Positions 1-39,618 of a stretch of DNA of 39,618 nucleotides are shown here, piece by piece; position 1 is the first letter of the stretch, and each line of letters begins with the position of its first letter. Source of the stretch: a virus. Location of the stretch: positions 1-39,618 of IMG/VR virus record IMGVR_UViG_3300031566_000150, one strand, 5' to 3'. The notes beneath the pieces were generated by a model. It worked only from the letters and a program-made list of their open reading frames with translations, did no database searches and was not told the DNA's origin. The translations under genes were made by a program, and so were the position numbers.

Positions 1-90
1 TTATATCCCCACCGAGGTGATAAGTAAGTGTAACTTCCAGTTCCACCTTTGTATAATTTACCTGTTAAATCCTCGTATTCTATTAAGGTA
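1..90. repeat. Terminal direct repeat, left copy (circular closure)
   Basis: The first 90 bases are identical to 39529-39618. A leftward gene reads through the junction without interruption when the two ends are overlapped, so this is most simply an assembly overlap of a circular or circularly permuted genome. A true short terminal repeat of the virion DNA cannot be excluded from sequence alone. Confidence 0.95.
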
Positions 91-110
91 TAAGGTTTTC
101 TTTTAGTCAT
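1..110 (-). CDS. Hypothetical protein, 5' part of a gene that spans the contig junction
   Basis: This is the N-terminal part of a 113-residue protein that starts at an ATG at 110 (reverse strand) and continues at the far end of the window to a stop at 39297-39299. The start follows a purine-rich GGAAGTAAAGGAA ribosome-binding site and lies about 30 bases downstream of a consensus leftward promoter. The protein begins MTKRKPYTLIEYEDLTGKLY and is basic and rich in Tyr and Lys. I do not recognise a family. It is the first gene of the leftward operon, and its TGA overlaps the ATG of the next gene (39300). Confidence 0.75.
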   Translation of the reverse strand, partial: MTKRKPYTLIEYEDLTGKLYKGGTGSYTYLSPRWGY

Positions 111-140
111 TTCCTTTACTTCCTTTAACTTGCTATACTC

Positions 141-169
141 ACATTATCACACACTCACACTCTTGTCAA
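141..169 (-). promoter_or_regulatory. Sigma70-type promoter for the leftward operon
   Basis: Read on the reverse strand, TTGACA (169-164) is followed by exactly 17 bases and TAATGT (146-141), with an extended -10 TG one base upstream. The first leftward start codon is at 110. This is the best match to a housekeeping promoter on this strand near the gene and should drive the four-gene leftward operon. Confidence 0.8.
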
Positions 170-423
170 TACCCTAAACTGTGTCTGACTCAGGCGTAGC
201 TTATAGCTAAATAGAAAATTTGCAATTTAAGTATAGTTCGTGTGTGAAACCAAGCCATACTGTGTCAATTTCGTATCTATTCTAGCTGAAAGAGAATACT
301 CAACTTAATGGAGCATCAAGTTAATTTCTTACATAAACTACAAGAATACTAATGATATTACTATGGTGGGGATGCGGGGTTGGGTGGGGATAATAAGGGT
401 TATTAACTTAAGGTGAGGTAATT
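170..423. other. Gene-free divergent region upstream of the small terminase gene
   Basis: Together with 111-169 this stretch of about 310 bases carries no gene. It holds the leftward promoter, an imperfect hairpin near 303-322 (AACTT/AAGTT arms), a four-tract G-run (368-389), a small hairpin (TAATAA-GGG-TTATTA, 391-405), and an AGGTGAGG ribosome-binding site at 411-418. I see no convincing rightward -35/-10 pair, although rightward late transcription has to enter or pass here. Confidence 0.6.
368..389 (+). other. G-quadruplex-type motif (four G-tracts)
   Basis: Four G-tracts of 4, 4, 3 and 4 separated by loops of 4, 2 and 1 bases fit the G3+N1-7 rule. The surroundings are AT-rich, so the cluster stands out. 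It lies 35 bases upstream of the probable small-terminase start and could act in the leader RNA or in the DNA near a packaging or replication site. Folding is inferred. Confidence 0.5.
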
Positions 424-810
424 ATTATATCTACAAGTGAAGTTATTAAGAGACGTGTTGGTAGACCAAGAAAGCACACAACACAATTAAAGGATGCTTT
501 ATTAGACTTACAAGACGACATTCCAAGCATAATCAAGCAATTAAAGCGATTAGCTTATGGTGAGCCTGTTATATGTCCCAAATGTGGTGAAAGTGTAGGA
601 ATCAACAAAATTGATAGGGATGCTGCCATATATTTGATAGACCGGGTGTTGGGCAAGCCCAAGCAAGTCTCTGAGGTGGATGTAACACAGAGGATAGAGC
701 TAACAGCGGACCAATGTGCAGCCCTCTTGTTAAGAGCAAAGGCAGCGGAGCAGGCAATACCAGGTGAATATAAGTTACTAGAGGACAGCAGTTCTAAAGA
801 ACAGGCGTGA
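424..810 (+). CDS. Putative small terminase subunit / DNA-binding protein with a non-standard start
   Basis: An open frame of about 129 codons lies three small genes and several hundred bases upstream of the large terminase. Near the N-terminus is an AT-hook-like basic motif (RRVGRPRKH), then a helical segment, a CPKCG half zinc-knuckle, and a segment RDAAIYLIDRVLGKPKQ of the kind common in small-terminase-like phage proteins. The role in DNA recognition for packaging is inferred from this motif and position. The frame contains no ATG, GTG or TTG between the upstream in-frame TAA and codon 70 or so, so translation must start at ATT (421 or 424) or ATA (427), just after AGGTGAGG at 411-418. 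An assembly error or a lost start is the alternative. Confidence 0.6.
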   Translation: MISTSEVIKRRVGRPRKHTTQLKDALLDLQDDIPSIIKQLKRLAYGEPVICPKCGESVGINKIDRDAAIYLIDRVLGKPKQVSEVDVTQRIELTADQCAALLLRAKAAEQAIPGEYKLLEDSSSKEQA

Positions 811-827
811 TTAGCTTTGCATTTCTA

Positions 828-980
828 GTTCGCATAAGGCTTATTTTGCGAACCAACAAGGTCTAACAGGGTATCACGGTAGGTCTAACATTGTTTCTGG
901 TAATACCCTGGTTGCAGGCGAAGCGTGAAACGAAAACCCAAAGGGGTGCCTCTTTAATTTAATGATAATGTCGTTCACGC
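828..980 (+). other. Structured intergenic segment after the small terminase (RNA element or packaging site candidate)
   Basis: The roughly 215 bases between the small terminase and the next gene hold three strong pairings. GTTCGCA (828-834) pairs with TGCGAAC (847-853). CAGGGTAT (867-874) pairs with ATACCCTG (903-910), extendable by two pairs past a bulged G. GCGTGAA-ACG (923-932) pairs with CGTTCACGC (972-980) with one bulge. The loop of the second stem contains the second copy of a 10-base direct repeat. No ORF fits. It may be a structured leader RNA or, from its place beside the small terminase, a pac/cos recognition region. Confidence 0.45.
859..890 (+). repeat. Two direct copies of AGGTCTAACA spaced 22 bases
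   Basis: AGGTCTAACA occurs exactly at 859-868 and 881-890. The start-to-start distance of 22 bases is about two helical turns, which is typical of paired protein-binding sites on one face of DNA. A terminase or a transcription regulator is a possible ligand; this is inference. Confidence 0.6.
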
Positions 981-1025
981 AACTGCCAGTCAAAAATCCG
1001 AAATTATATAAGAAAGGAGGTGAAA

Positions 1026-1217
1026 ATGCACGAGCACGATGAATGTGAGCACGAACTAAGGTATTGCAAGAAGTGTGATGTAGTTTACTGCATCAAGTGT
1101 AAGAGGGAATGGTATGGGCATCAATCTTACGTGTATCCCTATGTGTACCCTACTTATCCTTATGTCCCCACTATCACGTGGATTACTAATCCTATTACCT
1201 ATACCTGTTCACGCTAG
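1026..1217 (+). CDS. Small Cys/His-rich zinc-binding protein
   Basis: A 63-residue protein. The N-terminal third is rich in His, Glu and Cys and contains two CxxC pairs (CKKCDVVYCIKCKREW), which fits one zinc site. The C-terminal half is a Tyr/Pro/Val-rich tract. The start chosen is the ATG at 1026, because the upstream GTG at 1020 lies inside the AGAAAGGAGG ribosome-binding site. Function is unknown. Confidence 0.6.
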   Translation: MHEHDECEHELRYCKKCDVVYCIKCKREWYGHQSYVYPYVYPTYPYVPTITWITNPITYTCSR

Positions 1218-1239
1218 AAAATAATAGAAAGGAGGTTTA

Positions 1240-1437
1240 ATGAACACAATGAGATACGATGGTAAAACATACTGTCCTAGTGTTGCTGATGACCATACTG
1301 GCAATCCATTCTATATAGACGAAGAGAAGCAAATGTATTTAGGAAGACCGTTAAAGTTTTGGATGGATAAAGCAGACAAGACACTGGAAAGGTTTGCATT
1401 ACCTATGGAGTTACTATTTCCCCTTAAAAAACGCTAA
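1240..1437 (+). CDS. Hypothetical protein (65 aa)
   Basis: It starts at an ATG seven bases after AAAGGAGG, a near-perfect ribosome-binding site. It is a small soluble protein rich in Asp, Lys and Tyr, with no membrane segment or recognisable domain. It sits in the row of small genes between the small terminase and the large terminase and is probably co-transcribed with them. Confidence 0.6.
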   Translation: MNTMRYDGKTYCPSVADDHTGNPFYIDEEKQMYLGRPLKFWMDKADKTLERFALPMELLFPLKKR

Positions 1438-1488
1438 CAGCTCAACGATTCAGTCTAAGCACATATAAAACATCAAAGGAGGCTAAAA

Positions 1489-1890
1489 ATGTATAAAGAC
1501 GATTTAGCTTATTATGCAGGTTTCTTTGATGGTGAGGGAAGCATAATGATTACACATCGCACAAAGAAACATTACCATACTTTAGAGATAAGGATTACTA
1601 ATACTAATTACCAAGTCTTAAAGCAATTTGAAGATTGTTTTGGTGGTGGTGTCTATAAAGGGAGTGTAATAAATTGGAGATATAAACCTAGATGGCAATG
1701 GTGCATTTCTGCAAGCAAAGCACTTGCTTTTCTGAAACTCATCTATCCTTACTTGCGGTTAAAGAAGAAAGAAGCTGAAACAGCAATTGAGTTTCAAGAG
1801 GGTAGAAAACAAGGGGAACAGAGTGTGGAGAAACATCGTAAGGAACACTTCCAGTATTTAAGAATGAAGGAATTGAAACATGCCATATAA
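1489..1890 (+). CDS. LAGLIDADG-type homing-endonuclease-like protein
   Basis: A 133-residue protein with one LAGLIDADG-like helix near the N-terminus (YYAGFFDGEG, residues 9-18), followed by beta-rich sequence and a basic helical tail. Single-motif members normally dimerise to cut DNA, and the acidic residues of the DGEG segment are the expected metal-binding positions. The start follows AAAGGAGGCTAAAA. The gene is free-standing: the terminase genes are intact and I see no intron around it. The stop overlaps the next start by 11 bases. It may act as a homing nuclease or as a domesticated DNA-binding protein. Confidence 0.7.
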   Translation: MYKDDLAYYAGFFDGEGSIMITHRTKKHYHTLEIRITNTNYQVLKQFEDCFGGGVYKGSVINWRYKPRWQWCISASKALAFLKLIYPYLRLKKKEAETAIEFQEGRKQGEQSVEKHRKEHFQYLRMKELKHAI

Positions 1891-2302
1891 AGACAAAGAG
1901 AAGCAGAAGGAAACCACTTTAGAACGAGTAAGGCGTTACAGGGAAAAGCAAAAAGGCGTTACATCGGAGGGCGTTACAACAAAAGGCGTTACCGAAAAGA
2001 CGCCACAAGAGAGGGCGAGGGAGATACTGCCAGCGGAGAGGTTTAAGTTAGTTGAGCATTTGGTCAAGAAGTACAACGAACCAGAGAGGTATGAGCGGGC
2101 GATTTCGTACCGTGAATGGGAGTTAGGGAAGGTGGAGGATATACCTCATATCGTGAGTGTATTAACCGAGCCGAAAAGTCGGCGAATGCTGGAATATCTG
2201 AGTTTAGAATTTAACAGGAAGGGGTTAGCGGACAATGTATGGTATGGGGTAGGCGGCCCCGACTTTGAGACGGTGGGGGAACTTTTAGAGGTGACGAGAT
2301 AA
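1880..2302 (+). CDS. Hypothetical basic phage protein with GVT repeats
   Basis: A 140-residue protein. The N-terminus is strongly basic (KDKEKQKETTLERVRRYREKQ) and is followed by a short repeated motif (KGVT, EGVT, KGVT, residues about 26-39), then a helical C-terminal region. The basic head resembles DNA-binding heads of small phage proteins near terminase genes, so a packaging-accessory role is possible but unproven. It overlaps the end of the LAGLIDADG gene, implying coupled translation. Confidence 0.6.
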   Translation: MPYKDKEKQKETTLERVRRYREKQKGVTSEGVTTKGVTEKTPQERAREILPAERFKLVEHLVKKYNEPERYERAISYREWELGKVEDIPHIVSVLTEPKSRRMLEYLSLEFNRKGLADNVWYGVGGPDFETVGELLEVTR

Positions 2303-2313
2303 AGGAGGTAAAA

Positions 2314-2481
2314 ATGAGAAAGTGGATTTTGTATGGTTTTGGGGTATGGGTAATAGTGGGGATTGCTTTAATGGTAACTGCCATTTTGGGTGATTTTATT
2401 TCTTGGTTAGCTTATATGTTTATTACTGGTCTAATTATTATTCCCGTCACCTGCGAAATAGCAGATATGAAAAATGGATAG
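2314..2481 (+). CDS. Small protein with two membrane segments (55 aa)
   Basis: It starts nine bases or so after AAAGGAGG. The sequence starts MRKWILYGFGVWVIVGIALM and holds two hydrophobic stretches of about 17-20 residues (roughly residues 4-26 and 29-46), followed by a short polar tail (ADMKNG). That makes it an inner-membrane protein by composition. Its place in the packaging block gives no specific role. Confidence 0.55.
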   Translation: MRKWILYGFGVWVIVGIALMVTAILGDFISWLAYMFITGLIIIPVTCEIADMKNG

Positions 2482-2623
2482 TGATATGGATTTAGAAAAG
2501 AAACAAGAGATGGAAGAAGCAGAAGCTAACTTTGAGGTAGCTCAGAAAGCTCTTGAAAAGGCAGAGCGTGACCTCGTATGGACTGTTTATTGGGCTGAGT
2601 ATGCAATCGAGCATCGGAATTGA
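2474..2623 (+). CDS. Small acidic coiled-coil protein (49 aa)
   Basis: The ATG lies inside the end of the preceding membrane-protein gene (8-base overlap). Nearly the whole product is a charged heptad-like helix rich in Glu, Lys and Ala (residues 7-35), ending WTVYWAEYAIEHRN. A second possible start is at 2486. The C-terminal EHRN also ends the 33-residue gene just before the large terminase, a small similarity that may be chance. Function unknown. Confidence 0.45.
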   Translation: MDSDMDLEKKQEMEEAEANFEVAQKALEKAERDLVWTVYWAEYAIEHRN

Positions 2624-2635
2624 AAGGAGGTGTAA

Positions 2636-2767
2636 ATGATTAAATGTGGGATATGTTGGAGGGAAGGTTTCCATTTAGGGATTTTACTTGCAGCGTTCTA
2701 TACCAATGCAATGTTGTGGATAGACTTAGGGAAGATAGAGTTTTGGGTAAATATACAAAGAAAATAA
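2636..2767 (+). CDS. Small hypothetical protein (43 aa)
   Basis: The ATG at 2636 follows AAAGGAGGTGTAA at good spacing, a much better start than the later ATG of the longer overlapping frame. The product begins with a CGIC pair and has a hydrophobic middle (FHLGILLAAFYTNAMLW). Its TAA overlaps the next ATG (TAATG), suggesting coupled translation. Function unknown. Confidence 0.45.
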   Translation: MIKCGICWREGFHLGILLAAFYTNAMLWIDLGKIEFWVNIQRK

Positions 2768-2868
2768 TGGAAGAAGTAGATTTTATTATTAGGGCATTAA
2801 AGAGAGTAACACAAGATTGGTGGTATTTTCCTGATTATGAATTTATCTACATCGAACACAGGAATTGA
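2767..2868 (+). CDS. Small hypothetical protein (33 aa) overlapping the large terminase
   Basis: It starts at the ATG of a TAATG junction with the previous small gene and ends 32 bases inside the large terminase gene, linking the two by translation. It is rich in aromatic residues (DWWYFPDYEFIYIEHRN). The same frame is open upstream to 2644, but that start has no ribosome-binding site at proper distance. It could also be only a translational bridge. Confidence 0.35.
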   Translation: MEEVDFIIRALKRVTQDWWYFPDYEFIYIEHRN

Positions 2869-4327
2869 AGTTCAAGAGCAGCTTAATGAATATGTGGAGG
2901 CTATATCCGACCCGTATAAGTTCTTCTCCTATGTGAAGATACTTGACTCAACATCTAACACCGTCATTCCTTACGAGATGTGGGAGCATCTGAGATATTT
3001 CATCTGGGCAGTATATTCCCATTCGTTAGTTATAGTCCTAAAGCCGAAGCAGGTGGGAATATCGTGGACTCTGGCGGCGATTGCGCAGCATTGGTGTTAC
3101 AAATTAGGAGCTAATGTTTTACTTTTATCACACGGGAAAGACGAAGCGGCTGACCTATTAGCGAAGTCAAGAACGATTTATCAATACCTGCCTAAATTTC
3201 TACAACAGGAAACAGAACATGATGGTATTTTCTTACTTTCTTTCAAGGATAAACATTCCAGGATTTTGAGTCTTCCCTCTACAGAAGATGCTGGTATTGG
3301 ACAAACAGCATCTTTAGTTATCTGCGATGAGAACGAGTTTCACGAATATGCTCGTGAAAACTACGCTGCTATAAAACCGACAATAGACGCTGGCGGACAT
3401 TTGGTTGTTGTATCTACAGTTGACAAGACAAATGTTGACAGTCATTTCAAGACCTTATGGAGACTGGCGAGAAGCGGGGACAGTAGTTTCTTCCCGATAT
3501 TCTTTCCTTATGATGTTCGCCCTGGGAGAGACGAGGAATGGTATGAGCGGACAAAGAGGGACTATCCTCTTGTCTGGCAATTCGAGGAAAACTACCCCAA
3601 GACTGAAGAAGAGGCGTTAAGCCCACTTACCGGTAGGAGTGTTTTTGACAGGCAAGTTCTGTCAGATATGTTACTTAAAGTGAGCGAGCCTTTAGAAGTC
3701 AGGCAGGGGGCGATAAATATCTACCAAAGGTCGAAAGTCGGAACTCATTATATTGCCGGCGTGGACATAGCAGAAGGAAGGGGTGGCGATTATTCTGTCC
3801 TGTATATCGAGGGGCAGGAAGGACTTCAAAGAGGGTTGGTTGCCGTTATCTATTCCAACCAGATTTCAGTTGATTTGTTCGCCTATATGTCTTATGAACT
3901 GTTGACGGAGTATTTCAATCCTACGGTTATCGGCGGTGCTGATGCCTTCGGGAATACCTTTTTGAATTACCTTGTTAATTTGGGATACTCAAAAGATAGG
4001 ATTTATTCCAGCGACAAGAAGAAAGAGAAGTTAGGTTATCAAGAGACGGAATACACCCAGCAGAAGGATGTTCTCGAACTCGAAAGGACAATAAGAGCGG
4101 GGTTGAAAGTCCCGTTCAAGCCTGCGGTTCTGGAGATGTTCGCCTATCAGTGGGCAGACGAAAAAGGGAAGTCAAAAGCTGAGCCTGCTAAAGGGGCTCA
4201 CAATGACATTATAATGGCAATGGTCAAGAGTAATTTCGGTTTTAATTATGTTTCGCCAATGATAGGAAGTTTGCCGATTATTAGGTTGGCAGGCAAGCCG
4301 ACCAAAAAAACATTTAGTATGACATGA
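2837..4327 (+). CDS. terL: Terminase large subunit (ATPase and nuclease)
   Basis: A 496-residue packaging motor that translocates DNA into the prohead and cuts the concatemer. The N-terminal ATPase has a deviant Walker A (KPKQVGIS, residues 69-76), Walker B with catalytic Glu (VICDE, D164-E165) and a coupling motif (VVVST, 190-194). The C-terminal RNase H-like nuclease shows the expected acidic residues D310 (AGVD), D369 (GGAD) and D457 (GAHND). Length is normal for the family. The start has no clear ribosome-binding site and is probably reached by coupling from the overlapping 33-codon gene. The portal gene follows after seven bases. Confidence 0.95.
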   Translation: MNLSTSNTGIEVQEQLNEYVEAISDPYKFFSYVKILDSTSNTVIPYEMWEHLRYFIWAVYSHSLVIVLKPKQVGISWTLAAIAQHWCYKLGANVLLLSHGKDEAADLLAKSRTIYQYLPKFLQQETEHDGIFLLSFKDKHSRILSLPSTEDAGIGQTASLVICDENEFHEYARENYAAIKPTIDAGGHLVVVSTVDKTNVDSHFKTLWRLARSGDSSFFPIFFPYDVRPGRDEEWYERTKRDYPLVWQFEENYPKTEEEALSPLTGRSVFDRQVLSDMLLKVSEPLEVRQGAINIYQRSKVGTHYIAGVDIAEGRGGDYSVLYIEGQEGLQRGLVAVIYSNQISVDLFAYMSYELLTEYFNPTVIGGADAFGNTFLNYLVNLGYSKDRIYSSDKKKEKLGYQETEYTQQKDVLELERTIRAGLKVPFKPAVLEMFAYQWADEKGKSKAEPAKGAHNDIIMAMVKSNFGFNYVSPMIGSLPIIRLAGKPTKKTFSMT

Positions 4328-4334
4328 GGAGAAA

Positions 4335-6050
4335 ATGAACGGGATAACAGAAACTAAACTAATTGATAAGAGAACACAATGGGTTGACTATTATCAGACA
4401 TTAAAGAACCAGCAAAAAGAAAACCTGTCTTTTTATGAACTGGACTATGATGCCAACATCCCGACTGGATTGGGATATGAGCAGAAGACACCCTCGACAG
4501 CACGGGATTGGGTGGACTTCGGCATTATGCACTATACATTGGACAACCCACGAGCCATCGTCACGCCGTTAAGAAGTAGCGAAGCATCAAGAGAGCAGTC
4601 TACTATGCTAGAGGACTTCGACAACTACTGGCTCTCTCGGATGATATTAGAAATAAAGGCAAACGCCAAGAAACTGTTAAGTATGGGGGAATGCTTTTTC
4701 AAATTGACTGTTGACGACAAGTATTACGGCATTAAGACGACTGACATGAAGCCTGATGAATTTAAGGAATTTGAGGCAAAAAGGGCTTTATTCTTCCCTT
4801 TGAAGATAGAATACCCCGACCCGATAAATGTCTTCCCGTCTCCTGCAGGGAGAGGATTCTGGCATCCTGAAGTAATCGAATATTATGAGATGACGGTTGC
4901 TCAGGCAGAGGAGATGTGTGAGAGGAACGAGTGGAAGTGGAAGTCGGAAAAGAAGTCAACAGACCTTGTGAAATTCACCTCTTATTACAGCGATTCAGAA
5001 AGATGCCTTATGCTTGAAGATAAACCGTTGCTAAAAGGGGATGTTCAACCTAACTGGCTCAAATTTAATCCTTATGTTCACATACCATCAGGATATGGCA
5101 GCAGTCATTATGAGGGGAAACCTGAATATAAATATAGAAGCATCTTTCACGGCAAGAAGGATATGATTAAGCTCCAAACTCGCCTTCTGTCGCAGGTAGA
5201 TGCTATTTCAGCGAGGTATGCTTGGCCTTGGTATGAATTAAAAGGTGATTTGGGGATAATACAATCGCTCTATGGTAAGAAAGGGCAGATGTTTGTCCCG
5301 AACCCTTTTGAAGCACAGATTTCCTCAAAAGAGTTTGACATTATTGAGCATCAGGGAACGCAACCTCCTACAGGACTGTTTCAACACCTAGGGATAGTAT
5401 CCGCTCTGGCAGAAGCTCCGCCTATTCTAGGAGGGCAGAGACCTTCGGGGGTATATTCAGGATATGGAGAGGTTACATTACTTGCTACCGCCAAGCCGAT
5501 ATACAAAGACCCGTTCAAGAATCTGGAAGACGGGCTTTCGGTTTTAATGGGTATGGGAGCGAGAGTGTTCGAGAATGTCCTGAAATATAAACTCGCCATA
5601 AGAGGGAGTTTGTCTAAGGAAGAGAAGTTTTTAGAACCTGATAAGATTAGAGGGTATTACGACAACGAAGTTCATCTATTAGCCGAACCTCCCGAAGCGG
5701 CAGATATGAGAAAAACACTGGGGGCTAATTTATTTAAGTCGGGAGTCATTTCTGACTTATACAATAAGATTCACTATCAGGATATGACGATGGAAGAGGC
5801 TCTTGAGGAGCAGGCTCAACAGTTGGCAGAGAAGATACGGAACGACCCAAGAATCCTGACGATAATGGGACTTGACGCTATGAAACGATTGGGAATGGAA
5901 ATAGCTCCCGAATTGTTACAAGCTATGCAAGGTGGTGGTATGTCAGCAGAAACTCCCACAGGGGCGGAATCTGTGAGAAGGTATCAGAGAACGATTCCGG
6001 GTGTTGAAGGGCAGACACTTCCACAAGAAGCGGAGGTAGGGCAGGTATGA
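4335..6050 (+). CDS. Portal protein
   Basis: A 571-residue protein directly after the large terminase, the usual place and size of the dodecameric portal that forms the DNA channel at one head vertex. It has the composition and layout of portal proteins: mixed alpha/beta N-terminal wing, a long central region, and a helical C-terminal part (about residues 440-530), ending in a flexible Gly/Gln-rich tail. The ATG follows TGAGGAGAAA. Assignment rests on position, length and overall resemblance rather than one motif. The stop overlaps the next start (ATGA). Confidence 0.85.
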   Translation: MNGITETKLIDKRTQWVDYYQTLKNQQKENLSFYELDYDANIPTGLGYEQKTPSTARDWVDFGIMHYTLDNPRAIVTPLRSSEASREQSTMLEDFDNYWLSRMILEIKANAKKLLSMGECFFKLTVDDKYYGIKTTDMKPDEFKEFEAKRALFFPLKIEYPDPINVFPSPAGRGFWHPEVIEYYEMTVAQAEEMCERNEWKWKSEKKSTDLVKFTSYYSDSERCLMLEDKPLLKGDVQPNWLKFNPYVHIPSGYGSSHYEGKPEYKYRSIFHGKKDMIKLQTRLLSQVDAISARYAWPWYELKGDLGIIQSLYGKKGQMFVPNPFEAQISSKEFDIIEHQGTQPPTGLFQHLGIVSALAEAPPILGGQRPSGVYSGYGEVTLLATAKPIYKDPFKNLEDGLSVLMGMGARVFENVLKYKLAIRGSLSKEEKFLEPDKIRGYYDNEVHLLAEPPEAADMRKTLGANLFKSGVISDLYNKIHYQDMTMEEALEEQAQQLAEKIRNDPRILTIMGLDAMKRLGMEIAPELLQAMQGGGMSAETPTGAESVRRYQRTIPGVEGQTLPQEAEVGQV

Positions 6051-6277
6051 ACCAATTAACGAGAGCTTTAGAAATAAACTCTAAATTGTTCATTATGACT
6101 GACGAGATATTCAAAGAATGGGGCAAGATGCCCTACGGGATGGTGGAGGCAACACCAAAAGAACAGAGAGAGGAGTTCAATAAATTGACTCCTGAAAAGG
6201 TTATGGAGTTAGTGCAAACTCAAGGGGAAGATGCTGTGAACGAATATTTACAAAGAATGATGCAAGGGGGAAAATAA
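6047..6277 (+). CDS. Small portal-adjacent protein (76 aa)
   Basis: It starts within the portal stop codon (ATGA), so it is translated by coupling to the portal. The product is helical, charged and soluble, with no motif I recognise. Small genes here often encode head-assembly accessories, but nothing in the sequence proves that. Confidence 0.6.
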   Translation: MNQLTRALEINSKLFIMTDEIFKEWGKMPYGMVEATPKEQREEFNKLTPEKVMELVQTQGEDAVNEYLQRMMQGGK

Positions 6278-6278
6278 G

Positions 6279-7115
6279 ATGCCATATGTATGTTATATAC
6301 CAGGGGGAGGAGTAATACATGGTCCCTGTCCAACACCCAAATCGGGGGAACAGGTATGGGTTTCCGATGACACGGACAGAAGACTTCGCTGTGGCTATAA
6401 CGCTTGGCAGTGGGAACAATTAGTGCCTGCACAAAAAGAAGCGGCAGTAAGATTAGCTACTCAAAAGGAATATGTTGAAAGTCATCCTAACGATTGGATT
6501 GCTCAATGGCTTTATAACAAGGGAGGTGAAGCTGTCAGTAGGAAGGAATCTCGTGCTGGTATGGGAGGGGCATTAACTGAACCAGAATGGATGGGGCAGG
6601 CAGGAGTAACTATGCAAGCACCACCTACGACCACAACACAGCAAGGATGGTTGACTGGTTTTAAGCCTGTAACGACAACAACTCCAGGCGAAACTACAGG
6701 ATTGAGACCGTTAGGGGGACAGATGAATCTGACCTCTGACCAGATGGAGCAACTTATGTATTATCTGGCTTATGTTCAAAGTGGGGGTGCTGGAGTATTA
6801 CCTCAACTTTCTTCAACTTCTCAAAATTTTCACGAGGCAAGCGAATATGGAAGTGATTATGGAAGTTTAAGCGTTCCAGGGCAGAAAGCAAGAAGAGAGG
6901 AAGTGGCAGGGGAACGGGGAGAGGAAGAAACTGGGATAGAAAGAAGAAGGGCTTTAGAGCAAGCACAATTTGCTGGGACACGAGGTGAAGCGTGGTTAAA
7001 AACGGTGGCGTATAAACTCCCCAACTGGTGGAATGATTTTCTTGGAATATCACAGGCTTTAATGCCTACAAAAACTGCACCAAAAGCCACAGCGAAACCA
7101 GCGTGGCAGAGATAG
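6279..7115 (+). CDS. Hypothetical virion-associated protein (278 aa)
   Basis: It starts one base after the previous stop, behind AAGGGGG. The N-terminus (residues 1-50) has three Cys and a Gly/Pro-rich segment. A Thr/Pro-rich low-complexity linker (about residues 112-145, with runs of Thr) separates it from a helical middle and a charged coiled region (residues about 205-235). Position between the portal and the large polyvalent protein suggests a minor head or ejection component. No family recognised. Confidence 0.6.
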   Translation: MPYVCYIPGGGVIHGPCPTPKSGEQVWVSDDTDRRLRCGYNAWQWEQLVPAQKEAAVRLATQKEYVESHPNDWIAQWLYNKGGEAVSRKESRAGMGGALTEPEWMGQAGVTMQAPPTTTTQQGWLTGFKPVTTTTPGETTGLRPLGGQMNLTSDQMEQLMYYLAYVQSGGAGVLPQLSSTSQNFHEASEYGSDYGSLSVPGQKARREEVAGERGEEETGIERRRALEQAQFAGTRGEAWLKTVAYKLPNWWNDFLGISQALMPTKTAPKATAKPAWQR

Positions 7116-7124
7116 GAGGAATAA

Positions 7125-7292
7125 ATGAGTCCAGTAAAAATTCGCAAAGTTGACGGGTATAAGGTTACACACGGAGGCAAGGTTTCAGCTAAATCTACCA
7201 CAAAAGAGAAGGCTCAAAAACAGGCGAACCTTTTAAGAGGCGTGGCTCACGGCTGGAAACCTACTGGAAAACCAGCCCGTAAAAAGAAATAG
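7125..7292 (+). CDS. Small basic protein of a virion-associated type (55 aa)
   Basis: The ATG follows ATAGGAGGAATAA. The product is strongly basic with a two-part layout: a short beta-like start (VKIRKVDGYKVTHGGKVSAK), a helix STTKEKAQKQANLL, and a Lys/Arg-rich tail. This resembles small proteins commonly found beside phage head genes, which begin with a Lys/Gly beta hairpin followed by a KKKAEAQ-type helix. DNA or head association is inferred. Confidence 0.6.
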   Translation: MSPVKIRKVDGYKVTHGGKVSAKSTTKEKAQKQANLLRGVAHGWKPTGKPARKKK

Positions 7293-7297
7293 GGATA

Positions 7298-7900
7298 ATG
7301 CCAAATGTCGGCGATATTGCTAAAGGCAGGGATATAGGCAAATCCAATCCTAGAAACAAATATATATGGATTGCTTGCCCAGATTGTGGGAAGGAAAGAT
7401 GGATTCCTTTTCTAAATGGCAAACCAGCATATATACGATGTCTTATTTGTGCAAATAGAGCAAATAGAGGACATATAACAAGTTCTGAGACTAGAATCAA
7501 ACTAAGTGAGGCACGAAAAGGCAAAGATAATCCTAGTTGGAAAGGTGGAAGAACTAATAGCAATGGGTATATTTATGTTTGGCTTTCACCTGATGATTTT
7601 TTCTATCCTATGGTTAACCATGGTGGTTATATAATGGAACATCGTCTTGTAGTGGCTAAAAAGTTAGGTAGATGTTTAATGCCTTTTGAAGTAGTGCATC
7701 ATAAGAATGGTATCAGGGATGATAACCGAAATGAGAATTTGGAATTATCTGGTTCATCAGGTGAACATATTAAGGAACATAATAAAGGTTATCAAGATGG
7801 TTATTTGAAGGGTTATCTTGATGGCAAGGAACAGAGGATTCAAGACTTAATGAAAGAAAATAAAGAACTTAAACAGCGAATAGAATTAGGAGTTTTATAA
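7298..7900 (+). CDS. HNH homing endonuclease (paralogue of the gene at 29370)
   Basis: A 200-residue free-standing nuclease. A zinc-ribbon-like head has CPDC (27-30) and CLIC (48-51). A WKGG motif follows (81-84), then the HNH core with EHRLV (114-118), HHKNG (134-138) and DDNRNENL (141-148). The C-terminus is a charged coiled coil. It is very similar in layout to the HNH gene at 29370. It sits between a small head gene and the polyvalent gene, and its TAA overlaps the next ATG (TAATG), so it has been fitted into the operon without breaking a neighbour. Confidence 0.88.
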   Translation: MPNVGDIAKGRDIGKSNPRNKYIWIACPDCGKERWIPFLNGKPAYIRCLICANRANRGHITSSETRIKLSEARKGKDNPSWKGGRTNSNGYIYVWLSPDDFFYPMVNHGGYIMEHRLVVAKKLGRCLMPFEVVHHKNGIRDDNRNENLELSGSSGEHIKEHNKGYQDGYLKGYLDGKEQRIQDLMKENKELKQRIELGVL

Positions 7901-10900
7901 TGGAGTGGTGGAAACTCACCTCGTGGGTATCGAAATCTGCGGGTCCTGCGGCTTCAGACGCTGCAACTGCATTGGCTGAAGGTCAACGTGCTAAAGAGAA
8001 TCTTGAAGCAGAGCGTCAAAGGCAAGAAGAGCAGCGACAACAAGATATGGAAAGGACTCAGATTGCCCAACAGCAGGCTCAACAGGACTATGTCCTGAAG
8101 AAGATTGAGACAGACGCACAACGAAGGGCTCAAGCTCAATTAGAATCTTATGGCATACCTGCCACACCTGAAAATATAAAAAGTCAATATGAATCCAAGT
8201 TCAACTGGGCACAAAATTGGCTTCAAAAGCAAAATGCTTCAATGCGACAGAAGGCTCTTCAACAAGTCTTCCCTATTGGGAATATACCAACTTCTCTTAG
8301 TGTGAGTGATGCAGAGAAGGTTGAAGCTGGTGTAAATCAGCAATGGGCGATGTATTGGGCAGGACAGGGTAATTATGACAAAGCTAATGAGTATCTGAAA
8401 AAGGCTAATCAGATAGAGATATATGGTTTCCCCAAACTCGAAGTTGAGACTCCTAGAGTGTCGCCAACTATTGCACCTACAGAACCTTCTACCGGTGTGG
8501 CGATAGATTTAAGGGAAGCCATTGAAAAGCAGAAAGCTATGGGTATCCCATTGCCTCCCACGCCAGCGGTGAATGAGAAGGGCGAAGTTGATTTATCTCC
8601 TGGACAACGGAACATATTTTGGAGATTGGTGGGTGATGTCTATTGGTCAATGGATAGGAATGCAGCACAGATTAATGGGAAAGTTCCTGAAAGTAGAACT
8701 GAAAAAGAACAGACATTTCTTGATGCCTATAATAATAACCCTATAGGGAAAGGTGGTGGAACTGCAACTACCACACCAACACAAGACGAACTATATTCTG
8801 AAGCTAATTTAATGGCTACCTATGCTGACTTGCCGATGGGTCGTCAGATACTTGGCGAAGTAACGAACCCGATGTGGATTCTTGCATTCCTGATTCCAGG
8901 AGTTGCAGCGACAAGGTTAACAATGGGTGTTAAAGCAGCAGAAATGGCTGGACTTGGCACAAGAGCAGGTAGAGTCGCAGAAATAGGGCTGAAAACTGGT
9001 AGAGTAGGACTGTGGCCACTAGAGGCATTAGATAGGGCAGTTGAATGGCTGATTAAAGCTCCGTTCAAATATGTGGGTAAACTTATCACGAAGATAAAAC
9101 CTACGGGTGTCACTCCTATGGCAAAACTAGATGCCCAGATAGTTTCTTATGATGCCAGAATTGCCGAGATTGATAGTCTATTAAGTAAGAAAGGCAGATT
9201 ACCAGTAGGTGTTGGAACTCGCAAGGATTTAGGATTGGAAAGAGCGGAGTTGCAGGCTGCCAATGATATTGCTAAATCTATCAAGACTTCTGGTATAGAG
9301 GAAACAATAAAACAGGTTGAGACAAAAGTTACTGCAATGGGTAAAGTAGCAACAGATATTAACCAAGCTTTTCTTGACGAGATGAAGAAAGTCCCCAAAA
9401 TAACAGAAACTATTCCAGCAAAGGAATTACACTTTAATCCCAAGAATTTGATTAGACCAACAGCCAAGACGATAGTCAGTGAAGCTGAAAAGGTTGTCAA
9501 GCGTTCTGCCATTGCACAAGAACTTTCAGATAGATTGGCTGTTAGTATCAGGCGAGGGCATTATCAGGGCAAGGCTAGTGGTATTTACAAGGTAAAGCGG
9601 GAGATTATCAGATTCAAAAAGGGGGATATACAGACAATCAGCCACGAGGTTGGGCATTTCTTGGATGAGAAGATACCTAACACTTTCTCCACAAAGATAA
9701 GTGGTCTTGAGACATCAACACTTCTAAAGGAATATGCTGGCAAAAAGACGGCAGGTGAGGCATTTTCAGAATTTGTAAGGTTTTATGTTACAGAGCCAAC
9801 AAAAGCTAGACTTGAAGCACCAAAGTTCTATAAGTATTTTGAGAATACACTGGAATCCTTCCCAGAGGTAAGGGATGCCTTATTATCAGCACGGGGTGAT
9901 TATGAACGTTGGCTACAAATGCCAGCAACCGCTAAAGTTTCCAGCCAAATATCGTTAGAGGAAGAAAAACTTGGAGTTGGCGAAAGAATGTCTGGCGGTA
10001 TTCATAAATTTCTCACTGATGTCTCTGACGACTTGCACCCGTTGAAGCAATTTATGGATGTTGCCCGCAAAGAAGGTATGCAGTTTAACATTGAAGAAGA
10101 CCCTTATGTTTGGGCAAGGTTACTTCGGGGGAATATGAGCAAAGCCAATCTATTCCTTGATAGTGGGACTTTTGGCAAGAAATTCTGGAAGGTTGTAGGT
10201 AATAAGGTCGTTCCAGACTTTAAGGGGAAGGGATTAACTCAAATACTCAAACCAATATCTCAACCTGGCAAATGGCAGGATTTTAATGCTTATCTTGTTT
10301 CCAGAAGGGCAATTGAGTTAGGTAAAAGGAATATTGCTACTGGGATACTTGAACAGGATGCCAAAATCGCTATCAGGGAGTTAGAAAGTAAATATCCTGA
10401 CTTCCCCAAAGTGGCACAGGAGTTATATGGCTATCAGCGAGACCTATTAAAGTATGTTCAAGAGATGGGGCTGATAAGTGAGGACTTATTCAATAAGTTA
10501 GCAAAATACGAATACTATGTTCCTTTCCATCGGGTGATAGAAGGATTACAGGCTAAAGGATTTATGGGGAAGAAACTGGCAAGCATTGCATCTCCCCTAA
10601 AACGGATAAGAGGTTCTGAAAGAGAGATTGTAAATCCGTTGGAGTCTGTTATCAAGAATACACATACCTTAATAAGTGCTGCCGACAGGAATCAAGTTGG
10701 TATCCTTATGGCAAACCTTGCTGATAAAAACCCTGAACTCGCCAAGTTATTTGAGAAGATTCCTACACCAATGAGCAGGGTCGCACAAGTTACAGCCGAT
10801 GACTTAGGTATTAAACTTGAAGGATTAACTGTTGAGGAAACCGAAAAGGTCTTTAATATCTTCCGCCCCTCAATGTTCAGTGAAAATAATATAGTAACGG

Positions 10901-12516
10901 TTTTAGTAGATGGTCAAAAACAGCATTTTATGGTTGACCCCGATTTATATAAAGGACTTCTGGCTCTTGACACTGAATCAGTAGGTATGATTGCCAAGAT
11001 GCTGAGTTATCCTGCCAAGTGGTTGAGGGCAGGAGCAACATTAAGCCCAGACTTTGCATTGGCTAGAAATCCGATTAGAGATGTGATGACTGCCTTCTGC
11101 TATTCCAAGTATGGATTTATTCCGCCGATTGACTTTATAAAAGGATTGGCAAGTCTTTTACGTAAAGACAGTGATTATTTATTATACCGAGCATCTGGAG
11201 CAGACCACGCAATGATGGTATCTCTAGATAGAACATATTTAAGAAAATCCTTTGCTGAAATCGTGGAGGGCAAGAAATTCACGCAATATGTGAAAAACCC
11301 GATGGAGGCATTAAGAGCAGTAAGTGAATGGACAGAAAAATCCACCAGACTGGGCGAGTTTAAATTAGGATTGAAACAAGCTAAGGAACCTTTTGCACCT
11401 AGTATAGCATCCAGGGAAGTCTCATTAGATTTCTCGGAAATTGGAGCAAAAACCAGAGCTTTGAATAATATGATAGCCTTCTTTAATGCCAATATCAGAG
11501 GATGGGCTAGAATGGGTATGGCATTTAAGGAAGCACCATTGAGAACTAGCCTGAAGGTATTTACAGGGATTACCTTGCCTTCTATATTACTTTATACCCG
11601 TAATAGGAGTGACCCTAGATGGAAGGAAATTCCGCAATGGCAGAAGGATTTATTCTGGATTGTTATGACCGATGACACCATATATAGAATACCAAAGCCA
11701 TTTGAGCTGGGGTTAATCTTTGGTTCGGGACCAGAGAGATTCCTTGAATACCTGGACAACAAAGACCCAAAGATGTTTGATGATTGGGTTGAGAATGCAG
11801 TGAGTGTTGGGAGTCCTGGCTTTTTGCCAACTGCTTTATTGCCAATCATCGAGGGAATGACAAATTATAGCTTCTTTTTAGGTAGACCAGTAGTTCCTGT
11901 TTCCAGGCAAGATTTGCCGAAGCAGATGCAATATACCGAATACACATCTGAAACCTCAAAACAAATAGGGGAATTATTGAATCTATCTCCAGCCAAGATT
12001 GATAATACAATAAATGGTTGGACTGGGGGATTGGGAAGGTATGCTGTGAGTGGGTTGGATGAGATTCTAAAGGGGACTGGTATTAGTCCCGATATACCAG
12101 AACCTTCATCCACGCTTGCTGATAGACCAGTAATTAAGGCTCTTGTTGTGCGTAACCCTTATGGCTCATCTGGCGAAAGTGTCAATAGATTTTATGAAAC
12201 ACTTGAAGAATATACGGGGAATGAGCAGGCACTGAAACAATATCTCCAGACTGGTAGCGATGATAAATATGAGAAATTTAAGTCTCAGCACCCTGAGTTA
12301 TTGTTCCAATATGATTGGGAGACAGGAGATTTTTATTCTGCCTCAGCTAGATATTTACGGAGGGTTAGCAGGGATTTAGCAGAATTACGGAAGAAGGAAG
12401 ATTTAATATATGCTGACCCTAATATATCACCAGAAGAAAAACGGCGATTGATTGACGAAATAGATAAGTTAAAGACTGAAATTGCTGTAGAAGCATTGGC
12501 GAATTTGGGTGAGTAA
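7900..12516 (+). CDS. Large polyvalent (probably ejected) virion protein with zincin-type metallopeptidase motif
   Basis: At 1538 residues it is the largest product of the genome. Residues about 18-80 form a Gln/Glu-rich coiled coil. A hydrophobic stretch lies near 325-345. A zincin signature HEVGH (582-586) is followed by GEAFSEF (E620 or E624 as third zinc ligand), as in the metallopeptidase domains of phage polyvalent proteins. The C-terminal half includes a segment (PDFALARNPIRDVMTAF, about residue 1050) resembling the large polyvalent protein-associated domain LPD38. Such proteins are packaged in the head and delivered with the DNA. Its place between portal and scaffold fits an internal or ejection protein. 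Peptidase activity and substrate are inferred. Confidence 0.8.
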   Translation: MEWWKLTSWVSKSAGPAASDAATALAEGQRAKENLEAERQRQEEQRQQDMERTQIAQQQAQQDYVLKKIETDAQRRAQAQLESYGIPATPENIKSQYESKFNWAQNWLQKQNASMRQKALQQVFPIGNIPTSLSVSDAEKVEAGVNQQWAMYWAGQGNYDKANEYLKKANQIEIYGFPKLEVETPRVSPTIAPTEPSTGVAIDLREAIEKQKAMGIPLPPTPAVNEKGEVDLSPGQRNIFWRLVGDVYWSMDRNAAQINGKVPESRTEKEQTFLDAYNNNPIGKGGGTATTTPTQDELYSEANLMATYADLPMGRQILGEVTNPMWILAFLIPGVAATRLTMGVKAAEMAGLGTRAGRVAEIGLKTGRVGLWPLEALDRAVEWLIKAPFKYVGKLITKIKPTGVTPMAKLDAQIVSYDARIAEIDSLLSKKGRLPVGVGTRKDLGLERAELQAANDIAKSIKTSGIEETIKQVETKVTAMGKVATDINQAFLDEMKKVPKITETIPAKELHFNPKNLIRPTAKTIVSEAEKVVKRSAIAQELSDRLAVSIRRGHYQGKASGIYKVKREIIRFKKGDIQTISHEVGHFLDEKIPNTFSTKISGLETSTLLKEYAGKKTAGEAFSEFVRFYVTEPTKARLEAPKFYKYFENTLESFPEVRDALLSARGDYERWLQMPATAKVSSQISLEEEKLGVGERMSGGIHKFLTDVSDDLHPLKQFMDVARKEGMQFNIEEDPYVWARLLRGNMSKANLFLDSGTFGKKFWKVVGNKVVPDFKGKGLTQILKPISQPGKWQDFNAYLVSRRAIELGKRNIATGILEQDAKIAIRELESKYPDFPKVAQELYGYQRDLLKYVQEMGLISEDLFNKLAKYEYYVPFHRVIEGLQAKGFMGKKLASIASPLKRIRGSEREIVNPLESVIKNTHTLISAADRNQVGILMANLADKNPELAKLFEKIPTPMSRVAQVTADDLGIKLEGLTVEETEKVFNIFRPSMFSENNIVTVLVDGQKQHFMVDPDLYKGLLALDTESVGMIAKMLSYPAKWLRAGATLSPDFALARNPIRDVMTAFCYSKYGFIPPIDFIKGLASLLRKDSDYLLYRASGADHAMMVSLDRTYLRKSFAEIVEGKKFTQYVKNPMEALRAVSEWTEKSTRLGEFKLGLKQAKEPFAPSIASREVSLDFSEIGAKTRALNNMIAFFNANIRGWARMGMAFKEAPLRTSLKVFTGITLPSILLYTRNRSDPRWKEIPQWQKDLFWIVMTDDTIYRIPKPFELGLIFGSGPERFLEYLDNKDPKMFDDWVENAVSVGSPGFLPTALLPIIEGMTNYSFFLGRPVVPVSRQDLPKQMQYTEYTSETSKQIGELLNLSPAKIDNTINGWTGGLGRYAVSGLDEILKGTGISPDIPEPSSTLADRPVIKALVVRNPYGSSGESVNRFYETLEEYTGNEQALKQYLQTGSDDKYEKFKSQHPELLFQYDWETGDFYSASARYLRRVSRDLAELRKKEDLIYADPNISPEEKRRLIDEIDKLKTEIAVEALANLGE

Positions 12517-12603
12517 CTAACCTTTATCGTTTAACTCTGCTCTGATGGCAGCATAAGAACAGAATATAAACAAAACTGCATACAATACTGACATAGCATC
12601 CAT
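12517..12603 (-). CDS. Leftward 28-codon hydrophobic mini-ORF with its own promoter
   Basis: On the reverse strand, ATG at 12603 opens MDAMSVLYAVLFIFCSYAAI, a single hydrophobic helix, then RAELNDKG and TAG. It abuts the stop of the rightward polyvalent gene exactly. There is no ribosome-binding site, but a consensus promoter ends only six bases upstream, so the message would be leaderless or nearly so. It is either a real leaderless membrane peptide or an incidental ORF at the start of an antisense transcript. Confidence 0.35.
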   Translation of the reverse strand: MDAMSVLYAVLFIFCSYAAIRAELNDKG

Positions 12604-12609
12604 ATTTTA

Positions 12610-12637
12610 ATTCTATCACTTTTTAACCGTTTGTCAA
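12610..12637 (-). promoter_or_regulatory. Sigma70-type promoter facing left inside the structural cluster
   Basis: On the reverse strand TTGACA (12637-12632), 16 bases, and TAGAAT (12615-12610), with an extended -10 TG one base before TAGAAT. The predicted start point is at or just before the 28-codon ORF. Transcription from here would run antisense into the polyvalent gene. Confidence 0.65.
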
Positions 12638-12665
12638 GTCTACCCACCTTAAAGTTCTAATCGTT
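12637..12665 (+). repeat. Conserved 29-base intergenic element, copy A
   Basis: This copy matches 25743-25771 at 25 of 29 positions; it starts AGTCTA and ends TCTAATCGTT. Both copies sit upstream of a rightward gene cluster (scaffold/capsid here, the protease-like/holin block there). It overlaps the -35 of the leftward promoter here. Shared sequence in two intergenic sites suggests a protein-binding site or a phage-specific promoter element. The rest of this 253-base gap holds no convincing gene on the plus strand. Confidence 0.6.
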
Positions 12666-12781
12666 GGCATAACATTAAATTTTAAGGGGAAAATTCATAA
12701 GCAAGTTAACTGTTTAGGTCGATAGCAGTTTACTGATATTGGAAAAGCCTTTTAAAGGCGTAACCAAAAATGGAGGTTTTA

Positions 12782-13504
12782 ATGGAAAACGAAGAAAAAG
12801 AGATAACGCCGGCGGAAACTCCAGCGGAGGAGACTCCAAAAGCGGAAACTCCATCAGAGGATTTACAAGCTCAACTCACTGTCGAAAAGGCAGAGAGAGA
12901 GCGTTTTGAGAACCTCTACAAAGACAGTCAAAGAAAAGAATCCAGAATAGCAGACCGAGAGCGTAAGCTGGATGTTCTCGATACCATTCCTGCACTAGCA
13001 CAAAGGCTAGACTCTATAGAGGAATACAACGCAATGCAAGCTGATTACCTCGAAGAGATAAGAGGGACACAGGGCATTGAGCCACCTCAAAGGCGAAGTC
13101 ATCTTGATGACCTCAAACAAAGGCGGGCTGAAAAACCAAAAGAGACAAAGCCTGAAGTCAAGCAAGACCCTGAAGAGTTAAAGGCTGCCGTATTAGCACA
13201 GGGGATAATCGAGGAGATGGGCTGGGATATGGAACATCCCGCTGTGAAAAAGACTTTGCATCTTGACAGTGCTGTTGAAGCATTAAAGATATTACGCAAG
13301 GAGCGGAAAACACAGACGGATAGGCAGATTGACGAAACTATCCAGCAAAAGCTCAAGGAATCTGGAGTAACAAAATCCGAGACTGGCGGGCCGAACGCTC
13401 CCAGTAGTACATTTGAGAGTGTTAGAGATGCCTACATAAAAGACCCTGATAACCCTGCAATCAGGGCTGCATATCTCAAGGTAAGACGAGAGCAGGGAAT
13501 CTAA
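12782..13504 (+). CDS. Scaffolding / capsid assembly protein
   Basis: A 240-residue acidic, helical protein immediately before the major capsid protein. An N-terminal Glu/Pro/Thr-rich low-complexity tract (residues 1-30) is followed by long charged coiled coil (30-100 and 150-200). This layout and position are typical of scaffolds that shape the prohead and then leave. The ATG at 12782 is chosen because the upstream in-frame ATG at 12770 lies within the GGAGG ribosome-binding site. The gene ends 15 bases before the capsid start. Confidence 0.8.
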   Translation: MENEEKEITPAETPAEETPKAETPSEDLQAQLTVEKAERERFENLYKDSQRKESRIADRERKLDVLDTIPALAQRLDSIEEYNAMQADYLEEIRGTQGIEPPQRRSHLDDLKQRRAEKPKETKPEVKQDPEELKAAVLAQGIIEEMGWDMEHPAVKKTLHLDSAVEALKILRKERKTQTDRQIDETIQQKLKESGVTKSETGGPNAPSSTFESVRDAYIKDPDNPAIRAAYLKVRREQGI

Positions 13505-13519
13505 ACGGGAGGAAAAAAC

Positions 13520-14446
13520 ATGGCTATTACCAAAACTTCAACCTTAGCGGATACTATCCCTACAGTTATAAGCGAAGCCAGGTTCATAGAGCAATTCAGG
13601 TCTGTGATGGCTGGTCTGGTCTGGAATATCCGCAAGGAACTTCACAAGGGTTCTACGGTAAATATTCCATACTGGGGAGTTGTCACCGCTAGTGCTCTTT
13701 CAGAGGGCGTTGACATGAGTTCACCGAGTACAATGGCAGACACCAATGTACCAATCACGCCAGCAGAGTACGGTTGTCAGATACTCTTAACCGACAAGCT
13801 AGTGCGTGACGACCAGGAGGATGTCAAGGCTGCCGCTGGTAGGATACTGGGCGATGCAATGGCTCTCTTGAGGGATACGACATTACTAGCGTTATTCGTA
13901 AGTGGCACACCTACTGTTTGTGCGACTACTACTACCCTTACAATGGGGCACCTGGCTGCTGCACAGGCGTTACTGCGAGGTAATGCTGTAAGTGCTGGTG
14001 GCCCTGCACCGCAACCTTATGTTGTAGTGCATCACCCTTATACCTTACTTGACCTAGTGGATGTAGTAACCCCATTAACACCGGGCATAGACCTGGCGGT
14101 TGCTAATACCAACATTTCCGTGTCACCTATCGGAACTTCTTTCACGGATGACATCATAAGAAACTATGGTATTGGCAGGCTGTTCGGGATGAACATCGTA
14201 GAAGATGGAAACATCATCATCGGAACGACACATGGTACTGCGGCTAATGATGCTGTTGGTGGCATCTTCTCTGCTGGCAAGGGTGGAAGCATTATCCTGG
14301 TAACTGCTAAAGACTGGGATGTTGTACCAGAGTATGACGCTTCACTGCGAGCCACAGAGCTGAACATTGTTGGTGAGTATGGCGCTGCCAACTACCTTAA
14401 CGCTTGGGTTGTTAAGTGTATGGCAGACGCTGCTACACCTGCGTAA
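13520..14446 (+). CDS. Major capsid protein (HK97-like fold expected)
   Basis: A 308-residue protein directly after the scaffold gene, with a GGGAGG ribosome-binding site. The N-terminal half reads like the capsid family with segments such as VNIPYWG, MADTNVPITPAEYG and LTDKLVRDDQEDV, and the C-terminus has a conserved-looking TAKDWDVVPEYDAS segment. Length and position fit an HK97-fold coat protein of the type without a fused protease. A stem-loop follows the stop and probably limits or tunes read-through to the decoration gene. Confidence 0.88.
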   Translation: MAITKTSTLADTIPTVISEARFIEQFRSVMAGLVWNIRKELHKGSTVNIPYWGVVTASALSEGVDMSSPSTMADTNVPITPAEYGCQILLTDKLVRDDQEDVKAAAGRILGDAMALLRDTTLLALFVSGTPTVCATTTTLTMGHLAAAQALLRGNAVSAGGPAPQPYVVVHHPYTLLDLVDVVTPLTPGIDLAVANTNISVSPIGTSFTDDIIRNYGIGRLFGMNIVEDGNIIIGTTHGTAANDAVGGIFSAGKGGSIILVTAKDWDVVPEYDASLRATELNIVGEYGAANYLNAWVVKCMADAATPA

Positions 14447-14460
14447 GTTTAAGAGTTTGG

Positions 14461-14482
14461 GCGGTTCTCTCGTAAAAACCGC
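14461..14482 (+). promoter_or_regulatory. Stem-loop between capsid and decoration genes
   Basis: GCGGTT (14461-14466) pairs with AACCGC (14477-14482) across a 10-base loop. No U-tract follows, so it is more likely an mRNA-stabilising or processing hairpin after the capsid gene than a terminator. Confidence 0.5.
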
Positions 14483-14506
14483 TAATACTTCAAGGAGGTA
14501 AACAGT

Positions 14507-14917
14507 ATGTTTCCATATATGAGCCCACAGACATTGGTTATCGGGCCATTTACCCTCACGAATGTCTTAGCTACTACAGACCAGCAAGCGGTTTATAAGT
14601 GGCGTGAAGCTGGAGAGATTGTTGCTGCTCAGGTGGTTATGCAGACAGGACTCACTGGCAATACCACTAACTACAAACAGTTTAAGCTGGTAAATATGAC
14701 CAATATGTCAGCAATCACGAATGTTGGCGTATTGAATTGTATTGATTCTGTAAACACGGTTACTGGTGTGCCAATAGCTCTGACTGAGACCCAATACACA
14801 TTTGCCAAAGACGATGTATTAGGTATCAACATAGGTGGTGGTGGTGCTCCTGGTGACCTTGATGCTGGGTATTTTATCGTAGACTATGTTTACGGTAATC
14901 CTGCATCAGAAGGCTAA
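14507..14917 (+). CDS. Probable head decoration or capsid-stabilising protein
   Basis: A 136-residue beta-rich, Thr/Gly/Asn-rich protein with no Lys-rich or helical region, placed between the capsid gene and a strong terminator and preceded by CAAGGAGG. Small beta proteins at this position usually bind the outside of the capsid. There is a glycine run (GGGGAPG) near the C-terminus. The call rests on position and composition. The following glycosyltransferase-methyltransferase gene could modify it. Confidence 0.6.
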   Translation: MFPYMSPQTLVIGPFTLTNVLATTDQQAVYKWREAGEIVAAQVVMQTGLTGNTTNYKQFKLVNMTNMSAITNVGVLNCIDSVNTVTGVPIALTETQYTFAKDDVLGINIGGGGAPGDLDAGYFIVDYVYGNPASEG

Positions 14918-14920
14918 TAA

Positions 14921-14953
14921 ATAGGGGGAGTTTATTCTCCCCCTATCTTTCTT
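14921..14953 (+). terminator. Strong intrinsic terminator after the capsid block
   Basis: ATAGGGGGAG (14921-14930) pairs perfectly with CTCCCCCTAT (14937-14946) around a TTTATT loop, ten base pairs, followed by CTTTCTT. It begins right after the stop codons of the decoration gene. It should end or strongly reduce capsid-block transcription and thus raise capsid expression over downstream tail genes. Confidence 0.85.
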
Positions 14954-14963
14954 GAAAGGAATT

Positions 14964-16247
14964 ATGGATTTTATTTTATACACTTGCTCGGCTGGGACTG
15001 TAACAGATATGACTATTACCTGTGTGAATGCCCTATATCAGGAAAACAACCATAAATTTGATTGGTCATTTATATCAGGGGATGCACTGATAGCAAGGTC
15101 AAGATGTCGTGCCTGTTATGACTTCCTTACTCAAAAGAATGCTCCCTATATGATATTCCTTGATGGAGACATTTGTTTCAAACCAGAGGACATAGAAAAG
15201 CTATTACTGGCATTACAGCAAGGATATTCCGTTGTTGGTGGGTTGTATGCTGTTTCTGGGGCGAGTTTTCTGGCGAGCCATAATCTAAACAGACCATTAA
15301 ACATCAATGGGGGCATACAGGAAATTGATTATCTTGCAACAGGGTTTATGGGAATATCAAGGGCAATTCTTGAAAAGATGATAGAGGAACTTGACCTGCC
15401 ATTCTTGCATCCAGGCAATGAGTTTGAGTGCTACCCGTTCTTTGAGAGCGGGGCGGATGTTGAGAAAAAGGTGTATCTCTCTGAGGACTATGATTTCTGT
15501 AATAAAGTAAGGGCAAGCGGGCAGAAGGTTTATGCTCATACCGGCATACAGCTAGGGCACGAGAAGAAGAGGATATACTGGGCACAGGAAGCCATACAGA
15601 ACACGGATTCGATAGCTCCCACAATCTTAGAGGATGCTCGTGAATATTTTGGCAGAGACATAACGAAAGAAGTAAGGAATGCTTCCAGTAAGACGGCAAG
15701 AACTTTCGCAGAGTGGAAAGGTAAGCCAGAGGATTTCTATAAACATAATGAGGATTATGTCCTGGATGACATTGATTGCATTATGCAACCGTCGTATAAG
15801 AATGTGCGATTTGTACCAGTGAGCTACCTAAAAGGTAAGAGGATTGTTGATATTGGCTGTGGCATAGGTGCAATAGCTATGAAGCTGGCCAAGAACGGAA
15901 ATAAAGTTGTGGGCTATGACATAAATGAGTGTGCGATAGACTTTGCTAACTTCGTTAAAAAGAAGTACAAACTAAAGAATGTAACCTTTACAACCAGAAA
16001 GCCAGACTATAGCAAGTTCGATTACATCATAGCGATTTCTACGCTGGAGCATATTGAGGACCTACGGAGTTTCCTTATTGATATAGGGAAGCAGACAAAG
16101 CCAGGCACAGGGTTTTATCACTCAAACGACTTCAAACACAAGATACCACAGCATTACGACCATAGCGAGAAGTTCAACGATTACCTTAGAGAAGCGGGCT
16201 TTTTGCCCTGGAATCAGTGGTGGTCAATAAAGATTAGAGATGGATAA
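14964..16247 (+). CDS. Glycosyltransferase-methyltransferase fusion
   Basis: A 427-residue two-domain enzyme. Residues 1-210 look like a GT-A glycosyltransferase, with a DxD metal/nucleotide-sugar motif (FLDGD, D67-D69) and a later SEDYDFC segment (173-179). Residues 290-427 form a class I SAM-dependent methyltransferase with motif I VDIGCGIG (295-302), a motif II acid (GYDIN) and an STLEHIEDL segment. The start is the ATG after GAAAGGAATT; an upstream TTG at 14952 is possible but poor. It lies just after the capsid/decoration block, so glycosylation and methylation of a virion protein, or of host surface material, are possible. The substrate is not visible. Confidence 0.85.
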   Translation: MDFILYTCSAGTVTDMTITCVNALYQENNHKFDWSFISGDALIARSRCRACYDFLTQKNAPYMIFLDGDICFKPEDIEKLLLALQQGYSVVGGLYAVSGASFLASHNLNRPLNINGGIQEIDYLATGFMGISRAILEKMIEELDLPFLHPGNEFECYPFFESGADVEKKVYLSEDYDFCNKVRASGQKVYAHTGIQLGHEKKRIYWAQEAIQNTDSIAPTILEDAREYFGRDITKEVRNASSKTARTFAEWKGKPEDFYKHNEDYVLDDIDCIMQPSYKNVRFVPVSYLKGKRIVDIGCGIGAIAMKLAKNGNKVVGYDINECAIDFANFVKKKYKLKNVTFTTRKPDYSKFDYIIAISTLEHIEDLRSFLIDIGKQTKPGTGFYHSNDFKHKIPQHYDHSEKFNDYLREAGFLPWNQWWSIKIRDG

Positions 16248-16650
16248 GAAAGAATTACAGGATAGAGGCTATGGGCTTGGTGGTGTATGGGACAATACAC
16301 GCAAGCAAATATACTATACCCCCGATGGCAGGAAGGTAGAGAGGATAGTGCAGCATCGGGAAAGGCAGGACGGCAAGGTTTACGACATCACGCTTGCGGA
16401 AGGATACACATTGTCACCGCCAGCGAATCCTAAGTTGTATTGTCCTGGATGTGATAAATGGCATGACACACAGGAGGAAGTTGATGCTTGTATAAAGACA
16501 AAGAAAGCAATTGAGAGGAAAGGGCAGAGGCTTGTTGACAAGATGATGGGAAAGGGAGACAAGAAGATAGAGAACCTTGAGGCGAAGATAGAGAAATTAA
16601 CAAACATAGTAGAGAAACTATTGGAGGGGAAGAATGGGACTAAGGTTTAA
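16240..16650 (+). CDS. Zinc-knuckle protein with C-terminal coiled coil (136 aa)
   Basis: It overlaps the previous gene by eight bases. The middle carries a CPGCDKWHDTQEEVDAC pattern (C2-H-C type), and the C-terminus is a charged coiled coil (EKIEKLTNIVEKLLEG type). Found in the connector/tail region. It may be a minor structural or assembly factor. No family recognised. Confidence 0.55.
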   Translation: MDKKELQDRGYGLGGVWDNTRKQIYYTPDGRKVERIVQHRERQDGKVYDITLAEGYTLSPPANPKLYCPGCDKWHDTQEEVDACIKTKKAIERKGQRLVDKMMGKGDKKIENLEAKIEKLTNIVEKLLEGKNGTKV

Positions 16651-16921
16651 CCAAGAACTGATGAATGCCAAGAAGATACTCAAGCCGAACATTCATGCAA
16701 GGTTACGCAAGGAGATAGACGAAATCAGGGGGAGACATGGACATAATAATCAAGAGAGACCCAACACAGAAGGCGATATTTCTGAACCCGAAGGACAAGC
16801 GGAGCACGATAATCCCGTTGTACAAGATGGGGAAGCAGGAACTCCAGGAGACAATGGAGGGCGTGTTAGAAAAACAAGGCGTACCAAAAGAAGAAAGACA
16901 AGAAGTAATCGAGCAAGCTGA
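16634..16921 (+). CDS. Hypothetical protein, possible N-terminal frame of a frameshifted gene
   Basis: It starts behind GGAGGGGAAGA. The first 33 residues (MGLRFNQELMNAKKILK...) look natural. After about position 16733 the frame becomes an unnatural Arg/Glu/Gly-rich tract, while the +1 frame reads as a well-composed protein. The change falls at a run of five G (16731-16735 region). Either this is a real 95-residue protein overlapping the next gene by 185 bases, or the two frames form one gene joined by a frameshift or separated by an assembly indel. Confidence 0.4.
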   Translation: MGLRFNQELMNAKKILKPNIHARLRKEIDEIRGRHGHNNQERPNTEGDISEPEGQAEHDNPVVQDGEAGTPGDNGGRVRKTRRTKRRKTRSNRAS

Positions 16922-17039
16922 GAAAGCCCATGAAAATAGGATAAAAACGCATGAGGCAAGTGTGGAATTGAGACGCAGGGTCGAGGGTCAAGTTCCGCAT
17001 ATGAGGAAGAAGGGCGGCAAGTGGCAGAACGTAAAATAG
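16737..17039 (+). CDS. Hypothetical basic helical protein (100 aa)
   Basis: The ATG lies two bases after GGGGGAG, a tight spacing. The product has a beta-like start (MDIIIKRDPTQKAIFLNPKD), a long charged helical middle and a basic tail (MRKKGGKWQ). Composition looks like a real protein throughout. It overlaps the preceding frame heavily, and may be the C-terminal part of one frameshifted product of about 135 residues. Its place among connector and tail genes suggests an assembly role; nothing more is visible. Confidence 0.6.
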   Translation: MDIIIKRDPTQKAIFLNPKDKRSTIIPLYKMGKQELQETMEGVLEKQGVPKEERQEVIEQAEKAHENRIKTHEASVELRRRVEGQVPHMRKKGGKWQNVK

Positions 17040-17048
17040 GAGGATTAA

Positions 17049-17411
17049 ATGGAAAGAATAGGTAATTGGCTAACAGTCACAATAGACATCAGCGTAGATG
17101 CTGATAATTCTGCAGCGGTTAATCTTGGGGGTTGCTTCAAGGAGCTGATGATTTTAGCACCTGCGAGTGCCTTAACATTGTGTAAGATTTCGCCAGAAGT
17201 CTCTAAGGACGGTAGCACATTCTACCCTGTTTATGTGACCGACCCCGCAAGTGGCAATGATAAGAAAATATTAGCGGCTACTGACAGGACTGGAGACTAT
17301 ACTTGGATAGTGCCTATCGGTGGTGCTGAATGGATAAAGATTGCCTGCGATACAACCCAAACTACAGGTGATAAGACCCTCTATGTAAGAGGTATTGGCA
17401 AACTGGAATAA
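17049..17411 (+). CDS. Probable minor structural protein (120 aa)
   Basis: It starts after AGGAGGATTAA. Beta-rich, with alternating hydrophobic residues and Thr/Asp turns, ending TLYVRGIGKLE, a pattern often seen in small virion proteins of the head-tail connector or baseplate. No catalytic motif. The call rests on composition and on neighbours that look structural. Confidence 0.6.
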   Translation: MERIGNWLTVTIDISVDADNSAAVNLGGCFKELMILAPASALTLCKISPEVSKDGSTFYPVYVTDPASGNDKKILAATDRTGDYTWIVPIGGAEWIKIACDTTQTTGDKTLYVRGIGKLE

Positions 17412-17426
17412 TTTATAGGAATCTAC

Positions 17427-17443
17427 CAGTGAATTATTCACTG
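17427..17443 (+). promoter_or_regulatory. Perfect stem-loop in the 63-base intergenic gap
   Basis: CAGTGAA (17427-17433) pairs with TTCACTG (17437-17443) around TTA. No U-tract follows. It lies 31 bases upstream of the next start and could stabilise or process the mRNA, or be a small operator since it is a perfect dyad. Confidence 0.5.
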
Positions 17444-17474
17444 TAAATATAAAATAAATACAGGAGGTAAACAA

Positions 17475-17879
17475 ATGGCAGGTTCAAAAAGCGATTTCTT
17501 AGAGCTAGAGGTATTAGACCATGTATTAGGCAATCTTGCCTACACAGCACCAGCTAATGTGTATGTAGCTTTATACACAGCAGACCCAAGTGATGCTGGT
17601 GGGGGAACAGAGTGTACAGATGGCTCTTATGCGAGGGCAACAGTTGTCAATAATTATACCAACTGGCCTAACGCATCTTCAGGAGCTAAAGCTAACGGTA
17701 CAGAGATAACCTTTACAGAAGCTACGGCAAGCTGGGGCACAGTGTGTGCTTTTGGTATCTTTGACAACCTAACTGTTGGTAACTTGCTCTATTGGGCTGA
17801 ATTGACGACCAACAAGACCATAGACTCTGGAGACACGGCGAAATTTGCGGTTGGGGATCTGGATGTTACCGAAGACTAG
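17475..17879 (+). CDS. Tail-associated structural protein (134 aa)
   Basis: It starts after CAGGAGGTAAACA. The sequence follows a familiar phage pattern: an N-terminal helix ending LDHVLG, then VYVALYTADP, a Gly/Thr-rich loop with SYAR, and a beta-rich C-terminus with WAELTTNKTI and GDTAKFAVGDL. Proteins of this type are generally annotated as tail-fibre or tail proteins of siphoviruses and podoviruses. Exact position in the virion is not known. Confidence 0.7.
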   Translation: MAGSKSDFLELEVLDHVLGNLAYTAPANVYVALYTADPSDAGGGTECTDGSYARATVVNNYTNWPNASSGAKANGTEITFTEATASWGTVCAFGIFDNLTVGNLLYWAELTTNKTIDSGDTAKFAVGDLDVTED

Positions 17880-17884
17880 GGAAT

Positions 17885-18133
17885 ATGACAGCGTTCCAGT
17901 TTCTCAAGGGGCTTGAGTTTTTGCCTAATTCTGTTGAGAGGGAGAAGACTGGGCGAGCATCTAATAGTCAGATTAGGAGATGGCTTACAAATTCGGCTGT
18001 TATTATAAATGGCGTAACTCCCTCTCCAGATGACGAGGTAAGATTTCCCATAACCGAACTGGTTTTCTTCCCACACGGAGAAAGAAGAACCACAATGGTA
18101 AAGATGGAGGATTTAATGAGGGGTAGTTCATAA
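17885..18133 (+). CDS. Small S4-like protein (82 aa)
   Basis: It starts five bases after the previous stop. The segment GRASNSQIRRWLTNSAVIIN followed by GVTPSPDDEVRFPI resembles the helix-turn-strand layout of S4-type RNA-binding domains (helix with RRWL, then 'aVIING...pddeV'). Similar small proteins occur among phage tail genes. RNA binding is an inference from this resemblance only. Confidence 0.55.
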   Translation: MTAFQFLKGLEFLPNSVEREKTGRASNSQIRRWLTNSAVIINGVTPSPDDEVRFPITELVFFPHGERRTTMVKMEDLMRGSS

Positions 18134-18160
18134 GTGGCTGCCCCTTTTAAGGATTAGATT

Positions 18161-20920
18161 ATGGCAGTAGAAGACTTTACCACCTATGAAGAGTTAGATG
18201 ATAACAGCCATATCGGACTGGTAGGCACAAACCATATTGACTTTGATGCCTATATGAATGAAGATGCCTATCTCTATAAGGATAGGGGCGTTGACCACTT
18301 CGGCGACTTTACGCATAAGATAGATGTAGAAATAGTATCTTCCCCTAGTGGTTATACTAACGGGGCGATAGACCTTCTATCAAATGATATTGACGATGTC
18401 TATGGGTTAGAGGTCGCTGACAAAACATTCATAAATATAATAATAGCACGGACAACTTCCTTCCCCAGTGTATATACAATTTATTTGAATGAAACTTATC
18501 TTGGAGATAATTACCTCGATACCTATACCTGTGCTATCTCCACTTGGTATTACTTACTTGTTAAGAAAGTTGGGACAAGTCTTAAATGTGGGATTTATAG
18601 CACAACAGCAAAAAGGGATGCAGGGAATGCCGAGGATGGGGATTTTGATAACTTAGCCTTAACCCTCCACGCAGACCATAAATTCAGGTATATCTTCCCT
18701 GTTAACACAAATAACCAACCATTGGCTCGCCATCTTGATATAGATGTTGAGAACCTAGATTTGCAGGAAGCAGCAGCAGAATATCTAGCAGGAGTTTCTA
18801 ATGGAGTAACCACTTGTTCTGGAATAGCCAAGATTTCTAAAAAGATAACTGGGATTATTCAGGGAGTTGCTAGTCTTGCTGGAATAATAACAACCTCGAA
18901 AGAAATATCCTGCACAGATGTTGGATTTGTCGGAAATTGTCTCACGGCTATAAAATCACTTGGAAATGGTGTTGTCATAGCTGGAAACGGGGGAGTAACT
19001 GATAATAATTATGGTCATATATTCCGTTCTACTGATTATGGTTTAACCTGGACAGACTTAGGGCAGATTAGCACAGGAGGCGTAACTGGAGGTTATGGAA
19101 TCCCACAGCGTTCTATGGCAAATTTGGGGAATGGGATTGCTCTATTTGGGGATTATGCCAGCCACATCTGGCGTTCAATAGATTATGGTTTAACCTGGAC
19201 AGACTTAGGTGCAATTCTTACTTCTTACTCTATGGCTTTGGAATATCTGGAGAATGGTATTGTCATAGTTGGTGATGATTATGGTGTGGTTTGGCGTTCA
19301 ACTGATTATGGTGTTAATTGGACACAACTTGATTTTCTTGGCAATAATGCAGTTCAAATTATAAGATACCTAGGTGATGGCATCGTCATATTTACTGAAG
19401 AGGCTTGGAGTAATCCCAGTGCAGTATGGCGTTCAACAGACTATGGGTTTACTTGGACAAAAGTTGATGATATTTCTGATGCTACACTTCGTAGTGCAGC
19501 ATATTTTGGGAATGGTATTATCACATTAGGCGATAATAATGGTCATGTCTTCCGCTCCATAGACTACGGTGAAAATTGGACAGACCTTGGAGCAATTACT
19601 AGCTACCATGTTATATGTATGGAGACTACGGGAAATGGTGTTGCTTTTCTTACTGGTGAAAAGCATATCTGGTGCTCTATAGATAATGGTGCTAACTGGG
19701 CAGACTTTGGAGTCATCTTTGATGGAGAGAATGATATTTTCGGCAACCTCGCCTATGATATGGCATACCTGGGGAATAGTTCCTCAGCATATTGTCTCTA
19801 TACTGGGCATATCTACATCTGCGATGAAATAACAACTTATCTTGCTGGAATTTCTACTGGTATAGCTTCTGTTGAAGGCAAGTTGGTTGATTTCCTTCGT
19901 CAATTAGCTGGGAGTGTCGCTGGTGTTGCTTCTGTGGCTGGGTTGGCGAAACATTATTATCTTGAGGGTGTAGAGCAAACACAGTATGATAGTTATTATA
20001 TTCTGGAAGGTGGCGATACCACCTATTTCCTCCGAGCAGGACAACGCTTAATAATCTCCAATAGAGTTGTCAACACACTCTCCTTTTACTTATCTAAGTT
20101 TGGTTCTCCCACAGGAGATGTAACCTTTAGAATCAGAAAGTTAGACAATACCATAATCAACGAAAAGATATTTGGAAATGCCAATACTTTAACAACAGGT
20201 GTTGTCCTATATACAGTAACTTTTGACACTCCCGTAAATATAAATGAGGAAGTCAGAATTTCAGTGGACTTTTCTGGGGGGAATAGTTCTAATGGAATTG
20301 TTGTTTGGTTTCAATCTTCAGATGTCAAGGCCAATGAGCAAGTTACAATATATTCTGTCGCTTCCGGTTGGCAGGATGGTGCTGGCGATTGTGCCTATAG
20401 ATACACTTACCAAGTCATTAACACCCGCCCTCTGGCAGGTTTAATCGCTGGAGTTGCTTCTGTTGCGGGTGACTTGCCTATCACTAAGAAAATAGCAGGG
20501 TCTATCAGTGGGATAGCTTCTATCTCAGGGATTGCGAAAGTCAGCCGTAGAATAGCTGGGACTGTTACCGGAATAGCATCGGTTAGGGGTGACCTGTTCG
20601 GAATATATATTCAATATCTTGCAGGGGTCGTTAGTGGAGTGGCTTCGGTAGTCGGTAATCTACCAGTTACCAAGAAGATAGCGGGAATCTCGGCAGGTGT
20701 GGCGGCGGTTTCAGGAGCAACTAAGATTCTGAAGAAGCTGGCTGGTCTTATTACTGGGGTAGCCACAGTTATCGGGGAACCACTATCAAGAATAAATGCG
20801 AAATCAATCCTTGATGCTTATACTCTTTATGAGTCTGAGATGTCTCGGAATCCTCAATATAAGGCAAAGATGGACAAAAGTCCTACTTACAAATCAGAAA
20901 TAGGGAGAAGAAATGGATAA
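18161..20920 (+). CDS. Tail fibre / receptor-binding protein with Asp-box propeller and LAG repeats
   Basis: A 919-residue fibre-like protein. Residues 1-200 form a beta-rich, Tyr/Asp-rich head of the concanavalin/laminin-G style. Residues about 285-515 hold six Asp-box repeats (RSTDYGLTWTDLG and variants), as in sialidase or BNR-type beta-propellers. A beta-sandwich-like region (about 615-750) follows. Ten copies of a 14-residue motif, consensus xxAGxxxGVASVxG, occur in three groups (about 207-245, 563-610, 756-885). The C-terminus is polar. A role in host-surface contact fits the position and domain set. Two Asp-box copies share long stretches of DNA identity, indicating recent duplication or conversion. 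Confidence 0.75.
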   Translation: MAVEDFTTYEELDDNSHIGLVGTNHIDFDAYMNEDAYLYKDRGVDHFGDFTHKIDVEIVSSPSGYTNGAIDLLSNDIDDVYGLEVADKTFINIIIARTTSFPSVYTIYLNETYLGDNYLDTYTCAISTWYYLLVKKVGTSLKCGIYSTTAKRDAGNAEDGDFDNLALTLHADHKFRYIFPVNTNNQPLARHLDIDVENLDLQEAAAEYLAGVSNGVTTCSGIAKISKKITGIIQGVASLAGIITTSKEISCTDVGFVGNCLTAIKSLGNGVVIAGNGGVTDNNYGHIFRSTDYGLTWTDLGQISTGGVTGGYGIPQRSMANLGNGIALFGDYASHIWRSIDYGLTWTDLGAILTSYSMALEYLENGIVIVGDDYGVVWRSTDYGVNWTQLDFLGNNAVQIIRYLGDGIVIFTEEAWSNPSAVWRSTDYGFTWTKVDDISDATLRSAAYFGNGIITLGDNNGHVFRSIDYGENWTDLGAITSYHVICMETTGNGVAFLTGEKHIWCSIDNGANWADFGVIFDGENDIFGNLAYDMAYLGNSSSAYCLYTGHIYICDEITTYLAGISTGIASVEGKLVDFLRQLAGSVAGVASVAGLAKHYYLEGVEQTQYDSYYILEGGDTTYFLRAGQRLIISNRVVNTLSFYLSKFGSPTGDVTFRIRKLDNTIINEKIFGNANTLTTGVVLYTVTFDTPVNINEEVRISVDFSGGNSSNGIVVWFQSSDVKANEQVTIYSVASGWQDGAGDCAYRYTYQVINTRPLAGLIAGVASVAGDLPITKKIAGSISGIASISGIAKVSRRIAGTVTGIASVRGDLFGIYIQYLAGVVSGVASVVGNLPVTKKIAGISAGVAAVSGATKILKKLAGLITGVATVIGEPLSRINAKSILDAYTLYESEMSRNPQYKAKMDKSPTYKSEIGRRNG

Positions 20921-21203
20921 ATATAGGAGAACTGCAACAGTGCCAATAAGGGCGAGATTCTGGGAAGACGGAGAGTTGACCAATGTTACTACCTATACTA
21001 TCGGCATAGAAGACCCAAGCGGGCAACTTGTGACAGCAGATGGACAAACTATGGAAACCAGCGAAACTGGTATCTATACCTATGATTACACTTCTGCTGC
21101 AACAGCGATATTGGGTAAATATACAGCCCACGCCTTTCTGACGAAAGGCTCTCACGTTGAAGTGCCAGAGTATGTCTTTGAAATAGTAAAAGAGGTGACT
21201 TAA
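20913..21203 (+). CDS. Small Ig-like structural protein (96 aa)
   Basis: It overlaps the end of the fibre gene by eight bases. The protein has a beta-sandwich pattern (TVPIRARFWEDGELTNVT, then GIYTYDYT and GKYTAHAF), like Ig-like or bacterial-macroglobulin-like domains in phage tails. It is probably an accessory to the fibre or the tail tip. Ends with a TAATG overlap into the next gene. Confidence 0.6.
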   Translation: MDKYRRTATVPIRARFWEDGELTNVTTYTIGIEDPSGQLVTADGQTMETSETGIYTYDYTSAATAILGKYTAHAFLTKGSHVEVPEYVFEIVKEVT

Positions 21204-22435
21204 TGAGCAAAACTTTATCAACACTTCGGACAAAATTAGACGAGATAATCGGCGATACCGTTTCTGGCACAACATCAAGTGCAGGTGATGATGTTGACTA
21301 TACAACGGCGGTTGACGCTTCTCTAGCAAGATACCCTGATGACTGGTTTAAGGACAAGTATCTTTATATGATAGTCGCCTTAGAGGAGAGGATGGTAAAG
21401 ACATTCCTCTCGCCAGAAGGCACTCTTACCGTTTGGGAAGCTTTTACTGCACAGGTGGCTACAGCCAAAGCATACAAGTTGTCCCGTTTCTGCATTGCCG
21501 ATAAAATGGTTCACTTAAACCGTGCTCTGGTTGATTCTTACCCGTATTTCTACAACAGGATTACGGGGGTTCTATTAGGGCAGGGAAGCGAGGATAGGGA
21601 GTATCTAATATCGGATATTATCGGGGACACATTCAGCGACATACCCGAACAACTTTATGTTCAAGAGGCATACACAGGAACTCATACAACGACTACTGGT
21701 GCTACCTTAACGGATAGTAATGCAGACTGGGATGATGATGAGCTTATCGGGCATATCGTTTACAACAAGACAGATGGTAGCTATGGAACTATTACCGACA
21801 ATGATTCAACAACGGTAACTGCGACTTTAGCAGGGGGAACTGATGACGAATGGGATGAAGACGATGAATACCTGATAGCCAAGAACTTGATGCCTGACAG
21901 GACACTCGCCTTTAAGGTTATCACGGGGGATAACGCCAAGTTCTACGCCAATGTCAAGGACACTGAATTGATACTCTGTGTGGGGCAATCACAACTCACG
22001 GCGTTCGTTGCCGCAAAGGGTGGGTCTGCAACTGCTACCACATCCCTTCATTTAATAGATACTACCAAGAACCAATTTGTGGCTGCTGATGTTGGGCGGA
22101 AAGTCTGGAATAGCACAGATGATACTTACGCTTACATTACTGCATATACCTCTACCTCTGATGTTACTTTAGATACAAACATTATGGCTAGTGGGGAGGA
22201 TTATACCATTGATGCCACCACCGAACTTGACACAGACGAGCAAGCTGAGATTGTTGCCTTGAAAGGTGCTGCTAATCTATATAAGGCTGTGCTTGCCACC
22301 ATTGACTCCAGTGAGGTAGCTGACTTTAGAGCATTAGCAGATAAATGGGAGTGGGACTTCTGGTATCGGATAACTCACAAGTTTATGCCATCGCTGGTAA
22401 ATAGAATCCCGATTGACTGGAGTTGGGCAGAATGA
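21203..22435 (+). CDS. Tail or connector structural protein (410 aa)
   Basis: It starts in a TAATG overlap. Residues 1-130 are helical. Residues about 165-230 form a small beta module: TGATLTDSNADWDDDELIG is followed by VYNKTDGSYGTITDNDSTTVTATL, a module widely seen in phage tail and fibre proteins. A second related stretch (TTSLHLIDTTKNQF) lies near 275. The last third is helical. It may be a tail-tube or connector protein with inserted beta modules. Confidence 0.6.
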   Translation: MSKTLSTLRTKLDEIIGDTVSGTTSSAGDDVDYTTAVDASLARYPDDWFKDKYLYMIVALEERMVKTFLSPEGTLTVWEAFTAQVATAKAYKLSRFCIADKMVHLNRALVDSYPYFYNRITGVLLGQGSEDREYLISDIIGDTFSDIPEQLYVQEAYTGTHTTTTGATLTDSNADWDDDELIGHIVYNKTDGSYGTITDNDSTTVTATLAGGTDDEWDEDDEYLIAKNLMPDRTLAFKVITGDNAKFYANVKDTELILCVGQSQLTAFVAAKGGSATATTSLHLIDTTKNQFVAADVGRKVWNSTDDTYAYITAYTSTSDVTLDTNIMASGEDYTIDATTELDTDEQAEIVALKGAANLYKAVLATIDSSEVADFRALADKWEWDFWYRITHKFMPSLVNRIPIDWSWAE

Positions 22436-22602
22436 AGAATTATAGTGCACAAGACTATAAACGACTAAATAAGAAGGATAAAGACAAACTCACTCAAGAC
22501 CTTTCAAAAGAGAACAAGACCCTTGAGGACTATGAGGCAGAAATTAAGGCATTGTGGCCTAGAGAAGTTACTCTTCCTAAAGCAATCTGGAGGAAACGAT
22601 GA
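22432..22602 (+). CDS. Small charged protein (56 aa)
   Basis: It overlaps both neighbours (ATGA-type junctions), so it is translated by coupling. Lys/Asp-rich helical N-terminus and a C-terminus LWPREVTLPKAIWRKR. No recognised family; probably a small tail-assembly protein by position. Confidence 0.55.
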   Translation: MKNYSAQDYKRLNKKDKDKLTQDLSKENKTLEDYEAEIKALWPREVTLPKAIWRKR

Positions 22603-25600
22603 GACCTTATGATGTGACTTTTGAGAAAGACGGTGAGAAATACGGTTATCAGCTCAATGAATCCGCCGGTAAGAAAATGTGGTCGCTTACCGACCTCTCA
22701 TTACTTCCTGCTTCTATGATTACAGGCGAAGCCTCATATTCCAGTTATTCCCCTCAAAAGCAAATCGTAACACAGCAATCGGACTGGAGAGGCGGGTTAC
22801 AGGATTTATTCTTTGAAAGCCTTTATAAATACTATCGCTCAATCAATACCGATGCACGGTTCAAAGGGAAAGTCATATTAAGCGGGAAGGTTACCGATAA
22901 TAACATTAGTGCGATTGTAAATAGGGCAATCAAGAATCCCAACTTTGAGGAGTGGGAAGGTGCTATTCCTGCTGATTGGACAATAGTAGGCAAGGCAGAG
23001 CAGGCAACTGGCGATGATGCTTATAACGGCGATTATGCGGTTAAGTTAAGTGGCGGAACACTGGTGCATAAGGTAAATGACACTGTAAATATAGTAACTA
23101 GCCACGATGCTTATGATTTTACTAGTCTAAGGATATTAGTTAATTATATAAAAATTTATTACAACGCCCATAGGGTCTCAACGACCTATCATAATACTGC
23201 TGATACCACTAATGCAGTAACCAGTGCTAATGCTGTTGATTTAGCCACTGCTATAACACTAGCGAATGAAATAAAGGCTGACTATAACGCCCATAGAAGC
23301 CAGACTGGTGTTCACGTGAATAACGATACAGGTAATGTAGTAACTTCGGCAGATGCCTCCACATGGGCTAGCTGTTTTACACTGGCGAATGAAATAAAGG
23401 CGGATTATAATGCCCATCTCTCTGCTACTCTTACTGCAACTACTGGAAGCATATATCGGGATTTACCTTTCACCAGTGGCACAAAAGGGATAACAGTCAC
23501 TCTAAAGGCTAGGTGCAAGAAAAGCGGGACATTAACTCATGCCAGACTTTATATTGACGATGGGATTTCAGATGTAACTTATAGCAGTGAAGTAACTGCA
23601 ACATCCTATACCGAAACAACTGTTGAGAAGACGCTATCTGCAACTGCTACCAGATTGAGAATCGGGGCTGCCACTGAAGCTGAGGTTGAAAATTATCTTT
23701 TCATTGATTATGCAAGAAACGAATATGCTTCCTTAACGCTGGATGAGTGTGCAGCGATGAAAGAGTTTAACAGCAAGGTTTACTTTGCTTATGGTAAATA
23801 TTTATTCCAGGAAGATTCAGCGGGAATACAGGTGACAACGGAGTTTCCTGAGACTATCACCGCTTTATGCGTATATCAGGATTATTTACTTATCGGGCAG
23901 GGATATGACAAGCATTGGTGGTATTCAAGCGATGGCTGGACTTTTACCGAGAACGATGAGGTTTATGACAGCACTCCGATGGGAGCAAAGTGTATGTCAA
24001 ATATAGGCAATAGCAAGTTCTGGTTTTCAGACACCGAGAACACGATGAGAGATGTGAAAAAACCGATAAATGGAACAGGAGATGATTATACACCTTCCAC
24101 ACAATATACGGTAGGCAGTGATACTTATGAGATAACAGGGCTGGTTGACCACGAAGATACCGTCTTTGTCAGAAAGCAAGATATGGTGTATTACCTTTCT
24201 GGAAGCGATGTTATAAATCTGATTCCTAAACTGTATGCTCTAGTCAATACCAGTGTGGACTATCCTCTGTATTACTGGGGGGATAGCCTTTATGTTCCCT
24301 GCGGGACTAGCTCACTGTTTGAATACAACATAAGCGATGGTATGACGACTGACATCTCTCCATTGCAATTTGCGATTGGCGATACAAAGTATGATGGCAA
24401 GATAAGAGGATTGGCTGGTGATGAGAGTTATTTGTATATCACAGTGGAGACCGATACACAGGCTTTAATCCTTTGCGGGCATTGGGAGACCATAGATGAC
24501 ACAGATTGGAGATGGCATCCGATATATGAAGTAACAGAAACTTTGAGTGAATTCTTTCCGCTGCTTATCTCTAACGCAGTTGGGGGCAAGAAATTATATA
24601 TAGGGGATTATTGTTTAGGGGGTACAACCTCACCCACTGGACATACTGCCAGTGATTGGGTTAATGAGGAAAGAGCGTATGATGGGGATATATCCCGCAT
24701 AAGCGGAACTTTCTACCCTGCAACTCCAATCAACTCCTGGACTGAATACCTAGAATTGACACATTCGGGTGTGGCTTGCAGCAGCATTGGGTATTGGTCA
24801 AACCTTTATTGTGAAACAGACTTGATAGACATTGATGCTTATTATAATACAGGTTGGCACGATGTTTATCAAGGTGCTAATGAGGCAGTAGGCTGGCATT
24901 ACCACAATTTACCCGCTAGTGGTACACAAACTATAACGAAGATAAGAATACGGCGGTACAACAGCGATAATTATTATCCTTGTGCACTCTGGTTTTATGA
25001 AGCCGTATTAGGTGGGAATGCAGGATTTTATAATAGCACAATCATACTTCCAATATCCTATGTAGACCCGACAAGCGAAATAGGGTATGAGTTTAAATCG
25101 CCTGGGGATTTCATCACAGCCTGGTATAGAACGAACTTCAGCGACCTGGATAAATACTTTCAGGAACTAAGGGTAACAAGCAAAGTCAGAACTGACGGCG
25201 ACATAGCAGTTTATTATCAGTTGAAAGGCGATGGAGACCCCGATGATGATGCTAACTGGACATTATTGGGAAGATGCACACAGAACGATGTGATAAGTGG
25301 CAATTATCCCGATGAATATACTGACATATTCCCCATCAATAAGGCATCGGAGAGGATAAGATTTAAGTTTACCTTATCAACGACAGATGATAATTACAGC
25401 CCGATATTAAGTGGACTGCAGTTACTCTCCAGAATAACGGGTGCAACAAGCACAGGAAGCAAGATAAGGCAGATTGATATGACTCTTAAAGTCGGAGTTA
25501 GCGGAGCCATCGCTTCTGGGGCAATTTCCCATAAGACAGTAGCACAGCAAATAAAAGACCTTGAAATGTTAGACGATAGTATAGAACCACTGACTTTAAT

Positions 25601-25724
25601 TGGGTTAGACGGCGTGGAGAGAACTGTCCTGTTTGATGCAGTCGGGTTGAGAGAAGAGCCAGTGACTATTGGGAAAAACCGAGACGAGTGGACTGTCACT
25701 TGCACTTGTCTTGAAGCGAAGTAA
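22599..25724 (+). CDS. Large tail-tip / tail-hub-like structural protein (1041 aa)
   Basis: A long beta-rich protein at the end of the tail block. Residues about 160-272 contain three tandem copies of a helical repeat of about 45 residues built on NEIKADYNAH, HN(A/D)TADTTN and VTSA(D/N)A, a repeat common in phage structural proteins. The middle (about 380-640) is propeller-like (YGKYLFQ, VYQDYLLIGQGYDKHWWYSS). The C-terminal third looks like carbohydrate-binding or beta-sandwich sequence and ends with MTLKVGVSG and GLDGVERTV. Together with the fibre it probably contacts the host. No enzymatic motif is clear. Confidence 0.6.
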   Translation: MRPYDVTFEKDGEKYGYQLNESAGKKMWSLTDLSLLPASMITGEASYSSYSPQKQIVTQQSDWRGGLQDLFFESLYKYYRSINTDARFKGKVILSGKVTDNNISAIVNRAIKNPNFEEWEGAIPADWTIVGKAEQATGDDAYNGDYAVKLSGGTLVHKVNDTVNIVTSHDAYDFTSLRILVNYIKIYYNAHRVSTTYHNTADTTNAVTSANAVDLATAITLANEIKADYNAHRSQTGVHVNNDTGNVVTSADASTWASCFTLANEIKADYNAHLSATLTATTGSIYRDLPFTSGTKGITVTLKARCKKSGTLTHARLYIDDGISDVTYSSEVTATSYTETTVEKTLSATATRLRIGAATEAEVENYLFIDYARNEYASLTLDECAAMKEFNSKVYFAYGKYLFQEDSAGIQVTTEFPETITALCVYQDYLLIGQGYDKHWWYSSDGWTFTENDEVYDSTPMGAKCMSNIGNSKFWFSDTENTMRDVKKPINGTGDDYTPSTQYTVGSDTYEITGLVDHEDTVFVRKQDMVYYLSGSDVINLIPKLYALVNTSVDYPLYYWGDSLYVPCGTSSLFEYNISDGMTTDISPLQFAIGDTKYDGKIRGLAGDESYLYITVETDTQALILCGHWETIDDTDWRWHPIYEVTETLSEFFPLLISNAVGGKKLYIGDYCLGGTTSPTGHTASDWVNEERAYDGDISRISGTFYPATPINSWTEYLELTHSGVACSSIGYWSNLYCETDLIDIDAYYNTGWHDVYQGANEAVGWHYHNLPASGTQTITKIRIRRYNSDNYYPCALWFYEAVLGGNAGFYNSTIILPISYVDPTSEIGYEFKSPGDFITAWYRTNFSDLDKYFQELRVTSKVRTDGDIAVYYQLKGDGDPDDDANWTLLGRCTQNDVISGNYPDEYTDIFPINKASERIRFKFTLSTTDDNYSPILSGLQLLSRITGATSTGSKIRQIDMTLKVGVSGAIASGAISHKTVAQQIKDLEMLDDSIEPLTLIGLDGVERTVLFDAVGLREEPVTIGKNRDEWTVTCTCLEAK

Positions 25725-25742
25725 CATTTTCCGCACTTATTG

Positions 25743-25771
25743 AGTCTAACTACCTGAAAGCTCTAATCGTT
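25743..25771 (+). repeat. Conserved 29-base intergenic element, copy B
   Basis: Matches the element at 12637-12665 at 25 of 29 positions. Here AAAGCT (25757-25762) can also pair with AGCTTT (25773-25778), followed by GTCATTTTTC, so this copy overlaps a weak terminator-like hairpin; copy A lacks that hairpin, so the conserved part is the sequence itself. It precedes the protease-like gene at 25812. Confidence 0.6.
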
Positions 25772-25811
25772 AAGCTTTTGTCATTTTTCAAGGCAATCTT
25801 TAGGAGGATAT

Positions 25812-26615
25812 ATGAATGTTGTAACCAAAGAACTGTTCAAGAAACCTGGAGTAGTCCTTGTAGGGAGAGGGAAGAAGATAACCAATGGTATCAACACGGG
25901 GAGAGATTGTGTGGTAGTGGGCGTTATCAAGAAAGTCCCCATAGAGACATTAAACCTGAAAGATATAATCCCAGGCAAGGTTTACTTAACGGATTATATG
26001 GCAGGCATTAAGGGCATAGAGACTGATGTGGTAGAGACAGGGGTAATCCGTGCTTTAGACGATAGAACAGCCAAATACCGCCCCGCTCCTGGCGGAGTGT
26101 CTATTGGGCATTATCAAGTAACGGCAGGGACTTTAGGGATGGTGGTAAGAAAGAACGGAGTGAGATATATCCTTTCAAACAACCATGTCTTAGCCAATGA
26201 GAATAAGGCTCAGATAGGAGACTCTATCTTGCAACCAGGAGTTTATGACAATGGAACTGCGACAGATGAGATAGCGAAGTTATCCGAGTTTATTCCTGTT
26301 CAGTTGTCAGTGAGGCGTTGGGGTTGGATGAATAAGGGTGGAAATAGGCAGCAAAAGATAAAATTAGCTCTGCGGAAGTGGACAACGCCTATTCATTGGG
26401 TGTGTGGGATTATTATAATCCTGGCAGGCGTTTGCATTAGCTGGTGGTTAGCCGGCTTACTCTTTGCTGCATTCTTGATTTTTGAAATATGGAATGAGTT
26501 AGAGGGGGAAGTTTCGCAGTATGACTTCTGGGAGCTCATTTTAGCCATGTTCGTAACGGTTGGGATTTTACTACTGGCAACTGGAATTAAATTTATAGTG
26601 GAGGCTTTGATATAA
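25812..26615 (+). CDS. Truncated trypsin-like protease domain fused to a membrane domain
   Basis: 267 residues after TAGGAGGATAT. Residues 1-165 match the N-terminal part of a bacterial trypsin-fold family: GTLGMVVRKNG, then YILSNNHVLA with the catalytic-type H125, and IGDSILQPG. In that family the catalytic Asp and the GxSG serine follow, but here the sequence changes after FIPVQ (about residue 164) into a basic segment and hydrophobic stretches (about 195-226 and 239-262). The usual Asp and Ser are absent, so proteolysis is unlikely. It precedes a holin-like gene, so a membrane or lysis role is possible. It may be a recombination product that has kept the reading frame. Confidence 0.65.
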   Translation: MNVVTKELFKKPGVVLVGRGKKITNGINTGRDCVVVGVIKKVPIETLNLKDIIPGKVYLTDYMAGIKGIETDVVETGVIRALDDRTAKYRPAPGGVSIGHYQVTAGTLGMVVRKNGVRYILSNNHVLANENKAQIGDSILQPGVYDNGTATDEIAKLSEFIPVQLSVRRWGWMNKGGNRQQKIKLALRKWTTPIHWVCGIIIILAGVCISWWLAGLLFAAFLIFEIWNELEGEVSQYDFWELILAMFVTVGILLLATGIKFIVEALI

Positions 26616-26616
26616 A

Positions 26617-26856
26617 ATGGATATACTTCAATACATTGGCAGCATAGGTGGAATAGCCGGGGTCTTAGCGTTTATCATCTTTATGATGTATCGCCAGGAC
26701 CGCAAGGATAGCACAGAACAGTTGCGTAAAGATAGAGAATTCATGGAAGACCGCCTGACTAAGATAATTGATAACTATAATGAAATAACCACAGCGAATA
26801 CCAGAGTATCAACCGAGTTGTTTACCTGGCTTAAAGCCAAAAATGGGAATAAATGA
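26617..26856 (+). CDS. Holin-like protein with one membrane helix and coiled coil (79 aa)
   Basis: An N-terminal hydrophobic helix (about residues 8-25, IGGIAGVLAFIIFMMY) is followed by a charged coiled coil (RQDRKDSTEQLRKDREFMEDRL). This layout is shared with XhlA/BhlA-type holin-associated proteins and other small phage membrane proteins. It starts one base after the previous stop, and its end overlaps the next start. A lysis role is inferred from layout and position. I see no endolysin next to it. Confidence 0.5.
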   Translation: MDILQYIGSIGGIAGVLAFIIFMMYRQDRKDSTEQLRKDREFMEDRLTKIIDNYNEITTANTRVSTELFTWLKAKNGNK

Positions 26857-27041
26857 AACCAGAAATGTGGTTCCGAAAACACAGTCATTGTGATGGATGC
26901 GAGAAGAACGAAGTTCCTGTTACTTTTATTAAACTCGCCAATTTTATACAGGCTCGCTTATGTTGTGATTGCCTGAAAGAAGCTCTTAGCTTGCATAACA
27001 AACCTCCACGACCCAAGAAGACAATACCAATCTCCCCTTGA
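26853..27041 (+). CDS. Small zinc-finger-like protein (62 aa)
   Basis: It overlaps the previous gene by four bases. It contains CDGC and CCDC pairs about 23 residues apart (HCDGC ... ARLCCDC), fitting a single treble-clef-like zinc site, and a Pro/Lys-rich tail. It is the last gene before the terminator. Function unknown. Confidence 0.6.
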   Translation: MKPEMWFRKHSHCDGCEKNEVPVTFIKLANFIQARLCCDCLKEALSLHNKPPRPKKTIPISP

Positions 27042-27123
27042 GATTTCGCTAAAACAAAGCGTTTAGCTCTTTATGTGAAGAATACTATACGGAGTATGAA
27101 TATCAATAATTTGAGCGATTAAA

Positions 27124-27160
27124 GCCTCTTCTGAAAGGAAGGGGCGATTTTCTTTATTTT
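27124..27160 (+). terminator. Intrinsic terminator ending the late block
   Basis: GCCTCTTCT (27124-27132) pairs with GGAAGGGGC (27137-27145) with two G-U pairs around a GAAA tetraloop, followed by the T-rich run GATTTTCTTTATTTT. A weaker hairpin (GCTAAA/TTTAGC, 27048-27067) precedes it. Together they separate the late genes from the early promoter. Confidence 0.85.
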
Positions 27161-27185
27161 CTCTGGCAAGCATCTGTAAAGGGAC

Positions 27186-27214
27186 TTGACAAAATAAATG
27201 GGGTATGTTATGAT
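27186..27214 (+). promoter_or_regulatory. Consensus promoter for the early/replication block
   Basis: TTGACA (27186-27191), 17 bases, TATGAT (27209-27214) with a TG extension one base before the -10. The first ribosome-binding site (AAAAGGAGGAG) lies about 12 bases further on and the first ATG is at 27241, giving a short leader. It is the best rightward promoter of the genome. Confidence 0.88.
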
Positions 27215-27240
27215 GATAACAATTAAAAGGAGGAGTAAGA

Positions 27241-27416
27241 TGAAGGTTCACGAATTAGTTACTATCTATGAAGACCCAATCACACAGCAAAAACCAGAGG
27301 GTAAGGCGATTTTACTTCACAAAATATCTGATTTTCCCGATGGTTTGGAGCGGTGGAAGGTTTGTTTTGAGGGTGAGGACGGCAGAGTTTATGAACGCAC
27401 AATCAAGGCAAAATAA
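27241..27416 (+). CDS. Small hypothetical early protein (58 aa)
   Basis: First gene after the early promoter. The start is the ATG at 27241, behind AAAAGGAGGAGTAAG; an upstream in-frame ATG at 27198 lies inside the promoter and cannot be used from it. A small beta-rich protein (FPDGLERWKVCFEGEDGRVYERTI). Function unknown; early position suggests a host-takeover or regulatory role. Confidence 0.65.
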
Positions 27417-27578
27417 ATGATAACAAAACGAATCCAACGGCGAAATGAGAATATCCTTAAATTCCATAACAAAGGGTATGACACGAGAACAATCGGGAAG
27501 ATAGTGCATCTGAGTCATGCTCAAGTTGCGAACATTATTAAGAAGCTAAAGGAACAGGAAAAGGTGATTGCTCAATGA
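27417..27578 (+). CDS. Small HTH DNA-binding protein (53 aa)
   Basis: Two bases after the previous stop codon region (TAAATG). The protein is basic and has a clear helix-turn-helix pattern (ILKFHNKGYDTRTIGKIVHL, then SHAQVANIIKKL), like the recognition part of resolvase/Hin-type or sigma4-type HTH domains. The likely role is transcription control in the early block, possibly of the early promoter itself. Confidence 0.65.
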   Translation: MITKRIQRRNENILKFHNKGYDTRTIGKIVHLSHAQVANIIKKLKEQEKVIAQ

Positions 27579-27640
27579 AAACTCACAACCTATCTTGTAT
27601 TTATGTTGGCAAAAACCCCCTAGGTAATTTAAGTCCACAA

Positions 27641-27660
27641 TTTCCCTCAAAGGAGGGAAA
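27641..27660 (+). promoter_or_regulatory. Hairpin that sequesters the integrase ribosome-binding site
   Basis: TTTCCCTC (27641-27648) pairs perfectly with GAGGGAAA (27653-27660) around AAAG. The ribosome-binding site AGGAGG (27651-27656) lies in the loop and 3' arm, five to nine bases before the integrase ATG at 27666. Folded RNA would hide the site, so integrase translation is probably conditional, for example on ribosomes from upstream, a protein, or processing. Confidence 0.7.
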
Positions 27661-27665
27661 GAATT

Positions 27666-28490
27666 ATGAAAATGAGAGAGGCGGTGAGAGTGTTTTTAGA
27701 TAATCGGAAGTTGCGAGGATTATCAATCAGGACTTTAAATCAATACCAGCAACAACTATCCCGTCTGCTGGAGTTTTCCGATAAACTTCCTACTAAACCA
27801 GAACAGATAGAGGCAGTTCTTTCCACTATCCCCGGTGGACAAGAGACAAAGCACTGCTATTTCAGTACCTATAGAACCTTCTATAACTTCCTGGAGAAAA
27901 GATGCGGTGTAAAAAACCCGATGCGTTATGTTGATGCACCGAAGGTGAAGGCTAAAGTTATGCCAACGCTGGAAATGAGTGATATTGAACTGTTGCCTAT
28001 CTTCATTAAAAACGACAGGGACAGGGCATTGATTTATTTAATACTCGACACTGGCATAAGAAGTGGTGAAGCGGTCTCATTGAGGAAAGAAGATATTAAA
28101 GAGTCTTATATCAAGGTCAGAGGTAAGGTTGGCGAGAGGACAGTTCCTATCTCCGATTCAGTAGTCAAATTGTTACTTGACCTTCCCACTTATGAAGACG
28201 GCTATGTCTTTCACGGTGAGCGTGGGAGATTAACACGGAATGGCGTTTATGAAATTGTCAGGAAGTATCTAACCAAGATTGGCATTACCGGCGCCAAGTT
28301 AGGCGGTCATAGATTAAGGCACACATTCGGAAGGCAATACCTCGTTCTTGGCGGTGATTTAAGGTCGTTGCAGTTGATTCTAGGGCATTCCAACATCTCC
28401 ACGACAACAAAGTATGCGAACTTGGCGATTGAGGATGTAATACAAAAGCATCACAAATATACTCCTGCACAACTTATGGAGGTTAGATGA
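27666..28490 (+). CDS. int: Tyrosine recombinase (integrase/XerC-like)
   Basis: 274 residues. An N-terminal SAM-like core-binding domain (1-95) precedes the catalytic domain with R132 (TGIRSGEA), H215-x-x-R218 (GGHRLRH), H241 (LGHSN) and nucleophile Y250 (TTTKYANL). The complete catalytic set suggests activity in site-specific integration or in genome resolution. It is shorter than lambda-type integrases and lacks an arm-binding domain, like XerC/D-type enzymes. The start is hidden in a ribosome-binding-site hairpin. The stop overlaps the next start (ATGA), and its last eight codons are repeated downstream at 28934. Confidence 0.93.
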   Translation: MKMREAVRVFLDNRKLRGLSIRTLNQYQQQLSRLLEFSDKLPTKPEQIEAVLSTIPGGQETKHCYFSTYRTFYNFLEKRCGVKNPMRYVDAPKVKAKVMPTLEMSDIELLPIFIKNDRDRALIYLILDTGIRSGEAVSLRKEDIKESYIKVRGKVGERTVPISDSVVKLLLDLPTYEDGYVFHGERGRLTRNGVYEIVRKYLTKIGITGAKLGGHRLRHTFGRQYLVLGGDLRSLQLILGHSNISTTTKYANLAIEDVIQKHHKYTPAQLMEVR

Positions 28491-28491
28491 A
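28463..28491 (+). repeat. Integrase 3'-end sequence, copy 1 of an imperfect 29-base duplication
   Basis: The last codons of the integrase (PAQLMEVR, stop) and the next ribosome-binding site recur at 28934-28962 with 25 of 29 positions identical. The second copy encodes PAQLMEVR plus stop again, although no integrase frame precedes it. The two copies flank the 146-residue gene exactly. Confidence 0.8.
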
Positions 28492-28927
28492 AGTTAATAA
28501 CAAAGAACAAAAGATTAATTTTAATGCTACGAAAAAGGATATTATAGCCCACCTAGATAGATTAAAAACCACGCAATATGATTATTCCACAGTAACAGAT
28601 GAGATATTAGAACTTTTATTAGACTGCTTCGGATATGCCTCCCACCATCAAGGCATTACTGGCTTTCAGGCTGGCTGGATAGACTTAAACTTCCTGTGTG
28701 TGTCCAGAGATATTGAATACGGAAGAATACAAAACTTTGCAAATTTACTTTATCCCCAATATGAACATGACTTTGATGGTTGGCATAGTCTTATAAATAA
28801 GAACAAAGAATGGTTAACAAATAAAGCCTCCGAATTTATTAAGAAAGACGATGAAAATATCAAAAAAGGAAATGGTGCTCATCCAGATGTAAGAGCACAT
28901 TGGGAGTATTTGGCGAAACTTCAATGA
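28487..28927 (+). CDS. Hypothetical protein (146 aa), probable insertion after the integrase
   Basis: It starts within the integrase stop (ATGA) using the GGAGG in the integrase end. Lys/Asn/Ile-rich, helical, with segments LELLLDCFGYASHHQG and GWHSLINKNKEW; no family recognised. Base composition is more AT-rich than the integrase. It is bracketed by two copies of the integrase 3' end, which suggests that it entered between them as a cassette. It may be a lysogeny or defence gene; that is only inference. Confidence 0.65.
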   Translation: MKVNNKEQKINFNATKKDIIAHLDRLKTTQYDYSTVTDEILELLLDCFGYASHHQGITGFQAGWIDLNFLCVSRDIEYGRIQNFANLLYPQYEHDFDGWHSLINKNKEWLTNKASEFIKKDDENIKKGNGAHPDVRAHWEYLAKLQ

Positions 28928-28933
28928 GGCAAT

Positions 28934-28962
28934 TCCTGCACAGTTAATGGAGGTGAGATGAA
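28934..28962 (+). repeat. Integrase 3'-end remnant, copy 2
   Basis: Encodes PAQLMEVR and a stop in one frame, with the same GGAGGTGAGATGAA ending as copy 1. It provides the ribosome-binding site for the next small gene. It is most simply the original integrase end left behind by the insertion of 28487-28927, or a duplication made by it. Confidence 0.75.
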
Positions 28963-29086
28963 CAAGGAAGCGATTAGATTTAGATTGCTCCCCTATACCA
29001 AGTTTATAAAGCAAGAGCAAGGGGAAGTAGCAAAAATTAAAGCTCGGATAGGATGGTTCAGTTGGGCTATGGAACATAAGAATTAA
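28958..29086 (+). CDS. Small basic protein (42 aa)
   Basis: It starts behind GGAGGTGAG in the repeat. Basic with aromatic C-terminus (RIGWFSWAMEHKN). It would have followed the integrase directly before the 146-residue gene was inserted. No family recognised. Confidence 0.45.
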   Translation: MNKEAIRFRLLPYTKFIKQEQGEVAKIKARIGWFSWAMEHKN

Positions 29087-29101
29087 AGGAGGGTAAAGGA
29101 A

Positions 29102-29290
29102 ATGGAATATACAAAATTTTATACATTGCCACCGATGGACACTCATGCTCAGGACACTCTTGATGATGTTCTCCAGGATGTTGAGGCCTTGCTTCATAAA
29201 TCTCTATCTCAGTTAGGGCATGGGGAATGTGTTACAGCGACAGCTACTCTTCGGGATGCATTGGCAATGCTGGAGAAGCAGGGGTTTTAG
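29102..29290 (+). CDS. Small acidic helical protein (62 aa)
   Basis: It starts behind AAAGGAGGGTAAAGGAA. Mostly helical and acidic (DTHAQDTLDDVLQDVEALLH, then a second helix TATATLRDALAMLEKQG). Antirestriction or regulatory proteins can look like this, but nothing identifies one. The next small ORF starts immediately after the stop. Confidence 0.5.
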   Translation: MEYTKFYTLPPMDTHAQDTLDDVLQDVEALLHKSLSQLGHGECVTATATLRDALAMLEKQGF

Positions 29291-29392
29291 ATGTTAGTGC
29301 TTAGAATCGTGGGCACGATGAAGCAGGTTTTAAAAGTATTAGAAATTTTACTGGAGAAGGAAAGAGAATATGCCAGAGATAGGCGAAATTAG
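29291..29392 (+). CDS. Very small hydrophobic/basic ORF (33 aa)
   Basis: ATG follows directly on the TAG of the previous gene, and the ORF overlaps the HNH start by 23 bases. Sequence pattern MLVLRIVGTMKQVLKVLEIL followed by a charged tail. It may be a real small helix protein or only a translational bridge to the HNH gene. Confidence 0.3.
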   Translation: MLVLRIVGTMKQVLKVLEILLEKEREYARDRRN

Positions 29393-29882
29393 AAAAGGCA
29401 CTGAGATAGGTTATAAGAGTCCTGCTAACTATATTTGGCATGCCTGTGTGGGATGCGGAAAAGAACGATGGGTAATAAAAGAAAAGAATATATCAGCCCA
29501 TTGTCACTTATGTGGAGGTAAAAAACAGTGTGGTGAGGAAAGTCCAAATTGGAAAGGCGGAAGGAAAAAGGATAATGATGGCTATATTGCAGTTTATATG
29601 GAAAAGGATAGTTTCTTTCATCCAATGGCTCACTCTGATGGATATGTCTTTGAGCATCGTTTAGTTATGGCAAAGCACCTAAATAGATGCCTTTTACCCT
29701 GGGAAGTAGTGCATCATAAAAACGGCATTAAAGATGATAATAGGCTTGAGAATTTAGAGTTAATAACAGACAAGCGATTTCATTTAGTAGATATGCGAGT
29801 GAAGGCATATATTAAAAAGTTAGAGAAAGAGATTAGTAATCTACGACAAATAATTATAGAAAAGAGATTAAACAATGTCTGA
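29370..29882 (+). CDS. HNH homing endonuclease (paralogue of 7298)
   Basis: 170 residues with the same layout as the HNH gene at 7298: MPxxGxIxKG start, CVGC and CHLC zinc pairs (26-29, 45-48), WKGG (61-64), EHRLV (95-99), HHKNG (115-119), DDNRLENL (122-129) and a coiled-coil tail. The two are separate copies of one mobile gene in different operons. It fits between early genes and overlaps the next gene by eight bases. Confidence 0.88.
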   Translation: MPEIGEIRKGTEIGYKSPANYIWHACVGCGKERWVIKEKNISAHCHLCGGKKQCGEESPNWKGGRKKDNDGYIAVYMEKDSFFHPMAHSDGYVFEHRLVMAKHLNRCLLPWEVVHHKNGIKDDNRLENLELITDKRFHLVDMRVKAYIKKLEKEISNLRQIIIEKRLNNV

Positions 29883-30324
29883 AAGGGTAATTGTAAAGGA
29901 AAGAGTTAAAAAGAGAACTTATAAAGAGAAGATAGCGGAGTTCAACGACCTCTATGGGCCTTTTGAGTTTCTGGATGTTGAGGATAATGAGGAGTGGCAC
30001 TGTGATGCCTGTGGCTCACATATCCCCGGGCATTTCTATCTTTATCAGGACAAAGACGGGAATATCCGTCATGTTGGCAGCGAGTGCCATACGAATCTTA
30101 TCACGACTTGGAAGGGAGGAAGGTGTGAGGGATGTCGCTGCATAAGAACGGTAACAAAAACGAAAGTTAGGTTGCCGAGCGGGATAGAGGTAGTAGAGCC
30201 TCTCTGTGATGGATGCAGAGGTTGGCTCGAACAACCCTCTCCAGAAAGGGAAAAGATATATCAAGCGTTAGAGGAAAGGCATTCGGTAAAAAGGAGGAAT
30301 AAATGGAAGCTAAAGATACAGTAA
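29875..30324 (+). CDS. Multi-zinc-finger phage protein (149 aa)
   Basis: Three Cys clusters: HCDACGSHIPGHFYLYQDKD followed by HVGSECH, then CEGCRC, then CDGCRGW. The first resembles a common phage zinc-ribbon pattern ('CxxCG ... hVGsdC'). N- and C-termini are basic. It probably binds nucleic acid or a protein partner in the early block. It overlaps the following gene by 22 bases. Confidence 0.65.
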   Translation: MSERVIVKERVKKRTYKEKIAEFNDLYGPFEFLDVEDNEEWHCDACGSHIPGHFYLYQDKDGNIRHVGSECHTNLITTWKGGRCEGCRCIRTVTKTKVRLPSGIEVVEPLCDGCRGWLEQPSPEREKIYQALEERHSVKRRNKWKLKIQ

Positions 30325-30698
30325 TGACCTATAAGCAAGCAAGGGCTGTAGATTATGAGACTGAGAAACAGTATAAAAAACTTAAAGACTACAAAGGATT
30401 TAATTGGGCATATACCGATGAAGACCGTCGAACTTTAGAATCTAATATGGAATGGGATAAGCTCAAAGCCCAAGCTGAAATCTCTTTCAAGGCTGGGGAA
30501 GATAAAGGATATTCTAAGGGCTTTGAGGCTGGCATAGTTCACTCATTCCCAATTGGGGAAAAGGCAGGGATAAAGGAAGTGGTGGAATGGATAAAGTCTC
30601 ATTCAAGTTTAGAACAAGGCAAAGATGAAGAAGGTAGATTATCTTGGTTTGTTCGGGATGAGTGGCAAGCCAAACTTAAAGAGTGGGGAATAGAGTGA
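30303..30698 (+). CDS. Hypothetical early protein (131 aa)
   Basis: It starts behind AAAAAGGAGGAATAA within the previous gene. Acidic/basic mixed, helical, rich in Lys, Glu and aromatic residues; a Gly/Ala segment (GYSKGFEAGIVHSFPIG) lies in the middle. Similar architecture, a helical region with 'GxxxGFxAG', is frequent in phage early proteins of unknown role. The stop overlaps the next ATG. Confidence 0.6.
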   Translation: MEAKDTVMTYKQARAVDYETEKQYKKLKDYKGFNWAYTDEDRRTLESNMEWDKLKAQAEISFKAGEDKGYSKGFEAGIVHSFPIGEKAGIKEVVEWIKSHSSLEQGKDEEGRLSWFVRDEWQAKLKEWGIE

Positions 30699-30865
30699 TG
30701 GAGAAATTACTAACTATCACTGAGGTGGCGAAATTCTTGCGTGTCAGTTCTGGCACGATAAGGAAGTGGAGCAGTAAAGGACTATTCCCTGTCTATCGTC
30801 TGGGAACAAGAGGAGACCGCAGGTTCAAGCAAGAGGATATAGAACGGTTTATAAAGGAGGCATAA
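30698..30865 (+). CDS. Excisionase-like MerR-type DNA-binding protein (55 aa)
   Basis: A compact winged-helix DNA-binding protein of the excisionase (HTH_17) family: LTITEVAKFLRVSSGTIRKW forms the HTH, and GDRRFKQEDIERFI is the conserved wing and final helix. The ATG at 30698 overlaps the previous TGA. Such proteins act as excisionases, as AlpA-like regulators, or as general regulators. With an integrase three kilobases upstream, a role in excision is plausible. Confidence 0.8.
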   Translation: MEKLLTITEVAKFLRVSSGTIRKWSSKGLFPVYRLGTRGDRRFKQEDIERFIKEA

Positions 30866-31537
30866 ATGAGGCAAAAATTAACAATCAAAGAGGTTCTTGA
30901 ACCGAGAACAATCGGGGAGAAGAACATACCGCTTCAGGAGTTCATGGCTGACGGCAAGAAATACAGCGTATTCGGGAAGACATTACCCCCCTATATCAAA
31001 GTGGGTGAGATAGACGCTGAGGTTGAGATTAAACAAGGTGATAACTGGACTAACTATAAGGTCACCGACATCTTCATAGACGGCAAATCGGTTAAGGCAC
31101 AGCAGGGATTTAACCGAGGCAAATCGCCAGAGGAATTAGAGTTAAGCCGCCGAAGCTTTGCTCTCGCTTATGCTAAGGATTTGGTGGTAGCCGCAACATT
31201 AGACATTAGCGATATTCTTGATAAGGCAACTGAGTTTTATAACTGGATGCAGGTAAATCCTACTGCCGCAGTAAAAGAAACTAAAGAGACTACGACAACC
31301 GCTCCAAAGACTATACCAACATCTGAAACAGAGATTGATTATATCCCAATCACCACCGAACAAAAGGAAAGGCTAAAGGAACTTCAAGAGAAACTGCCTG
31401 GGCGAATGAAAGAGCTCATTAAGAAATTTGGCTGGGAAGTAGCAACAGTCTCGAAGTTGACCGAAGGTCAAGCGAAACATCTGATTGAGGAAATGGAAAA
31501 GGAACTGTCGTTACTTTATCCGAAGGCGGGAGAATGA
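30866..31537 (+). CDS. Probable OB-fold single-strand-DNA or recombination-associated protein
   Basis: 223 residues behind AAAGGAGG. The N-terminal 75 residues have an OB-like beta pattern (KYSVFGKTLPPYIKVGEID, EVEIKQGDNWTNYKVTDIFI). A helical region (SRRSFALAYAKDLVVAAT) follows, then a Thr/Lys-rich linker (about 135-155) and a C-terminal helical domain. Position among replication genes supports a single-strand-binding role. The family call is moderate at best. It overlaps the next gene (ATGA). Confidence 0.45.
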   Translation: MRQKLTIKEVLEPRTIGEKNIPLQEFMADGKKYSVFGKTLPPYIKVGEIDAEVEIKQGDNWTNYKVTDIFIDGKSVKAQQGFNRGKSPEELELSRRSFALAYAKDLVVAATLDISDILDKATEFYNWMQVNPTAAVKETKETTTTAPKTIPTSETEIDYIPITTEQKERLKELQEKLPGRMKELIKKFGWEVATVSKLTEGQAKHLIEEMEKELSLLYPKAGE

Positions 31538-32442
31538 ACCGCACAAAGATTGAGTGGGTGCGTAATCCAGACGGGACACCAGGATATACTTGGAATCCCA
31601 TAACCGGTTGTCTCAATGGTTGTTCCTACTGCTACGCCAGAAGGTTAGCGAATGGGCGGTTGAAGCAGAGGTATTTGGCGAATACTAATTGGGCTAGAGA
31701 GGCACTTCCTTACTATAAACATCTTGAGGGATTACCTGAATGGAATCCCTTCTATCCTCGCTTCTGGCCTGAGAGGTTGAAGGAATTACAGCCAATCGGT
31801 GGCGTGGTTTGCGAACTAGTATATCCACCTAAAACTCCAAAAGGCATCTTCGTATGTGATATGTCTGACCTATTTGGGATTGGAATACCTGAACAATGGA
31901 CACAGGCAGTATTGGATATGATTAAAAAGTGGCCAGCTCACCGCTTCTATCTCCTCACCAAGCAGCCGCAGAACCTAATCAAGTGGAGCCCATTCCCTGA
32001 TAATTGCTGGGTGGGAGTGACGGCGACAGATACATCAATGGCTTGGACAGCTTCAAAACACCTATCCCAAATAGAAGCAAAGGTCAAATTCTTATCTATT
32101 GAGCCCCTATTGTCTTGGAAAACTAGCACCCCCTACACAACTGAAAACATAGTAGCAGGCTTAAATGGAAGTCTTGACTGGCTCATCATCGGCGCTATGA
32201 CTTTTAAGGGTGGAGTGATTGGCACATATCCGCAACTCACGCCAATGCCCTATGGTAAACGGGAGACCCTTCAGCCGAAGCTTGAATGGGTGGAGGAGAT
32301 AGTAAAGGTTGCCGATAAGGCAGGAATACCGGTGTTTTTGAAAAACAACCTTTGGCCTTTGTTTGATGGTTCAAAATATGCTGAGCCGCTATGGGCTTTT
32401 GGTAAGGATTCTAAATTAAGGCAGGAGATGCCCGGTGGGTAG
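31534..32442 (+). CDS. DUF5131 (phage Gp37/Gp68-type) radical-SAM-like protein
   Basis: 302 residues. The N-terminus has the family signature: KIEWVRNPDG, TWNPITGC, then CLNGCSYCYARR with the CxxxCxxC pattern (C26, C30, C33) expected to bind a 4Fe-4S cluster. Later hallmark segments are ICDMSDLF-like FVCDMSDLFG, YLLTKQP, WVGVTATD and FLSIEPLL. The family is common in phages and mobile elements near replication genes, and its substrate is not established. Here it sits between the OB-fold candidate and the replication initiator and overlaps both. Confidence 0.88.
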   Translation: MNRTKIEWVRNPDGTPGYTWNPITGCLNGCSYCYARRLANGRLKQRYLANTNWAREALPYYKHLEGLPEWNPFYPRFWPERLKELQPIGGVVCELVYPPKTPKGIFVCDMSDLFGIGIPEQWTQAVLDMIKKWPAHRFYLLTKQPQNLIKWSPFPDNCWVGVTATDTSMAWTASKHLSQIEAKVKFLSIEPLLSWKTSTPYTTENIVAGLNGSLDWLIIGAMTFKGGVIGTYPQLTPMPYGKRETLQPKLEWVEEIVKVADKAGIPVFLKNNLWPLFDGSKYAEPLWAFGKDSKLRQEMPGG

Positions 32443-33214
32443 CCGAACTTGGATAAAACTATATTGTGATAAGTGGTTAGAAGGGTCAATCCGTAACGAG
32501 ACTCGTGAATTAAGGGGCGATTTTAGTGACTTGCTAGCGTTAGCTGGAAGTGGTCGCTATGGTGATACCGGGGAAATTAAGTTAGCCGATGGTGTCGGTT
32601 TCACCGACCAACAACTGGCAAAAATACTGAAAATTCCCCTAAAAGGATGGATAAAAACTAAGAAAAGACTACAGGAAACAGAACGAATTGAGGTTGATAG
32701 TATTACAAATATCATCAAAATTAGCAATTTCGGGAAGTATCAATCTGAATATGAAAGACAAAAATCACATAGGGAAAGTGCGATAAAAAGTGCGGAACAA
32801 AGTGCGGTAGAAAGTGCAAATGAGATAGAGATAGAGAAAGAGAATACTAATAAAGAAACTAATACAGGAGTATTAGAAAAGAAAGAAGGAAGTTCTCAGT
32901 TACCAGACGAAATGAAGGAGCTGGTAAGCGAGTTCCTGAAGCTTCCAGGATGGGGCAATAGTCAGTTAGCCAACGATGTGGAGTGGCTAAGCGAGTTCCT
33001 GGCGGAGTTCCCGAATCTTTCTGTTTCACATATTCGGGGGTGCAAAGACTTTCATATGTCCCGGCCGAAAACCAAGCACACTAAAGGGGCATGGAAGTCA
33101 AGGCTGAGGAACTGGATGACTAACGAAATTAAGTGGAGGGCAGATGCAAAAACTGGGAGCAAAGGCAGAGAACTACCAAAGAACTACACACCAGAACCAG
33201 AATATCTCGACTGA
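32435..33214 (+). CDS. Replication initiator / DnaD-like helicase-loading protein
   Basis: 259 residues, GTG start seven bases after AGGAG and overlapping the previous gene by eight bases. The N-terminal region (1-100) resembles phage replisome-organiser heads with a winged-helix pattern (TDQQLAKILKIPLKGWIKTK, then ERIEVDS). A Lys/Glu/Ser-rich linker (about 110-155) connects to a C-terminal helical domain with RLRNWM. Together with the DnaC-type gene that overlaps it by 71 bases, it forms the usual initiator/loader pair. An origin may lie inside this gene, but I see no iterons. Confidence 0.72.
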   Translation: MGSRTWIKLYCDKWLEGSIRNETRELRGDFSDLLALAGSGRYGDTGEIKLADGVGFTDQQLAKILKIPLKGWIKTKKRLQETERIEVDSITNIIKISNFGKYQSEYERQKSHRESAIKSAEQSAVESANEIEIEKENTNKETNTGVLEKKEGSSQLPDEMKELVSEFLKLPGWGNSQLANDVEWLSEFLAEFPNLSVSHIRGCKDFHMSRPKTKHTKGAWKSRLRNWMTNEIKWRADAKTGSKGRELPKNYTPEPEYLD

Positions 33215-33917
33215 AGCTGGATTATATGTCCCTTCACCTGAATGTCCTGTTTGCCAGGGATTCGGGAAAGTTCACCCTCGCAATCTTGACGGCTTACCTG
33301 ATTATTCCAAAACGATTGTCTGTCCGGCGCCAGGGTGCATGCTGGAGAGCACACAGGCTTATAAAAACAGGGAAGATGTAACAAATCGCTGGCAGCAAAG
33401 CGGGATACACAGCCAGTCTCAGACCTTTGACAACTTCAAGCTGGTAAAAGGCGCCAAGAGCACTTTCAAGTATGCCAGCGACCTTGCTCTCGGAGAAGCA
33501 AACTTCGTGTGGCTGTTGATTTATGGGGGCGTTGGGAATGGGAAGACACATCTTTGCAATGCAATAGCCAAAGCATCTCTTGACCGGGGAGTAGCGGTTA
33601 TTATGCTCAACTCAGCGGGTATGTATTCGCAGATTAAAGCGGCAATGGACAGCCATACGGACCAGGAACTCATCACTAAGTTCAAGGAGGTTGCGCTGCT
33701 GCTTATAGACGATTGGGGCGTGGAGTATGGCACTGAATGGCAGCTATCGGTGTTCGATGAAATCCTTGATGCCAGGTATTGGACCGCCCGGGCGACCGTT
33801 GTCACCACCAACAAGGATATTTCGGAACTTCCCTCGAGGATAGGGAGCAGGTTTTCAGATAAGAAGATAGCGCGGGTGGCATATAACTCAGCCCCCGATT
33901 ACAGGAAGATAAGATGA
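33144..33917 (+). CDS. DnaC/IstB-type AAA+ helicase loader
   Basis: 257 residues behind TGGAGGGCAG. A zinc-finger-like head (C34PVC37, C60 and C65) precedes the AAA+ core: Walker A GGVGNGKT (128-135), Walker B LLLIDD (185-190), sensor TTN (221-223) and an arginine-finger segment SRIGSR (231-236). It loads the replicative helicase of the host or phage onto origin DNA. No phage helicase or polymerase is present, so it probably recruits the host replisome. The start lies 71 bases inside the initiator gene. Confidence 0.88.
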   Translation: MQKLGAKAENYQRTTHQNQNISTEAGLYVPSPECPVCQGFGKVHPRNLDGLPDYSKTIVCPAPGCMLESTQAYKNREDVTNRWQQSGIHSQSQTFDNFKLVKGAKSTFKYASDLALGEANFVWLLIYGGVGNGKTHLCNAIAKASLDRGVAVIMLNSAGMYSQIKAAMDSHTDQELITKFKEVALLLIDDWGVEYGTEWQLSVFDEILDARYWTARATVVTTNKDISELPSRIGSRFSDKKIARVAYNSAPDYRKIR

Positions 33918-33930
33918 AAAGGAGGGCAAT

Positions 33931-34329
33931 ATGTATGAGGAACTAAAAAGGAAAATGGGAGAATTTGCAGAGTTTAGGTATGAACCCGATTTACCTTATT
34001 ACTACTCTAAAATTCTGGTTGGTGAGGATGGTTCTTTTATTAAAGAAGAAAAGCAGATTGGTTATTGGGTAAAAGATGGTATGGCTTATCGTGAGTTACC
34101 TGACTTTACTGAATCCCTTGATGCCTGTTTTGAGTGGCTAGTGCCAAAATTGTCTATTGAAGGATATGGAGTAGAGATTAAAAATTATAGTGACGGAAAA
34201 TTTGGGGCAAGGGTAACTTTGACGAAAAGCGTGTGGGAAAGTGAAGATGCTGAAGCAGAAACTCCTGCTCTTGCTCTCTGTCTAGCCATTGAGAAACTGA
34301 TAGATAAAGAGATAAAGAAGGATGGGTAA
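33931..34329 (+). CDS. Phage ABA-sandwich domain protein (132 aa)
   Basis: It starts behind AAAGGAGGGCAAT. The C-terminal half has the pattern ESLDACFEWLVPKL, then GARVTLTKSVWES and ETPALALCLAIEKLI, typical of the small phage ABA-sandwich domain found in many siphophage early proteins. Function unknown. It overlaps the next gene by eight bases. Confidence 0.65.
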   Translation: MYEELKRKMGEFAEFRYEPDLPYYYSKILVGEDGSFIKEEKQIGYWVKDGMAYRELPDFTESLDACFEWLVPKLSIEGYGVEIKNYSDGKFGARVTLTKSVWESEDAEAETPALALCLAIEKLIDKEIKKDG

Positions 34330-34495
34330 GATTCTAGTTGGCATCGGGGTTTGGTTTGTGGCAGACGGCGTATCAAGTTTATGGGCATACACACGACCTG
34401 AAATGACAGGGCAGTCGTGGCTTCGAGACCATTCTTTACGGTGTTTGAGGATAGCATTGGGGATAGTTGTAATTGTTATTGGAGCGATAAGTTGA
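34322..34495 (+). CDS. Small protein with two membrane segments (57 aa)
   Basis: Overlaps the previous and next genes (TTGA junction). It has an N-terminal hydrophobic segment (KILVGIGVWFVADGVSSLW), a polar middle and a C-terminal hydrophobic segment (IALGIVVIVIGAIS). The pattern is similar to small YrhK-like or phage membrane proteins. Its role is unknown. Confidence 0.6.
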   Translation: MGKILVGIGVWFVADGVSSLWAYTRPEMTGQSWLRDHSLRCLRIALGIVVIVIGAIS

Positions 34496-34917
34496 AGATA
34501 AAGAAGCGAAGGCAAACCATATCAAGCGTTAAAAAGAAAACCTGGAAGTTGTTTTCTGAGTATATCAGATTAAGAGATTGCCTTAAAACTACAGGTTTGC
34601 CCGATTATGGGAAGTGTATAACCTGCTCTCGTATAGTCCCCCGAAAACTCCTTCAGGCTGGACATCTTATCCCAGGACGGCACAATGAGAACCTGTTCTC
34701 CGAAAAGGGTTGCCACGCACAATGTTACTACTGCAATGTCATTCTCAGGGGAAATACTCTTGAATACCGGCGGAAAATAATCGAGATATATGGTGAAGGG
34801 TATGACGAGGTTCTGGAGCGGGAGAACAGGAAAATCAAAAACCTAACAGTCAAAGACCTTGAAGCAATTCAGTTAAGTTTGAAAGCTAAGTTAGAGGATT
34901 TGAATGAGCGGGCGTAA
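34492..34917 (+). CDS. NinG/Rap-type recombination protein
   Basis: About 141 residues from a TTG start seven bases after GGAG and overlapping the previous TGA; the frame is open further upstream but without a ribosome-binding site. It holds the NinG signature: CITC (42-45), QAGHLIPGRHN (55-65), then GCHAQCYYCN (73-82), a zinc-binding nuclease-like fold. In lambda, NinG (Rap) resolves recombination intermediates. A role in phage recombination is expected here. Confidence 0.88.
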   Translation: MKIKKRRQTISSVKKKTWKLFSEYIRLRDCLKTTGLPDYGKCITCSRIVPRKLLQAGHLIPGRHNENLFSEKGCHAQCYYCNVILRGNTLEYRRKIIEIYGEGYDEVLERENRKIKNLTVKDLEAIQLSLKAKLEDLNERA

Positions 34918-35299
34918 AACATATTACCAAAATCATAGTGAGGTTCGGAAGGCTTATCAAAAAGAATACCGGTTAACACATAAAGGGAAGAAAAGGGTGA
35001 AAGAGATTCCTATTGAAAACTCATTGATAGAGGGGTTATTGGTAAAGGATATTAAGGCCTTCATCCCAATATTCAACAGAAAGCCTACGATTCTGGAGAT
35101 ACTCGATTGGAGCGAGATGTATGGGCATAAGCAAGGTGACACTAACTGGGCAAGGCGACTAATCAAAAAGGCGTTAAACGGAACAGAAATTCAAAAGCAA
35201 GTTCGGGAAACGAGTTTCGTGTTATACGGGGAGTCAACAAATGAGATGTCTATCCCCCTATCAGAGGTAAGGTTAGAGAATATGGCGATAAGGAGGTAA
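34904..35299 (+). CDS. Hypothetical basic protein (131 aa)
   Basis: It overlaps NinG by 14 bases. The N-terminus is basic and Tyr-rich (KTYYQNHSEVRKAYQKEYR), a pattern also seen in HNH-associated and DNA-binding phage proteins. The middle is helical (IFNRKPTILEILDWSEMYG). The C-terminus is mixed. No family recognised; a DNA-related role is plausible next to NinG. Confidence 0.55.
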   Translation: MSGRKTYYQNHSEVRKAYQKEYRLTHKGKKRVKEIPIENSLIEGLLVKDIKAFIPIFNRKPTILEILDWSEMYGHKQGDTNWARRLIKKALNGTEIQKQVRETSFVLYGESTNEMSIPLSEVRLENMAIRR

Positions 35300-35302
35300 A
35301 AG

Positions 35303-35590
35303 ATGGAAAGGTTATTGACAATTGAGGAAAGAAATAAGTTTACCAGAGAAGCAGAGAAGCAAGCTAATAATTTACAACAAAGTGCTGAAGGGCATTTTAC
35401 TCTAGAGGACATTGAAGGCATTTATCAAGATGCTGATTCTGCTATGTTGGAAGCTCAAAGAGATTTAACACAAAGGGAGACCCTCAAGGCAGTAGGGGAA
35501 TGGATTTCAAATCATCCATTTAACACTCCAGAAGCTAAGGAATTTATAGAGTTTGTCGAAGCCCTAAAATGTGGTGAATTTCCAGGATAA
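35303..35590 (+). CDS. Hypothetical acidic helical protein (95 aa)
   Basis: Starts behind AAGGAGGTAAAAG. Glu/Gln-rich, helical throughout, no Cys motif. Its TAA overlaps the next ATG (TAATG), so it is coupled to the sigma-like regulator. No family recognised. Confidence 0.6.
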   Translation: MERLLTIEERNKFTREAEKQANNLQQSAEGHFTLEDIEGIYQDADSAMLEAQRDLTQRETLKAVGEWISNHPFNTPEAKEFIEFVEALKCGEFPG

Positions 35591-36006
35591 TGGGTAATGA
35601 AATTATGATTGACGATTGGTATAGTTACGGGCAATTCAAATTTAACGAATTTCAAATGCAATGGGCGATAAATAATTTAGCATTGTTAAAGACAGGATAT
35701 TGGGTTCCTCCTCCCGAAGGTTATGGAGAACGAGTTAACCATTCCACATTAAAGGGGGAAGCCAGTTTCGTTAAACCAGAAATTATTGCAGCTGAGGTTG
35801 AATCTAGGTTAGAAATGACAGGTAGGGATGGTGATTTATGTATGCTTCATTATCACAACGGAATGGCAGAATATGAAATTGCTCGGCTGATGAACTGGGA
35901 TGTGTGGGAAGTTACTAGGCGGATTGACAGAGCGATGAGATATATGAGTGGGTGGAAGCGCAAAAAAAGAACTTATCAAGAATTTATAAATCACCCCAAA
36001 AAATAG
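35590..36006 (+). CDS. ArpU/sigma-like late transcription regulator
   Basis: 138 residues and the last gene of the replication block, the usual place of a late-gene activator. The C-terminal half reads like region 4 of a sigma factor: DLCMLHYHNGMAEYEIARLM as first helices, then WDVWEVTRRIDRAMRYM as recognition helix, followed by a basic tail. Proteins of the ArpU/RinA type have this form. It probably controls late transcription from a site not identified here; the two copies of the 29-base element (12637, 25743) are candidates. Confidence 0.65.
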   Translation: MGNEIMIDDWYSYGQFKFNEFQMQWAINNLALLKTGYWVPPPEGYGERVNHSTLKGEASFVKPEIIAAEVESRLEMTGRDGDLCMLHYHNGMAEYEIARLMNWDVWEVTRRIDRAMRYMSGWKRKKRTYQEFINHPKK

Positions 36007-36030
36007 CGTAGTTCAAAGCTAATTACGCTA
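36004..36030 (+). promoter_or_regulatory. Stem-loop at the end of the replication block
   Basis: TAGCGTAGTT (36004-36013) pairs with AATTACGCTA (36021-36030), ten pairs with one G-U, around CAAAGCT. It includes the stop codon. There is no U-tract, so it is more likely an mRNA 3'-end stabiliser or a weak attenuator than a true terminator. Confidence 0.55.
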
Positions 36031-36090
36031 AAGTGAAAACGGGCTAATAAATGCTTGATTGTGTATTTTAGCTTCAAAACGCCTAAACGC

Positions 36091-36119
36091 TTGACAAATA
36101 AACCTTAAAGATTTACGAT
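36091..36119 (+). promoter_or_regulatory. Sigma70-type promoter upstream of the structured RNA
   Basis: TTGACA (36091-36096), 17 bases, TACGAT (36114-36119). The expected start point is about 36126, which is exactly the first base of the first hairpin of the downstream structured segment. Confidence 0.7.
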
Positions 36120-36125
36120 AATTAA

Positions 36126-36345
36126 AGGGGATTACTATTCCCTCAGAGACCAACTCTTTATTTAATCTTCCTCGCTGATTCATTGATTTTCCAAACAGGT
36201 AATGCAGGGAATTGGCGAGGTTTGTTTTAAGATGGGTAACTCAGCAGTAATGTTGAGTAGCTTCGGCTTTCAATTCCCATCACAATAGCCAGCCAAGCCA
36301 GAGGTAGAACGGTGCCGTATCCTCTGGTAATGCTGGCTTCTTTAT
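36126..36345 (+). ncRNA. Candidate structured non-coding RNA (new class candidate)
   Basis: About 220 gene-free bases start right after a promoter and fold densely. P0: AGGGGAT (36126-36132)/ATTCCCT (36137-36143). P1: CCTCGCTGATTC (36170-36181)/GAATTGGCGAGG (36209-36220), 12 pairs with two G-U. P3: GATGGG (36231-36236)/CCCATC (36276-36281), enclosing P4 ACTCAGCA-GTAA-TGTTGAGT (36239-36258, GNRA loop) and P5 AGC-TTCG-GCT (36259-36268, UUCG loop). P6: AGCCAGC (36287-36293)/GCTGGCT (36332-36338) stacked on CCAGAGG (36298-36304)/CCTCTGG (36321-36327), then a T-rich run. GGGAATTG (36207-36214) can instead pair with CAATTCCC (36271-36278), breaking P1 and P3, so a switch is possible. No tRNA or RNA class that I know matches. 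It may be a trans-acting RNA or the leader of the small-gene operon. Confidence 0.6.
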
Positions 36346-36355
36346 ATCAACTAAC

Positions 36356-36384
36356 ACTGCAATCGGGATAATTTTTACTGCAAT
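36356..36384 (+). repeat. Two direct copies of ACTGCAAT spaced 21 bases
   Basis: ACTGCAAT at 36356-36363 and 36377-36384, about two helical turns apart, lie between the structured RNA and the next genes. The spacing resembles paired operator sites. The rest of this part of the 420-base gene-free region (36007-36426) holds the hairpin, promoter and RNA described separately. Confidence 0.45.
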
Positions 36385-36396
36385 GGAGGATAGAAA

Positions 36397-36417
36397 ATGT
36401 ATAAACCAAAGGCTTGA
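36397..36417 (+). CDS. Possible six-codon leader ORF
   Basis: ATG-TAT-AAA-CCA-AAG-GCT-TGA with its own GGAGG eight bases upstream, ending just before the AAGGAGG of the next gene. It could be a leader peptide that couples translation to the zinc-finger gene or reports on the upstream RNA. It may also be chance. Confidence 0.25.
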   Translation: MYKPKA

Positions 36418-36426
36418 AGGAGGTAT

Positions 36427-36675
36427 ATGAAAGCGGTTTTATGTCCAGTATGTAACGGGAATGGGTTAGTATCAGCGGGATTTTATAAACATCCAGGAGA
36501 CCATCCTGAATGGACATCTGGAACTACTGACCCTGAACAATGTAGAAGTTGTGGTGGTAAAGGCTGGGTAGAAGTAAGAACAGGTATTTATGGCGATTAT
36601 GATGAAGATAAATGTCCTATATGTGGGCAACCAAGAATTGGGCTACATATTTGTGGAGGTTCTATTTCAGGGTAA
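36427..36675 (+). CDS. Small protein with a DnaJ-type zinc-finger motif (82 aa)
   Basis: It starts behind GAAGGAGGTAT. Contains CPVCNGNG and CRSCGGKG, the CxxCxGxG repeats of DnaJ central domains, and a third pair CPICG near the C-terminus. It probably binds one or two zinc ions. Role unknown; first gene after the structured RNA. Its stop overlaps the next ATG. Confidence 0.65.
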   Translation: MKAVLCPVCNGNGLVSAGFYKHPGDHPEWTSGTTDPEQCRSCGGKGWVEVRTGIYGDYDEDKCPICGQPRIGLHICGGSISG

Positions 36676-36830
36676 TGAAGAAAGACAACTCAACCAACAC
36701 AAACGACAGCATAAGCGAAAGCCCAGATAGTGTCACCTTTGAGGCGGAGCTACTTAAAAACCCGCAAATCAAGAAGGAATACGATGCCCTGGAGCCTAAA
36801 TATAAAGAGATACGAGATGAACTGGGCTGA
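36675..36830 (+). CDS. Small protein like the N-terminus of an XRE antitoxin (51 aa)
   Basis: The start is the ATG in TAATG at 36675. After a Ser/Asn-rich head, the segment LLKNPQIKKEYDALEPKYKE followed by IRDELG closely resembles the dimerisation lead-in of HigA-type XRE antitoxins ('LLxDPExxxEYdaLepey'), but the protein stops before the HTH would begin. It may be a truncated antitoxin, or a small antagonist that binds a toxin. No toxin gene is beside it. Confidence 0.5.
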   Translation: MKKDNSTNTNDSISESPDSVTFEAELLKNPQIKKEYDALEPKYKEIRDELG

Positions 36831-36987
36831 GATTTTTGTATGTATGGCATTCTGTCTTCCGACTTGTGCTTTACTATGTTCGCTTTTAGACCGCCGGCGG
36901 AATAAGAGATACGAAGAAATGTTTAAGAATCTCTTAGAGCCGACCAGGAAGCGGGAATATGACCGCAAAACAGGTAAATGGATTTAG
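36817..36987 (+). CDS. Small single-pass membrane protein (56 aa)
   Basis: The start chosen is the ATG at 36817 in the end of the previous gene; an upstream in-frame ATG at 36730 gives an unlikely basic head. One hydrophobic helix (AEIFVCMAFCLPTCALLCSLL) is followed by a basic charged tail. Function unknown. Confidence 0.5.
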   Translation: MNWAEIFVCMAFCLPTCALLCSLLDRRRNKRYEEMFKNLLEPTRKREYDRKTGKWI

Positions 36988-37097
36988 TTTGTTCTGTCTA
37001 TAGATTCGGGTTATTTCATGTCTGGACAATTAGCGGTTTGATTCTACTCTGTGTGGTTATCTATGCCTTAATAACAGGGAGGCTATGGCGACGCTGA
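36978..37097 (+). CDS. Small membrane protein (39 aa)
   Basis: Overlaps the previous gene end by ten bases. It has a single hydrophobic helix (VWTISGLILLCVVIYALI) followed by a basic end (TGRLWRR), consistent with an inward-facing positive tail. It has no clear ribosome-binding site beyond CAGGT. It may be a small holin- or regulator-like peptide. Confidence 0.4.
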   Translation: MDLVCSVYRFGLFHVWTISGLILLCVVIYALITGRLWRR

Positions 37098-37111
37098 GCC
37101 TTTATCATATT

Positions 37112-37154
37112 AGCAGGCGTGCAGGGTTTTACTCCTTATCGCTGCACGCTTGCT
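37112..37154 (+). promoter_or_regulatory. 13-base-pair hairpin just before the metallophosphatase gene
   Basis: AGCAGGCGTGCAG (37112-37124) pairs with CTGCACGCTTGCT (37142-37154), 13 pairs with one G-U, around a 17-base loop containing CTCC. It ends seven bases before the ATG at 37162, which has no ribosome-binding site of its own. It is likely to control translation or to insulate the gene. Confidence 0.7.
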
Positions 37155-37161
37155 TCACATT

Positions 37162-37998
37162 ATGGAAGAGAATAAAGATATAATACAAGGCGAACCAATC
37201 TATTATGCTCACATATTGAGCCCTCGTTTCAAAGAATTATTATTTGTGCCGATTTCGGATGCCCATTATGGCAATCCTTTATTCAGCAAGAAACACTTTA
37301 TACAGACTAGAGACTTTATCAAGGACACTCCTAACACTTACACGATGTGTAATGGTGATTTGTGTGAGTCAACCTTGCGAACATCTAAAGGGGAGATATA
37401 CAAACAGGTAGGTTCGCCACAAGACCAACGGGATGCCATGATAGAGATGCTGATGCCGATAAAAGACAAGATACTAGGCATGACTATCGGCAACCACGAA
37501 CTCAGGATTAAGAACGAAGTTGGGATAGATATTTGCCAGGATATAGCCAAAGCACTCGGAGTGCCATATCGTGCAGAGGGTATTTTACTAAAGATAAGTT
37601 TTGGGAATTACAATTCAAGGACTAAAAGAAAGCCTTTTACATATTGGGGTTATGCTACTCATGGTTATGGTGGAGCTAGAACGGCTGCTGCTAAAGCGGT
37701 AAAGGTAGAGCGAGCATCAACTTTCATTCATGCAGATTTCTATTTAATGTCGCATGACCATCTGGTAAATGCTGCTCCGGTAGTTTACTTGATGCCTGAC
37801 CCTAGAAATCACATTGACCCTGTATCTGGGTTCGCTATAGGGAAAGTGACAGCACATCGTAAAATGCTTATTAAGACTAATGCTTATCTGAAATGGGGAG
37901 GATATTCAGAAATCGGGGGATTCTCTCCTAGTGATTTAGAGACACCGATTATAAAATTAGCAGGTGTTGGTAAACCTAAAGTAAAGGTGGAAATATAA
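37162..37998 (+). CDS. Calcineurin-like metallophosphatase
   Basis: About 278 residues from the ATG at 37162 (a TTG twelve bases upstream is less likely). The family metal-binding motifs are all present in order: SDAHYG (D33, H35), NGDLCE (D66), GNHE (110-113), then a later HGYGG and SHDH. Phage members of this superfamily act as nucleases or nucleotide phosphatases; the substrate here is not visible. It lies in the rightward small-gene block and its stop overlaps the next start. Confidence 0.9.
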   Translation: MEENKDIIQGEPIYYAHILSPRFKELLFVPISDAHYGNPLFSKKHFIQTRDFIKDTPNTYTMCNGDLCESTLRTSKGEIYKQVGSPQDQRDAMIEMLMPIKDKILGMTIGNHELRIKNEVGIDICQDIAKALGVPYRAEGILLKISFGNYNSRTKRKPFTYWGYATHGYGGARTAAAKAVKVERASTFIHADFYLMSHDHLVNAAPVVYLMPDPRNHIDPVSGFAIGKVTAHRKMLIKTNAYLKWGGYSEIGGFSPSDLETPIIKLAGVGKPKVKVEI

Positions 37999-38243
37999 TG
38001 GATATTGTATTAGTAGAATGGAATGATGCTCAAGAAGAAACAGGGGTATTATCACGCTCCGCTGTTAAACAACAGGGATGTATTCTAGGCTTGACGGTAG
38101 GATTTCTTGTAGAAAAGACGGGGGATAACATTAAGGTTTCATCAACTTGCTTTGATTATAACAATGTTGGTGAGCATTTCAGGTCAACTTGGACAATACC
38201 AATGGGATGTGTAAAGAAGATTAGAAAACTGGGCAAAGTATGA
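37998..38243 (+). CDS. Small hypothetical protein (81 aa)
   Basis: It starts in a TAATG overlap with the phosphatase gene and is translated with it. A beta-rich small protein (DIVLVEWNDAQEETG, then GFLVEKTGDNIKVSSTCFDY) resembling a small SH3-like or beta-barrel accessory. No family recognised. Confidence 0.6.
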   Translation: MDIVLVEWNDAQEETGVLSRSAVKQQGCILGLTVGFLVEKTGDNIKVSSTCFDYNNVGEHFRSTWTIPMGCVKKIRKLGKV

Positions 38244-38250
38244 GGTGAGA

Positions 38251-38328
38251 ATGGTTTATTATGTATATTACATCCTAATTACAACTCGCTATTGGATTGA
38301 TACTGCGGGCGATTTACACATAGCATAA
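38251..38328 (+). CDS. Possible 25-residue ORF
   Basis: ATG directly after GAGGTGAGA. Sequence MVYYVYYILITTRYWIDTAG followed by DLHIA, aromatic and partly hydrophobic. Too short to judge; it may be real given the ribosome-binding site and it ends just before the structured segment. Confidence 0.3.
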   Translation: MVYYVYYILITTRYWIDTAGDLHIA

Positions 38329-38332
38329 AGGG

Positions 38333-38532
38333 CTTGCCAGGTAAGAGGAACGGGAACACATCTCATAAGAACTGTGAAAACGGACAAAAGAGGAAAACCT
38401 CTGTGAAAATGAGCTGGCAAGATGCTTGCGTCAGGACTATCTTACTTAGGTAAGTCGGCAAGCAAAAGGGTGAGGGTGCAATGGGCAAGTTAAATGGTGA
38501 TGTTGCCTTTAGTTCACCAGCCTTCACCCTTT
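38333..38532 (+). ncRNA. Second candidate structured RNA or DNA element
   Basis: Three long hairpins tile the segment almost without gaps. H1: CTTGCCAG (38333-38340)/CTGGCAAG (38414-38421), enclosing AGAGG-AAAA-CCTCT (38389-38402). H2: TGCTTGC (38423-38429)/GCAAGCA (38458-38464), enclosing CTTAC-TTAG-GTAAG (38441-38454). H3: AAAGGGTGAGGG (38465-38476)/CCTTCACCCTTT (38521-38532), 12 pairs with one G-U, enclosing GGCAA/TTGCC. CTGTGAAAA occurs twice inside H1. The gene-free stretch of about 350 bases (38329-38678) separates convergent gene blocks, so this could be a structured RNA, an origin or packaging site, or a large bidirectional end structure. I see no clear U-tract or promoter. Confidence 0.5.
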
Positions 38533-38615
38533 CACCAAACGCTAAAACAAAGGGATTTAATGAAACAGAAATTGCCGATAAGTTGCCGATAATATTTAGG
38601 GAGCGCATAGCGTAA
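38481..38615 (+). CDS. Possible small protein (44 aa) inside the structured segment
   Basis: ATG at 38481 follows GAGGGTGCA; the product (MGKLNGDVAFSSPAFTLSPN...) has plausible composition and ends ERIA before TAA. The ribosome-binding site lies in the 5' arm of hairpin H3, so translation would be blocked when that stem forms. It may be chance. Confidence 0.3.
   Translation: MGKLNGDVAFSSPAFTLSPNAKTKGFNETEIADKLPIIFRERIA
38572..38593 (+). repeat. Tandem repeat of TTGCCGATAA (two units, 11-base period)
   Basis: TTGCCGATAAG is followed directly by TTGCCGATAAT. A hairpin (CATAGC/GCTATG, 38606-38622) follows. Tandem 11-base units can serve as protein-binding iterons; with only two units this is a weak case. 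Confidence 0.5.
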
Positions 38616-38678
38616 AGCTATGAGGGAAGCCCGTTCGCCAGTTAAGAGGCTTGGAGGGTATAAGAGGCGATTAACAAT

Positions 38679-38990
38679 CTATGGCTTGCTCTCTGCTTTG
38701 GCGATTGCCTTCTCTGATAGTTCTGCACATTTTTGTAAAATCGCATCTATATCTGCACCACTATCAAGTGGTCGCATTGCTATTAGTTCATCCCAAGCTA
38801 TCAGTGCCTCATACATATCTGGTGCTGCCGATATGAGGTTGGCATTGGCAGTTGCTTCAGCCATATCCTCAGAACCTCGTTCTAAGCGACAAACAGCGAT
38901 GATTCTATTTGGTCTATTAGGTTTGTCCTTAATTATAACCGCAGGTGCAAAGGGCGATTCATAAACTGTCCATTCCCCTTTAGTAAACAT
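38679..38990 (-). CDS. Small phage protein of the 'AAPDMYEAL' type (103 aa)
   Basis: The last gene of the leftward operon, starting behind AGGAGGTGAATA. It contains the typical order WTV..SPFAPAVII, IAVCRLERG, AEATANANLISAAPDMYEAL and a helical C-terminus, a short protein found in very many phages and prophages. Its function is not established. Confidence 0.85.
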   Translation of the reverse strand: MFTKGEWTVYESPFAPAVIIKDKPNRPNRIIAVCRLERGSEDMAEATANANLISAAPDMYEALIAWDELIAMRPLDSGADIDAILQKCAELSEKAIAKAESKP

Positions 38991-39011
38991 TATTCACCTC
39001 CTGTTCTTTAA

Positions 39012-39170
39012 TTATGGCCTTGAGATAATCTTGCCTGTTTTATCAAACACAGTTCCACATTTCCTACACCACCAGGAGTTTGATGTCTTGTTGTAAAGGA
39101 TATATCTTGACTCACAATTAGGACATTGCAGTTGCTTTAGACAATTTTTCTTTGAGTTGTTTGTTTTCAC
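39012..39170 (-). CDS. Small zinc-ribbon protein (52 aa), GTG start
   Basis: A GTG at 39170 seven bases after AGGAGG opens a frame that reads CPNC (residues 17-20 region) and WWCRKCG (about 33-39), a classic zinc ribbon, ending VFDKTGKIISRP. It overlaps the tail of the HNH-like fragment gene by 53 bases in another frame. The family resembles short zinc-ribbon proteins that bind nucleic acid or transcription factors. Confidence 0.65.
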   Translation of the reverse strand: MKTNNSKKNCLKQLQCPNCESRYILYNKTSNSWWCRKCGTVFDKTGKIISRP

Positions 39171-39300
39171 TTTCTAACCTCCTAATATGATTTTCCAGAA
39201 TAGTTATTTGTTTATGCCTATCATCGGTAACCAATTGCAAATTCTCAGGATAGCGGTTGTCTGCCTTATCTTCCCTTGGTTGAATCTTAACTTTTGTCAT
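39118..39300 (-). CDS. HNH-endonuclease-like C-terminal fragment (60 aa)
   Basis: Starts at the ATG overlapping the stop of the junction-spanning gene. Residues about 12-60 (KADNRYPENLQLVTDDRHKQ, then a coiled coil) match the region just after the HHKNG motif in the two full HNH genes of this genome (DDNRLENLELITDKRFH and coiled coil). The zinc head and the HHxNG core are missing, so it cannot be an active HNH nuclease. It is a remnant with its own start, or a small protein built from one. Confidence 0.55.
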   Translation of the reverse strand: MTKVKIQPREDKADNRYPENLQLVTDDRHKQITILENHIRRLESENKQLKEKLSKATAMS

Positions 39301-39618
39301 TCTCCTTTACCTCCTTTATTTGATAGCTTAACCTCTGAATACTGAGCGGATAAAATTTCCACGCCGGTTAACTTTTTATACCGCCTTGATGTTTCTTTAA
39401 AATTTTTAAGAGCAGCCAGAATTTCTAACCGGTTTGCATTTTTGAAGTGGAGAATATCTAGCCAACCTCCATTGCTTAGCTGACTTGTAAGGTATATGTA
39501 GAGTGTTTGATTGTGCTTATAAGCCCTTTTATATCCCCACCGAGGTGATAAGTAAGTGTAACTTCCAGTTCCACCTTTGTATAATTTACCTGTTAAATCC
39601 TCGTATTCTATTAAGGTA
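39297..39618 (-). CDS. Hypothetical protein, 3' part of the junction-spanning gene
   Basis: Continuation of the 113-residue leftward gene that starts at 110. The segment encodes a Tyr/Lys-rich middle (LYIYLTSQLSNGGWLD) and helical basic C-terminus (LEILAALKNFKETSRRYKKL), ending GGKGE. Its stop TGA overlaps the next ATG at 39300. The last 90 bases of the window duplicate positions 1-90. No family recognised. Confidence 0.75.
   Translation of the reverse strand, partial: TLIEYEDLTGKLYKGGTGSYTYLSPRWGYKRAYKHNQTLYIYLTSQLSNGGWLDILHFKNANRLEILAALKNFKETSRRYKKLTGVEILSAQYSEVKLSNKGGKGE
39529..39618. repeat. Terminal direct repeat, right copy (circular closure)
   Basis: Exact copy of positions 1-90; joining the two gives an intact leftward gene and a unit length of 39,528 bp. 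Confidence 0.95.

Follow-up and report, generated by a model that had tools for sequence, protein, structure and literature searches.

A hairpin of the NYN ribonuclease leader type in a structured RNA behind a Q-like phage gene

The DNA analysed here is an IMG/VR phage record (IMGVR_UViG_3300031566_000150) of 39,618 nucleotides, referred to in its full length as the window, in which some 220 bases behind a late-regulator-like gene raise the question of whether a structured RNA lies there and, if so, of which kind and with what role. Positions 39618 and 1 are contiguous in IMGVR_UViG_3300031539_000492, so that a complete or circularly permuted phage genome is probable, and the virus appears to be a phage of Dehalococcoidia-type bacteria. 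No ORF of 60 or more amino acids overlaps positions 36126-36345 on either strand, and the minimum free energy of this stretch is -80.4 kcal/mol as opposed to -55.5 +/- 4.3 kcal/mol for dinucleotide shuffles (z -5.83), with 0 of 200 shuffles equalling it. The structured, ORF-free RNA that had been proposed, with its helices drawn, from the letters alone (the sequence-only reading) is thus real, and the helices were recovered. Rfam gave no match for this RNA at gathering score, and the two microRNA models that were the only hits at E values up to 10 were judged to be due to chance; tRNA and tmRNA searches of the stretch gave no match either, in agreement with the earlier statement that no tRNA, tmRNA, GOLLD or ROOL is recognisable. 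The RNA is discussed below under two aspects, its position behind a Q-like gene and its content, a hairpin of the type found in NYN leaders (P3).

Table 1. Features of the window in the region of the structured RNA; the z values of P1, the three-way element and P6 refer to each element tested alone against mononucleotide shuffles.
Feature	Positions	Strand	Basis
Q-like late regulator gene, 138 aa, sigma-region-4-like HTH	35590..36006	+	PHROG 79, fold, homologues
Sigma-70-type promoter TTGACA-17-TACGAT, 10/12	36091..36119	+	motif; same layout in relatives
P1 hairpin at expected transcript start, loop ACUA	36126..36143	+	fold; z -4.6
P3 NYN-leader-type hairpin: AAUCUU + CCUCGCUGAUUC / GAAUUGGCGAGG + UUUGUUUU	36162..36228	+	model R1; fold
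Three-way element with GUAA and UUCG tetraloop hairpins	36231..36281	+	fold; z -3.7
P6 three-tier GC-rich hairpin (36287-36338), then UUCUUUAUAU; candidate leader terminator	36287..36348	+	z -5.5

Position of the RNA behind a Q-like gene

The protein encoded upstream of the RNA matches PHROG 79, "anti-termination protein Q-like", weakly (E 0.011), and its homologues, found in six other phages and one prophage with 26-35% identity, match the same family in three of seven cases (best E 0.0025). Its fold matches sigma region 4, and Q21 (6p18_Q) was found with a Z of 6.6 over 81 residues, below several sigma factors. The weak match and the fold are in keeping with the description of the adjoining gene as late-regulator-like. 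The consensus promoter that the same reading had placed before the RNA is present as a site, but is not above chance when taken alone, as 12 promoter-like sites were observed in this AT-rich region with 8.5 expected. It is supported by the relatives, which have the same arrangement: a TTGACA promoter lies behind the Q-like gene in L022, L034, L036, L069, L071, L194 (the G042 prophage) and L197, L034, L036, L069, L071 and L197 have a hairpin at the transcript start, as far from the -10 box as P1, and a terminator-like hairpin comes after gene and promoter in L022, L036, L069, L071, L194 and L197, the order of promoter and then terminator being clear in L022, L036, L194 and L197. Besides a NYN-type hairpin, L069 and L071 each have a canonical terminator as a separate element. 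In lambda, gene Q is followed by pR', 6S RNA and tR', and the position of the window RNA resembles this region. Further observations on the relatives are that TTGACAAT stands immediately past the -10 box in L071, L069 and L197, with a hairpin near +1 next to it, that the terminator AAGGAGTACnnAnGTCGTCC..GGnCGGCTTTTGC is common to L071 and L069, and that positions 11258-11315 of L034, in the late leader of G011, resemble an antisense tRNA fragment.

Among the helices outside P3, P6 is terminator-like without being canonical, and a terminator scan did not flag it because of its internal loops. The three-way element was not found in relatives, and a comparison of the remainder of the RNA (36229-36345) with 294 genomes of the class gave chance-level matches only. 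The proposal that mutually exclusive helices act as a switch had to be abandoned: the alternative helix between GGGAATTG (36207-36214) and CAATTCCC (36271-36278), when imposed on the fold, is less favourable by about 13 kcal/mol and has a pair probability of 0, and no more than 4 nt of such a complement survive in the remaining three phage copies. Assignment to a riboswitch or RNA switch class was rejected, as no conserved mutually exclusive pairing was found.

The NYN-leader hairpin family and its enzyme

Initial DNA and flanking-protein searches gave no homologue; metallophosphoesterase relatives (L003-L011) were rejected as carriers, the RNA being absent from them, and a scan of bacterial genomes for the capsid protein gave no match. 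P3 has a 12-bp stem in which 36170-36181 pair with 36209-36220 at a pair probability of at least 0.99. The covariance model R1, trained on host NYN leaders only, with phages excluded, finds P3 as the only match in the 39.6-kb window (34.6 bits, E 8e-9), and the homology of P3 to the bacterial NYN-leader hairpins is near certain. Across 23 host hairpins, 94% of the cells are paired and changes on both sides occur in 12 of 16 pairs, a level of covariation that 0 of 500 shuffles reach. The check for homologues and covariation that had been suggested together with the first description thus gave true homologues, with compensatory changes among the members of the P3 family; what had been missed is that P3, judged by its relatives, is not phage-specific, its family forming leaders of NYN ribonuclease genes in bacteria and prophages.

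Over the genomes of the class, which are mostly MAGs, R1 finds 49 hairpins in 39 genomes, mostly one copy per genome, and 37 of them lie upstream of NYN genes. Counted from the genes in 393 Dehalococcoidia-class genomes, a same-strand upstream hairpin accompanies 33 of the 40 close NYN genes, in most cases no more than 70 nt away, and 1 of the 36 distant ones. The order at host loci is promoter, hairpin and NYN start codon, with TTGACA mostly 41-57 nt ahead of the stem; one hairpin per NYN gene is the rule, two before one gene being found in few genomes. In non-training genomes from elsewhere in the phylum, 9 of 14 hairpins are directly upstream of NYN genes, and several orphan hairpins precede NYN pseudogenes or remnants. 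A dispersed repeat of the REP or MITE kind was rejected because of the mostly single copy per genome and the linkage to NYN. The family has no Rfam entry, and searches of the openly readable literature gave no earlier description of a NYN leader hairpin; the NYN-leader hairpin is a conserved RNA family not described in these sources. NYN-type hairpins with no recognisable NYN gene were also observed in L186 (G224, in tandem), L185 (G074) and L183 (G202).

The host gene encodes a NYN domain (Pfam PF01936, E 1e-10), whose catalytic residues D16, N19, D119, D144 and D146 show a conservation of 93% or more among 29 NYN proteins, and the best fold match of the predicted structure (pLDDT 89) is 2QIP, a protein of unknown function. 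The NYN proteins match the PADLOC candidate defence protein HEC-09 partially (E 2e-8, about 50 of 203 positions), one of them matches the PADLOC LabA-like model, and one NYN gene adjoins a type IIG restriction enzyme. Close homologues occur in only 34 of 393 class genomes, and also in prophages and as pseudogenes; INPHARED phages contain no NYN homologue and plasmids distant ones only. In the G042 prophage (L150, L194; G042:C1:1003387-1029000), NYN gene and leader hairpin lie between a serine recombinase and a repressor, and the prophage also has the Q-like gene, a late promoter, a terminator, the large terminase and a portal gene. The NYN gene of G042 is a possible prophage-borne defence gene, and a defence role of the family is a candidate function. 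Alternatively, the host NYN enzyme could have a housekeeping role, as an RNase that adjusts its own amount by cleaving its leader, and the phage would mature its late leader by the same cut. RNases of the RNase E and RNase III kind are autoregulated, and both the single hairpin per NYN leader and the intact catalytic residues would fit such a role; however, presence in so few genomes, in prophages and as pseudogenes is unlike a housekeeping RNase, and we consider this explanation unlikely.

Phage copies and the proposed mechanism

Four phages carry the hairpin, the window, G024, L064/L071 and L069, all of them near a Q-like gene, and R1 finds every one of the copies outside the window. G024, whose capsid protein is related and which has a Q-like gene, has 20 bases identical with the 12-bp stem of the window; the other copies, together with that of the prophage-like contig L065, were obtained with a 16-nt pattern taken from the 3' arm of the window-derived stem. 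The 5' arm AATCYTCCTCG, which lies outside the pattern, is common to L064/L071, L069 and L065, and the single-stranded flanks AAUC(U/C)U and UUUG are retained in hosts and phages alike, even though the search had been seeded with the 3' arm only. Lacking the 5' arm or the context of promoter, hairpin and NYN gene, 7 of 12 viral and 24 of 25 genome matches of the pattern were dismissed as chance. In L065 and the Dehalococcoidia genome L093, the hairpin is located between promoter and NYN-domain gene. No NYN homologue was found in the window genome or in the examined stretches of the other hairpin phages; the window hairpin is not upstream of a NYN gene, and the copy sits in trans. The Q-like proteins of the hairpin phages are about 26-35% identical, and the hairpin is absent from three relatives that share the Q-like gene. 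Beside the NYN-type hairpin, L062 (3086-3240) and L071 (minus strand) have a second conserved stretch, ATGAGGGGCTTATCC..GGGAAC(A/G)CCCCTC, with 84% identity over 82 bases.

The U-tracts after the phage hairpins comprise 7, 6, 5 and 4 of 8 positions, with a host mean of 5.8, and since they are within the host range a terminator function may apply. P3 could then be a NYN-leader attenuator reused as a tR'-type terminator or pause hairpin that the Q-like protein overrides, in keeping with the GC-rich stem and T-rich stretch in hosts and window and with its place between the late promoter and the late genes. Termination needs neither the conserved AAUCUU flank nor the asymmetric C(C/U)-GG side, however, while L069 and L071 have canonical terminators of their own and phage U-tracts go down to 4-5 of 8, so that such borrowing appears improbable.

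Sequence comparison establishes that the hairpins are homologous and covary, that they are linked to NYN genes and that the phage copies are linked to Q-like genes. The reading we favour is that the window encodes the leader of a late or middle promoter with a NYN-leader hairpin copy in trans, and that the phage RNA binds the NYN enzyme in place of the enzyme's own leader, which is a quite possible, though tentative, account. By analogy with established cases, the leader would be transcribed from the late (or middle) promoter with a start at about 36126, and transcription would stop or pause at P6, to be released by the Q-like protein. The NYN enzyme would recognise the base of the hairpin, comprising AAUCUU, the lower stem, the GG-rich 3' side and UUUG, and might bind its own leader hairpin as a regulator or antitoxin. 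By mimicking this hairpin, the phage RNA would sponge or neutralise the enzyme and shield the phage transcripts; the copy may thus serve as a decoy against the NYN enzyme or as a handle for it. More speculatively, NYN and leader hairpin could constitute a toxin-antitoxin or anti-phage module of Dehalococcoidia and their prophages, to which the late-leader mimic of the phage would be the counter-defence.

Mimicry is favoured by the performance of R1, which finds the window hairpin as sole match as well as all phage copies, by the retained flanks, the NYN linkage and the conserved catalytic residues, by the HEC-09 match, the neighbouring restriction enzyme, the prophage NYN gene and the hairpins before NYN pseudogenes, and by the precedent of pseudo-ToxI in PhiTE (PMC3475682). 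Counting against it are the apical stems, which are unlike those of the hosts and in the window contain a 27-nt insertion, the restriction to four phages and the three Q-like relatives without a hairpin. A leader without function might also have been left behind by recombination with a NYN-bearing prophage: prophages of this Q-like type contain the NYN module, and hairpins outlive the decay of NYN genes in chromosomes. Retention of both arms and flanks in four divergent phages, each time near a Q-like gene, speaks against such a relic, which we regard as very unlikely. The RNA element described here is new and conserved; it covaries strongly, its genetic partner is known, and phages have copies of it with no partner gene nearby, which makes both the recognition of the hairpin by the nuclease and RNA mimicry by the phage directly testable. 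To our knowledge, few cases of phage RNA mimicry, such as pseudo-ToxI, are known.

Comparison with known systems

The succession of Q-like gene, promoter and a leader some 200 nt long is shared with lambda, and the relatives also have terminators; as opposed to lambda Q, the window protein is a weak PHROG Q match that is structurally nearer to sigma region 4, and its antitermination activity is predicted. Among known nucleases, HEC-09 is matched partially by the host NYN proteins and the LabA-like model by one of them, and the literature searched on them describes no leader hairpin. Type III toxin-antitoxin systems (ToxIN, CptIN, TenpIN) consist of a promoter, a small structured RNA, a terminator-like hairpin and an endoribonuclease gene (PMC5086642). 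The host NYN module shares with them an RNA and an endoribonuclease gene under one promoter at most loci, but as a rule has no tandem antitoxin array, its hairpin is itself terminator-like, and its protein is NYN/PIN-like and not ToxN, CptN or TenpN. On the phage side, pseudo-ToxI of PhiTE is a phage RNA antitoxin mimic that titrates ToxN; it is built as a tandem repeat of pseudoknots, and its protective effect is proven (PMC3475682). The window RNA resembles it in being an intergenic non-coding phage RNA that looks like the partner RNA of a bacterial endoribonuclease, whereas it has a single hairpin, its putative target is a NYN-domain protein, and it is known from its sequence.
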